A DNA stretch of 64,000 nucleotides. Origin: Gracilariopsis chorda (lineage: Eukaryota > Rhodophyta > Florideophyceae > Gracilariales > Gracilariaceae). Location of the stretch: NCBI GenBank assembly GCA_003194525.1, contig NBIV01000002.1, forward strand, positions 1,054,001-1,118,000, written 5' to 3'. Each line of letters begins with the position of its first letter. Positions within the stretch are counted from its first letter, which is position 1. The notes under the pieces are model-generated. The model made no database searches, was not told where the DNA came from, and saw nothing but the letters and a program-made list of their open reading frames with translations. Below, one piece after another: positions 1-64,000 of the stretch. A program made the translations under genes and the position numbers.

Positions 1-209
1 CCTGATACGATCTTGGATACCCAAAAAGGTTGACTGTAAAAACCAGTTGGTATCACAATTATCCAAGAGGTGCCTACCGTTTACCTTGAAGGGGGAGAAG
101 GTTGACGATCACCTTAAGGGTGGGCGAGGTCGACTCCCCGTGGACATAGCATGCTACGTGTGCCACGTCTGAGATACACCCTAGAGGTGAGCCTCAGTAC
201 TGTAGTTAA
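1..209. other. unassigned left edge
   Basis: No coding sequence, terminal repeat or RNA gene recognised. It sits directly beyond the Copia-A fragment, so it could be more of the same element or unrelated flank. Confidence 0.3.
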
Positions 210-982
210 CAGTTGGAACTATTTCTAAAATTAAAGCTAAATATTAGGACATACCGCCCTGGTCTAATCACCCACATGGCACACCGAACTGGTATTTTGC
301 ACGCCACTTTGCTACAAAAAACCCACTATACGACACCAATGAGTTATCCATACGGTCCTCGGTGCGTTTATGCCCCATCGAAGGCTGCCATCTGCTTGAA
401 AAATACTGGTCAATTGTGTTGGTAAGGCTCGTGTAAATATGCTGACTTGATACCGAAGTGTTCGATGGGTAGATTCCACGTTGCATGTAATGCTATTAAC
501 AGGCGTTGAGTTCTTCGGTACGCGGTGTACGTGGTTGTGTGCCTGGGATCATAGTGTAGGTCTGGTTTCATTAGGTCGCAACGGAGATTGCATCTGGCCT
601 TGCGTTGTGTTATGCTACCTTCAGCTAAGCGTTTGTATCTTTACAGCATCATCAGTGGCATGATGAGCTACGGAGATGGCTTGAAGTCTGGGGGTAGCCA
701 TTTGATGATGTTGTGTCTATCTAGGTTCCGACGTTTGTCGTTGTGGGCGTTTCTCCATTGTACTGCATTTGGGTATTTCCGCGCTTGTGCAGTGTTGTTA
801 GGGGGTGGAGTGTCGAGTTGAATGGTTGTGGGTATGGATTGACGGTGTCGGGCGTGGAATTTGAACGCTGTTGTGGTGGTGTAGGTGGGGTCAGAGGCCT
901 TGTGACATGGTTGAAAATCTTTTGCGTGGATTGTGTGGTCAGAATGTGACTGCAAGAGGTAGATTACTATGTGGGTAAGTGA
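210..982 (-). mobile_element. Copia-A: fragment of a Copia reverse-transcriptase region
   Basis: Fossil fragment of a Ty1/Copia polyprotein. On the minus strand the stretch near 700-860 reads like the linker and N-terminal reverse-transcriptase zone of Copia-B and Copia-D in this window (the TPPP...KYPNA...W..AH...L pattern followed by I-W-L-P). Weaker RT-like sequence continues toward 270. No LTR, gag, integrase or RNase H belonging to it was found. It abuts the left end of the Gypsy-1 LTR, so Gypsy-1 may have inserted into it or beside it. Broken, with several breaks. The plus strand is G/T-rich, mirroring the A/C-rich coding strand of the other Copia elements here. Confidence 0.65.
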
Positions 983-1123
983 TGTCGGGTAAATATACCT
1001 GTAGCGCAAAACCCGAATGTTTGGTATCATACTCAAGGTGTCCGGGGCCTTGCTCCCTGTGGAGGCAGACCCAGTGAAACAGTCCTCTGTGTACCTGTAA
1101 TACGGGGGTAGCTCCGTAGGTAT
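983..1123 (-). repeat. Gypsy-1 3' LTR, piece 1
   Basis: Matches 15467-15603 of the intact 5' LTR, starting at TGTCGGG. It ends with GGTAT (1119-1123), the target site duplicated when Copia-B inserted. Confidence 0.85.
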
Positions 1124-1255
1124 TGAGAGGCCGAACAGCAATACCACGTAAGATAGACAGCTGTCAGTAGCTAGGCACCACCAAATAAAATATGCACCGG
1201 GCGCCGCTGCACGGGAGTTGCGACGGTCCGGAGAGGATCGCGAGCTTTCGTCTCA
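1124..1255 (+). repeat. Copia-B left LTR
   Basis: 132 bp, TG...CA, near-identical to 5655-5787. Confidence 0.9.
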
Positions 1256-1268
1256 GGTTATGGGCCCA
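1256..1268 (+). other. Copia-B primer-binding site (half-tRNA initiator Met type)
   Basis: GGTTATGGGCCCA follows the left LTR directly. Its complement TGGGCCCATAACC is the anticodon-arm sequence of eukaryotic initiator tRNA-Met (the CAT anticodon lies inside). Drosophila copia is known to prime from the 5' half of that tRNA. The usual TGGTATCAGAGC acceptor-end site is absent. Confidence 0.75.
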
Positions 1269-4200
1269 TTTACCGCATGACCCCACCCAGCCTCCCCACT
1301 GACGATCAACACCAAAGCGAACGATCCCTCCGCCAACAACGGCGAGAGCATCGAATCGAAGAACAAGAGTATATCCAACACTTGCTCCACAACACGCAAA
1401 TCAACGCAGCAGACAACACACACCCTACCGGACACTGCACAGCACAGCGGCAAAATATCCAACAACCATCCGAAACTACCAACCCTATCCTACAACAACT
1501 TCCAATTTTGGAAGTCCGCACTCAACATCAACGCATCCCTCTTCGATGCGTCCAACCTTATTACAACCCAAACAATCATACCGCACGTCGACCCTGCAAA
1601 ACTCGAAACACATATCACCAAAATCAACAAAATCAAGGCCTTAGTCATCCAAAGTATCCCAGAGACCATCGCCACAAAACTCACCGGAGACATCGTCCAA
1701 CTATCTCAGTTTGAAATTCTTCAACTCATCGAATCACATATAGCGAACAAAAATCGCCAAAACCACAACGTACTCGAAGCTGAGGCACGTAGCATATTCT
1801 TCCTCCCCGGTACGGACCTAGACAAATACATCGAGCAACACGAAATCGTCCGAACCAAAATGATAAACGCCGCATATCCAAATATCCAAGCTGAGGGCAC
1901 CACGGTAAACGTCATGATACAAGGACTCAGAAGACACCCCGACTTTACAACGCTTGCCATAGTACTCACAGGCAACCCACCTGCAACCATTCAATCATTC
2001 GAAAACCACATAAGACAAGCTCTCTTACTCCAAGACGACTCTCAACCAAGCACAAACGTCCAGCCTCCCCCACACAGAATATATCTACGCCAGTACACTT
2101 CATGGCCACTACAACCTCGCTTTGCACGTCCCAGATCATTTCAGCTGACCACCCCGATCGACAAACGATGCCCTAAGCCAGAAGGATGGAAAGGACCTTG
2201 GTGCACATTTCACGCATCTGGCACGCACAACACAAACGAATGTCGATTTCGCCGCAGATTTGGGCAGCCTCCACCACAATATCAGGCTAGAACAATGCGA
2301 ATTGACGACAGCATCAATCCCGAATTATAAGAACTCGCCCTCCGCCTGTCCACGATCGAACAGGCCATGCAGCCGCATGCTGATAATACACAAGACGGTA
2401 CGATATATGCTCTCGACTCCGCAGCCCACCCTTCCTATATCACCAACAAAACTGAGCTGCAACTGCTGAACACACCACTGACTACCAAAACTGCCGACGG
2501 TCGAACGCACAACGTAACACACCGTGGACTGATAACGCTGCCAACGAGCAATAAACCGATCACAATCCGGACAGCTCTATATTCCCCTTCTCTGCAGTCA
2601 AATCTCATCTCCGTTCACGACCTAGCACGGACATATGGCAAAGTATCATTCTTTCCAAATTCAGCCTTCATCCATGACCGTCGAAACAACAACAAAGTTA
2701 TCGCTTTTGCCACTCACACCAATGGCACTTATGTACTGAACACCACAAAAATGCGTTGCAGACCGCAAATAAAGAACACGTTATCAGCATATGGCACGCG
2801 CACAATATCCCACAATCGCCACCGACCAACGTGCAAACGGGCGCCACGCAAGCCACAACAAGCACACCAGGCGAACAACACGACCACCAATACGAAGCAA
2901 CCAGCGTTCTTCATACCGACCACCCAACCAGCGCTTCCAAAACATCTGCACAGCATTGCCATCGACACGTATTCAGAGGCGAAACAAACCCACGTTAAAC
3001 TGATGCACGATTGGCACTTGAGACTAGGACCCCCCCATCCACGCATGATCCAGAAAATGGCAAAGCAACGGCTGCTACCCAACATCCCTGAGATATTGGC
3101 AAAACCTGCGGCCCCCATCACCTGCAGCGGCTGCCATACAACGAAACTGCGCCCATCTCCGCACCCAAAAACGACACACACCACCATCCCTGGTAAACAG
3201 GTGTCCTCCGACGTAATTGAACCCATTTTGCCACCGGCGCGAATCAACAACAACAAATATGCGATGACGTTCATGGACACTGCAACTAGGTACCTTTTTC
3301 TAGCCCTCCTTGCCTCCCGAAAGGAGGTTTTCAACGCGATCATGCAGCATATTGAGACCGTTCGCAACCACACAGGCCGCTATCCTCACTTATTTCGATG
3401 CGACAACACCGCTGAATACACATCAAGGCGGACGAAGCACTTCCTCCAACAGCGCGGCATCACCCTCTCGCCTACGATTCCCTACACACCACAAGAAAAT
3501 GCGCTAGCGGAAAGGATTAACCAAACACACATGCAGACTGCCAGATCAGCACTGATAGACAGTCAGCTGGACGAAACATATTGGGGCGCTGCGCTGCTTG
3601 ACGCTGCCTTCAAATACAATAACACATAACACACAGCAATCGAAACCCTTCCCCACACAGCTTGGCACGGGAAACCTCCACGAATACCAAAAATTATCGC
3701 CTTCGGCCAATTGGGATCCATACCATCCCTCCTCCCGAACAATCACAAACTACAGCGGCGAGCGGAACCTGTGCGATATATGCACGGCATTGACGAAAAC
3801 CACATAGCCGTTATGAACATCCGCACGAGAACATACCACATAGCCAGCACCTCTGAATTTCACCCCTATTACCCTCACCTAGACCCATGCCGCGACACAA
3901 ACCGTGTGTCCAAAGCATTCCAACACAAATCTAATCACAAAACCCAGCGAAACATCCACAGATCACGACGGACCCCCCAAACCCAAATCCCCACAAACAT
4001 TACCACCAACACGCCCCCACCCAAAACCACAAAAAATACCAGGCAATACCCGGACGCTGCGGAATGGAAAAAAAGCCATGACGCGGAATTAGACACACTG
4101 GATGCCACGAAAGCCATCGATTGGTCCGCTCAACCCCTCCCACCACGGCAATACATAGTACCAACAACATGGACATGCCGATACAAGTGACAAACCCCGA

Positions 4201-5654
4201 CCTCCATCCAGCTCAAAGCACGATGCTCCTTGCAAGGTGACCGAATGAAGCCACACATCCACTATGACCCACAACACACGGCGTTATACATAGCCGACAA
4301 AACAACAATACGATTAATCCTTGCATTGGCTGCAGCACACGATTTACATCTCGAACACTTCGACACAACAAGTGCCGCCCTCCACAAAAAATACGATCCA
4401 TCGAAAGACGTATTTGTATGGCAACCAGCGCGATTCGATGGCAGCTACAAACACTCTCAGCCAGCCAGGAAACTTCTGCTTAAGCTCTATGGATCACCAC
4501 CGGCTGGAAATATTTACTCAACCGCGCTAAAGCAGTTTCTCATCCGACATGGTGCCCAACAGCCCAAGTCCGACCCCTCGCTCTACATCATCCGACATCA
4601 AGGACATTACGCACTAATGGTCATATCGACTGATGAATTTCTCCTCGCCGCCTCCCATCCCGTCGCATCCAATGAGGTTCACCGAATGCTATCACTTAAC
4701 TACAAAGTGAAACGAATTGGATTTCCCGCCAACTACCTGAACTGGAGGATCCGTCGCACTGACGACGGCATACACATATCCCAGCCTTCGTTCATCAGTA
4801 AATTGTAGGCAAAGCTACGAATCCAGACCGCCAACCCAACAGCTACACCCTATCGATCAGGTGTTGCCTGCAATGCTCCCGTCGAAACCAAACCCGGATA
4901 TTCCAAAGTCGCCTCACTGTACCGCGAAGCTGTCGGCGACTTGCGATACCTCGCCGATTCCACCCGCCCCGACGTCGCGTTTGCCACCTCTGTTCTTGCA
5001 CGAGCGCTGCAAAACCCTACAGCAAGACACTGGAACCTACTCAAAGCCGCAGTTAAGTACGTCGGAAGCACACCGCATCACGGCCTACTATTCCCGAAAC
5101 GACCAATCCATCAACTGATAACATACGCCGATGCCGACTTTGCAACCTGCAAAACGTCGCGAAAATCAATAAGTGGACATGTCCACCAACTTGGCGACAG
5201 CTCTATATACTGGCTTGCAAAAAACCAACACACAGTTGCAATGTCCACCTGTGAAGCCGGATATGTATCAGCAGCTCAAGCTGCACAAGATTTGCTCTGG
5301 CTGCAGAACTTGCTGCCACTCTCTACGTGGACAATGAGTCAGCGGTGCAAATTGGCAACAATACTGCGCCAACCAAGAAACGCAAGCACATTGATATGGA
5401 ACATCACTTCTTACAAGACCATGTCTTGAACAAACGGTTCAGGCTCATACACATACCGGGTCATCAAATGCGTGCTGATGCACTAACCAAACCACTGCCC
5501 AAACCCCTATTACTGAAGCACATGCACAACATCGGCGTCATTCCTGCCCCTCCCCCTCGCATTTTCGGGATTGAGACGCCGAAAACGGCTACGAATGCGA
5601 GGGCAAGTGCAGGAAAGCACGCCACCACCCTTGACGCACCATTGCACGAGACGC

Positions 5655-5787
5655 TGAAGACGCCGAACAGCAATACCACGTAAGATAGACAGCTGTCAGT
5701 AGCTAGGCACCACCAAATAAAATATGCACCGGCCGCCGCCGCACGGGGGTTGCGACGGTCCGGAGAGGATTGCGAGCTTTCGTCTCA
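5655..5787 (+). repeat. Copia-B right LTR
   Basis: 133 bp copy of 1124-1255, followed by the second GGTAT target copy (5788-5792). Confidence 0.9.
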
Positions 5788-5792
5788 GGTAT

Positions 5793-6276
5793 TCGAATTG
5801 ACCACAGAGGTGGATGAAGAAAGGGTGAACTAGAGCCAGAAAGACGGTAAAACCAGAGACCGGTTTCCCACGTGATATGGCGGTTTAGGATATACCCGGT
5901 GAAGGGTGCCTTCCAAGGACAGGGAAAAACCACCCGGCACGTTGTGCAGAAAGCGGAAACAGACCCAAATGAGGGTGCAAATGCACGAGATGTACGGACG
6001 AACTACCCAATAAAGGGGCGGTACCAGTACTAAACGGTAGATAAATGTCCCTCGATAAATATAACACAGGGTATCTGTAGGTTTGCCGAGCGGATGAACT
6101 GAGCGAACTGAATGCAGTGAACCTCTGCAATAAGTAGTGCACGGCGCAACGACGTTACAATCCAGAGCCGGATACCTCAGGTCAGACGGAACAGTCATGA
6201 TGACAGAAGTGTCGGGATTACTTTACTTAGTGCTCGCAACGACAAAGTCGCGCGCACCTAAGTCGTTACCCTACCA
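5793..6276 (-). repeat. Gypsy-1 3' LTR, piece 2
   Basis: Matches the 5' LTR from about 15604 to 16088 with substitutions. It ends in TACCA (6272-6276), which is repeated at 7041-7045. Confidence 0.85.
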
Positions 6277-7040
6277 TATCTCCACTACAATCATTTACAT
6301 GCTTATGAGGGGGGTGTTCTTTATTGAATGGATGCAGTGCGCCAATAAACCGCACTGTATGCCCCTCTACTCGCATGTAGAACTCCCATTTGGCGGAACG
6401 CCTCCCTACCATTTAAAACCTTCAGCAGCAGCAGCAAAGCTGGCTGCTTAGTGGCTGGCACTCCCATAATGACTGCATTGCCAGCCAGTTACAGAGAGCA
6501 ACTTGTCGCACTTTTCCCTCATTGGCTGAAACTGCTGTCAATTTGGTCACCTCCACACAAACCCTTACGGCTTCAGAAACTCTAGGTGCCGCGGCGCCCC
6601 GGGTTTCTACGAGCGCTATTGCGAGCGCAAGCGAGCAAAGTGCTCGGAGAGCCTCCAAACACTAATAAATCAACAGAGCTACAAAAACGACGCGGCGCGC
6701 AGCGACACCCACGGCCGAAGGCCGTTTCTACTTGTCAAATCTAACTAAGTATTTGTGCGACAACGCCCTTCGCACCCCTTAAAAAATTTGTAAAGTGTAT
6801 GATTTCTTTTTTTTTTGGCACAAACTGCGCCAGCACCCAATATCGTGCTTCACGCTCATATTTTTAGCCTTTTCGGTTCATTAACGTTTTGTGCCAGTGA
6901 TAATCAAAATTTTTTGGACAACGAAAACGTTTAATTCTCAGATTTGTGACCACTCAAGCTCTGGCCCTACCACTCTTTCCTGCAGGAAAGATGCAGACGT
7001 CACAACTGCAGGAAGGAGTGGTAGAGCCGAAGGCCCTTCT
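6277..7040. mobile_element. 764 bp unclassified insertion in the Gypsy-1 LTR
   Basis: This block is absent from the matching place in the intact 5' LTR (near 16088) and is bracketed by TACCA on both sides, consistent with a 5 bp target duplication. No TG/CA ends, terminal inverted repeats, poly-A tail or coding sequence are evident. It holds GC-rich stretches (6580-6720), a T-run near 6808, and a strong inverted repeat near its right end. Class unknown. A solo LTR of an unseen family or a non-autonomous DNA element are both possible. Confidence 0.6.
6963..7028. repeat. 23 bp inverted repeat (hairpin)
   Basis: The arm at 6963-6985 (GGCCCTACCACTC...CTGCAG) and its complement at 7006-7028 differ at only two positions, with a 20 bp loop. 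Confidence 0.85.
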
Positions 7041-7045
7041 TACCA

Positions 7046-7371
7046 CTGTAATAAATTGTAATAGTTAACTACAATAGTTTACAACTCCTCAGGTCCACAC
7101 AAGTGACCAGGCCAGTGTCATGCAACCTGGAGCTTCAACCCAAGTAAAACACAACACTACAGCATGGTGCTGTCACACACACATGCGTCCAGTCATCCTG
7201 CAGTCCATTCGAGATTCCTACCTTCCTAGGTGAAACTTCACACAGTCAACCATCCCATTGGCATCCCCTCTTACGGATCCAACTGATATACGGGAGAGCC
7301 GTCACGGTAACCGCGTCGCACTTCTATGAGTAGCATCATCGCAATTTCCACGCATTTTGCGATGCACCACA
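7046..7371 (-). repeat. Gypsy-1 3' LTR, piece 3
   Basis: Matches about 16090-16414 of the 5' LTR, ending GCACCACA at the polypurine tract. Confidence 0.85.
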
Positions 7372-7391
7372 TCTCCCCCTCCTTAGCCGAG
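7372..7391 (-). other. Gypsy-1 polypurine tract
   Basis: Read on the minus strand this is CTCGGCTAAGGAGGGGGAGA, ending exactly where the 3' LTR begins with TGTGGTGC. Position and composition fit the plus-strand primer of a Gypsy element. Confidence 0.75.
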
Positions 7392-7829
7392 GGTTCCGGC
7401 GTTCTTCGAGTGGAACTGGCAGGCGGCGAAGTGCTGAAGTAACAGACTCATGATGAGTTCCTCCGACATTACGGCTGCTCGCAAATCAGGCGATACATGG
7501 CCAGATGTCCGAAGTGTCAAACCAAGGTGGTGCCGATCCCTCATCAGGAGTGTAGCAACCTAGCGGTACTTGATCGCCTGGTGAAATAACTTCTGAAGTC
7601 ACCATAAACAATCTTATGTCTTCACACTTCTTCTTCTTGTTGCATCACACTTCTTCTTCGTGTACTTCATAACTATGATGCATATCTTCATAAACCGTTA
7701 ATTCAGTGAGTAAAGGGGAATAATCATGGAACGCCCACTCCAATCAGAGGTCTCAACTCATCACACTCCTTGAGGTCCTCCATGTACGGCGTCGCGGTAG
7801 TATCAACGTCCTGCGCGATCTCACCAAGT

Positions 7830-8100
7830 GTGGTTATCCAACTTGTACATTATCCAAGGTGGATGGGAGAGAAAACCGGGTCTTACGGTGATTAGATATA
7901 ATCTTGTACCTTAGGAGGTGCTCTATAGGTTCCCGTGTATCCTCCTTGGGTGTATTTCCATACCAGCGGATGCGATACTGCAGTACTCCATCACGAGTTT
8001 CATGACGTACGATACATTCCACGACGAATTCCTGTGAGCACACTTCTGTGTTGTCTATCACCATGACGCATACTGTGGGTCGATGTCTCTTTTGCAACCC
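7830..8100 (-). pseudogene. Gypsy-1 chromodomain region
   Basis: Short coding stretch downstream of integrase. Its pattern is VVECIVRH, then QYRIRWYG, a D-T-x-E-P motif and a following helix with HLLRYK. That is the chromodomain layout (beta strands with aromatic residues, then an alpha helix). Chromoviruses are known to carry such a module near the integrase C-terminus, where it steers insertion to marked chromatin. Part of a broken element. Confidence 0.75.
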
Positions 8101-9052
8101 AAAGTAGGGCTTGGGGCACCACCAGGAGCAAAGCTAACCCTCTTGGGGAGCGGAAACAGCTTCAAGACTTCGTCATATATCGTCGCGGCGACGATAAGAC
8201 AACTTACTTCATATACGTTAAAATGGCGGTAAGAGAAGTTCCGTTGAAATTATTCACTCTCATGAATACAGAGATCTAAAGAAAGCATGTCATAAGCGAA
8301 TAAACGCAGAAAAGTGGCCTTGGAGATTCGAGAAGTTCTCCTTATCCATGCAGATATACCGTTGCTACGGAAACATTCACACACTGCACTCACTGTGCCA
8401 GGGTGGCGGTTCACTGAACACTGTGCTTTTGCCACCATCTGACTGGATCGGGTCAAGTCTACGAGAGCTACAAGATTACTGTGTGTCACTAAATGGTGTT
8501 GCGTTTTCAAACGGTCTGCACGGAGCGTGTGCACACGCGTCGGCGTTCTCTGGCATTGTAGTCCGGTTCTCCGTATTTGCCAACAGTAAGTCTGTCACGG
8601 CGTAAGCCATTGCGTCCAATTTCACCAATGACGGTATGAATTGTGCTCAAAAGTTCTCAGAATTGACTTCAGTAATTTCACGGAGCTTAGTTCTTCTCTA
8701 CACCACGAGATTGACCAACGTAGGTGCAATCGCCTTATTAAACCCCATATGGGTCTGCAGAGACCATCTTTTTGGTGGGTTTCACAACTTTGTGAGTGCC
8801 ATTTTCCCTCTTTATTGAAGATGACGGTACAACCACAGCATTTGTGTTACCATTAGTGTCTTCTCGTAATGGGGTAGTCTAATACTTACTGACGTTACTC
8901 TCTTTTAGTTGAAGCGTAGCGTCTCCTATACCTCGAAAGTTCGGTTCCTTAGTAGAGGGTCCTCCCTCCGGAACCAACGCAGCGCTGCAAAGAGATCCAG
9001 GGAGCATATTTCCCAATGACAGCGATACATCGACAGCGATTTTACCAGCACC

Positions 9053-9069
9053 CTCCCCCTCCTTAGCCG
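9053..9069 (-). other. internal copy of the polypurine-tract sequence
   Basis: The 17 bases CTCCCCCTCCTTAGCCG at 9053-9069 are identical to 7373-7389 next to the 3' LTR, although the surroundings differ. A related tract sits at the equivalent place in Gypsy-2 (29932-29955). Confidence 0.7.
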
Positions 9070-9449
9070 GAGCTGGGGGATAAGCTCAAGTGAGGATGTT
9101 ACTCTAGTGAGTGCTTTCGAGTTATTCCGTTGTGTACCATGAGACTCAAAGGGTTTAGAATCAGATTGCAAAAGTAGATTGGCTAAACCGCAATCCGGTG
9201 TAGGAAGAATCGCAGGGCGCGAAGACGGAGGATCCGTTCGCTGCGGTTAATCTGATTTGGATACCCCTGAAAGCTTCACAGGAGCGATAACTACTTCCAA
9301 TTAGAATTAAGAGCGTGGGTGACGCGATCGCGTGATATTCGTTCGTTTGGATTGTTAATATCCAACACAACTGTATTCGCATTAGTTGATATTACTCGAT
9401 AGAGTCCATCCACAACTGGGGAGAGCTTATGACGGCGTTCCTTCTCAGG

Positions 9450-10430
9450 ATGATCTTACTCTTTGCGTACGAATACAAAGTCGTTTGTAGAAACCATTGG
9501 AAGAGTTGTACGAACTTTGCTATCAAAAGTACGCTGGTAAACGTCCTGAGCTTTCGTCATAGCTTTCGGAGCAATCCGTACTATCGTTGTTATCCATCTT
9601 TTCAACGATTCAGGGTATACACCTGGCGAAGGGTACTTCGAGAGATTCAGTTGTGCCTCGATAGCCAAAAGTGGTGGGATACGGAACAACAACAGCTCAA
9701 AAGGAGAAAGCGAAGTAACCCGATGAATCTGGGTATTTTTAGCATACGTGATAGCATCGGTGTATAATTCCCATTCTTTGGGATGATCCGCCACATAGGA
9801 TCTTAATGAATTAAGCATTGTACGATTACATAGTTCTACCTGCCCATTACTTTGGGGGTGATAGGTCGTTGTGAATACGTTCTTGATCGTCAAGATTTGA
9901 CAGAACTCCTGAAAAAACTTAGAAGTGAACTGGCCTCCATTATCTGAGAGCAGATTCACGGGTGGAGCGTATATGAAGACCAAGTGAGTGACAAAAGCTT
10001 GCGCCACTGCACTAGCACTAATCCGTTTCAACGACACTGTCCGTACCAGTTTAGAAAAATGATTAGTTATGACATGTAAGAACTTGTGTCCTCAAGTTGT
10101 TCGAATAAGCTCTCCAAGTAAATCGGTGGTCATGAATTCCAGTCGTGCCCGAGCTGGGATTAACGTTAACTTCTTACACCACTTACGTAGCTTCACGTTA
10201 TTCTTAGCATAATTCGTAGAGGAATAGCGAACTTCATAGCAGTTGAATGTCATAGCCGGCCAGTAAAAGTTCCTTCTGAAGGGTACGTATAACTTTTGAT
10301 CTCCATGGTGAGCTCTTAACTTCACATAGTGGGTTATATGTAAGAATGGCTGTTGCAATGGGTGCAGTACCACAATTTCTGCTGTATATTCGACCAATCT
10401 AACAACATAGCCCTCATTAATCACCACGAA
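9450..10430 (-). pseudogene. Gypsy-1 integrase region
   Basis: The minus strand encodes the integrase catalytic core (LLSDNGGQF, then TTYHPQSNGQVE), preceded by the N-terminal zone. Broken fossil of the Gypsy-1 pol region. Confidence 0.85.
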
Positions 10431-10699
10431 CGGAATTCGATCTCCTCCATTGAGACGTGCTCAAATCTGTGTGCAGAACGAATCCCACTGTTTTTCGTGG
10501 ATCATCTTCTCCGGAGCGATGGGTACAAATGAGCCAGCCGGTGGTTCCGAGCTTTTGGTGGACAGTTTGTCGTCACATACATCATCCGATAGGATTTCAG
10601 CACTTCCATGTAGGTTTCCAAGCATGAAGCATGGTACATCCAGGTCTGCTGTCGGTTCTGCTTCTGCATTACTTCTCATTCGGAATAGCGCATCACCGT

Positions 10700-12100
10700 G
10701 AGCATTAGAGGGTCCTTACTTGTAGAGTATATCGAAATCGAACTCCGATAGGCGTAAGCGCCAACGCATCAAGTGACCGGAAGGTTTGGTGATCTCCAAA
10801 AGCCAATGGAGACACGCGTGATCCGTATATACCTTAAATTGAGTACCCGTAGGGTAGGTTCGGAGCGTTGTCAATTCCCATACAAAAGCAAGACACATTT
10901 TCTCAGAAACCGAGTAGTTAAGTTCGTGTACGTGTAAAGTTCGCGACCAGTATCCGATCGAATTTCTCAAACCGTCTTTTGTCATTTGAGATAGTGCACA
11001 ACCAACCTGGTTATCACTGGCATCAGTTTCTACTTCATAGGGGAGCCCAAGTTTGGGAATAGCCAAGATTGGTGGTGAGGTAACAGCAACCATAAGCTTG
11101 GAGAAAGCAGTAAATACTGCGTCACTAAAATGTACCAAGCTCACTGGTTGTCCCTTGGCTAGGAGCCTGTTAAGGGGAGCTGCAATGTCCACAGAACCGG
11201 GTACGAAACGTCGGTATACGGTTCACAATCCAAGGAAGGATCCTAGTGCCTTCTGCGTTACTGTATGCTTTTTATTCTTAGGCGAGGTAACTCGAATTTC
11301 ATCCACAAAGAGCTGACCAGGACGAATGGTATGTGCAAGTTATTTCACAGAATCTGCAAAGAACTCGCATTTCCTCAACCTAAGATTTATTCCTGCATCG
11401 CGCAGTACAGGTATGACGTGGCGTACATGGGTTAGGTGTTCATTCGCATTATTGGAAAACACGATGACATCGTCCGGGTATACCAAGCAGGTTTTCCACT
11501 TCAATCGAGCTAATAGTAAGTCGATAGCACGTTGAAAATTGGCGGGTGCATTAGTAAGCAAGAACGGCATCCGTTCGAACCAGAATAATCCTTAGTGACA
11601 CAAAAATGGGGTTTTATCGCGATTATTCTGTCGGAATGGAACTTGCCAATAAGCCCAGTTGGCGTCTAAAGCGGTGAACAGCGTAGCAATCTGAAATGAG
11701 TCGAGATATCCGTCAATCCAAGGAATTGGATGAACGTCTTTGACCGTAACCGTATTAAGACGTCGGTAATCAATACAGAAACCCCAAGATTTATCGGTTT
11801 TCGGAACCAACACGACTGGTGAAGCCCATAACGATTGAGTGGGCTCTATCACGCCAGCGCGTAGCATCTTCTCGACTTGCGATTTCTCTTCTTCCCAAGC
11901 TCTTGGCCCTTCCCGATATGGGTGTTCTGCGATTGGCCTTGTATCTCGAAGGAGATCAATATGGTGTTCCGTTATTCCTATTTTTACGAGGGAGCCATCC
12001 CATATGGATATAGATTCCCGCAGCGTATCTCGCATTCTTTTGCGATATGTCCCAGGGACATGACTTAAACCCAAGTTTTCCAACTCCTCGACAGGGTCCC
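10700..12100 (-). pseudogene. Gypsy-1 reverse transcriptase and RNase H region
   Basis: RT landmarks on the minus strand are the segment that introduces the template (SPVVLVPK, then DYRRLN) and, further on, the catalytic palm. An RNase H domain follows (VETDAS, then the YWSRTL and YTDHACLHWL segments). Order and content are those of Ty3/Gypsy. Fossil, broken. Confidence 0.88.
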
Positions 12101-12599
12101 TCTGTTCAAAACCGGGCGGTGCAATACCCTTTAGGGGTTCCATTGGTACTGAATCCGAGTATTCGGTCTTCGATTTCTTGATTTCGGATTCACCAGCACT
12201 CTCCCGCTCCTTAGGTTCTGCGATACCGAGAACCACAGCAACAGGTAGCTTCGTGGGAAGGATTGCTGCCGGGTGCTGAAGAACGTAACCAAGTACTTGG
12301 TTTTTGACTAACCACTGGGTGGTTTGGCCAAATTTAGCAACCAAGACCTTAAAAGGTTTGTCGGGTTCAACCGATACAGCAATATTCGCAAGTGCGAGTT
12401 GACGATTGTCGTAAAGTGAAGGTAACGGTTGAATGACGTGCACACCATTCTTTTTTGTAACAAATAACACCCAGGTCTGCGAATCCGGTGGTATTGCAAC
12501 GGACATGCAAGTACAAAGCTTCGTGGAGGCTGGATTCATATCGGTAACCTCCTGTGCAGTGGGTATAGGAACGCACTTACGCATAGTGCGTTTTAACGG

Positions 12600-13150
12600 T
12601 TTCCGTACAATTGGCAGGGTGGGTTCGTTCTACATCTCACCTGTTTTTGTACGAGGGAAAATAGCTTCAACAAAGCGATCACAGAAATCACAACCGAGTA
12701 TTACCGGCGCTGCGAGCTTTTCGCATGCACCGAATTTCAGTTGTACCAGACAGTTTCCTAGTCTCACCAGAAGTGATATATACCCACAGGTCTTCAGCGG
12801 GTTGTTATACGCGTCGGCGATATCGATCGTGGGTCCAAACCGAATTTTACCGCGAAGTGTCGGTGGTACCAAATCTGCGTGGATCAAGTTCAGTGCTGCT
12901 TGAGTATCAAGAACCGGGAAGTATCGAACCATGACCTGGTTAGAGAGGCCAAGGTTGGCATAAACTTTGTAGTTTCTCTTGGCCATCACGAAGACTCTAT
13001 CCGGGATACGGAGATTGCGGGAACGTACCCACGGTCGACGTAGAACCATTAACTGGTGGGAGTCAACGTATGTTTCATCCATCATCCATGTAAATATTTT
13101 GACAGCTGGGGAGCAAAGCAGTTCCGCCTCGAGCGTCTTCAACTTTGATT
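12600..13150 (-). pseudogene. Gypsy-1 protease and linker region
   Basis: A retropepsin-like stretch precedes RT on the minus strand (VLDTQAALNLIH, later VILGCDFCDRF). The ILG.DF segment is the usual C-terminal protease landmark. Fossil, broken. Confidence 0.65.
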
Positions 13151-13799
13151 CAGAAGACGCCGCTCCCAAAGGCGAATCTCTCAAGACTAGTTTTTAAAAG
13201 CGGGTTGCACCAGATTTGGTATCTGGACCACTTCGGGGGATCCCGATTGAAATCCATTTGCAGGTACTCCTTTTTCAACCTGGTTACAAAGCTTAGGTGC
13301 TCGAACGGCATCGTCTGTTGACATCTGATGCAGATATTCCTGCATACACTTCTGCGGTTGGTATGACGCATTCCTAACGCGAGTCTTCTCCTCAGGCGTG
13401 AAGGCTTCGTACTCTGCGATGATCTTGAAACGGCCCAGTATGGGGAATGTGCATATGGGTGGAACATGACCTTCTAATTAGCAGATAGAACATATCAGCT
13501 GGGCTGAAGCATTGGATGGTCGATTTTCCACCCCATGTTGTGTTGTGTCCTTTCAACCCGGTTGGGTGTGACGCGTACCGTTGTTTGCCTCAGCGAGCTG
13601 AGTGGCCGGAACTCGAACGCCTCCGTAACAGGCAGGGTCTCCATCTGCCGTCGGGGTAGGTGTTGACAGGAGATCAGTAGTTCCCAACGAGTCTGGGTCA
13701 CTTCCAGCAAAATGGGTGTAGTCTTTATCACCAGTTGCAATTCCATCTGGCAGTAGCGAGGAAGAGCATGATTCTTCTACTTGAAGAGCTCTCGACGGT

Positions 13800-15290
13800 C
13801 AAGCTTCTGACGGATGTCAAGCATGATAACTATCTCTCTCGGCTTGGGCAAATTGAACCCATTCGAGGTAAGTAGCTCTCTGTTTCTTATCGCGATGGCG
13901 AGCAACTAAAGATCTGGTAGCAGCATCGAGACCATCAATAAACATATTGCAGCGTTCCTGGGCTGTATACACGTTAAAACAACGGTGAAACGTCTTATTC
14001 AAATGCGTCGAATAAACCGTTTCGGTCTCTTGAGGCTTCTGCTTTGTATTGCACAAAGGGATTATAGCATCTTGTATACCATCACCAGTTGCGTAGGACC
14101 TTAGAAGATATTGAACCGCTTCTGGCCGACAGGTTACCCTGCCCTCCGATGACAAGAAGATCCACGACCAGAACTAAACAGAACTTCAGCCATACCGGTT
14201 AGAAAGTACGGTAGAGCGACATACGCTTGTGTTTCACTCATCCCGAGTATATCAGCGTCCTAAAAGAACTTCGCGAGAAAATCAAGAACCAAGATTGGGT
14301 CTTTATCAGTAAACCACTTCCGTAAGGTGAGACTCATTCTTTTGATATAGTCCCCAACTTTTCCGGTTCTTCGTGGTGATCAATCATTCGATGAATCGTT
14401 AAGGCGATAATATCGATACGATAACAGTTTCATGAAAAGATGATTCGTCGGACTAAGCTCTTTATGCCCAAGGTGGCGCTATCCCTTATTGCGAGTGCGA
14501 ATAGCTCCCTGAGTTTGGTACGTGGCCTTAGAACGTGTCGCACGAGATCTGCCGGGACCAATATCGGAAATCGATGAATACGAAAAGAAATCACTCGAAT
14601 GACTGTCAGAGTCTGAACCTGATGAATCCAAGTGGATGCTAACACCCTTTTTGGATTTAAGCTGACTTCGTCTGCAAGAGTAGTGAATCGAACTAACGAA
14701 TGTACCTTCTTCTTTAGCACGTGCGTCCACGACTTCATCAATTGGAATTGTTTCTGCAAGAATACTCTGACGCGAGAGAATTCGAACTGTCGTTTCACGA
14801 ACTTTATCATTAAACATCTGATAACCCTACACAAAAGGCTCAAGTGTACCATCATGTTCCAAAATGGAATTCAAGTCCTGTCTGAAACGACATAGATCGT
14901 TAGAGACGTCCTGAACCTAGACGTCTTCAAACTTATGCCTAAGCTCGGTTACACTCTGCAAGAGTTCTACATGTGTCGCCGCAGCGTTTTCCAAGCGAGA
15001 CTGGATGCAAGATAACTTCGGAGCAAAATTGTGACCCAGAATAACTGCTGTCAGTGTCTAAACCACAGGTTCATTAACCATTGCGACTTCTTGCGGACCT
15101 GAAGTAACAAAGGGTGCTGTCGGAACATCCGGGTCGACCTCATCAGTAGGTGAATTCTCAACGGTAGAACCACGCAAACGCGTTGCAGCAGGGTAGGGAA
15201 CGCCTGAAGATTCTGCACGAGAAACCTTAGAGGGTGGAGACATTTCTCTATTGGTCAGCCAAACCAAGCAGAGTAGAGAAGAGCTCAATT
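13800..15290 (-). pseudogene. Gypsy-1 gag region
   Basis: Minus-strand reading between the 5' LTR and protease. It starts near 15290 with a low-complexity Ser/Pro-rich stretch and holds a retrotransposon-gag-like helical segment around 13.8-14.15 kb. Placed as gag by position and by similarity to the same region of Gypsy-2. Broken. Confidence 0.6.
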
Positions 15291-15466
15291 ATGCGATATC
15301 AAAAGAACGGAGCACAAAACAACATATCTTCACCGAGATCTCTCGAACCAACCATGATGGTACCACTGATCACCAGTTCTTCGACTTCCACGTGACTCTT
15401 CCTTCTTCAAAGTGAACCAATTATGGTTTTTTTGTTGAGTTAACCACGCACGGTTCAACCTATCTA

Positions 15467-16414
15467 TGTCGGGAGACCACTTGTAGTGCAAAACCTGAAG
15501 GTTGGGCATCACACTCAAGGTGTCCAGGGCCTTGCTCCCTGTGGAGGCAGACCCAGTGGAAGAGCCCTCTGTATACCTGCAATACGGAAGTAACTCCGTA
15601 GGTATTTCGGATTGACCGCAGAGTCTGATGAAGAAAGGGTGAGCCAGAGCCAGAAAGACGGTAAAACCAGAGACTGGTGTCCCACGCAATGCAGCCGTTT
15701 AGAATAAACCCGGTGAAGGGTGCCTTCCGAGGACATGGAAAAACCACCCAGCGGGTTGTGCAGAAAGCGAAAACAGACCCAACGGAGGGTGCACATGCAC
15801 GAGATGTAGTGAACGAACTACCAAGTACAGGGGCCATACCAGTACCTCACGGTAGGTAATGTCACACGACAATTATATGCCAGAATATCTGTATACCCAG
15901 CGGGTGAATTGAGCGAACCGAATGCGGTGACGCTCTGCGAAGAGCAGTACACGGCGCAACGACCTCAAAATCTAGAGCCAGATACCTCAGTTCAAACTGA
16001 ACAGTTATAAATGACCAAAGTCTCGGGATAACTTTACTTAGTGCTGGCGACGACGAAGTAGCGCTCACCTGAATAGGTAGACTACCATAATAAATTATAA
16101 TAAATTACTACAATAGTGCACACCTCCTCAGGTCCACACACGTGACCAGCCCAGTTTCAGGCATTCTGAGGGGTCAATCCAAGTATAACATAACACTACA
16201 GCATGGTAATGTCACACACGTGCACACGCATCCACTCATCCTGCAATATATTCTAGATTCCTACCTTCCTAGGTGAAACCTCACACCGTAAACCATCGCA
16301 TTGGCATCACCTCGTAGGGTTCCACCTCATATAAGGTAGAGCCGTCACGGTAACTGCGTTACATTCCTGTGAGTAGCATCATCGCGATTTCAACGCATTT
16401 CGCGTTGCACCACA
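15467..16414 (-). repeat. Gypsy-1 5' LTR (intact copy)
   Basis: 948 bp, TGTCGGG...CACCACA on the plus strand. It is the reference used to recognise the three pieces of the other LTR, and it shares its edge sequence with the Gypsy-2 LTRs. Confidence 0.88.
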
Positions 16415-16670
16415 CACTGCTCGTAGAGAGAAAAGAGTAGGATGGAATGTGAATTCAAACTGTCAAAAATTTGGGAGAGAAGATTCTGAGATGGGTTTGA
16501 AACTTTGGAAGATACGCTGCCGCATATCGCAGCCAGAAGGTGCAGAACGTTAATGCAACGTTTGTTCTAACTTTCTGACATATGAAAAATTCAAAGATGC
16601 AGCAAGAATGGAACCAAATCCTTCACGGGAATGGACTTTTCAATATGCCCTCTGTGTATATGAACAAATT
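16415..16670 (+). pseudogene. unrecognised coding-like fragment, left part
   Basis: The plus strand contains a coding-looking run near 16575-16670 (LTYEKFKDAARM, FQYALCVYEQI). It stops where a solo LTR inserts, and coding-like sequence resumes beyond that LTR. No family recognised. It may be a host gene or a transposon gene. Confidence 0.35.
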
Positions 16671-17616
16671 TGTAAAGCAAAGCAAGTGCCTGTGCCTTCT
16701 AAGCGAAGTTGATCATGAATGATTCGGTATCGACGTGACATCGGTTCAACTCAGGTACTCGTGACCCCTCGAAAATTTTTGGTGAATTTTGATATTCATT
16801 TTCATTTGGTATTCTTGGGACGCCAACGGGTGATTTCTATGATATCTGGAATAGATAAACGTATGGTAAGTGTAGGGGCGCTATTCTTTGCTGGCATGAT
16901 TCAAATGTCGTGGTCCGTCATGGCGAAACGTACCGCCCAGTGACACAAATGTGTAGAATATAAACGTGGTGCACTACAGTGGTAGTATTCTTATGTTTTA
17001 TGACCCAATTATACTTAAGAGAGAACGGCCTTTCTGTTTCACTCTGAACTAAAGGTATGCCGTGACTCGGCTCTGAGTTTATCTCCTGCGCGAAGAGACC
17101 AACTCTTCCCGGAATCCCACTGCATTTGGTCTCGTTATACTCACCGGCACAGTGTTTCTCAACATCTTCGATTGGTTTTACCCTGTGGGTATGCCCACTG
17201 TCCACTGCCATTGCCGATTTGGTTATCGTTATTATATTTTGGAGATAGATAGTTGTTCAACTCAGTATTTAGTTTTGCCGCTCTGGATGAATACGGGTGA
17301 CCATCACCGTCGGGTCTTTTACGACTTTCCGCTCGACCCGCAGGGCTGTTACTTTTTCCTTTGGTCCTCTTTTCTTTGCCACTTTTCCTTTTAGATTCTC
17401 CTAACACAGGTATACGGCTTACGAGGATCTGCACCTCAAGCCAGCAGCCTGAAACACGGATTCCTGGTATCAATTCAATAGGTATATCCAGCATCCATCT
17501 CGGTTTTACACCGAAATATCGTGTGGTACAGAGCGCTCTATCGCTGAGCCTACCTCACAAGAGGGCGAGGCCACGAATACCTTGGGAGGATTACCCATTG
17601 AGGGAAATTTCCCCAC
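16671..17616 (-). mobile_element. solo LTR of the Gypsy-1/Gypsy-2 family
   Basis: 946 bp. Its reverse complement aligns along its whole length with the Gypsy-2 LTRs (24974-25933 and 36281-37233), so it lies in the opposite orientation to them. It begins TGTA and ends CCACA. It is flanked by AAATT (16666-16670) and GAATT (17617-17621), a 5 bp target duplication with one difference. No internal element sequence adjoins it, so it is what remains after LTR-LTR recombination. Old, by its divergence from the other LTRs. Confidence 0.85.
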
Positions 17617-17974
17617 AGAATTCATCCCAAAATGTGTGGTTCAGGCTCACTGCTGTGGCCAACTACCAACTGCCTCCACCGTGTTCCACGTGTCCAAATC
17701 ACCACATCAGTGGGCGAACATTCATATGGGAACTACACATGATGCACACTACCGAACATTTTGGGAAAATAAACAAATCATCAGATATGATCTTCAGAAG
17801 GCATGCACTTCATGCATCGCAAATGCCTTTGAGAGCTCGTGCGCTTCCAGCAATATTCGTTTCAGATTTGATCCGAATGACATAAGCGATATGGAACTAT
17901 TGCGACCAAACTTTGCACCATTAGAAAAACATGTGAAAGAGAGAAAAAAAAAAGGGATGATCAGGTGTAAATGA
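17617..17974 (+). pseudogene. unrecognised coding-like fragment, right part
   Basis: Open on the plus strand after the solo LTR, with ordinary-looking protein composition: FWENKQIIRYDLQKACTSC, then RFDPNDISD, then a basic end (HVKERKKKG). Closely spaced Cys residues could bind metal. Family unknown. It is probably the continuation of 16415-16670. Confidence 0.4.
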
Positions 17975-18224
17975 AGGAATGCCTGGAAGGGTTTAAATGT
18001 CGTCATCTCACTTTACTTTGTCATGAATTAATTGAGTAAAGCGGATAGCTCAGAAGTGACACAACTGCTGGGTCGTATATGCCATCTGAAGCAGTCGTAG
18101 AAGCAATATCCCAGAAGATGCGAGAGCTCATGGCCGAAAGAAAAGACGAAATAGAGCGAAGACGTGCTGCTATTGCATATTGGGAACCAAAGGCTGACAT
18201 CAGTCGTTTTATCCAACTTGCTCA
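17975..18224. other. unassigned spacer
   Basis: A short plus-strand helical, charged stretch (MRELMAERKDEIERRRAA, 18118-18171) is visible. No family recognised and no terminal repeats seen. Confidence 0.3.
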
Positions 18225-20470
18225 TGGTAGGGCCATGACATGCAACGTATTCATGACCACCGTTGCGAGAGACGCAGCGACAACGCTAAAGAATACAAGT
18301 CAGCAACCGTGCACCAGATTTACAACGAGCACGGATTATCTATCCAACTCCGCACAACATATCAAACCCAAGATAAAGGCATAGCCGAGCAACTAAATCG
18401 CACCATCATGGATTCGGTACGCGCAATTCTCAACACGGCAGGCCTAGATAATACGTATTGGGAAAATACCGGACGAGTCACAGTCTCTAAATACAATTTG
18501 TTGCACCACGACGCGATCAACAAATCCTCTTACGCCCTGTGGTACAACCACAATCTAAATCTCAAGTACATATACACCTTCGCTCAAGTGGGTACCATAC
18601 CCTTGTATGCATCCAAAAAGAAGTTAACACCTCGGGCCGATCCCGCCCGATATACCTATGGCACGCCTGTAACACAAATCTTTGTTCTCAATCTTCGAAC
18701 ACGTCAATACCAGAGACCATGAGCCAGCGACTTCCACCCGTACACCAGCCAAAGGGACCGCACCACCGCAAAACCCACGGCACTCATTGCACGCACACTC
18801 CACAAGCAACCCACTACTCTTGACATCACCATCAACACCACTACCCCGCAAATCTTGCTCAAATGCGCATGTACTTCGACGCTCAGGACTGCAAACAGGC
18901 ACAGGATACCGAACTTGACAACTTAGAAAATCATAGCGGCATCAAATGGTTAACAGAGCACCGCTACCCACTAACCGAAGCAGCTATAACGCTCATGAGG
19001 ATATAAATGTACAAACAGGCAGCAGAAGGACATAACGTGGAACGCAAGGTGCGCTGAAACTTGCGTGGCGACTTCATGAAACCTTTGTTTCACTGAGACC
19101 CACCACACATAACGAAATTTAACGCGAATCGCACGAGACAGCACAGGATACTTGCATTACACGCCTTGCTCCAATTGCCCTTGGAATATTTCAATATTAA
19201 GTCCGCTTACCTCCACAAACGCTATCAACACGGTCGTCCTATATATTCTAAACAAATTCAGCTTATTGATGGCAGTTATAATCATTCAGGCACATACGGG
19301 GGGGGTTAATCGGCAGCCTGTACGGATCACTACCAGCAGCACAGTACTATACCCACGACCTCAAAGAGTTCGTAACAAGTATATGATTTAAGGCCTCCGA
19401 ACACGATTCCTGCTTCTATTAAACAAATCGACGCCGGTTACGTTGCCATCAGCACAACTATCGATACTTTCCTGCATTGCATCAAGTCAATGCCTCACAG
19501 ACATTCTATACAAACAACTGTTAAGCGAATACAAAATCAAACGACTTGGCACATCACGACGATTTCTTAATTGGACCATCACCCATACGAAGAACGGGAC
19601 ATACCTCTCGCAGCCAGATGCCATTGACGCGATCGTTCACCACACTGGCATGCAAAACTGCAACCCCCCGTAGACGTCCTACAACAACCATACTGTTCTC
19701 GATCAATAACCTCCCACCACACCACCCAAAGCAGAAGAAGCAACACGATATCGACAACTTCTAGGTGAAATTCGTTATTTCACCAACATACCTGACTGGA
19801 AATTGCTCATACCACCAATCCCCTGGCCCAGCACATGTCAAAACCACAATATCGTCACAATCTCGCACTGAATTATCAGCTTCGCTACCCCACGGTAACG
19901 AGGAATCATGGCTTGCTCTACTCAACTGCTGTACGTAGCACAAGCACGCGAACACCATTAACCGTGTACAGCGACTCAGACTTCGCAAACGAAATGGACT
20001 GAAAGTCAATGACAGGCACAGTTCACTGGATCACTCCCCATCGGTATTCTGGGCATCTTGAAATCAAACCATAGTTGCGCTATCCACAACAGAAGCGGAG
20101 TACATTGTGGCAACTGACGCAACCCGCCACAAAATTTTGCTCACCAAACGTGTTGTATACGCCCAGATTCCCTTCACCCAGCCAACAACGCACCATGTGG
20201 ATAACCGTCCTGCAAAGCTTATTACCCAAAAACCAGTCGCCGACAAACAGTGCAAGTACATCGATCTGAAACACCACTTTCTGCAACATCACATCGTGCA
20301 TAAAACCCTTACATTTTACAGCATTCCAGCGACCGAAATGAGAGTGGATATATTTACGAAACCCTTACACCGAGATCCTTTCAATTTCCTTTGCGCAGCG
20401 ATAGACATTGTTCTCCGTCCCATACAAAAATGAAAAGCACGAGCCGGGGACTGTCAAACAACGATACATT
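18225..20470 (+). mobile_element. Copia-C: 5'-truncated Copia element
   Basis: Ty1/Copia fossil lacking LTR, gag and protease on its left. Parts: integrase C-terminal half about 18.24-18.7 kb (the DNAKEY...GIAEQLNRT zone), reverse transcriptase about 18.85-19.65 kb, RNase H about 19.75-20.4 kb (SDSDFA near the start, KHHFLQHHI near the end). It ends at AGCCGGGGACTGTCAA (20440-20455), the same junction of purine tract and LTR start that closes Copia-D at 62733-62750. It is therefore probably a relative of Copia-D whose 3' LTR is truncated. Heavily broken, ten or more breaks. Coding strand A/C-rich. Confidence 0.8.
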
Positions 20471-21569
20471 TTGCTGCGCCTCATATTTCCAATGTCAAAC
20501 AGCATTACATTGTAGTAACGATCATAAGCTAAGAAACGAGAGACGACGAAATAAAGAGATAGTTATTGCCTCTTACTCACACGTCTCACAGAAGTTCTCT
20601 TGTGAATGAAACAACTCCTGCCGATTTTTATCATGCAAGATGGCCCTACAGAGTTTCCTACATCCTATTTGAATTCAAGAGCTAAACAACTCGTTACGTT
20701 ATGTATTTGAATTACGTTTTCTGCAGACGCATACAGGTGGCATATCGCAGCTTTCCTACTGTTTGAAGCAGTTCGTTTTCTTTTGGACTTCCAGTATTTA
20801 CCTGACCCACCATTTCGTTTCAGAAAGAGATATGCAATTCTTCTCTCCATAATGTCTTATACCTCCGCGTCTACGTATATACAAAATGTTCTGTTCGAGA
20901 AGGAATGGATTCCGTGTAGTTGTCGCTGTTTTCCTTGGTTTGTTCCGTTAACTTAGGGACCTGATATGTTCTATTATGTTTTTTTTGGAATGTTGGTGGG
21001 CAACGTCGAAGCACCAGATGATTTCATTGACCCTAACAGAACATTGAAACAGTACTACTTCTGGAGATGTATGGCTGAGACGGTTGTTTTACAGCTTTTT
21101 TGATGGTCGAAGCTGAGAATAAGAGGGCTATATGCATACTACAGAGCCCTATTGCGCATATATGCGGTGCGTGTCTTTGAGTTGACGCAAATGGCTCTCT
21201 GAGCTCTTCTTTGAAACCGTGCTAGTGCAGGCCTATCTGAGCGATAGAAGATTGTCTAGTTCTTTAGAGTTCAGTGTATGGCGCAATTTTGTGCGCAATA
21301 TGTACAGTAGGTATATGTATACCAAACGTTAAGCTCGTGCAACTCCTCTAAGCACAAGCACGCAGCTGCCCATATACCAGTTTCAAGTGTGCAAGCAGGA
21401 CAGTAATCATGCTTGCACAAGCCGAAAAGGGGTGTCAAAAATGATTATTTTAGGTGTTGATAGCAGTTCCGTTTCATACGGAATACAATTATAAATCGGA
21501 CACCAAAACGGTTTTAAGCACTTGAAATAGGTTATGACACATGTAGTAAAGCTACATGTCTTTATTGTT
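20471..21569. other. unassigned, AT-rich
   Basis: No long reading frame, repeat pair or RNA gene recognised. It includes the possible 3' end of the Tc1-like element whose transposase stop lies at 21570. The GGGGTGTCAAAAATGA sequence near 21429 is a candidate terminus with no partner found. Confidence 0.3.
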
Positions 21570-21900
21570 TTAGTACTTTATAGCACCACCACGCGTATTG
21601 ATGACAGCCAAAATACGTCTAGCAATATATCGATACAAATTTTGAAAGTAGTTTGCAGTATGCAGTTATACCAGGCCGTAGATTGACAGTAGAATTTTTG
21701 AGATCTTCCTATTCTGAAAACGCTTTCTGTTAGCATATAATGTCCTAGCCATTACTTCTAAGTCATTCTCAGTTATATTTATGTCTGGGGACTTAGATAA
21801 AGCGCTAAATTTATTTTAAAGTAGCTAGTTCCTAGTATAACTAGAGCGGTCAACGGACGCACCATAATGTTGAAAAACCCAGATTGACATAGATACAAGA
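21570..21900 (-). pseudogene. Tc1/mariner transposase, C-terminal remnant
   Basis: The minus strand shows the end of a Tc1-type DD34E transposase: FQHYGAS (family form FQQDNAS, second catalytic Asp here Tyr), then SPDINITEN (family SPDLNPIEN, catalytic Glu kept), then RGGAIKY followed by a stop at 21570-21572 (family GGxTKY-stop). Intervening stops and frame changes show it is dead. The N-terminal DNA-binding part was not recognised between 21.9 and 22.3 kb, and no matching inverted repeats were found. Confidence 0.75.
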
Positions 21901-24900
21901 GTCAAATACTTTCCTTTTGCTTTCTTAAAGGCTCAGGTTGAAACAATATGAGTGGAAGGTTCGCAGGGTAAGCTCACACGTAACGCCAGGCAAAAATTTT
22001 GAATTGGAGGAAAGTTCCGCCTTTTTCGTGACATGTATCATAAAGTATTTCATTGTCATGAGCTTGTGAAGAAAAATAATTTGGGGGCATTTTAATTGCT
22101 ACTGATTATAACTTGTCTTCTATTATTGGGAACTGTTTGGCTTGGTACGCAAACGTTTATTTACGAAGAGGAAGCTCCAAGACACTAAACTAAAAATGGC
22201 TATATAATGACTGCACCGCCGTTATCAGCACCCCCATTCTCTTCTTCATCCACCAGCCTGGATTGTAGAATAGCTTCTTTGCAGCTCCCTGACAACAATA
22301 TAGAATATAAAGAGTTTTATCTTTATCTTTTATTGTGTTTTGTGCGTTCTTTTTTGCAAGAGTAAGCTATTGTCTTTATTAAAGAACATTCCTGCCTTTA
22401 ATACTTCTTTTGCGAGTCAGTAGTTGATTTTCTGACGAGTTTTGAGAAACATACAAGCCACGTAAGTCAATTGTATTTAGCCAATGCTAACGAAAACTCA
22501 GTTTCCAATCAATTTGAGGACGGTGAAGTCGTATATGTCCTCCACACTACCCATAACCGGAGAGTTATTGAGATTCTCAAGTTACAAAATAGCAAAGGTA
22601 CAGAAATGCGCATCTCTAAAAATATTTTTGAAAATCAACATCTCGGCATTTGAATGTTATCCGAATATTCAAAAACTTGACACTAAAACCAAAGCCAAGC
22701 GTTGCATTCCATTTTTTCCATAAGAAAATGTTAGGAACATAGGTGCAGTGGTTGAATTGGTTGGAAGTCGATGGTGATGGTCCGAGTTAGAAGTTTGGAA
22801 CATCCATCGGGGTTTATATAGAGTTTCTAGTCGAGTTCTATCTGCGCCACTAGTCGATGATAATTCGTCTGAGCTAAACGGTATGATGCTTGGGGTTCGT
22901 CCTGGCCTTCGTACGCGAGTGGTTTACCGGGTTCAGTGCCAGATCTAGTCGTTTGATGACTTGGCAAATTCTATCAATGCTGATGATTTGTCATCAAAAA
23001 AAGGTCTTGATGATCTGGCATGAACCCAGGGTGCCAGTGATGACTTGGCACGACTGCCTCGGGAATCTTCCATGACCGTTCGATCCCTGCTGTACCGTGT
23101 GAAGTGCCTGTCAACGTTGTGAGTAGTAGGCAACGTGTACTTTAGAGCCAATATGTCCACGTGGTCAACCAAGACTTCTTTGAAATGAACATGGTGTCAT
23201 GTCATATTGACAGGGTGTCACGAAGATGTGAGCTCGGCTTTGAGGCCAGTTTGGCATGGCAAAAGGGTAACCGATTTTCTTCAGCAGATTGAGTACAATA
23301 AAACTAGGTGGTTTGTACACGTTAGAACGGATGGTAGAACCAAATACACTCAAAGAAAGGTAAATAGTAACTATTTCTAACAGAAAATCAAACAGCAATG
23401 AATTTCTTGTCATTTTAGCAAAGAGCAAACACACCGGTTGCTGCACTCTACCAAATGAGCACGTGAAAAAAACCTGCGTGTGTAGACCACCATGGCGCAC
23501 AACTCCCACAAACATGAGCGCCATATAATGAAGCATGCAGGGCAGATACATGTTTCTACGTCCTATTATCGAGCAATGTTCTTTCGCGGATATTTTGCAC
23601 CAGTACCACAGCAGGCGTCGCACTGCGCCTTTGCCGACAGTTGCTGTGCTCGAATCCAAACTAGTCTATTATCTCTGCTGTCGCCGAGGCCCTTATTTGC
23701 AGCAAGGCGCTTGTTAACGCATCCACACTCCACCAAGCTCTGTCATACGCCGATGACCAACAATCCCTCTGTCTTCCCCGCCGCTCCTCTGCGACGACTA
23801 TTCCACAGCCCATGATTCCTGGACGCATCCTATTCGTCACTGATGACATCTTCTCGCCTTTTCATCGCACAATGTATGAGTACTCGTCTGGATATCGGAT
23901 ACACTCATTATGCTGGGCCAATACTACCAATATTATTGCCACGCTTCTTCTGTGAACTCTGCCTATTTCGACCGTTAGAAAACCGCTTGGTTACTGTGTG
24001 CGACGTCTTCGATGGTTTTGTTTCCATATGAACACGACTGCAGAATGGAGCATGGGATGAACGTCGCGTAAACGTTTCTTCTAGCGGTCATGAGCACGCG
24101 CATACCCTTGGAAAGCTCTGTTTCTTGGGGGTTTGCAGTCACGCCAACGAGTCTGCGGATGCAGGACCAAGACCAAGGTGGCCAAAGACCAATGCAAATG
24201 GTCACAGACGGGTGTGATCCAATGGTCAAGGCTCGGAAGTTTGATAATGCCTCAAACAACTGCACTTGGGAAGCGAAACCTCTTAAGGCACACCGCAATA
24301 TGGTTTGATGTGGCTGCCAAGATCAGTTATCGCATGTTCTGACCTGGACAGGAAATTGAATTCGTGGAGGCAAGAAGTGGAGGGGTAGGATATGCGGTAG
24401 TAGACCTCTACGGAGCTGTATCAGTTCCCAGTGTCTATATGGGTTTTAAGCTGGAGCCATACCTGCAGCGTACTTGCTTGAGCGTGCGGTGACGATTAGG
24501 TTAATATTTGGAAGGAATAAATGGATGGTACATGGAAGAAGGTGACCAATGTCAACACAAAAGATACAGGGGAAAGGTAAAACTGTGACAGAGAGATCAG
24601 TGTCGTACAGCGAATGTGGGTATTCAACGCTTTTATTTTTTTCCTGACAATACAACAGTGCTGAAAGCTTTGCGAGCTGTCATAAAAATTTGGGCATCTA
24701 CGAGAGACAGAGATCTGGAGAGGGGACCCGTGTTAGGATTCGTCGTCAATTCCCAAGCACATTCATCATCCGGTAAATTGGTTTCCGGTTTATAGGACGA
24801 ATTCAACGAACAAATCCTGTTTTTGATTTGTGAATCTGCTGGGAAAGCCTGTAAAGAGCAATCACAGTAAAAAAACTTGATTTGAGAAGAGGAACTCCGA

Positions 24901-24973
24901 ACCCCGGTGCTGAAGCGTAGTTGTGCTCAGCCACAATGCTTTCCAACCTATCTCGGTACATTTCTGGAATGCA
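21901..24973. other. unassigned, about 3 kb
   Basis: Only short, unconvincing frames occur here on either strand. A few direct repeats of GATGACTTGGCA occur around 22950-23050. The first part may hold the decayed front of the Tc1 element. A plus-strand run near 24660-24780 (VLKALRAVIKIWASTRDRD) looks coding but is not recognised. No RNA gene seen. Confidence 0.3.
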
Positions 24974-25933
24974 TGTGCCTCTGTTAGTGTGGAGCAATAT
25001 CCCTAGATCGGAAAGGCTCTCAAGTTTTTCACTGTCTTGCTCTTTTACGAGGTAGGCTCGGTAATATGACTCTACTTACCACACGGTGCTTTGGTGTAGA
25101 ACCGAGGTGGCGTTTTGGTTATCGACGGTGGTGCTACCAAGAATCGGGTTACCATTGGGTTGAATTAGTACAAAGGTTCGTGTACGTGGTGCTCCAGGTA
25201 ACGGAGAATACAAAAGGGAAAAGCGGGAAAAGGGAAAGGACCGAAGAAAAAATGTACAACCCGATGGGTGTGTGGAAAGGCAAAAGAGACCAGACGGTGA
25301 GGGTGTTGCTTATTCAGCCAGCACGGCAAACCTCAGTAATGAGTCAAAGGAATATCTTCTCCAACAATAACAAAGCAATCAAAATTCTAATAACAGTTGA
25401 AACTGGGCAAAGCCGTGGGGTAGGACAGATCGGAGATTCTAGGTCAAATTGTGCAGGTCCGTATAACGAGACCAAACACGGTAAAAGTACAGGACGTGTT
25501 GGTCACTTCGCGCACCCAATAATATCATATCCGAGTTTCCGCTTAGTTGTACTTCAGGGTGTCACGGCAGGGCCGTCCTCTTTTAAATACAATTGGGTCA
25601 TAATAAAACCAAGGATACTACTACTGTAGTGTGCCAAACATATTTTCCACACCTTTGTGTCACAGAGCGCCACGGCCGGCCATGGCACAACACGGCACTT
25701 GTGAATCATGTACGTCATGCATAACGTCCATACGCTTACCACGCGTCCATCCAGTCCAAATATCATAGAAATCACCCCTGAAGGTTCCAAAAATACCAAC
25801 TAAAATTCCTATCGAGTTTCACCCAAACGTTCCAAGACTTCACTCATACCTGAGCCCTACGGATGCCATGTCAGTACTAAATCTTTCATGATCCTCCTCA
25901 CCTAGAGAGTATGCGCATACGCATTGCTCTACA
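24974..25933 (-). repeat. Gypsy-2 3' LTR
   Basis: About 960 bp, aligning throughout with 36281-37233. Ends CTCTACA, then a CTAAGGAG-type purine tract (minus strand) inside the element. Confidence 0.82.
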
Positions 25934-28600
25934 CATCGTGCTCCTTAGACCATCATCCATCGCACCGAGAGCTAGTGACCCGCAAACGGAAAGGGGTATA
26001 AAGAATCAAAAGCCTTATGACTTATACCGACCTTTCTTTTGTTCAACGCTTAACTCGGCCAACGCACATCTACAACATCGACGTCGATATTTTATCTTCA
26101 CCAAGCACTCCAACAATCCCAATCAGCACAACCCCGGAACGGATGCTTCCCAGTCTGGGAGTATCGCTCCGTCTCCTTCTGGGCTGAGCCGGTTTCCCAT
26201 GGTTGTATTGACTCAGGGTCACGCTTTGATAACGGTTACAGTACACATACGTTCATGAAATGCCTTCTTGGTTACTCCGGTCGTCATCAACCAACTGGGA
26301 TAGGTTCACAGGGTAACCCTGGAAGCGCTGGATCCGTTAAAAAAGCCATCGATTTATGCCCGATCTCCTTGGTTCCATCCGTCTGAGATTTTCATCCTCC
26401 CATTGGTCTAGCCCTAGACGCATGACTGCGTTCTCCCTGCCGGACTTCCACTTGACCTCGTCACTTCACGCAAGTGGCAAGGACGCATTGCGTTGGATCC
26501 TGACCTCTTACGGATAGATCTCTGTTGTGGAGAGAGCTTGGATAGGGCCCGAGAACATTTGACGAGACTCGCAAGCAACTAACTCATGCGTTCTCCCAGT
26601 AACCATCTGATTCATGGTGAACATGACTTCGACATATCGAGGTATCTCAGCTATAGCACAGTATGCTATGGAGATAACCTGGCACAGCTGGACACGGCTC
26701 CCTTCAAAACCACTGCACAAGGTAATCATTGATTCAAATATGCTGTTTTGGGCGAGACAAATCATCCCTGCGGAGTCTTAGTTCATCGAAAGTTCTGAGT
26801 CGCAATCGGCGTTCTTCGAGAATATTTTCTTTGAGCGCAAAGCGCGTTCCTGAAACAGGTATGGTATTTCGTACACTCATATAAAAAGCAAAAGGTATCT
26901 GCCGCAAACGTTCAGGGGGCGCTTCTCAGCCTTACCACTGTCGAGAGGTCAGGCTGAGGTACTTCAGGGGTGCTTCCTGGAACTGCCTCCATTTGTAAGC
27001 TATATAAGTTCCTTCATCAATCAAAATCCGAAATCGGGTTATTGGTCACTCATTGCCCCAGAGTGCGCTATCCGCAGAGTGGTTTTCGTTATCTGGGAAG
27101 CGTATGACAACTGCCGTCTTGGTCTATACCGCCCATGGTTAGGAACATCATCAAACAGCTCCACCTGTTAATACCATCGGGATACCAATACAAGGTAGAT
27201 GAAGTCTTTTAAATATTATTTGTGAATGAAAAGGTTAGCTGAGATACCATTTTGTCGGACAACCGTGGTCAAGGTGCAAGACGTCTTTGTGAAAAGTCAT
27301 CGTGGCGCTGGCATCCCACTGCTAGAGACATCTTTTATTACGACCCATATGTAGATAGAATGGTGTCCTGTGCTCACACACTCAAGCATCAAAGCCCTCT
27401 GTGGACCATACCTGCGCCATCTCACAGGATTCGTGTTTCAAAACGATTACGTGCTGTCTGTCGACTTCTGTGATTTGATATTAGATTAAGAGGCAAACGA
27501 GAGTAGTGGCATTCTACCATGGACCAGTAATGGACTCGGTTGATCTGAGCAACGTAGGGACGTCCAATCAATTGGGTGTTCTCGAGGGTATGGTCTTCGG
27601 AACTCCGATAAGTGAGCCACAACCAATATTGAGCGTACCCCTCCAGTTGTAACGAACCCTCGCGTCATCGCGGTAACTGGGAACCTCCAAAAGTGTGTTG
27701 CCGCGGGTGTTGAGCACAACTTCCGTTAAATAGGACTTTTAGATTTGGCCTAATAGATGGCTTCCCGTAGGTGGTGGTCTCCTTAGTATAGAAGTAGCAA
27801 GCGGGGGAATTCCGGAGAGGGGATCCACAAGCACCAAACGGAGAGGGAGTTCACTTGGCGGATGATAATCCTACAAGTGCTGCTATGAAACGCGCTGGGT
27901 GTCGGTGGCTTAGAAACCACCACTACAGGATGAAATAATAGTGTACCTGAGGGTGAGTATCACGATGTTGACGCAGATGAACTAAAAGAAGCCTCGAGGG
28001 TGCTTGGTTAATTTCCCCGGAGGTGGAGCTCCAGCGGTGCACTATATACAGTGTCGTGAGCTGACCTCGACGGAAACTATCTAGACTATCGCATAAAAAT
28101 ATAATTGAGGTTATTACCTAATTGAATTACAGTCCAGTGGAACTATGCCTCTGGAGTGGTGTGCTACGTGGCAACAGTTAGAAAATACAAGCACTCCGTT
28201 TGGAATCTTCCTTATCAGCACATCCTAAGGAGTACATATAGTACCCTCTGTATTACAAAAAGCTTGGAATCCGCGTACCGCCGGACATTTTAGATGTTGG
28301 ACAGCTCCTGGCTTTTGCAGTGGCGAACTGTTCTCAGTCGATCAATCACCCTGATGTGGGGCTGTAGCCCAGATACTTTGTACTCAGTATTCTTACTTTC
28401 CCGTATCAGTGATAAATATTGCGATAACTTCTCAATTAAACCAAATTTGTGCTTCTTCGTACTTCTTTTTTCATGCTTCTTATGCATATTTTACTTCATA
28501 TTGTTCTCCATCATAATGACGTCTTTTTGTTACACCGTTAATCCGCTACAACCGTTAGTCTGATAATCTTCTAAATACTGCAGTTCATCAAGGTCCTGTT
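25934..28600. other. Gypsy-2 3' region, mostly unassigned
   Basis: Longer than the matching interval of Gypsy-1. Only its right end (about 28.4-28.6 kb) resembles Gypsy-1 (near 7.6-7.75 kb). The remainder has no recognised coding sequence, LTR pair or inverted repeats. Confidence 0.4.
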
Positions 28601-28613
28601 CCATGCATGACGA

Positions 28614-28659
28614 TCTTCTTCTTCTTCTTCTTCTTCTTCTTCTTCTTCTTTTCTTCTTT
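28614..28659. repeat. (TTC)n microsatellite
   Basis: About a dozen TTC/CTT units with one interruption, lying between the chromodomain and 3' region of Gypsy-2. Confidence 0.95.
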
Positions 28660-28719
28660 AAGCTCTGCAAATTCACATTCACTTCATACCCTTTGGGGAC
28701 AGAATACGGTTCTACCGTA

Positions 28720-28900
28720 CTTGGGCTTTATCTTCAGTTGTTGGTATGGTTGTCCACGTCCTTCAGTGTCACAGAAGGAACTTTGGCCTAGGTAGCTTTT
28801 CAATGGCTTCCACGTTGTCGTCTTCTAAAGGGTATCTATACCATCCTATTTGATAATATAGCACCTTTTTTGGCTCATATTCATGAGGCACGATTCGTTC
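28720..28900 (-). pseudogene. Gypsy-2 chromodomain remnant
   Basis: The minus strand reads a YYQIGWYRYP segment followed by EAIEKLP, matching the YRIRWYG...IEHLL part of the Gypsy-1 chromodomain. Fossil, broken. Confidence 0.6.
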
Positions 28901-29931
28901 GATAAAGAATTATCGGGAAATATTGTACGATTTCTTCTCTATCCTAACGAATTCCCGTAAAAGTGAACAATTTGGGTGTACCAAAGGACTCGTTTCCAAA
29001 TCTAAACTAGTCTATTATGTTTGTAGGTCACCAGGGACTTCGAATTAAGTTTCTTTAGGTCCTTCGAATTGCCCAACGGTAAATTCGGTTATACGCGTCA
29101 TAGAGTAACACTGAAGAAATGTCCAGATAGAACTCTTATTCATGAATAAGAGGTTCTCACTTGAGCTCTTAAGAGTCATTAACCAGCGAACAGTAGCGTC
29201 TCTGATTCGGTGAATTCGTCACAGTGTCGTGCCTACCGTTGAACAAAGATAATCGTGTGCCACTCTCTCTGCCCATGGAAACGGATCGACTGGTTATGGT
29301 GCGTGTAAATTTTATCCTGATTGGATGAACTTTGCCGCTGCACGTCCACACAAAGTCGGTTTTATTTCAGGAAAATCCTGGCAGATAAGTGCCACGGGTT
29401 GTCGTATACACGGGTACGATGTCCTTTGCTTTTGCATATCAGTGCTCTGCGATGAAGTACGCGCCTTACATTCACATGTGTATACCGGCTTTGCACCCTG
29501 TGAAGCAGGAACGTTTGAATTTCTCGAACGCCGTTGTGCACTTCTCAACGTTCTAAATCTTCAAGAGTTCCACGAAAGGATCGTTCTTCCCAACGAGCAG
29601 AGATTACAAGCACCAAAGCGTGGTCTACAACCGATTGAGGTCGTCGTCATCATCGAGATAAATCACTTCAGGGTCGGTCGACAGCTGCCGCCGTTGGCCA
29701 ACAGTCCGAGGAGGAACGACTTGCGTGTTATCGCTACTGCAACGTCTTGATTCGAGCGGGCGACCCACGGGAGCAGGCACTGATACAGGGGTGTCTTCTC
29801 TTTGACGGCTCTCCTTAGCGGGGTTCCAATTCATCTTGCATGGCTCCGTGTTCACATCTGGAACTGTGTGATTAACCATTTTGTGGTGGAATAATTTTCC
29901 CTAGCGATGGCAGTAAATTGACAGCCATTGC

Positions 29932-29955
29932 ACCTCCCTCCCCCTGTTTAGGGGG
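29932..29955 (-). other. internal polypurine-like tract in Gypsy-2
   Basis: The CTCCCTCCCCCTG core read on the minus strand is a G/A-rich run. It lies between integrase and chromodomain, as the internal tract of Gypsy-1 does. Confidence 0.5.
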
Positions 29956-30699
29956 ATCCATGGGGTTTAATAGGATTGTGGCCGGTGTTGAGCGGAGTGA
30001 GCCGGGGAATCTGGGGAATTACCCTAAAACCGGAGATCCGTGTCCTTCGGTTAATCCGATAAACCACGATCCAGAGGCGGTAGAATCGCTAGACGCGATG
30101 GAGAATGAACTGCAAGCTGGTTTTCTGGGTCCAGATTACGGACAAAGGTAAGCCTGGGATTAAGTTTTCAATGAGAATGAGGTGATAGAGTAATGCAGTC
30201 GCGTGAAACCCGTTCGTGTTGTTCGATGATGTCCACGAAGAATGTGTCGTTGGCAATACAAACTACACAATAAAATTCGTTCAAGATTGGCCAAGCTTAT
30301 GGAGCTTTTAATTTTCAGGATTATATTAATTCTTCAGAAGGAAATCAAAGTCATTTTTGTTAACCCGCAGTAGCGGTTTACCTATCTTGCTGTGAACATT
30401 ACACTTGTACGCAAGTTGAGGCTTGTCCATAGCGTTTTGGACAACAGGTAGCAACTTATTTAACCCTTCCCGCCAGTTTTCTCAGTGGAATTCCAGTGAA
30501 AGACACGAACACAATGTCCGGTGAGCCTTAACTACCAACTAGGGTGGAACACGAGACAAAACCAGTTGAAAAGTTAAAATAGACATAACTCGATGTACCC
30601 GGGTATTGTAGGCATAAGAAGCTGCATCGGTAAACAGGTCCCATTCTTTAAGATGATTTGTAACTTAAGATCGTAATGCATTGAGCATCGTACAATCAA

Positions 30700-33630
30700 A
30701 TCGCATCACTCATTTATAACTCTGCAGGTGATATATAGGGACAAACATGTTTCGAGCATCGACAATGCGACACAGGTCTGGAAAGAACTTTGACATAAAA
30801 TCGGGAGCGTTTTTGTATAGTAAATCGACAGATGGTCCGTTAACAAATACCCAATGGGTGACGAAGGCATCTGTGATCACTGCAGTGTTCATAAGTTTAA
30901 GGGACACCGTCAGTAATGGGTTAGAAAACTGGTCGGTTACTATGAAGAGATAGTGGTTCCCTCCAAGTATCCGAATCAACTGGCGAGTAAATTGATTGCC
31001 AAGAATTCCAGCGGAGTGCAAACTGTGAGCAGCTTTAACTTCTTAGAGTATTTCCGGAGCTTCACATGGTTCTTAGCGCACTCTGTACAAGAGCGATGAG
31101 CTGTATAATACTCGGAAGCCATGGTGCGCCACTAAAAACTTCTTCACAGAGTCAGATACAATATCCTGCCCACTGGGTGTGCTCTGCCTTGCCTATAGTG
31201 AGAAACGAGGAGAACCCGTCTCTGAGAAGAGTGCAGTACCACGATCTGTGGAAAATAATTAACCAATTTGACAAGGTGTCCTCCATCATTCGTCGGAAAA
31301 GGTAAGTCATGTCCTTCATTGAGGTGAACGCAAATCTGCATACATAACGGGTCGTATTTTGATCGCAAATGAACTCTTCCGAAGTAATAGGCGTTAAATA
31401 GCCATCGATCGGGGGCTCCAACTTCTCAGATGCGTGAATACTGTCAGAAATATCTTCGTACCAATCTTTGGTATTCCGTTCATCGTTCTCAACCACAAAA
31501 CACGATATCTCGTGATCATTTACCGGTTCGGGCTCTGCAGTGGTTCTGGTGTGGGACAACTCCTCGGCTTGCCTGTTAAGAGTTCCCTTTCTATAAAGCA
31601 CTTGGAAATTGAAATCTGAGAGTGAGAGGAGCGCACACCTTTGGGATCCCGATATTTCGGCATTCTTAATGAGCGTAGAGACCGAAGAGTGATCTATGTG
31701 TACCCTAAAATGGGTTCCCATAACATATGGTCCAAGATTGGCAAGCGCCCATACAACGGTGAAACACTATTCTTCCGAACCTGAGTAGTTACGTTCGTGG
31801 AGGTTCAATGTCAGAGAGAAATATCCAATTATGGACTGTTTATCGTCTTCACTCACTCTTATTACCGCAAGAACAGCCTGTTTATCACTGGCATCAGTAT
31901 CCACATCATAGGGTAAACTGAGATTTGGGAGCACGAATATTGACGGAGACGTCACGGCGTTGATGAGGGACGTAATGGTAGGCACTGTCGCGCTGCCAAT
32001 AGGTTCGAGTTTGGGTGGTTTTCCATTTTTCAGGAGAGGATTCAGAGGTATCGCTAGCTCTGTCAAACTCTGGGCCAACCGATGATACACATGACAAAGT
32101 CCGAGAGATGATCGAAGTTCCATTTGTGTAGTCGGATGTTTCTCTTTCTTTAGTGACTTAAATCTGACGTCGTTTAACGAGAGCTGTCCGGGACAGATTA
32201 TTTGTGCATGGTACGTCACCGAATCGTTACAGAATTCGCACTTCTAAAGGTTCTGCGTAATTTGTGCCCCTCACTGCACACGCATGACGTTTCTCACATA
32301 GGTTATATGATCATCCAAGTTGTCGGAGAACACGATTATATAGTCACGGGACACCAAGCAGGTTGTCTCTTTGAACCCGGCCAATGGAATAGGTATGAAA
32401 AATTGAAACGCAGAAGGTGTATTGGTTAGCCCCGGACAACATTCGTTTAAAACGATATAGGGTTTGGTGACAAACAAAAGAGGTTTTGTCACGGTTCTCT
32501 GTTCAGATTGGAACTTGCAAATAACTCCAATAGGCCTCAAAAGCGATAAAAACCGTAGCAATCCCAAGTGAGTAAGTATAGGCGTCAATCCGAATGATAG
32601 TTCTCACATGCATGAAGATAACTGTTTTAATATTTCAGTAGTCGATACACATTCTCTACGATCTATCTGATCTCAGAACCAGAACGAGAGGCAGCGCCCA
32701 GGGTGATTGAGCAAGTTTAATGACGCCAGAGCGTAAAATCTTCTCAACTTAAGAGGTTTCCTCTTGACGGGCTTTTTGTCCAACTTGCTAAAGATTCTGT
32801 GCAACTGGCCAAGTGGTTGGTAAAATATCAATACGCTGCTCCATTATTCCTATCGCTCTAAGGGAATCGTCTCACATGGGGGTAGACTCACAAAGCATAT
32901 CCCATATCCTCTTGCGGTGAGAGTCGAGGACATCTTCCAAGTCGAGGTTCTCGCGTTCCTCTATAGGATTCACCTGTTCTGAACCACGTACTAGCACATG
33001 TTTTTTCGTAGTTCGTTCACTGTCGAGGCCGGGATCCATATTTCGCTCAGCCTTTTGGGAGCTGTCGTTCCCCTGATTGAAGTCTTCCGCTCCAAGGACT
33101 GTAAACACTGGAATGGTCGTTGGCACTATTATCTGTGCGTGTAGGAAACCGAACCCAGCACGTGGTTTTTGACTTACTACTGAATATTTTTGCGAAAGTT
33201 GGCAACTAGAACCTTAAAATGAACATCAGCGTTGATCGAAACGACTGAGTTGGTAAGTATGAGTTGTCGCTGGTCGTATAACGACGAAAGAGGGTATTGA
33301 AATTGGTAGCCACTCTTTTTAGAAACAACTGTGGCCCAGAGTTAGGACTTTGGTGGTACGGCAACTAATTAAGCAGTGTGAAGCTTTGTAGAAATTGGAT
33401 ACATACTCTGCATTTCTTGGGCAGCCTGTGTCGGTACACGCTTCTGCGCAGCACGCTTGAGCCGTTTCCGGACATTCGGTATGGTAGAACCGTTTTCCAT
33501 TTCCAAGGGTTTGGCACGGGGGCGAGTTGCTTCGAAGAAGGGACCACAGAAGTCACAACAAAGAATCACTGGCACCACGAGATTATGGCAAACGACAAAG
33601 TCCACTTGAACCATACACGTACTCAATTTG
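30700..33630 (-). pseudogene. Gypsy-2 pol region (protease, RT, RNase H, integrase)
   Basis: The minus strand shows, from right to left, a protease-end landmark (VILCCDFCGPF), decayed RT, RNase H (DVDTDASDKQ, then YFSLTLNLHERNYSGSEE) and an integrase remnant (QFSNPLLT, FVNGPSVDLL). Each block corresponds to a block in Gypsy-1. Heavily broken. Confidence 0.8.
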
Positions 33631-34049
33631 ACGACGAAAGGAACCTATCCCACGGTCTCTAGGAGATGTTTGTTCGCGTTGGCAATATTCAGGCCTGGTT
33701 TGAAAGACATTTCATCCCGAAGAATTGCAGGTATAAACTCAGAGTTCGTAGGGTTGGGCGCAGTCTCTGTATCTAAAACAGATAACTTGCAAACCATATA
33801 CTGGTTGGACAGGCCCTAATTGCTATAAATTTTGTAGTTTCTCTGGGCCAAGAACAGAGTTTTATCCGGAATACGAATATACTTGAACGTATTTACGGAA
33901 GAGGTAGAACCGAAACGGTTTCTGAGCTCAGGTTGTTTGTAGCCGTTGTCATCGTACAGATCTGGACGGCAAGGGATCGAAGCTGTACCGCCTTTTGCTT
34001 GAAATTTGGCTCCAGAGAGGCCCCAATCGTGAGGGAGTCTCCCGATTCT

Positions 34050-35970
34050 AGTTTTTAAGGGAAACGACTCACGGAGCTCGGTGTCACTATACCATGATGG
34101 GAACCAAGAGTAATCCTATTCTTGGGTGCGACCACTTCCACCGGTTGATCAGGGGTTGGTTTAACCATGGGAATAGACGTTTGTGCCAGTGCCATGTTAG
34201 CCAGTAATGCTTTCACCTCTTCATTAGAAGTACTAGGCACTTTGAACCGATCAGCTGGGGTCAGCGTTTCGATTTTCACGATATCCATCGGCAGGTTTAA
34301 GAATGTCAAGTCACATTTTATTTCGATATAGCCATGATGGTAACATCTATGGCAGATAGACGGTGCCGCTTTGTCTTATTGACGATGGCTATCCGTTTGA
34401 TGCTGGGACTGCGGTAATATCCTTCCGAAGCGAGTGAGATGGGATCCGTTTGAAGCGTGAGTGAGCAGAGTGGCATGCATCCGTGCGGCAGCAGCGTACA
34501 AAGCATTGTATGTCTTCAACATCTGCACTGATTTTGACTACAACTCCGTATTTCCGAACAATTAAGAGAGACTGCTTGCGTACTGGAAGTGGTCCACATC
34601 CGCGTTCGCGGTTTTTCCATGGAGCAATGTAATTGGATTTGACAATTTCTCAAAATAAAGTAGATCTCGTCGGCCGTCGTTTTGGTTGACTCCGCGTATG
34701 GTGAGGTGTTCACCTAGCTTGAAGATACTGGACCAGTTAGAGGTAGGAAATCTTCCGTTTATTCTCACGGTATTGCGTGACGAGCGCTTGTTCTGCCGGA
34801 TCAATTCCATCAACAACATCGGGCACCGCTATCGCGCGGAGTTCACATTTGCTCAATGGTGAACTGCTCTATTCAAGCGGTTGGACAGACCGTTTTGGTC
34901 TAACCAGAATTCTGTTTCGTATCACGTAGAGCGATTATCGCCGTATGAATGGCACTTCCCGTGGCGTATGACCTGAGAAGGTAATAAAACGCTTCCTGCG
35001 AGCAGTTTATTTCTCCTTCCCAGGCTCTGGAGCTTCCTCGAACGGCGTGGAACTGATCTTCACCCATACAGGTTAGGAAATAAGGTAACGCACATTACGC
35101 TTCGGCTTCACGTATGCAGAGTATATCAGCGTCCTGAACGAACCTGGGTAGCAGTTCAAGCACAAGAGTTTGGTCTTATTCAGAGAAACGACTCTATTGA
35201 AGAGTAATATTCATGCGCTTGTTGCAATCCATAACCCTGCCGCTACCTATTAAAGACAGAGTAAATGAAGAATCAGCTGATTGATAATAACAATACGATA
35301 AAACTTTCTGATAAAGAGGATTCATGGGCTTTAACTCTTTGAGTCCCAGGTTATGTCTACCTCTCTCGGGAGAGTGAGTAGCTCCTTTAGAACTATACGT
35401 CGCCTTAACCTTCGTCGCGGAGTACTTCCTCTGTTCATTATCAGAGTCAGATGAATCCGAAAGAGAATCTGCGAAGCGTCGATCAAAACCAGAATCTGAA
35501 AAAAATGTACCAAGGCAGTGAACATATTTTTAGGGTTTACAAGCCTTTCATTTGTTCGAGGGGTGAGTTGAATCGTAAGAGACGACTTGGATTTCCATTT
35601 TACTGGGCACTTATATATCCATCTGGATGGTGACTTCTAATGCTTCTAAACGAGCGCGCACAAGTTAGAGAGCCACCTGGACATCATTTACAAACTTTTT
35701 GTACTTCTGGGGAACCAACCATTTTAAAATAGAGTTCAAGTCCTGACGTAAGAGTCGGATCTCCCCCGAAAAATCCTGAGCTTGGGCATGTTCGACTTTT
35801 TGATGAAGTTTGTTCACCTGTTTGAGGAGAGACACATGAGCCACCTTGGAGATGTGGATCATCGACTCCATTCGAGCACGCTCAGCTGAATCCACAAAAG
35901 GGTAAGCTTCAGACTGTGTCAGGACCACTGGGGGTCGTACCGACTGGGTGATAGGGTGTGGGGCAGACAA
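34050..35970 (-). pseudogene. Gypsy-2 gag region
   Basis: Minus-strand remnants between the 5' LTR and pol, including a heptad-like segment near 35.67-35.97 kb (VSLLKQVNKLHQKVEHA). Placed as gag by position and by correspondence with Gypsy-1. Broken. Confidence 0.55.
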
Positions 35971-36280
35971 AAACGAGAGTGATCTTCAGGTATTCCGATC
36001 AACGTCATTGTTGTCCAAACGTTCCGGAACGGACGTCCCTGTGTGCGGTGCACACAGCCTGACATCCACCAAACGCATCCATAGATCCAGTCCAAGAATT
36101 GGGGGCCGATGGTGACTTACTGTTTGCCAGTCAACTGAGTGTTCAGAACTTTAACCAAATCGAATCAGAAGTTTCCAAAGAACTGGGGCAACACAACGAT
36201 CTTCACAGATTCTCTTAAGAACTGGAACAACACAGAAGCGCACAAAGTGATCAAACCAATTGCAGGTAAAACGATTCTAA

Positions 36281-37233
36281 AGCGAGAGACCACTTGTAAA
36301 GCAATATCCCTAGATACAAAACCTTCTCAAGGTGTTCGTGGCCTTGCTCTCCTATGAGGTAGGATGGGCACGAGGACCCTCCACACCACACGCTGCTCGG
36401 GTGCAAAATCAAGGTTGCTTCCGGCGATACCGACGGAGGTGTTACTGCAAGTCTGACTACCAGGCGGCCGACTTTGTTCAAAGGTCTGTGTACGCGATAT
36501 TATGCGTCACTAAAAATCCAAAGGGAAAAATGGAAAAGGAACGAAGGAAAAGCCGAAAAACGCGGCAGGCCATAAGGACAGCCGAAAGAGACCGGAAAGA
36601 GAGTATGTTGCTTCTTCAGCCAGCATGGAAAACGCAATACGGAGTCGAACGACAATCTGCTGGCACAATATGAGAATAACCAAAACGGTTTCAACATTTG
36701 AGACTGGGCAAAACCAGGAAGTAAAACAGATCAGAGGTTCTAGTTGATACTGGCAATATGAGTAAAACGAGACCAAACGCAGTGAAACTCCAGGAAGAGT
36801 TGGTCACTTGGTACAGCCGATAAACCCAGATCTGAGTCACTGCTTAGCTTTAATTTATTGTGAAACGCCAGGCCCATCCTCCCTTAAGTACTATTGGCTC
36901 ATAATAAAAATAGGAATACTACTACTGTTGTGTGCCACATATGCAGTCCACACCTTTGTCACACTGAGCCCCACGGCCGGCCACGGCACAACACGACACG
37001 GGTGAATCATGCATGCTATGAATAACGTCCGTATGCTTACCAGGCGTCCACCTATTCCAGATATCATAGAAATCACCCACGATAATTCAAAAATACCAAC
37101 TAAAATTCCTATCGAATTTCCCCCACAGTCTCCAACGGCCAACTTATACCTGAGTTGAACTGATGCCATGTTAACAGGGAGTCATTCATGGTCCACTTCG
37201 TCTACAGCTTATGCACGTAAGCATTACTCTACA
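36281..37233 (-). repeat. Gypsy-2 5' LTR
   Basis: About 953 bp, with the same blocks as 24974-25933 and the solo LTR. The AGAGACCACTTGTA... edge is shared with Gypsy-1. Confidence 0.82.
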
Positions 37234-37854
37234 GCTAGCGTCTGATAAGGCACTACCTTTCTTTCGCGCAAAGATCACGTAAATGTAGCTCTGCATGTCA
37301 CTTAGAGTGACAATGTCGAATTGTTCTCCATGTATATGAAACATATGCTTAGGCATAGATGACGGTCCTATTTTCAGCAGCCTATCAACAGCTTCTTGGT
37401 CAAACAACTGTTGAAAAGTTGTTTTTTGTTGTTTGATGAATGCCGGAGCTTTCCATAGCTTGAGTTCTCTACAGCCCTAACCAGGTTTGCGTGGATCCAG
37501 TTGCGTATATGAAATATTGATATCCGTATTAAGGGTTTCATCGTTGATGGACATGATAAAAATCTCCATACTCTGAATAAAATGATCTGTAAGCACCACC
37601 CTTTGTCATAAAAGTGTTCTATTATTTTGGTGCTGTACGTGAGCCTCATATTGGTTTTTATGCTAAAATAGTCATACTTTAGAAGTAAACCGTTTTTCGC
37701 ATGGTTTGCAGGTTATTACATTCTCTTCTTCTCTTAGTGAGCTTTGCACCTCCCCGATTCCGCTTCCATTCTCATTGCTCCCTTCCGTTGCGATTTGTGT
37801 GGCAGAGGTCAAGAATCGCGATGGTGAGTGGTCAACCTGAACATAATGTTCTGA
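37234..37854. other. unassigned spacer
   Basis: Short minus-strand frames only, none recognised. Ends with TGA (37852-37854), the left target copy of the small Harbinger-like element. Confidence 0.3.
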
Positions 37855-38443
37855 GGGGCGTTCTATGAGTTGGTAAATGAAACAAAACGAAACTGGAAAA
37901 CCATTCTCGAGCAATCAGGCATTTACAAGTTGTCTCCCAACCTTTCAAGATTTCGTTTAATGTAGGGAGCACGATTGTTGCTTCCAACATTAAACGAATG
38001 TTGAACGTAGGAAGAATACACTTTACATTTTCATTCAGTCAAAAACAAGCGTCCACCCGACAAGTCCAAATGACGAACCTAGAACTGTGTGGTTTCAACA
38101 AGTATGATCTCTTCCTTCGGCACTTTGTGAATGAAGAACAACAGTCAGTACCAACATTACAGACTCTCATCCGCAGCCATCAAATACGCATGAAGTTAGA
38201 CCCCGTACTCAGCCACCTCCAAAAACGCTCCACGAAGCTTACAATCAAGTTGATGCTTACACATTTCGCAACTCAACGTTGGCATGGTGCAAGGGTGGCC
38301 GTAAGGATAGTGAATTGTCTCTGGGAGAGTATAGGGCTGGCGTTAAGAAAAAAACTCAAAGAATAAAGCCTGTGGTGAAAGCTTGAAGTTGACTGCGTAA
38401 CAAGTTTACATCCGTTAAAATTTAGAAACTCATAGAATGGCCC
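37855..38443. mobile_element. 589 bp Harbinger-like non-autonomous element (MITE)
   Basis: The ends GGGGCGTTCTATGAGTTG (37855) and, as reverse complement, GGGCCATTCTATGAGTTT (38443) match at 15 of 18 positions. They resemble the terminus of the full Harbinger element at 41272 (GGGGCGTTCCATGAGTTG). TGA occurs immediately outside both ends, as expected for a 3 bp target duplication. A frame of about 120 codons at 37998-38366 (plus) resembles no transposase known to me. Short size and lack of transposase indicate a passive element moved by a related enzyme. Confidence 0.65.
37953..37997. repeat. 19 bp hairpin inside the MITE
   Basis: The arm 37953-37971 (TCGTTTAATGTAGGGAGCA) and arm 37979-37997 pair with two mismatches around a 7 bp loop. 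Confidence 0.85.
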
Positions 38444-39109
38444 TGACAAAATGCGAGTTATTGAAAACTGTGCAAGTACTCAAACTATTGTATCCATACC
38501 AACTCTCTGTGAAGTATGAAACACTGATTGAGTATCACCCTGTTCCATATTGATGATGCAGCTGCAAGGTTTCATTAATTCAAGCCATCAGCCAACCACC
38601 TATTGCACCTATTCTCTTTGTTCTATCCTATCTCAAGCAAGCCATTATTATTCTTTCCTTCTAATTTATGACATGAAACATGGTTTGCGTTTTCTCTGTC
38701 TACTCGTACCGACTCTGAAGCGGAGTTTTCAAACTATCACCAGCTCAAAGAGCAGTCAAGAGTGAATAAGGTGTAGTTACATCAGTTCCTTCGGATACAA
38801 CTTTTCGAAAATGTGTCATTGCAATTGCAAAATGTGCATCAACGAGAGATTTTTCTTTCTCTGTCTCAGTGTGATTAAACGCACTAACGCGACTGCATTA
38901 CGTTGTGCAATGAACTAAGGCACCAATGGAAGGTTGGTGTTTTGATAACAGGCGGCCTTATATGTAAAAATGATAATTTCCGTAATTGGCGGCAAATAAA
39001 GCTTCTAGGGCATCATACACGCCTTCAGATGAGATGTGACAGGAGTTGTATCTTGCCGCGTATCTTTTTTTACGTTTTTATCGTAAAATACTAGAGAGAG
39101 ATATATAAT
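38444..39109. other. unassigned spacer
   Basis: AT-rich. No convincing gene, repeat or RNA seen. Confidence 0.3.
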
Positions 39110-40300
39110 TTGGGCCCCAATATTGATTCTTTGAATCATATATGGAAGCCAAACGAAAGACAACCACTCCATGCGAATTTATGCCCATCTTGCCAAAGAA
39201 ATCTATACTCTTCTAACAATAGCAAAACCGGATCAAACTTCATTTTGTAGTCAGCAAGCAGTATGAAGCGATTGTGCTGCGTTTTCTGCAGAACATCTTC
39301 AAAAATTCTTTCGAGAGCCTTCTGTTGTGCTCAAAGCCGATGCAAATGAGCGAAGTACAATATAGACTTATGCTGGATGTAGGAAAGGATTACATTACCC
39401 TCTTCCATTTCATCTGAAATGTATTCTCTCAGTTTGTAAGGACAGCAAACGGAGCAAGACATCTGACACATTTGATATTATGGTTCTTAACAGGATGAGG
39501 TACGATAGTGTTTGGCTCCTGCAGAGCAAATATAGCATCATTGATGCCATCCAAATCTTGTTGTGTATGCACGTTAAAAAAAATACACTTCACAAGATTA
39601 TTCCGTGCTTTTCATTTGCGTGTTGAGATTCCTCTTTTCTTCAAATATTACAAAAATGTTTTCTCCATTCTGATTACGTCCGAGACGCTATACTTTAAAT
39701 ATTATCCAACCACATAATCCATCGATTTCCTTTCGTGTTACAAGCTGTAAGTGCAGAACACACATTTAGAAATGTTGATCGGCCAAGAGCTATTTGATCC
39801 ATTTTCTTGCATGTATTGCAATAAATGCGTTTCGTCTTCCTCGAAACAGCGGGTGGAACAAATTCCTAGTTTTTGGTCACAAATATCTTCGTTCGCCACG
39901 AGATCAATTGAATGTTAGCTTTTACGAAAATAAAACGTACCATGAACTTGGCTTGCCAGGGCTTCCGGCGCAAAAGCTTTTGAAAACGTATGTCAACCTT
40001 TCCAATCACAAACGTTTTATGCCAGACTCGTTGTCCAGCAAGATAAACTCTCTCAAAATTGGATTGCAACTATCTTCAGCATCGTACAGGGAGACATGAC
40101 AGGTATTCGAATTGCACTGCTCCAGAAATATATTGAGTGCATTTCGTTTCATCGAAGCGTAGAGCACAGCTCGAAGCACTCCTTTCTCATTTGAACCTCT
40201 TCTTGTTGCTCTCAATGCCAGTGAAATATCTTTCGTGATAAGAGGAAAACTGCAATTTTTTATTACTACCCATTCGTGTCTGTAGATAAGTATGGGAGTC
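39110..40300 (-). pseudogene. decayed gene of unrecognised family with a DYKMKF motif
   Basis: On the minus strand, several short frames carry protein-like sequence in a consistent order. First is a Cys-rich patch (KRIYCNTCKKMD, near 39.8 kb). A second Cys patch follows (CQMSCSVCCPYKLREYI, near 39.45 kb). Last is a helical stretch leading to LADYKMKFDP (39236-39270). The spaced Cys pairs suggest zinc binding. I recall similar Asp-aromatic-KMKF proteins as uncharacterised multicopy genes of oomycetes and other protists, but cannot verify this. Several stops and frame changes make it a pseudogene. It could also be part of an unclassified transposon. Confidence 0.4.
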
Positions 40301-41271
40301 GACCGGCTTCAATAGAGCACAGATTGTTTTCATCGTCTGAAGAAAAACATTATCACATTTTTGGACGCAGACAGTATTAGCATCTCTGATTTAAACAAAC
40401 TCCAGAGACTTTGGTAGTTTATGGCTATTTTAATACAGTTCCAGTGCTCAGAGCACGTTAGGCAGAGAGGTGACTTGAGTTTGTAATATACGTTCATATT
40501 CCAACTCATTATATCAAACACGTTTGATAGATATCCGAGATCGATTCGTAATGGCGGAACAATAGTTCTAATGATAACGTCGTTACAAAAAACCAAAGGT
40601 GGGAAGTGTACTAGTAATTCTCTTGGCTTTGTTTAGGAAAATCGCAGTAAAGATGCATGACGTGCAGGTGGTTTGCTGTAATAATGCCTGGAATTACATG
40701 TGAAAGCCTTCGTGTTTTGAATAAACCTCTTTTCTTTGTTTTTATCGATGTTTCAATACGCTTTCTTACGTTTGTTGAGTGGGGATTTACTGGCGGAAAA
40801 CTTGCTATAGCGGTAAGTCAGAAGGAGAATGTGTTGTTTTGGCCGTGTTCTTGAAGTGCCATGACGCTGGCCTTCATTTTGATATAAGGTTCACAAACAT
40901 TAAACAAATTTGTCAAACTTTCGTTTGTGAACTTTCCTCAATTAGGCCTACATCAAATCGTCAATCAGGTGTTAAAAGAATTTGGAAACACGTTTTAATG
41001 ATGGCAGAAACGTAGTTTTTTTCTATGACAAAATGTTCCTATGGCTGTTCTCGACTAACTGACTTGCAACGTGCAAGCATAGCTTTGTACCGCCATTGCA
41101 TACCGAACTTCACAATAAAAGCTTTGCGCTGGGTGTGTTAAAAATAGTTGCGCGCAACGTATGATATGATGAAGACCAAACACGGTTATAATGGGTCGAT
41201 CCTGAAACTGTTTTTTGGCCTTGCCCCAAAAACATAGCGTCTATCGTTTTTCCAATTTAGTACGCTGCTTA
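40301..41271. other. unassigned spacer
   Basis: No supported gene. Ends in TTA (41269-41271), the left target copy of the Harbinger element. Confidence 0.35.
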
Positions 41272-41311
41272 GGGGCGTTCCATGAGTTGACGAAACTCTG
41301 AACTCGAAATC
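41272..41311. repeat. Harbinger-1 left terminal inverted repeat
   Basis: 40 bp, perfectly complementary to 47393-47432. Confidence 0.97.
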
Positions 41312-41480
41312 GGAAATCGGTAGATACGCAATCAGAAGATCACACATTGCATACGTTCGTTTCCAGTTTCCGCTTCCGACTGCAACCCACCAGCGCCTGT
41401 AGTCCCCACAAAACGGAAACCGTGTTCCGAATTGTCTTCCATAGTGAATGCCACGTTCTTCGTCACATGCAGGAACATGA

Positions 41481-42846
41481 ACTCGTTTTACCCCGCTAGA
41501 GCACGCGCGCTTATCTACAACTGACGCTCAAGATGATGGCGATAGAGACGTGACAAAGAAAGCGAGTGATGACAAGACAGCAACTACTGGAAAGGAAACC
41601 GACATTGCAGAACAATCGCTAACGATACCGAAACGTGTAGAGCATGGCATCCAAATTCTAGACCAATGCCACTTTGATAACGTCCACTGCAAGCTTTCTC
41701 TCAAATGTTTGAATATTGTAGGCGCACAAAACGCAAAACTGGATACTAAGCACAAAGTTCTAGCAACGAAAATGGTACAACGAAAAGTAAGCTTATCGAC
41801 AATTTGTAAGCTAATTGATGGTTGTGGATGCACTAGTAGCTTGGATTGCGCATTTGTGAATGGACTACGAAACACAACTGTACGAATCAAGCGCAATGCT
41901 CGCGACCATGAGGAAGTGATATGGGTGAAGGGCGATATACCTGTTTTCGTTGATGGTAAAATCGTTATTGGAGAACCTCCTCTTGGTGCTGAAAAGTCCG
42001 CTTCTGTTTCTCAACTTCAGCGTAGACCGCCGTTTGAGGCAGTAGAGTTCTGTCGATTACTGCATGTTACAGTGGATGCCCGGATGGTTTCCGTTCGGGA
42101 AAAGCTCATGGATTGCATGAAAAAAGTAGAGCTCGACAAGCAAAGGGAAGACCCATGGTCCGAAGCAATTGCTCCACTATTCAACGATCCTGATTTTTGG
42201 CCAGACCCGATCTCCGTAGTAGGTGGAGGTGTGACGCGCGATGATATATGTTCAATCAATCCGGCAAATCGTAGTCATTTACGAGATGGTGATATTCTCA
42301 AACGCAAGTTTGGGGAGGTCAAAAGTTTATACGGAACATGTATAACAAGGTACGAAGCATCAGGTCAGAGAGATCCTGAAGCTTTTGTTAGCTACGCAGA
42401 CGGTAAGATCTATATTACGTATGATTTTCTGTTTTTTTCGTTTACATCTAATTATGGAACCGCTTTGTACTAGAGCGCTGCGAAGTGATTTCAAACAAAA
42501 AGCTGGAGTTGGTGTAGAAGTGTCACAGTATGGCTGTGGATCTCCTGCAGTGTCACAGTCTAGATCGAAACGCGCAAGACCTGATAACAGTCGCATTGCT
42601 TCTTCGGGATTGGAGTCTTTGGCTCCTGCGCTTACGCCGCGTGACGAACATGTCGCGCGGGAAATGGAGAAGGCGGAGCGTGATAAAGTTAGGTTTGAAG
42701 CGGCTGAAGCCCATGCTCGCAGCACCAAGGCTTCATTGGAGATTATTCTGAAAGTGAAGGACATGCTAAAATTTTTTTCATGTGAACAGGAGAAGAAGGT
42801 GCTGCATGGTAGTTTAGAACGTTTGATGTGCAATCTGGATGGTTAA
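41481..42846 (+). CDS. Harbinger accessory (DNA-binding type) protein, one probable intron
   Basis: Open from 41481. No ATG occurs in frame before about 41772, so the start may lie in an unseen upstream exon. The first part is a folded, Cys-containing region. The middle (42160-42400) has the pattern DPWSEAIAPLFNDPDFWPDP, IxxINP, RDGDILKRKFGEVKSLY and SGQRDPEAF, a layout I associate with accessory ORFs of algal and oomycete Harbinger-like elements. Its role would be guiding transposase to the termini. A GTAAGA donor at 42403 and AG acceptor at 42474-42475 define a 73 bp intron that keeps frame into a basic linker (SRSKRARP). A charged coiled-coil tail follows (EMEKAERDKVRFEAAEAHAR), ending at a stop at 42844-42846. 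Intact apart from the uncertain start. The family call is from memory. Confidence 0.6.
42403..42475 (+). other. probable spliceosomal intron, 73 bp
   Basis: GTAAGA donor, T-rich stretch (TTTCTGTTTTTTTCG), AG acceptor at 42474-42475. Removing it joins the two frames of the accessory ORF without a stop. The nearer AG at 42472-42473 would not keep frame. Confidence 0.6.
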
Positions 42847-42993
42847 ACACCGCACCCAACGCACCAATGCCCCAATATCCGCCGCACTCTCCGCTAAACT
42901 CTCCCCTGGAGCACGCTACTCCTCCGCCAATGTTGATCTGGACCTTGATGCAGCGCTTCTCGCCGCCAAAATCGCCGAAGCCTACGCCCAGGC
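42847..42993 (+). other. short spacer inside Harbinger-1
   Basis: A plus-strand Ala/Leu-rich run (DLDLDAALLAAKIAEAYA) precedes the Met-Gly repeat in another frame. It may be part of the captured gene or a filler piece. Not recognised. Confidence 0.35.
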
Positions 42994-43044
42994 ATGGGAA
43001 TGGGTATGGGTATGGGCATGGGTATGGGCATGGGTATGGGCATA
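42994..43044 (+). repeat. ATGGGY hexamer repeat (Met-Gly codons)
   Basis: About eight ATGGGT/ATGGGC units in tandem. Read in the delta-COP linker frame they give repeated Met-Gly. Confidence 0.95.
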
Positions 43045-43860
43045 TCATCATCGTTTTCATTTGGTCGAAGTAGTAATGGTCCGCCACCGGTCACTGGCAC
43101 TGCTGCGAAAAAGGGTATGTCACTTGGGAGATCCAAGAACCAAGACTCCTTGTTCGAGTCTTTGCGCCCTGAGAGAGAGGTAGTAGATGCTTCCATCACC
43201 CGTGTTAGAGGAGCTCATGCCGCTGCTGCTGCTGCTTACGTTCCACCCACACAAGCAGTGCAGCAGTGCATTTGTCTTCCGTAGAGAAGCTCAACCTCAC
43301 TGTTTCGAGGGACGGTGGAATTCAAACCATGGAGGTGAAGGGAGATCTTATGCTTCGAATCACTGACTCTAGCAAAGCCGCGATTAGGCTACAAGTCAGC
43401 ACTGGAGGAGGAGGAACCCACCGTATCCAGTTCAGGACGCACCCGAGTGTTGACAGAACGCTTTTCTCAACGCAAGGTATTGTTGGTTTGAAAGACCCAA
43501 AACGGCTCTTCCCTACTGATAATTCTCTCGGAGTCTTACGCTGGCATCTTGCTACGAAGGACGAAAGCGAAGCACCGTTACTCAATAATTGCTGGCCGAG
43601 TGACAGTGGTGACGAGTCTGTCGTGAACATTGAGTACGAACTAGGAGCGAACAAAGAATTTCGGGACGTTGTCATAGCAATTCCAATCTTATCTGGCAGC
43701 CAACGCACCGTCAGCCAATGCGATGGAGAATTTGTGTACAGCTTAAGATCTCAGAGCGTTGAATGGCACCTGGCCGTTATTGACCAGAGCAATTCCCAGG
43801 AATCCCTAGAGTTCTCCCTTGGTGCAGATGATGCGAAGGCGTTCTTCCCGATTAACGTGG
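42994..43860 (+). pseudogene. ARCN1: captured coatomer subunit delta (delta-COP) linker and MHD region
   Basis: delta-COP is a subunit of the COPI coat for Golgi-to-ER vesicles. The linker after the Met-Gly repeat matches its family: KKGMSLGRSKNQDSLFESL. The mu-homology domain follows, with landmarks VEKLNLTVSRDGG, FRTHPSVDRTLF, GLKDPKRLFP, LGVLRWHL, NCWPSDSG, VNIEYEL, DVVIAIP and SLEFS. The longin-like N-terminal half is missing. The match stops at FFPINV (about 43860), some 40 residues short of the usual end, and continues without a stop into a Tic110-like segment. A tandem duplication of eight bases (GCAGTGCA, near 43247-43265) shifts the frame between linker and MHD. It lies within Harbinger-1, so this is a truncated captured copy. 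A complete gene presumably exists elsewhere. Confidence 0.85.
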
Positions 43861-43869
43861 GCCCCAGCG

Positions 43870-45115
43870 GAATAATGCTTGACGAATACAAGAATGGTTT
43901 GGAAAGATTGCGGGATCGCCTTGGATTATCGAAAGAGGATGCAGATGCCGCATTCAACAAAGTTGTGAAGCAGAGAATGTTGGTTTACGTTAATAAAGCC
44001 ATTTCTCAACTTGAAAAGCGGTCCCATTTAAGGGGACAGAGTGAAGAGCGGGACGTAGGAGATGATCCCAACATCAAAAGGGCTGGAGCGGTTTTGGGTA
44101 TAGACGCTGGCAGTCTTCCCATAGAGCTTTCCAATCTTGTTGACTTTTACGTCCATAACGGTTTTGTGATAGAGCAAGAAATTGAGGCTGAGGGAGAGAA
44201 CCGCACCTTTGCAACATACCCGGTTACCCTTAGGGGCGATCTTCAACCAAAGGTTTATAACCAGCTATATAAGAACAATATTTCATCCAATGCTTCAGCG
44301 CCCAGACAAGAAATGAAAAGCAACGACTTTTTTCTGCTCCCGGTCAGCTTGAATTGATCTTGCGAATGACGGAAGAAGAAATTGGCAAGATCCACTCCGA
44401 GATTGGAACAGTTATATACAAGAACTACGTGAATCAGGCGCTGCTGAGAGGCTCGATAGAAGAGAAAGACTTTGATTTCTTTTCGAACATCCAGCGAATG
44501 CTTAGCATGAAACCTGATCACTGTCAGGGTCTTCTGAGAGATGCGAAGGAAAATCGGGTTTCTGTGCTTCTAGAGAAAATATTTGCTCAGTTAAAGGTGC
44601 TCCCAGAAAGTGTAAAGAAGATGAGAACCACAGCAGCCACAGTTGAAGTTGACTTTGTTAAGGACCTGAAGGTTTCTGCCCAACAGAGAGGGAAGTTGTT
44701 TGGTGTAGAAAGGGATGCCGCTATTGATACTGGGGCTCTTTCTCCGGATAACCAATCACTAGTTGCCGAATTACATACAAGCTTGCAACTTGGCGATAAA
44801 ACCACGAAGAATATTCTTCTCGAATGTAAACAACGTCGAACGTTGTCACACTTAGTGCAAGCTGCTGCCAGTTTGCGACAGAACAGGTCAGAATCTGCTG
44901 TGGCAGAGTTGAAGACTATGCTACGCTACGGGAAACTACTGCCAGCAAAAGTGAACGCCCCGGCTGTTTTGGTCACAGAAAAGCAATGGCTGTATCTCTT
45001 GTTCCAAGCTGATGTGATTACGGGTGGGGCTGTAAAGGAATCTGCCCGGGAACTAATCAATCTGCTGAAGACAATGTTTGGGTTTTCTGATGCCAACCTG
45101 GAAGTCCGCGTTTGA
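43870..45115 (+). pseudogene. TIC110: captured Tic110-like segment, fused to delta-COP
   Basis: Tic110 is a chloroplast inner-envelope protein whose helical repeats face the stroma and bind incoming proteins and chaperones. The segment is almost all alpha-helical: ERLRDRLGLSKEDADAAF, GAVLGIDAGSLPIELSNL, then TEEEIGKIHSEIGTVIYKNY, SNIQRMLSMKPDHCQGLL, LLFQADVITGGAVKESARE and LLKTMFGF near the end (45115). Repeated LG(L/I)..E-type helical units resemble the repeats of Tic110. Identification is by pattern and memory and needs a profile search. No membrane segments are present. It continues the delta-COP frame up to 44357, then shifts frame once near 44330-44357. It ends about 330 bp before the hydrolase fragment, which is on the other strand. 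Confidence 0.55.
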
Positions 45116-45446
45116 AGCGTATAACCCTCTAACTAATACATTCCAGTAGGTATGTATAGTTCACCATAAACGTTTGTCATTGTATTCGAAAACCAGGTGA
45201 ATCACAATAGGCTTAAAAGTGGTTGAGCCCTCTGTCGTTTGAACCATAGCACGGAGGTAACCTTTAATTTTTCTTATTGTTGGTTCTTAGAAGTGACAGA
45301 GCCCTCTTGGCCAGGAACAACTTTGAACGTTCGGCTACTGACTCAAAGAGTTGCGCATATTGTTATTCGATCCCAGGAAGATCCTTCACAATGGTAAACA
45401 ATAATTTCCCGAATCGGACACTTTTCTCCATACCAATGAAATTCTT
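45116..45446. other. spacer between convergent genes in Harbinger-1
   Basis: Lies between the plus-strand Tic110-like end and the minus-strand hydrolase end. It would hold both 3' ends. No further gene recognised. Confidence 0.4.
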
Positions 45447-45959
45447 TTATAAGGAAGGCATTAAGAATTCAAGCACATCTGGCTGCTCCTTACAACGGGA
45501 CAAAAGAGTTTCAACCACTCGTATGCCGTCCTCGCCCCATACGCCAGTGCGATACTCCTTTAATGCGGATAGGGCCACTTCTGCCTTTAAATCTGAACCA
45601 ATTCTTGAAAGAAGTTCTGCAACGGCACCAATCACTCGTTGACAGCCCTGTGCGAAATGCTTGTAAAGTTTGATAACAGATCTCCAATGGAAGCTACAAA
45701 ACCGTACAACTGATTTCAGCCCATTATGCCCACCGGCGCTGCCTTTCGCTCGTAGTCTAATGTCTCTGAGATCAAGCGATATATTGTCTGTCACAACCAC
45801 CAGAGCTGCGACAAGAGCGTCCATGTACTTAAGAGCGGCGCGTACTGCGCGACCGGAGGCGTTCATAAACGTGCTTGGTTTGAGCAGCATCACGCTTCTG
45901 TTGTACAAATGGAAGTGCGCTATGTCTCCCTGCACGCTGCTCTCCCGCCGGTTCTTCAT
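45447..45959 (-). pseudogene. pth: captured peptidyl-tRNA hydrolase fragment
   Basis: Peptidyl-tRNA hydrolase frees tRNA from dropped-off peptidyl-tRNA, in organelles and bacteria for this family. Residues 27-85 of the 170-codon frame match its middle: VMLLKPSTFMNASG (family LLKPxTxMNxSG, Asn kept), VVVTDNISLDLRDIRLR (catalytic-site Asp kept), then GSAGGHNGLKSV (GGHNGL, Asn kept). The N-terminal third with the catalytic His (the TRHNVG region) is absent, so it cannot be active alone. After residue 85 the sequence stops resembling the family. The helical tail (AELLSRIGSDLKAEVALSAL) could be yet another captured piece. The ATG overlaps the transposase stop as ATGA, so the fragment lies directly downstream of the transposase on the same strand. 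Confidence 0.75.
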
Positions 45960-47305
45960 CGTAAAAAACCCATTCTGTGCAGTTGTTCAGCGACATTATC
46001 GCGAAGCGTTGAAGATTGACGAGACCGATTTCGGGACCTCAACCTGTCACATTCAATTTGAAGCGGGTCTTGAGAACTGACAGCCGGGAAGCCGTGTACA
46101 TGGATTTCTTCGTTTCTTGGGATGTATTCAAACAGAAAATCATCTGCATTATCAATAATGAAGTTGATGATCAGAGGTGCTTTTCTAAAGGGATGCCTTA
46201 TTGCAGACCAAAAGGTACCTAATCTGCTGACAAGCATACCGAAAGCCTGTTCCACTATTGTGCGACAAGAGGAATGGTACGCGTTAAAAGTGTCTTCCTT
46301 CTGCGTCAACTGCTTTCCAGCGTACGGTGAAAGCACTCTACCCTCGTTGCTGTACGCATCATCAGCGACGACGGCGGCCCAGTCCGGCAGAGTACAACCT
46401 TTCAGTACTTGGTAAAGTTTCGTTGCAGAAAAAGCTGTCGCATCATGAGTGCCTCCGGAATGCATGGCCGAAAGAAAGCAAAACCGATAGTCTCCCTGTA
46501 CGGCGGCCTGTACGCATAACGCAAAAAATCCTTTTCGATTGTAGAACGTGCGTGGATCAAGAGCGTCACATAGACGAGGTTTCTGAACTTCGATGGCAAT
46601 TCCATCTAACGCTGCAATAATGCCACAAAGAGGATTATTTCGCAGTTTGCAGAACATTTTAGCATTCAATTTGCATTCTCTTTCGGATTGTAGGAAGCTT
46701 ATTGGAGGTAGACAGTTCTTGAGAGCGAACAGTGATTCCTGAAATAAGGAATAGAGAGTTGAAGTTCCTATGCCGTACGGCCATCCAAAGTCCAAATAGC
46801 TTCCTGCTGCCAGGATTCGTAGAGTGACGAAAAGCATCACTTCGATGCTTACTGCGGCAGCTACATGACAATTTTTGCGTTGCTTTCTTTACAATTGCTG
46901 ACGCAAACTCGACGAAAGTAACCTGAATTGAAACTTTGAGACGCGGTACATTCCCCTGAAAGCGAAGTCGGAAATGCTTCCAATGTGTTGAATTGGGGAA
47001 AATGGTGGACGACAAATGACTGTTCGGATACTCCTACTGGAATGCTCCGCGTCCCATACGTGTAAGAGATACAAGGGTACGAAACGTTTGATATCTTCAT
47101 GTTGTCGTCGTCTACGACGGCCCTTGATGGTGTCATAGAATGGTTGGCGGGACTGGAGTACATCCAGATAAAGTGTTATAGGTCGTGGCATTTGCTGTAG
47201 AGGAAGCAAGCAGCCGTATGGTAATGAAAATGTAGATAAGGCCGAGGGAATGTGAGGTTTGTAGTCCCCGCATGTGGTGACGACGTGAAGCCAACAGAGT
47301 TGCAT
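45956..47305 (-). pseudogene. Harbinger-1 DDE transposase (DDE_Tnp_4 / PIF-Harbinger type)
   Basis: 449 codons on the minus strand from the first ATG of this frame (47305). The C-terminal 300 residues form the nuclease: AALDGIAIEVQKP (first Asp), then FYNRKGFFALCVQA, GGTHDATAF, AVVADDAYSN (second Asp) and IVEQAFGMLVSRLGTFW (Glu), the DDE triad in family spacing. Before it, ILAAGSYLDFGWPYGIG matches the helical region upstream of the domain. A single stop codon at 46889-46891 interrupts the frame between the N-terminal and catalytic parts. Both sides stay in the same frame, so the copy is one change from open unless it is spliced or read through. It acts in the nucleus on the 40 bp termini, and its stop overlaps the ATG of the hydrolase fragment. 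Confidence 0.85.
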
Positions 47306-47392
47306 GCTCTCTGCAGCCTCATCAGGTTGGTATACAGGCGTCGTTGACTAGGAGCATTACTGTTCAAGAAGCTGACAGGTAAATTCGGCTGT

Positions 47393-47432
47393 GATTTCGA
47401 GTTCAGAGTTTCGTCAACTCATGGAACGCCCC
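47393..47432. repeat. Harbinger-1 right terminal inverted repeat
   Basis: 40 bp, perfect complement of 41272-41311, followed by TTA (47433-47435). Confidence 0.97.
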
Positions 47433-47435
47433 TTA

Positions 47436-47699
47436 GGGCACTGACATCGTATCACTAGAGACGGTCACACCCTCGCAAATGCCTCGTACTCGAATAAGTA
47501 CGAGCTCATGCTATCTGTCCAATCAAAAATGCTAATCCTCTCCTCACTACTTTTCTTGATTCTCATGAAGCATATTAACCAACCACCAGCCATACGTTTT
47601 AGGGATCAACTTTCCTCCAAATTATACGACGCACAGATCGTAGCAGTACAAGGCTTGCACTGCTGCCCTCCTCAACGTCTTCATTACGTTTCTTTTTCT
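47436..47699. other. unassigned, probably the decayed 5' part of the next transposase
   Basis: Plus-strand frames here have no clear match, but they precede the DDE pseudogene without a boundary. Confidence 0.3.
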
Positions 47700-48665
47700 G
47701 TCACTGGATTTGATCACCAATCATTCTGATACGTGCTGGCTTTATTCAAGCCCCTCTACGAAATATACACTCCTTACTCTAAATACGGTTCTGTCCGTTT
47801 GTTAGGACTGCCTAATAAGAAACGTAGATACCCACGATGCAGTAAGTTACCTTTCTTTATTTCTCACTCGGCACCGTACGGGAGGGTCGCTTATGGTTTT
47901 TGTGCTTACCGTTTAGAACATGTGCCTCCATTTCTGCTTTGTTTATTCGATGGGCAAAGAGAACTGTTCCTAATATTCTTGCTACAGATGACGATGCAAG
48001 GGTGAAGATGCCTACCAAGGAAGATTTAGAGCAGTATAACCTTGCAATAAGCTTAAAATACCAGTCTTTGAAGGACTTATATGCTGTTGAGGATAGACTG
48101 ATGCTGTTTTTGGAGCAAAGTGGATACTGCATCATTCAAAAAGATTTTATAATAGTTGGACTCACAACCATTTTGTGCGTAGTTCTTTACTTTTTGCCCG
48201 GAGTGGTACTATCGTTACATGCGCTCTCAAAACCTCTGTAAGTATGCAGGAATCCCCGGTGTCTGAATGGGAACGGGTGTACAACAAATTGGAAGAATGC
48301 TACTAGAAGTATGGAGGATATGGCATGGTTGAATTAGAGTTCTGTAGGCTGTACTATCCTTTCTGGTCAGCAGCGCACAGGATGACTCCAAAGCGAACCA
48401 TACCTCTGAGATTGTGGTTCTCATAGAGGCGAGAGCTGTCCACCAAGGTTCCGAATAAGGTATGAGATCGTTCCAGGGACCATTCTTGGGCATAATGATA
48501 GACTTACGTACGAAGATAATGGCGAGTGGCACCTCTTTATGCAATGCAGAGTACACTTAGTAAATCTACGAACAAGATTGGTTGGTATAATCCAGATCTT
48601 GGCGACATATATGCCACATCTTAGAGAAAGTCTAGCAGAGAGCTATATCCCCAAAAAAGTAAAAT
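47700..48665 (+). pseudogene. second decayed DDE transposase, a different Harbinger-like family
   Basis: The plus strand carries, across changing frames, ALFKPLYEIYTPYS, KRTVPNILATDDDARVKMP, then LMLFLEQSGYCIIQKDF, WTHNHFV, a serine-rich VSMQESPVSEW segment, DRLTYEDNGEWHLFMQCR and NLRTRLVGIIQILATYMPH. The order matches DDE_Tnp_4-type transposases, with a variable insert, a YNxW-H motif, an SMHDS-like block, then C-terminal helices. It is clearly not a copy of the Harbinger-1 enzyme. At least four frame changes plus stops show it is long dead. No terminal repeats were found for it. Confidence 0.6.
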
Positions 48666-49283
48666 ATCGCGCCTAGGCGATTTTGGCATCCCTACCAGCG
48701 TTCTTATTGCCATTTCTCGTTGCCGTATAAGCCTTGTGATTTCTTTTTTCATTTCAGTACGAGGAAAATATAGATATGAAAGTAGACACCGTGATTTGAA
48801 ATTTTAATGGGTTTTGAGGAATTCATTGACCTGTCAGAGCACTGGTTCTATATCAAACAGATTTCTGGTGGGTAGAATGAGCGGGAAACGAATCTTCGCG
48901 CGAACAAAAAGCATTTTCACGTACAACCTCTATCTGTTCACAACTTGAAATCTTGTAAGTTTAGTGGCGGGAGCGATCGAGCAGGGGCGAGGCGATCGAA
49001 CGGCGTCGTTCCAACATGTTGGCTGTGATTCTTTGTACCTCATACAGGGCACTTGGTTGAGTGCTGACCCCCCCGCTAGCGCTTCTTGTATTGCAAATGG
49101 CTCGTACTCGTAGTCAAGCATATTGCACTCGACTGGTAGACTTGCACATTATTTGGGATGCTAAATTGAATGTTATTTTCAAAACAAGTGTCTATAACAT
49201 AGAGCACTGGTAGAGTTGCTCTTAGCGCAGAAGCAGATTGTTTTGTTTAAAAGTTCATCGATATTCAGAACTAGATACCAGTA
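48666..49283. other. unassigned spacer
   Basis: No supported gene, RNA or repeat structure. Confidence 0.3.
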
Positions 49284-50552
49284 CTAATTAGTATCTTGAT
49301 CGCTTCGAGTATCATCCGCCTGTCCATTACTGCGTCTTTTGATAAGAAGAGCATCATTATTGCTATAAACTGGCGATGCCTGCGTGTTGTTCTCCTTAAG
49401 TCTGCGCTCAATTTCATCCCTCCTTTCTTGTTCTCTCCGTTCTTTTTCCTCTTTTCTCTCCTCCTGTCGTATACGTGCATTCTCCGCCCTCCTCTGCTGT
49501 TCCTGAACGAGCACCATCTGCAGTACGGTAGACAAATCCCCTGCTTGGTTGCTATTAGACCGTTGTGCGTATCTAAGCTGTACGATGGGACAAAAAGATG
49601 GTGCATAGATGGATGTTGCAGATGATGGAGGAGCATTAGTTTTTGAACTGGATCCATTGTAGCTGAGGATATCCTTTCCTTAGTCTCCGTCTTCACTAGA
49701 ATCATCAGTTTCGTCAGTGTCATTCAAAGTGGGTAGCAGAAGAGCTTTGCCGGCAACCTGTAATGCATTTTCTCCACCGCTAATCTCAGCTGTTTGTTTA
49801 GTCGATGTCGGAGATGTTTGGCACGGCGGACATCATCCGGGATTCGTGGGTAACCAGTGAGTATCTGCTTTCGGTATAAGGTTGTAAAATTCTTTCGTAA
49901 GCTGTCTGTTGTTCTTCTGAAAACATTTTCGGTACTCTAACGATAGTGCATCCCAATCATTTTTCCAAAGTGGCTCGTATGCCTCAACATAATCTAGAAG
50001 GTGACTGAATTTCATCTGAATAAATCCATTTTCTCTCATTTCGTTGGAGGGTGTGATGCGCTTTTATTTCCTTGACTGCTTTGCCCTTCCTGAATTAAGG
50101 TTCTTGTTAAATATATACCCGCAACGGGAAGAACAAATTTTTTCCTGTACTGCTGAGAGGAATGATTTGAATTCTTCAACACAAAGAAAGCGGTAGCACA
50201 AAGACGAAGAATGGCATTGGTTATGTTTGGTGCCACCGGAATCAAGGGCCCTTCGCCTGCACTGATGTTTGGATGTTCAGGAAGTGGTTCCAAAGAGGGA
50301 AGTGAAGTCAAAGCTGGAATAGACACAGAGATTCGGCATGAAAGCGCCGCGGCAAGGGAGGGGGTCTCTGTTGATTAGACATTCGCAGGTGGAGACGCCA
50401 TCTTCACTGTGATCAAGTAGTAGGTGCAAGTGGATCATGTCTACAGCACGATATCTAGCGGGAAAATTTGGTCCGAATAATATTTGGTAGGGGTACCAAA
50501 TCGTCTGCGAAGGGGCTCGCCCTTCAGCTAAAATATAACCCTTTGGTCGCAC
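49284..50552 (-). pseudogene. decayed gene with SANT-like region and charged coiled coil
   Basis: Three minus-strand blocks. An upstream part (about 50.04-50.55 kb) has no match. The middle (about 49.73-50.04 kb) holds HLLDYVEAYEPLWKNDWDAL, EYRKCF, then RQLTKEFYNL and TGYPRIPDDVRRAKHLRHR, resembling Myb/SANT-like modules of protist transposon-associated proteins. The end (49284-49535) is a charged coiled coil, NARIRQEERKEEKERREQ, closing with a stop. About two or three frame changes break it. I do not recognise a named family. Two readings are a relic accessory protein of a DNA transposon or a decayed member of a multicopy host family. Confidence 0.45.
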
Positions 50553-50874
50553 ACAAATCGGCCAAAATATGTACCGTTCCTAAAAGGCTCTTTTTGGAAA
50601 ATGTTCTGTGGTGGAAAATGAGCTTTTAGGGCCCGTGGCATGGGCTCATGCTATCCGTTCCCCATTCTATAGAGCTCATTCATTTTTGATTAATGAGAGG
50701 AAGAAATTGAATTCAAAAACGTGCCACCTTCGAACGAGACGCGCTCAAATCCAATAAACACATAAGTCTTGTCACATCATCTTACAATAAAACCCATGCT
50801 CGCAAGCAGATAAATACTCCCCGATAAGATATTGAGACCGCTAACATGCACAAATTGCTCACATAGCTCTTTCA
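50553..50874. other. short divergent spacer
   Basis: Separates the minus-strand SANT-like pseudogene from the plus-strand pseudogene at 50875. No promoter element can be assigned with confidence. Confidence 0.3.
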
Positions 50875-51921
50875 ATGCGTTACCAGACAATTCGACCCAA
50901 ACGCCGAGGCGCTTCTCCTAAAGAAAGGGAAAGAATGAAACGATTTACAGTGGAAATCCTGAATGATTTCAGACGTAATTACTCTATTCGTTACATCAAC
51001 AAGCACAAATACCTCAGAAAAAACCTAGTATACATCCTGAAACACGGTGTACAAACCAAGAAACATGAAGAAATTGCACGTCACATATCTGTTTCACCCC
51101 ATTCAATGGGCGGGGAGAACACCGTTCTTTCCAGAGACGGAGAAACACTGATTGTGTCCCCCATATTAGAAGCTGCAGAACTGTGGTTTGCTGTGGACAA
51201 TTAAGCTCTCCGGTAAATTATGGGACTTATTGCATCAGATGGACCCAAAGAATGGAGACATGGCCCGCCTTCCTATGATCCTGTTCGCTCATTTTGTGCT
51301 TGAAACCCGGAGCTCTCATATGAGACACATTATCCCAACGATGACGACAATATCAAAGGCGAGAACCACGAACACATCAAAACGTTTTCTGACATTGTAG
51401 AGAGTCTTGTGCAGTGTGCAGCGCCAGCTGACGGATAAAAAAGTAGGTGAGAAGGCGCGTTCAATGGTTGATGGGCATTATAGTGTAGAACGAAAGATAA
51501 AATTGCTCACAGAGCTCCTCCAGAAAGCCAATACCACTCAGAACATCATCATCAAGCTTGCACACCAGTGTAAACCCAAAAAGAACTCTTACTGCCATCC
51601 GGGTACAACAAGCCGCCATCCGTACAGTTCCAGTGTGGGGCCCTGGCAGAATACAAAACTGTTGGAGATATTTTGAAGGAATGGAGAGAGCAACTGGCAG
51701 AAAAAAGGAAGATGGAAAGAAAAAACGCGCGCAAGGTACAGCATAAGGATGAAAAAAGTCAAGCAGAGCAGAGGCAGGAAGAAAACGGTTGCGAGCATCG
51801 GGCTGAACTGCGTATAGAGAAAGAGATGCGCATGTTTACAAACAGTAGTACAAAAGCGGCGTTTCGGAGCGTCAAAAAGATAGGGCGAAAAGAGTTGCCT
51901 CGTTTGTCGGCAAGGAGATAG
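50875..51921 (+). pseudogene. decayed gene of unknown family with coiled-coil tail
   Basis: The first 109 codons (50875-51204) look like a true protein start: a basic N-terminus (SPKERERMKRFTVEI), then NYSIRYINKHKYLRK, EEIARHISVSPHSMGGEN and AAELWFAVDN. Protein-like sequence continues in other frames, including HYPNDDDNIKGENHEHIKTF, an ERKIKLLTELLQKANT helix, and a long charged coiled coil from 51673 (EWREQLAEKRKMERKNARK) ending at 51921. Two or three frame changes break it. It has no LTR-type enzyme and no DDE motif. Possibly a multicopy protist gene family. Function unknown. Confidence 0.45.
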
Positions 51922-51961
51922 GACATAAGGTTAGAGGTCATATATGTAGCGTTGGAGACGG

Positions 51962-52350
51962 TACCCTAGAAGATTTGTTTTCGGCACTAGTGGCGTACTA
52001 GCACTTTGAAAAGTGACGAATGGAGATCAAGTACCATACTACTGCACAAAAAGGTGGCGTACAATTCTTGCGTTGTACGCCATTAATACGCCAACTGTAA
52101 CCAGTAGTACGCCACTTGTGCCATTTGCTACAAGAGGGGCCCGGCATCGCTACTACAAAAGGAAACAATAGTACGCCACTTGTAAGAAATGGCACTAGTG
52201 GCGTCCTAGTGGCTCCAGTTGGTGTATTAATGGCGTAAAACCCAAGAACTGTGCGCCACAGTTTCGTTCAGTAGTATGGTACTTGATCTCCACTCATCAC
52301 TTTTTCGAAGTGCTAGTACGCCACTCAATGCAAAACATTCTTCTAGGGTT
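51962..52350. mobile_element. 389 bp fold-back element with arms of about 170 bp
   Basis: The left arm from 51962 (ACCCTAGAAGATTTG...) is the inverted complement of the right arm ending at 52350 (...ATTCTTCTAGGGT). The match runs inward with scattered mismatches to about 52130/52180, leaving a loop of about 50 bp. Both arms share short units built on AGTGGCGTACTA/TAGTACGCCACT, which recur at least six times. No reading frame. A transcript would fold into one long hairpin. It is probably a long-TIR MITE or fold-back transposon. TA next to each end may be the target copy. Confidence 0.85.
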
Positions 52351-52378
52351 AAAGTGCACGTAGTTGGCCAAGGTGATT

Positions 52379-52503
52379 TTTCAAAACCTGCTTTGTGAAA
52401 TTCCTGTGACATTTGTCATTCAGCCTTGCAGTAGATATAGCACAAAAAAGTGAGCAGTGCGAGATCGCGACGTAAAGAAAAGAGGTAGAGCCTTCCTCTT
52501 GCA
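52379..52503 (+). repeat. Copia-D left LTR
   Basis: About 125 bp. The left limit is approximate because the two LTRs are strongly diverged. Confidence 0.65.
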
Positions 52504-52516
52504 GGTTATGGCCTCA
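52504..52516 (+). other. Copia-D primer-binding site, half-tRNA type
   Basis: GGTTATGGCCTCA directly after the LTR, a variant of the GGTTATGGGCCCA site of Copia-B at the same position. Confidence 0.6.
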
Positions 52517-55500
52517 TGCTGCGGCCAGCCTTTTCTTCTAATCCTCCCCTCAAACCCAAAGCCACGCCCATCGTCCAATTCCACTCGTTACAAAATTCTA
52601 CAAGATGGATTCAAACAACCGCCTCGCACAATGACTCTGCAGGGAGCTCACTCCTGGCACCGAAGCATACACAGACCGGCTAGATCACACCGCCATCTCA
52701 GTCGCCAATGACACGCACGTCCCTCACGATATAACGCAGCAACCAAACTACAACATGGACAACAGCAACCACACCAGCTACCCAACCCTTCTAAAGCTCA
52801 AACCTGCCAAATACTCTCCATGGCATTTGGTCATCGGAAACCACGCTCAAATGCTTGAAGCCACTGTTCATCTTACGTGAAACCCAGCACCTGCTGTAGA
52901 CTCTGTCGAACACAAAACATACATGCAGAAGAAGACAAAACTTACAACAGTCATAGTCAGTGGCGTCTCGCCCGATTTACTCGGCCAAATCTTCGTTCTG
53001 GATGAGGAGCCCACACTGCATGAACTCGTCACAGAAATCATATCTCACATCAGCCAAAACACAAAGGAAGATCTTCAATTCCTGAAAACCAAAGCCAAGA
53101 GCATTCACTTGCAATACAGAACTAAAATCAGGCAATACATCAAGGACCACAAAGACGTGCGCCAGCTCATGCTCGTGGCCAAATACCGCAACATCGCAGA
53201 TGACGCCACGACAGTGGACTTCCTTATTGAATGCTTGGAAAGAAATCCCAACCTTGCCCCCATCCTCTTCCTATTCCCGGCCAACAAACCAAAAGATATC
53301 ATGGATTTCACTCCAAAACTAAAAAACTCCACACATTCTTCCAGACTGTCACAATCACACCACCATCGCCCTCGTCAGTAATAAATTTCACCAGGAAATA
53401 CGGCCGCTTCCTCCCGTGCCGTAGATATGAACGTCGCCCATGTTATTATCCCTGCCCTGGTCTTCCATTTTTCGGCAAGCCTTGCCAAGTCCAGCTCTCG
53501 CTCGGAATCCCTCCTACAGTTAAAGATTGCATAGACCCGTGACATCCCAAAAACCGAACTCAGGCCAACTTTGTCTCTAGCCAATGGAGCTAAACTACCC
53601 TACCGCCCAAATACCACAATCCTCTGCAACCACAGGCGTATCATCAGCCGCCCATTCCACAACCACCCCTCCAGTCGAATTAACATCGGAGAAAGGCACC
53701 AAGGCAACTGGTAAGTTCCTTTTAGATATTGGAACAACTTAACCAACAACACACACCCAAACTCGCAAATGGAATTGTTTAACACATCACTATTTACCCA
53801 CACCGCCAATGATCAGCCGACCAAGTGCTCTCACCATGGAACCCTGCAAAGTCGAGCACAGAAAATTAACCACACCAGGTAGCTTCACTCTTTACCCAAT
53901 CGTCATATTAAGGACAATCCACTTTCAGTAAATGATCTAGTTTCTCGATATGGACTAGTTACTTTGACAGCGAACAGACAGTACATCTTCAAAACCAAGT
54001 GCACTCTTCCACAGGTAATGGCATCTGCACCATGAAAAAAACACCAATGCCAACCACGAGCTTCTATTCTCGCCCCAGTGGCGTACACATCTCGCACAGT
54101 ATCAATCCCTCGCCTTAAACACAAAAGCTGTATTTCTCTACCCCACTTACGTACCACTCAATCACTCTCACCTCACATCGCACTCCCACTCAGCAGTGAG
54201 AAACCTATCCATATAACACCACACACAAACTGGCGCAACCTCCCCAGCTCTACACTCCCTCGGGATCCTACTCCGACCCAGCTCAGTGATCATCGGTGAC
54301 ATCTTTGCATTAACCAGGCACACCTGGCCAAAAACCGCCATCACAGCGCAGAAATGCCTCATCTCTACCCGCCCAAAATCCCTTCCGGCTGATACAATTC
54401 TAACCTGCTCGGCATTTCATCAGGCTAGACTACACCCTGCACTACACAAACCCACAGCCCACACATCGCAACTACCACGAGGGGGCGTATCTTAGTTCAG
54501 ACACATGTGGGCCAGTCAAGCCCAGTTCCGCCCACAGCAACAATAATATCCTCATCATTATCTCTGCAGCAAGCCGCTTTGTCTTAGCCCATTTCATCTG
54601 GGAACGGAAGCACATCCCCAAACAAACTGATAAGACCCTTCATCATATCAAACAAGGAATGGTTCATCCGCTCACTGCCTTTCTCTCTGATAATGCCAAT
54701 GAATACACCTCAACCACCATGAAAACCATCTAAGACAAGCATAAAGTATCTCACCACCTCCGCACTCCCCACCAGCCACAAGAAACATATGTAGTGGAAC
54801 GATTCAACAGAATATTCATGGAATCGGTTCTAGCACTTCTTCATACAGCTCAGCTACCTCCAGAGTACTGGGAGAATGCGGCTCGTGACGCCATCTTTAA
54901 ACACAATCTCCTACACCCCTCCAGCATCAGCACATCTCTTTAACATATGTGGTATAGCCACAAAGCTCATTTACCATGCATGTTTACCTTCGGGCAACTG
55001 GGCATGATACCAATCTATGCACCAAAGAATAAAATGGATCACAGGGCCGAGCTGGCAATGTAAATGTATGCCACATCACTCAACAACTTCCTAACCCAGA
55101 ATATCTCACCGCAGCAATACCACCAGATTCGAACGCCAAACTTTCACACTTACCACAAAAGTACAGACCCTTCCATACCACATCCACAAACCTTCCGCAC
55201 GAAAACCACCCCTGTGCGCTTAGTTCCCATATCTATCACCCTCGACACGCCACCACCCTCCAACTTAGCACAAGCTTGGAAATACTCAGACGCCCATATC
55301 TGGAAAGCGGCACACGACGCAGAACTACACAACCTCGACCAATACCGTAGCATCCAATGGCTCCCCTTGCGTTACATCCATCCTCCGGAAGCCATTATCC
55401 CCCTCATGATGCTTTATAGATACAAAAGGTTCGCGGAAGGCAATGTGACGCAGGGAAAAGCCCGTTGCACTTTACGCTGTGAACTCATGAAGTCTTGCCT

Positions 55501-56161
55501 CCACTTTAATCCTGAACATCGCACTACCTACAACTTGGATCGAACAAAGCAACGACTTCTCATAGCCTTACATGCCACCTTACAACTCTCCTTGGAGCAC
55601 TTCGACATCAATTTGGCCTATCTCCACGAACAGTAGCAGCATCAAAAACTAGTATACGTCAAACGAATGCCACAGTTTGACGGATTTTTTCTCCACAAAC
55701 GCAAATACGGCAAACACACTGGCAACATTTATGGGTCACCCCGCGTGGCCTTTTACTACAACCACGGGCGCAAACTCTTTCGCACAAAACAGTTCCTTCC
55801 ATCGGAGCATGAACCCTGCTTGTACACCAAAATGACGGGCACTGGGTTCATTCTGGTTAGGACAACAATCGATGACTTCCTCATCTTGGATTCTAAGCAA
55901 CCCTTCATTGTTGATAGTCACTCACACGTATTTAATAAGTACAAGGCTAAGCGAGTTTAGGGAGACCTTCTCGTTTTCTCAAATGAACAATTACTCACAG
56001 ACCCGAAGGCCATGTTCACATCTTTCAAAAAGATATCATTGAAGTCATTCTGTCACAGACCAACATGACCAATTGAAAGGCCACTTCAACGGCCAACACC
56101 TCTCTCAAGCACCTTGATCAACAACAAGCCACCCAACCCCTTCCTCAGGACTAAGCCTCAC

Positions 56162-56320
56162 TGTAGTTGTGTGTAGCTTTGTGGCTTCTCACTGTCTGCC
56201 CCCTTCCCTCATTCTCGTGAAGGCAGGCAGATCAACGAGGTCCTTTATTTGGTGCCTCCAGTTGGGACGAGAGGACTGTAAACCACGTCCCAACTGGTGG
56301 CCAGCGTGTCTCCATTCACA
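56162..56320 (-). repeat. Copia-E 3' LTR
   Basis: 159 bp, same length as and about 91% identical to 61886-62044. Confidence 0.92.
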
Positions 56321-59300
56321 CTGTCCCTCGCGAGCAAGTCATTCGGCGCAGACGGCGACTAATCTACTCTATGATTATGAAGCATATTAACCACCATTAA
56401 AAACCTGTACCACAGCAAAACCTTATAAGAAAGTTCCGCAGTCTAGGAAAAGGTATGATACTCTTACTACATCCAATATTTATCACCATAAAATATAAAA
56501 ATCTACTTTCAAAACAAAGCTTGGTAGTATAGAAGAAACGTTAGTCAGAAATCAAGATATTTAGATAATACTTACAAGTAGCAATACTATTTCGTCAAGC
56601 CACAAAGTAACGTCCGTCTCCTGAGCTTGTCAAAGACAACAGGCTTAGTAAATATGTCGGCAGCTTGCACATCAGTCCTTATAGACTTCACGTCAATTAT
56701 CTTGGACTCCAGCAGCTCTTTTATGTATTGATGTTTTAGAGCAATATGCTTGTTCCTTTCCGAGACCTTCGGACTCTTCAAGATCGACAAAGCAGTCGAA
56801 CTGTCCGTTGCTATGGATATGGGGTACATTTGAGGTTCATCCTCCAGGACTGATGCGTTGCGTAGTTTCCAGAATATTCTACGCAACCACGTTAGTGTTT
56901 TCCCACGATACGACAGTGCAATGTGCTCTGCCTCCCCAGACGACAGAGCAACAAGAGTTTGCTTCTTGGTCGTCCACATTACAGGTGCTTCGTTCACCTT
57001 TATTATTAATCCTGTCGTAGACTTTCTGGTCTCACGACAACCGGCCCAATCTGAGTCACAGTATGCCTCCATTGGTGCTGTGTTATTACCGGGAAAGAAT
57101 AAGCAAAGACCCTTTGTACCCTTCAAGTATCTCAGTACTCTTTTTGCATACCCAACATGCCTCATGCATGGATCAGGAACCTGCCTTGCCAGCATTGAAG
57201 CGGCAAACATGATGTCTGGCCTTGATGAGACGGCTAAGTACATCAAACGTCCTACCAGTTTCCGGTAGCGGTCATGTACGCCGGATGGAATACGCCGTTC
57301 GTCCTCTCGACGAGCTGTGATGTCAAATTGTGACGGCAATGGAGTATGAACAACGTTCGCGTTGGCCAGACAATTTTCCAGCAGTATCTTGTCAATATAG
57401 CTGCTTTGTTGTACCTTTATTCCGTTCTTGTCTCTCGTTATGTCAAATCCAACGAAACTTTTCGCCTCTCCAAGGACCTTAACCTTAAAGAGGTTCTGCA
57501 TCTCTGTCTTGAAGTCTTCCAGAAGAGACCGGGAGTTGCAAGATGTCAGTAAGTCATCAACGACCACTACGAAGGCCAAGGTTCCGCTGTTGGACTTGTA
57601 TATATATAGTCGGCTATCGGTGCTCGATTACTTGAATCCCAAGCACAATAGCTCATTGTGCATGAGAGATCCCCATATTTTTCCGGCTTGTTTTGCGCCG
57701 TATATTGACTTTAGAAGCAAGCATACCTTTCCAGGAACAAATGAGGATCCAGATGCGTTTTGGGGTTGTTCCATGATTAGAGGCTCGTCTAGATCACCGT
57801 ACAGGTATGCATTGCTAATATCCATAGTCTCTAGTTTCAGGCCCTGAGCTGCGGCATTTGCCAACAAAATACGAATGGTTTCAAGACAGGCAACCGGTGC
57901 GTACAATTTGTCTGGGTCGTAATCCATGTACGGGCGTTGCAGGTCGCCCTGTGCTACGCAACGCGCTTTTGGAAAGATACTCCGAGGGTCGGAGCTTAAT
58001 AATTTTGCTAAGAACCTCCATAAGAATGGCAATGGTTTCATGCCAGGTTCTTTATCAATCAGCTTCCAAGTTCCTCTTTCCACCAACGCATCGTACTCCC
58101 TGTCGATTGCTTCTGCCCATCCTGGCATCACTCCGGCTTCTTCAAAGCTCTTGGGGACTCTGCCATCATCCCCGAGGTCTTTGGAGCGTGAGTGTGCGAT
58201 AAATCAATGAGCAAGAGAAGCGTCTAGATGGTCTTCATCATCTTCACCCATAGTTTTCTCGGCTTCGTATCGTCTGAGAGACGAGAAGTCCATAAGGTCT
58301 TTGATTGAAGGGAGGGACTCCTTCGTAACCTTGAAATCTGCCTCGCGGCACTTTATTACCTTTCCCATGAATGGGATGTATATCCTATACAGTGTCCGCG
58401 GGTTTTGCATCCCCACGAAGTGTCCAGGAATAGCGCGTGGTAGGAATTTCTTATTTGCGACGGTTTCAGGCTTGTATATGAACACGTGGCCTTCTTGCCC
58501 AAACTTCCGTAAGTTTGTGAAGTCCGGTTTTCGCCCGAACCATAATGTGTAAGGAACCTTCATTCCTGCTCGATGATTTGGTAGGCGATTTCTCAAGTAG
58601 TTTGCGTTTGAAATGGCTTCTTCCCATAGCTCATGCGGTAGCTTGGAGGCGAACAGGAATGTTGTAGCCATCTTCCACAAGTCTTGGATGACTTTCTCTG
58701 CTACACCGTTCGATTGGTCTGCGTACGGTGGGGTGAACTCTAGTACTATGCCATTTTACATCGCGTATGAGACGAAATCGTCTGACCTATTCTCACCCGC
58801 CCCGTCAAAGCGAACTCGGTACATTAGGTTGGGAGGTAGTTCGGTTTCCGCGCGAGCCTTGTACCAGCGGACAGATTCAAAGAATTGTTTCTTCTTACTT
58901 AGAAAGTATTTTGAGCTTTCCCTTGTGTTGTCGTCAATGAGGACTTGCATATACTTCGACCCTTGTAAAGAGGTCGGGGTTATGGGTCCAGTGAGGTCGG
59001 TGTGCGTTAACTCCAAAAGTTTCTGCACTACCGAGTGTCATTGGCGAAGTGGAGCACGCTTGGTGCTGGCGTCAATGCACGGAGTGCATTTGACGTTGTT
59101 GAATTCGTCTGGAGAGAGTTTAGGTACCCCTTGACACAAATGAATACATGTCAAGAGTTTCTCTCTTCCAGGGTGTCTGAGTTTCTCGTGCCAATCGTTG
59201 GCTTTGTTGCCAGGTGCATGTGTTGCAGCTTGTACCTGTGGTGGTGATATGGGGCTCTGTAGGGGATAGAGTCCGTCCTTCGGGGTGGAGTGTTGTATGA

Positions 59301-60579
59301 CTTGGCCCGTTGTGCGGTCTTTAATTACGAATCCATTTGAGTGTTGCACCTCGACGTAATTCACCAGGGCAGATAAGGATACCAAGTTAGAGTCGAAGGT
59401 TGGGGTATGTTTGGCCGGTAACATGAGTCCGGTTCCTAAGGGTAGCTTTATTTTTCCGCAACCTACGATCTCTGACTGGTGGTTGTAAGTGTTTATTGTT
59501 TGCGGAGGTGTTTGGTGATATTCCCAGAACAACGATTTGTCCTTGATGAAAACATGACTAGCCCCAGAGTCCAGCCAACGTTGGGGTTATGTTGTATTGG
59601 TGGAGACTGGCATTAGCTAATGCTATGAGTCCGCGGTAGTGGTTCCCGTTTCTGTCGCCGTGGTGGCGGTTAGCGTTTGGTTGCATTTGGTTGTGGGCGT
59701 CTGTGAGGTTGTTAGAGTCCCAAGCTCGATTGTTATTGCGTTTTTTGCCTTTGTTAGGTTTATTATTATTGGAGTTTTTATTGTTGGGCTGTTGTTGGTT
59801 TTTATTTTTCTTGCGCCAATATTCGGCCCTGATGTGGCCTATGTGTCCACAATTCCAACATACAACTCCCTTCTTGTTCCCTTTTGCATGCTGCTTGCGT
59901 CGGATTGTAGTCTTCTTCGCAGCGGGGTAAGGGTGAATGCTATCTTTCTCGGCTTCTGTGGCCTTCGTGGTATATGTTGATGCCCGATGAACACGTCGGT
60001 CCATTTCGGATCGCATAAGCGAAACGACTTGATCGTATTCCATGTTGGTTGCGTCCGCCAATAATGTGATTGCCATTAGTGAGTCTGGCAAGGTACGGAG
60101 CAGAGTCACAGTTCGCTCCTTTTCCGTGAGTGGGTCACCCAGTCTAGCAAGTTCTAAGTATGTTGTCTCCAACTCGAGTAAATGTATCTGTACGTTGTCA
60201 CCATCCTTTAATGTCAAGGTGCTTAGCTTTTGGCGGGGTTCAATTTGGATTGTATGTTGTCCTTCTTATATGTAGACTCGAGGTTATTCCATACCTCCAA
60301 AGCATAGCAGTGTTCTCTTTGGAGTAGTTTCGAAACTGCGGCGATCGGCTGTGTGTCAAGGTTTTGGACGATGGCCGATCTTGCCTTACGATCGGCGTCG
60401 TCCCATCTCTTTCGAGCTGCAGCGGATCCTTCATTTGGAGGAGGTTCCAGAAGCACGAATAATGATTGGAGTGAGTGCATGAGGTCCCTAATGTATATGC
60501 GCCAAGTGTAGTAATCGGCGCCCCCTTTTACACGGGGTATAAGTTTATTTTCTTGGTAAGTCTCAGAGTCCATCGCAGA

Positions 60580-61867
60580 GTATCACTCAACGCAAGACTA
60601 AGGGAGACTGGCAGATAGAATTCTTCACCGGTCCCCTACCGGTTGAGGGATCCTTCTACTACTTTTGCGTAGCCGGGTCCACTGCAGGAGATACTATCTC
60701 CGGTTCCCTAAAGGTCAGACCTCTGGCTCCGAGTAAGACTCTCTCGGTGAGATGCGATTTCAGCGGCCTGTCCAAGTTCTGCACAATCCAGAACGAGGGT
60801 GCGTGCAACCTACGGAATGTCCAGGAGAGGTTACTCACAACGTGATATGTGTTCACCAGTTGGCCTCCTCTAATTCCTTACGGCTACTTGCGCTGCGATC
60901 TTGTCTTCACTAAGGTCCGGGCCGAACGACGAGACACCCTGTCCCCTTACGAACAGCTACACGCACCACAGCTGAGCCAGTTATACGGCAAGTGCGCTAT
61001 CCGCAGGCTTAGTTCAAGTCCCCAGTCGATTCCCAACCGGTATTCGGCTTGCGAATATTAGCTCAGCCAAGTGCTAACTTCCCTGAAGGGTTAATAGTGG
61101 CGGAAGCCTTATTCAGGACTTGATATAATAGTTCCGGTTCACCGTCTGTGTTTGTGGTCCAATGGTGAAGGCAGTTATGTGGAGCGTGCAGTAACTGCGA
61201 TGTGTCGCCACTAGAAGCTTCAGGTGATCGGTCCAGACCACAAGCCAGGGGCAAGGGTTGCTCAACGACACGGTGGCTTTCAAGAAGCTTCTCGTGCGCA
61301 CGCTATAATGCAACGCCGAATACGGGGGCGGTTTTTGTGGGCTCGGCAAGGACAACCAGGAAAAGTGCGAGCGGGGGAAAAAAGAAGGCCGGGGTTTGTT
61401 CGGCGCGCCGAAAACGGAGAGTGCACGAGCTGGGGGTTTTCGGACAGTGCCACACAGGCGGGAGGGAGGCTTGTGTGCTGTAGCGACAGTAGAAGCTGCA
61501 CGTGGTGAAGGGGGGGGGGGTTTGGCAGCGACTCAACAATGGGTGCAGGTGGGGGAAGGTTGTCCGGCGCGAAGAAGGCGGAGTGTGCACGGGCTGCCGG
61601 GGGGCGGGAGATGGTTCGGGAGCGCCACACCAGTCGGCACAGCCGGGAAAAAGTGGTCGGGCGCAAGGCGCGCCGAAGGCGCAAGCGCTATAGGGAGTGG
61701 AGAACGTTAGCGTTTCTCACTCTTTTGTGCAGATAAGCCTTGCGTTGGAGAGAAGCCTGAAGAAGGGTTTATTCAGTGTCGACTTTTGCCCCGGCGGTTG
61801 CTGTGTTCCTTACGTTTTCGATATTGTTTTCGATACGCCTCTTTTGCGTCGACGGTCTTATCGATGA
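60580..61867 (-). other. Copia-E leader with GC-rich degenerate repeats
   Basis: Between gag and 5' LTR. No coding sequence is assignable. The part at about 61.3-61.7 kb is very GC-rich with an 11-base G run near 61510. Loosely repeated blocks start CGGCGCG and include GAGTGTGCACG-type and GCGCCACAC/GTGCCACAC-type segments about 180 bp apart. Confidence 0.55.
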
Positions 61868-61885
61868 CCGCATGCGATGCTACCA
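61868..61885 (-). other. Copia-E primer-binding site
   Basis: On the minus strand TGGTAGCATCGCATGCGG follows the 5' LTR directly. The leading TGG is what a tRNA 3' CCA end would pair with. The primer tRNA is not identified. Confidence 0.6.
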
Positions 61886-62044
61886 TGTAGCTGTGTGTAG
61901 CTTTGTGGCTTCTCACTGCCTGCCCCCTCCCCTTATTCTCGTGAAGGCAGGGAGATCAGCGAGGTCATTCATTTGGTGCCTCCAGTCGGGACGAGTGGAC
62001 TGTAAACCACGTCGAAACTGGTGGCCAGCGTGCTTCCATTCACA
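61886..62044 (-). repeat. Copia-E 5' LTR
   Basis: 159 bp, TG...CA, flanked by CTCAC. Confidence 0.92.
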
Positions 62045-62745
62045 CTCACGCTATCAACAATTTCTCGGCAAAGTTCATTATGTAACCGACAGAACCCGCC
62101 CCGACATACTCCATGCCACAAACTGCCTTGCTGCAGCACATAAATGGCCTACATTTACACCATTAGCAAACACTAAAGACGCTTCTTCGGTATCTAAAAG
62201 GCACACGAATTCACGCTGTCATGTACCGCAAACACAATATTCCAAATCAATCCAGTCTGCTATCCGTTTATAGCAACAATGACTGTGGTAAGGCCATTAA
62301 ACCCAAATCAGTAACGGGTAACGTCCATTTCATCTTCCATGCACCAATTTCTTGGGAGTCTTCATGACAAAATGTGGTAGCCCTTTCCACAACAAAGGAA
62401 ATATATCCGCAAGCAACGCCACCCGTCAACCTCTTTGGCTTTGAAACATACTCGATTCAGCAGCTATGCAATCGAACACGCCTACAATCTTTCAAATCCA
62501 CAGCCAGTCTGCTTTACTCATCGCCACCAACCAAGCTCCCATAAAGTAAAAAAACTATATCAACATCAGACTCCATAATCTCCAACATCTTCTCGGGCAA
62601 CACACCACTAGGTTGAAGCGCATTTCTACAGCCAACCGGTTAGCAGATATATTCACTAACTTCACAGCACTTGCTATGCATTTCTTAGACATCGCCTCAG
62701 TATCACTCCCCGCCCCCTTCAAAATGCGAACCAGCAGCCGGGGAC

Positions 62746-62875
62746 TGTCAATCAGCTTAATAATTCCTGCTGATTCACATCTTTCCGCTGACAATCAGCC
62801 TTAAAGTGACATAGCATACAGAACCGAGCAGCACGAGATTTTGACTTAAGTACAAGAGGTAAAACCTTCCTCTCA
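62746..62875 (+). repeat. Copia-D right LTR
   Basis: Starts TGTCAATCAGC directly after the purine tract AGCCGGGGAC. Its end is set by alignment to the left LTR. Confidence 0.7.
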
Positions 62876-63589
62876 CAAACATGGCTTAATGGAGGAGCAA
62901 TATTTGGCCGTTCACACTCGCAGTGTTTGTCGTAAAATATTGAGAGGTCTTGACCCAGTGAAAATGACCACGCAGAAGCGAATGCCACAGGTCTCAAAGC
63001 TGGAAAGTGAATGGTTTTGACGTTACAAGTACCATCCTTGAAAGGCGTCCAAAATAGCGTTTTAAGAACGGTAAAATTTTGCGCTGTCGCATTTTGTGAT
63101 TTGGTTTTTCAGGGTGGACCCAGTTAGAGAGATTAAGTCTCTCTCTCCTTTACAAGTACACTAGTTCAATTCCTACTTTGGGCAAGGGATTAAGTGTTAT
63201 ACTTGCTTTGGTAGTTCACCAGACTTGTTTGTTGAACGACACACTCCGTACGGAACTTTTTTTTCACACAAAAACATTCAGTCACGCTACTAACAGAACA
63301 GTTCGGTTACGCATTGTTTTGAGCGATACAGGCGATCATTGTGATTAGTGTGGGCCACACTATATTTGAGTTCTGTCTTCCTGAGCACCTCACACATAAT
63401 AGTGTGTCCCACTCTATTTTGCAATCCATACTAATTGTGGTACGGTAAAATCGGTGTGGGCCACACCAATATGTGGTAACTTTAATCGTGTGGGCTTTCT
63501 ATTGAACCTCAGGCAATATCCCCAACTACCTGACCTTCAAAATTAGCTCGATACTTGCGTGTGATACCCTGTATTTCAGGAAACAACTG
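62876..63589. other. unassigned right-side spacer with palindromes
   Basis: No gene recognised. It contains the palindromes at 63346 and 63453 listed separately. Confidence 0.35.
63346..63362. repeat. 17 bp palindrome TAGTGTGGGCCACACTA
   Basis: Perfect around a central G. A partner palindrome GGTGTGGGCCACACC lies at 63453-63467, and related half-copies (GTGTGTCCCACT, CGTGTGGGCT) lie nearby. Confidence 0.9.
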
Positions 63590-63905
63590 CCTCTCTTACC
63601 ACTGCTCATCAAATTCAAAGCAATTCCGCATCTGATCATGTCTTTCCTAGCGCAGCTTACTCCGCCTGTATCGCGCTATGCGCTTACTGCGCGAACAGGA
63701 TTCGTTGCAAGTTTGAAAAAATACAGTTTGCCTGGATTGCCTAGTTTTCTCGATGTTCTCATGCCATCCGACCACAATCCCTTATAAGTAGCATTCGTCT
63801 TATAATCATACCATTAATTACGCCAATACGTTTTCAACTTTTGGATAACAAAACTATCCGCTGGCTGAACCAAGTAGTTATCGTTGCATGGAAATTGTGG
63901 TGAAG
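63590..63905 (-). pseudogene. pogo/jerky-like DDE_1 transposase, C-terminal remnant
   Basis: One minus-strand frame, with a couple of stops, reads LVQPADSFVIQKLKTYW (family form QPLD...F), then SRKLGNPGKLYFFKLA, then DTGGVSCARKDMIRCGIALN. I associate this order with the C-terminal part of DDE_1 transposases of the pogo/Tigger group in protists and algae. The catalytic region would lie further right, beyond this window. It does not belong to the Harbinger or Tc1 remnants. Confidence 0.55.
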
Positions 63906-64000
63906 CGTAGTGCTCAAATGAAAGGTGCCAACCGGTCGGCCGAGGCTTCAGCGGTTGGTGGGTGTAGTTTCCTAGGAAGCCCGGACGGAGAATGGGCTCA
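63906..64000. other. unassigned right edge
   Basis: Probably the continuation of the DDE_1 remnant. Too short to judge. Confidence 0.3.

Follow-up and report, generated by a model that had tools for sequence, protein, structure and literature searches.

A PIF/Harbinger transposon family that has probably filled the space between its two genes repeatedly with host DNA

Accounts of how cut-and-paste transposons capture genes usually start from end products, found in copies that are non-autonomous. From grapevine, PIF elements that combine a transposase with host DNA have already been reported, and the excerpted account of the PIF/Harbinger element Pifvine-3 places its extra DNA, up to 3.5 kb, in a long 5' region (PMC2528002). 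For Turmoil-1, a C. elegans Harbinger, the excerpt of PMC2572040 describes a transposase together with pieces of two host genes, a combination also found in the element presented here; in Turmoil-1, however, the pieces are short (205 and 131 bp), lie within long terminal repeats and are known from one full copy.

The window, the whole stretch of 64,000 nucleotides, contains at 41272-47432, corresponding to C2:1095272-1101432, a single 6161-bp PIF/Harbinger element with two convergent (tail-to-tail) genes and host DNA between them. Its features are as follows.

41269-41271, no strand: left target site duplication (TSD), TTA
41272-41311, plus: left terminal inverted repeat (TIR), 40 bp
41272-42843, plus: left backbone, ~92-93% identical to canonical copies
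41477-42846, plus: accessory gene, disrupted by loss of frame close behind the start codon and by a 1-nt insertion at about 42424
42851-42994, plus: bZIP-gene relic of the ancestral capture, 144 bp; host locus C237, L049 615-759
43006-43858, plus: captured delta-COP fragment, frameshifted; donor C236:87397-88247 (93%); left edge in a GGNATG repeat
43209-44357, plus: predicted 382-aa open frame, delta-COP fused in frame to Tic110
43858-45718, no strand: captured contiguous 1.86-kb chunk, 95.3% identical to host locus C29
45715-45951, minus: peptidyl-tRNA hydrolase (PTH) relic of the ancestral capture; L049 6743-6979; also in canonical copies
45952-47432, minus: right backbone
45956-47305, minus: DDE_Tnp_4 transposase gene of PIF/Harbinger type, disrupted by a premature TAA at 46889-46891 and a 21-nt in-frame deletion at 46165/46166
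47393-47432, minus: right TIR, 40 bp
47433-47435, no strand: right TSD, TTA

An earlier note on this DNA had proposed one Harbinger element that unites transposition genes and host DNA between perfect repeats flanked by TTA, and this description holds. It overlooked the convergent neighbour of Tic110, the bZIP-gene relic, the transposase's premature TAA and 21-nt deletion, and the loss of frame in the accessory gene. The two TIRs are complementary at 40/40 positions, and the 3-bp TWA/TNA duplication, the TIRs and the DDE_Tnp_4 transposase (PF13359, 1.8e-20) together place the element in PIF/Harbinger. Pfam also recovers the delta-COP (Adap_comp_sub, 2.8e-27) and PTH (1.4e-22) matches named in the note. 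The Tic110 match in the window is under Pfam's cut-off (2e-5), and the name is secured by the host Tic110 gene on contig C29, a 917-codon open frame that scores 2.1e-36.

A 26-nt end pattern with up to three mismatches gave 33 matches genome-wide versus 0 for the reversed control, so the TIR match is not due to chance. The search for further copies with the same 40-bp ends, suggested in the earlier note, gave 11 with both ends for comparison besides the window copy, and the 12 copies compared, all in the same 91-Mb genome, include C846 and C338, which share one insertion and are both counted. TIR mismatches number 0-5 in 10 of the 12; the two oldest copies have 14 and 21. When the flanks of copies were joined, 3/10 matched unbroken repeats elsewhere in the genome, which together with the TSDs marks the insertions as precise; for the window copy, the flanks gave no listed match to an empty site (40 of 269 candidates scored). 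Two unrelated insertions with ordinary host genes between them, a possibility that the note had itself raised, would fit the host genes found between the repeats. We regard it as having virtually no chance of being correct: the ends pair in all 11 further copies, 11 of the 12 have identical 3-bp TSDs (TTA or TAA in 10, TGA in C186, C125 being the one without identical duplications), the backbone is shared by the copies, and intact donors lie elsewhere in the genome.

The window transposase has 28 homologues; the top one aligns to 76% of the query at 67% identity. The second gene is conserved, and accessory-gene homologues occur in other genomes, including Chondrus crispus (47% identical). The second gene of PIF/Harbinger elements encodes a Myb/SANT-like DNA-binding domain; no Pfam domain above the cut-off was found in the window accessory piece or in four relatives of the gene. 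A GT-AG intron near 42412 was considered and rejected, since the reading frame continues across this stretch in other copies and in a foreign homologue, which identifies a 1-nt insertion in the window accessory gene. Judged from its sequence, the window copy, with neither gene open, cannot move by itself. An open transposase is kept in three other cargo-carrying copies, and none of the copies examined has both genes open, so that spread of cargo by the elements' own activity is inferred from the history of the family. Of the earlier suggestion that the element could itself spread host fragments, the part that holds at the level of the family is that cargo-bearing copies were amplified, the three with an open transposase among them; it does not stand for the window copy, which is broken and for whose Tic110 chunk no other carrier element was found. 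Transposase changes on internal branches fall 12/4/19 by codon position, and the selection signal is weak (Fisher P 0.08, internal versus private changes).

The pieces in the window copy trace to three separate donor loci, all on contigs other than that of the window element. Comparison with the parental genes, also proposed earlier, found open genes at C237 (L049), C236 (L031) and C29 (L030) that extend beyond the capture edges. The C29 chunk comprises the 3' part of Tic110 on the plus strand, intergenic DNA and the 3' part of a convergent neighbour gene on the minus strand, and this neighbour (45264-45718) is a fourth host gene in the element. Since the cargo includes intergenic stretches and genes on both strands, the captures took place at the DNA level. 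The junctions have about 0-4 nt of microhomology. Differences from the donor amount to 48/845 for delta-COP versus 85/1859 for the C29 chunk, a contrast too small to put the two captures in order (P 0.21).

The three host pieces listed in the earlier note do not rank equally as captures, as Tic110 arrived with its neighbour in one chunk and PTH belongs to the family. An origin of PTH from the C29 donor was rejected; the piece is part of the canonical element, and its 4 changes are common to 6/6 element copies compared. At the opposite side, a left edge at L049 611-616 is common to the canonical, C333, C142, C287, C125 and window copies. On this comparison, PTH is a family-wide relic of an old capture from C237/L049, a four-gene locus (bZIP, DEAH helicase, GalT and PTH) of which an ancestor copied ~6.4 kb between its accessory and transposase genes. 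Composite transposition, in which a host segment and the separate elements on its two sides were mobilised together and gave the first cargo, would account for one contiguous 6.4-kb host segment between the gene halves. We consider it very unlikely, because the window element has no inner end-pattern match at up to three mismatches, the two outer ends being the only ones, and thus no complete element ends at its inner borders; moreover, 7.5 kb of the C237 host locus showed no match to element ends, and later captures replaced only the middle.

The canonical 8.3-kb copies carry a 3.2-kb chunk from C27 with two complete genes, RING and spermine-synthase-like. At the donor (L050), both genes are open and lie entirely within the copied stretch, and the sequence flanking this locus has no match in the 15 copies compared. 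The chunk has eight carriers, namely all six full canonical copies, C333 and C142. In the tree, the window copy stands beside C142 (70% support), within the C27-cargo carriers, and the left relic shows the same 1-nt deletion in both. Since its sister copies carry this different chunk, the window copy probably swapped its cargo.

The copy C186 also contains delta-COP. Over 845 columns, 48 changes are private to the window copy, 13 are private to C186 and 0 are shared; a single shared capture was rejected on this ground, and the alignment indicates that C186 captured delta-COP independently, though zero shared changes could also result if the host gene had later converted the C186 sequence. C186 retains L049 1312-1949, which the C27 carriers have lost, yet the tree places the carrier C333 outside C186, a conflict that points either to a degree of exchange among the copies or to an error at this node. 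In C287, an additional 2.7 kb was rejected as a host gene, being 69% similar to a dispersed repeat at window positions 13661-16380; three frames from it gave no Pfam family above the cut-off.

That perfect termini imply recent movement, as the earlier note had it, is a weak argument, because canonical copies have terminal branches of about 0.015-0.025 and the window copy has a longer one (0.0415). At this divergence, perfect 40-bp ends have a P of about 0.04, which hints, though faintly, that the copy was later mobilised in trans.

Most captured DNA has changes spread evenly across codon positions, in contrast to the internal-branch changes of the transposase, and the cargo resembles passenger DNA that has decayed. 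Retention of the cargo for a benefit to element or host, now or formerly, could be argued from the two complete genes of the C27 chunk in all eight carriers, and from the RING changes versus host fixed in all 8, which fall 2/1/10 by codon position (P 0.004 against evenness). We hold such selection to be most improbable, and for the present copies it is largely refuted: 7/8 share a 7-nt frameshift at codon 359 of the spermine-synthase-like gene, 7/8 share a stop at codon 91 of RING, and the eighth, C333, has its own frameshifts and stops in the cargo genes. Fixed changes in the spermine-synthase-like gene are even (4/4/5), and the RING excess may reflect either constrained change on the host branch or a period in which the gene was constrained within the element, ahead of its decay.

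The reading that we favour with good confidence is that of a two-gene PIF/Harbinger family whose intergenic space serves as a cargo slot, filled and replaced repeatedly through template switching during gap repair. After the first capture, later lineages dropped parts of it and have other host chunks in the slot: the 3.2-kb RING/spermine-synthase-like chunk in canonical copies, delta-COP and Tic110 with its neighbour in the window copy, and delta-COP again in C186. An excision gap or a break inside the element would be repaired by synthesis from both ends, and a growing end may switch to unrelated chromatin and join by about 0-4 nt of microhomology. Mobility would be retained only where the ends and the two genes survive, so that cargo would build up between the genes. 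The window copy, now dead, would be movable only in trans. Template switching in gap repair between the two genes is the most likely capture route; the short microhomologies fit other repair routes too. One of these, replication-coupled switching, in which a stalled fork switches to the donor before transposition, has a published model for animal Pack-TIRs in the excerpted PMC8277862 and agrees with the junction microhomology and the multicopy cargo elements. The present data do not separate it from gap repair, but both edges of the older cargo are retained, which fits two-ended gap synthesis slightly better, and we rate the replication route as rather unlikely.

In all, 61 convergent gene pairs were found in the genome, with spacers of 3.2-8.0 kb in 42/61, so that most clade members may bear cargo; compact relatives with a 155-bp spacer are present as well. 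Two related families, opened at C41 and part of C258, have host genes between the same two genes, and C108 and C191 are their likely donors. We tentatively extend the cargo slot, with somewhat less than even confidence, to a clade of tail-to-tail two-gene Harbingers that repeatedly copy multi-kb host loci, keep old edges, swap the middle and sometimes revisit the same donor gene. If true, transposition-competent members would themselves spread host genes through the genome. The family shows how jumping genes gather host genes, even though the window copy itself is broken. With donors, several stages of the slot and 155-bp-spacer relatives in one 91-Mb genome, the order, the edges and repeat capture from a donor are directly readable, which makes gene pick-up by transposons testable in a small genome. 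No comparable report for the host's lineage was among the top literature matches listed.

Among known systems, the Ectocarpus Harbinger has the same two tail-to-tail genes and a TNA target pattern that covers the TGA duplication of C186; unlike here, host-gene cargo is not described in the excerpt of PMC12477816. Pack-TYPE elements, including Pack-MULE, share with our family the TIRs, TSD, captured gene fragments and amplification. The window element has host gene fragments with identified donors between its TIRs but also a transposase gene, though broken, whereas the definition as excerpted from PMC8903248 requires non-autonomous elements with no transposase match. Animal Pack-TIRs, attributed to gap filling and FoSTeST, are alike in their microhomology junctions and capture in the element interior; the same partial source (PMC8277862) describes most of them as single-copy and places 56.9% of donors no further than 15 kb away, while here the donors do not share a contig with the window element and the family cargo is amplified. 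Pifvine-3, as far as the PMC2528002 excerpt goes, comes close in combining ORF1, a transposase and transduplicated host sequence that is sometimes common to several copies, but its host is a flowering plant and ours probably a red alga, and in the family described here the cargo lies between tail-to-tail genes, extends to 6.4 kb and four genes per capture, and has been replaced over time.

The element at window 41272-47432 (the window being C2:1054001-1118000 of a genome of 91.3 Mb in 1081 contigs) spans 6161 bp and is bounded, as the earlier note had claimed, by perfect 40-bp inverted repeats with TTA on either side. Its transposase gene, of the DDE_Tnp_4 type, and its accessory gene face one another with the cargo between them. 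For the accessory protein, the protein collection contains seven homologues, one of them under the species name Chondrus crispus; a Pfam search gave no domain above the cut-off. The delta-COP, Tic110 and peptidyl-tRNA hydrolase (PTH) matches reported in the interior were traced to donors on contigs C236, C29 and C237, respectively. The parts of this copy, which is shorter than the six full canonical copies (8284-8292 bp), are as follows.

Parts of the window copy, in element coordinates
1-1572, left backbone
1580-1723, relic of the host locus on C237
1735-2587, delta-COP piece from C236
2587-4447, single contiguous chunk from C29
4444-4680, C237 relic (PTH)
4681-6161, right backbone

At window 43209-44357, a 382-aa open frame fuses delta-COP in frame to Tic110, and its transcription, if any, would make a chimeric protein possible.

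Further copies with these ends, which the note had proposed looking for, are present: the 129-bp left end has 36 genome matches, and the 26-nt end occurs at 33 places with at most 3 mismatches versus 0 for the reversed control. Among the 12 two-ended elements compared, including the window copy, the target site duplication is identical in all except C125 (10 TTA/TAA and one TGA). The copies on C846 and C338 have common flanks and were counted as one insertion; family copies on the five contigs C846, C338, C671, C663 and C71 all have one and the same flank and represent segmental duplication or unmerged haplotypes with one insertion. In 3 of 10 insertions (C127, C2a, C107), the two flanks, when joined, match unbroken repeats elsewhere (40 of 269 candidates scored), showing that insertion is precise. 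Among the matches listed from the same scoring, none came from the flanks of the window copy.

The donor locus on C237 (read as stretch L049) carries four adjoining open genes on alternating strands, encoding a bZIP protein, a DEAH helicase, galactose-1-phosphate uridylyltransferase and PTH. Element copies hold differing parts of L049 611-6979, with a common left edge (611-616) and, where present, a common right edge (6978-6979).

Parts of L049 kept in element copies
Full canonical copies, 611-1081 and 5433-6979 (±4 nt), separated by 3.2 kb of C27
C125 copy, 611-4218
C287 copy, 611-1125 and 1489-4218
Window copy, 615-759 and 6743-6979
C186 copy, 1312-1949 and 6130-6240

The C27 chunk contains two genes whose host versions have open frames, one RING and one spermine-synthase-like. 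On C29, a Tic110 frame of 917 codons (Pfam 2.1e-36), running to the end of the stretch read, faces a frame of 412 codons that matches no Pfam family. The host delta-COP frame on C236 has 639 codons; its similarity to the delta-COP of Chondrus crispus (80% identity) and to a transcriptome protein (87% over half its length) points to a red-algal host.

The backbone tree groups the canonical copies, then the window copy with C142 (70%), then C186, C333, and C125/C287/C93. C142, C333 and the canonical copies all carry the C27 chunk; the left relic of the window copy has the same 1-nt deletion as that of C142, and their right relics agree in two changes. Most likely, therefore, this chunk was lost from the window lineage as delta-COP and the C29 chunk entered. 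One conflict concerns C186, which retains L049 1312-1949, a part lost by C27 carriers, yet the tree places the carrier C333 outside it; an incorrect node, or sequence exchanged among copies, would account for the conflict. The C142 copy also contains a 2.6-kb insertion (2240-4828 of its stretch, L020), probably a nested mobile element, and the extra 2.7 kb of the C287 copy, probably another, is a dispersed repeat resembling window 13661-16380, 35054-35349 and 5928-6273 (67-70%).

Over 845 columns of delta-COP, the window copy has 48 private differences from the host and C186 has 13, with none in common (P = 0.006 if even 10% of the window changes predated a common capture). The capture edges also differ, and C186 holds another piece of that locus as well. 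As judged from these sequence comparisons, the same donor gene was probably captured twice, separately in the two copies; the alternative is that C186 was later converted by the host gene. The captured locus of C186 is divided in two by a dispersed repeat of ~310 bp (2384-2696 of its stretch, L016), found in at least 13 other places (40 of 218 candidates scored).

The view that the element keeps its transposition genes and could spread by itself does not hold for the window copy, whose transposase is broken by a 21-nt deletion and, at codon 139, by the stop TAA (46889-46891), and whose accessory gene has frame breaks. The transposase is free of stops and frameshifts in 3 of 11 copies (C70, C2a, and C333 with a 6-nt deletion), and a single left end among 13 has a full accessory frame, that of C338, a copy with 4 stops in its transposase. 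No copy among those examined has both genes open together.

With one exception, the captured DNA looks neutral. Compared with the parental genes, as the note had proposed, delta-COP has 11/20/17 changes at the three codon positions, and the Tic110 part diverges by 4.3/3.8/5.3% at these; the sequence lying between the two genes diverges by 4.6%. A 7-nt frameshift and a RING stop are each common to 7 of 8 copies of the C27 cargo, C333 having its own breaks. Changes relative to the host fixed in all 8 carriers are 4/4/5 for the spermine-synthase-like gene and 2/1/10 for RING (P 0.004), the exception, which may reflect evolution of the host gene or an early period of constraint. For the transposase, the fixed changes that separate canonical copies from C287/C125 number 12/4/19 (P 0.008 versus equal positions) and private changes in eight copies 58/41/55 (P 0.20). 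This pattern suggests that the transposase was probably maintained during the spread of the cargo-bearing lineage, although the test is weak, the contrast between the two sets giving P 0.08 only.

Genome-wide, there are at least 94 transposase-like places (94 of 397 candidates scored) and at least 91 accessory-like ones (90 of 197 scored), forming at least 61 convergent pairs whose members lie no more than 15 kb apart. Spacer lengths, taken from one matched part to the other and hence inflated where a match is partial, are 155 bp in 4 pairs, 0.88-2.4 kb in 14, 3.2-8.0 kb in 42 (11 from the window's family) and 14.4 kb in one. Two compact pairs with the 155-bp spacer (C128:29481-31993 and C54:39277-41750) have no stop in either gene and are, on their reading frames, candidates for presently active elements. 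The homologues P0005 (transposase) and P0030 (accessory) come from the same source, and for both the longest contig is given as 3440 bases, which suggests compact relatives without cargo in other organisms. Two long spacers outside the window's family were opened. That of C41 contains valyl-tRNA synthetase-like and EF-hand/glyoxalase sequence, the latter from a C140 locus with an open frame of 558 codons (95.8% over 2030 bp); the 3.0 kb read from C258 contains a DUF676 esterase and has six further copies, 94-96% identical throughout.

The captures are DNA-level, from donors on contigs other than that of the window element, and their junctions have ~0-4 nt of sequence in common. Gap repair with template switching would explain how the ends and both genes are retained as the middle is replaced over time; the main rival to this model is replication-fork switching. 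Red-algal cases of such capture were absent from the literature matches listed, a search outside which most subscription papers lie. Grapevine Pifvine-3 elements already combine ORF1 and transposase with host sequence, in some cases common to several copies (PMC2528002), and Turmoil-1 carries a Harbinger transposase together with two host-gene pieces (PMC2572040). Compared with these descriptions, the window's family would add a cargo slot between the genes, multi-gene chunks, cargo replacement, repeat capture of one donor and an algal setting.
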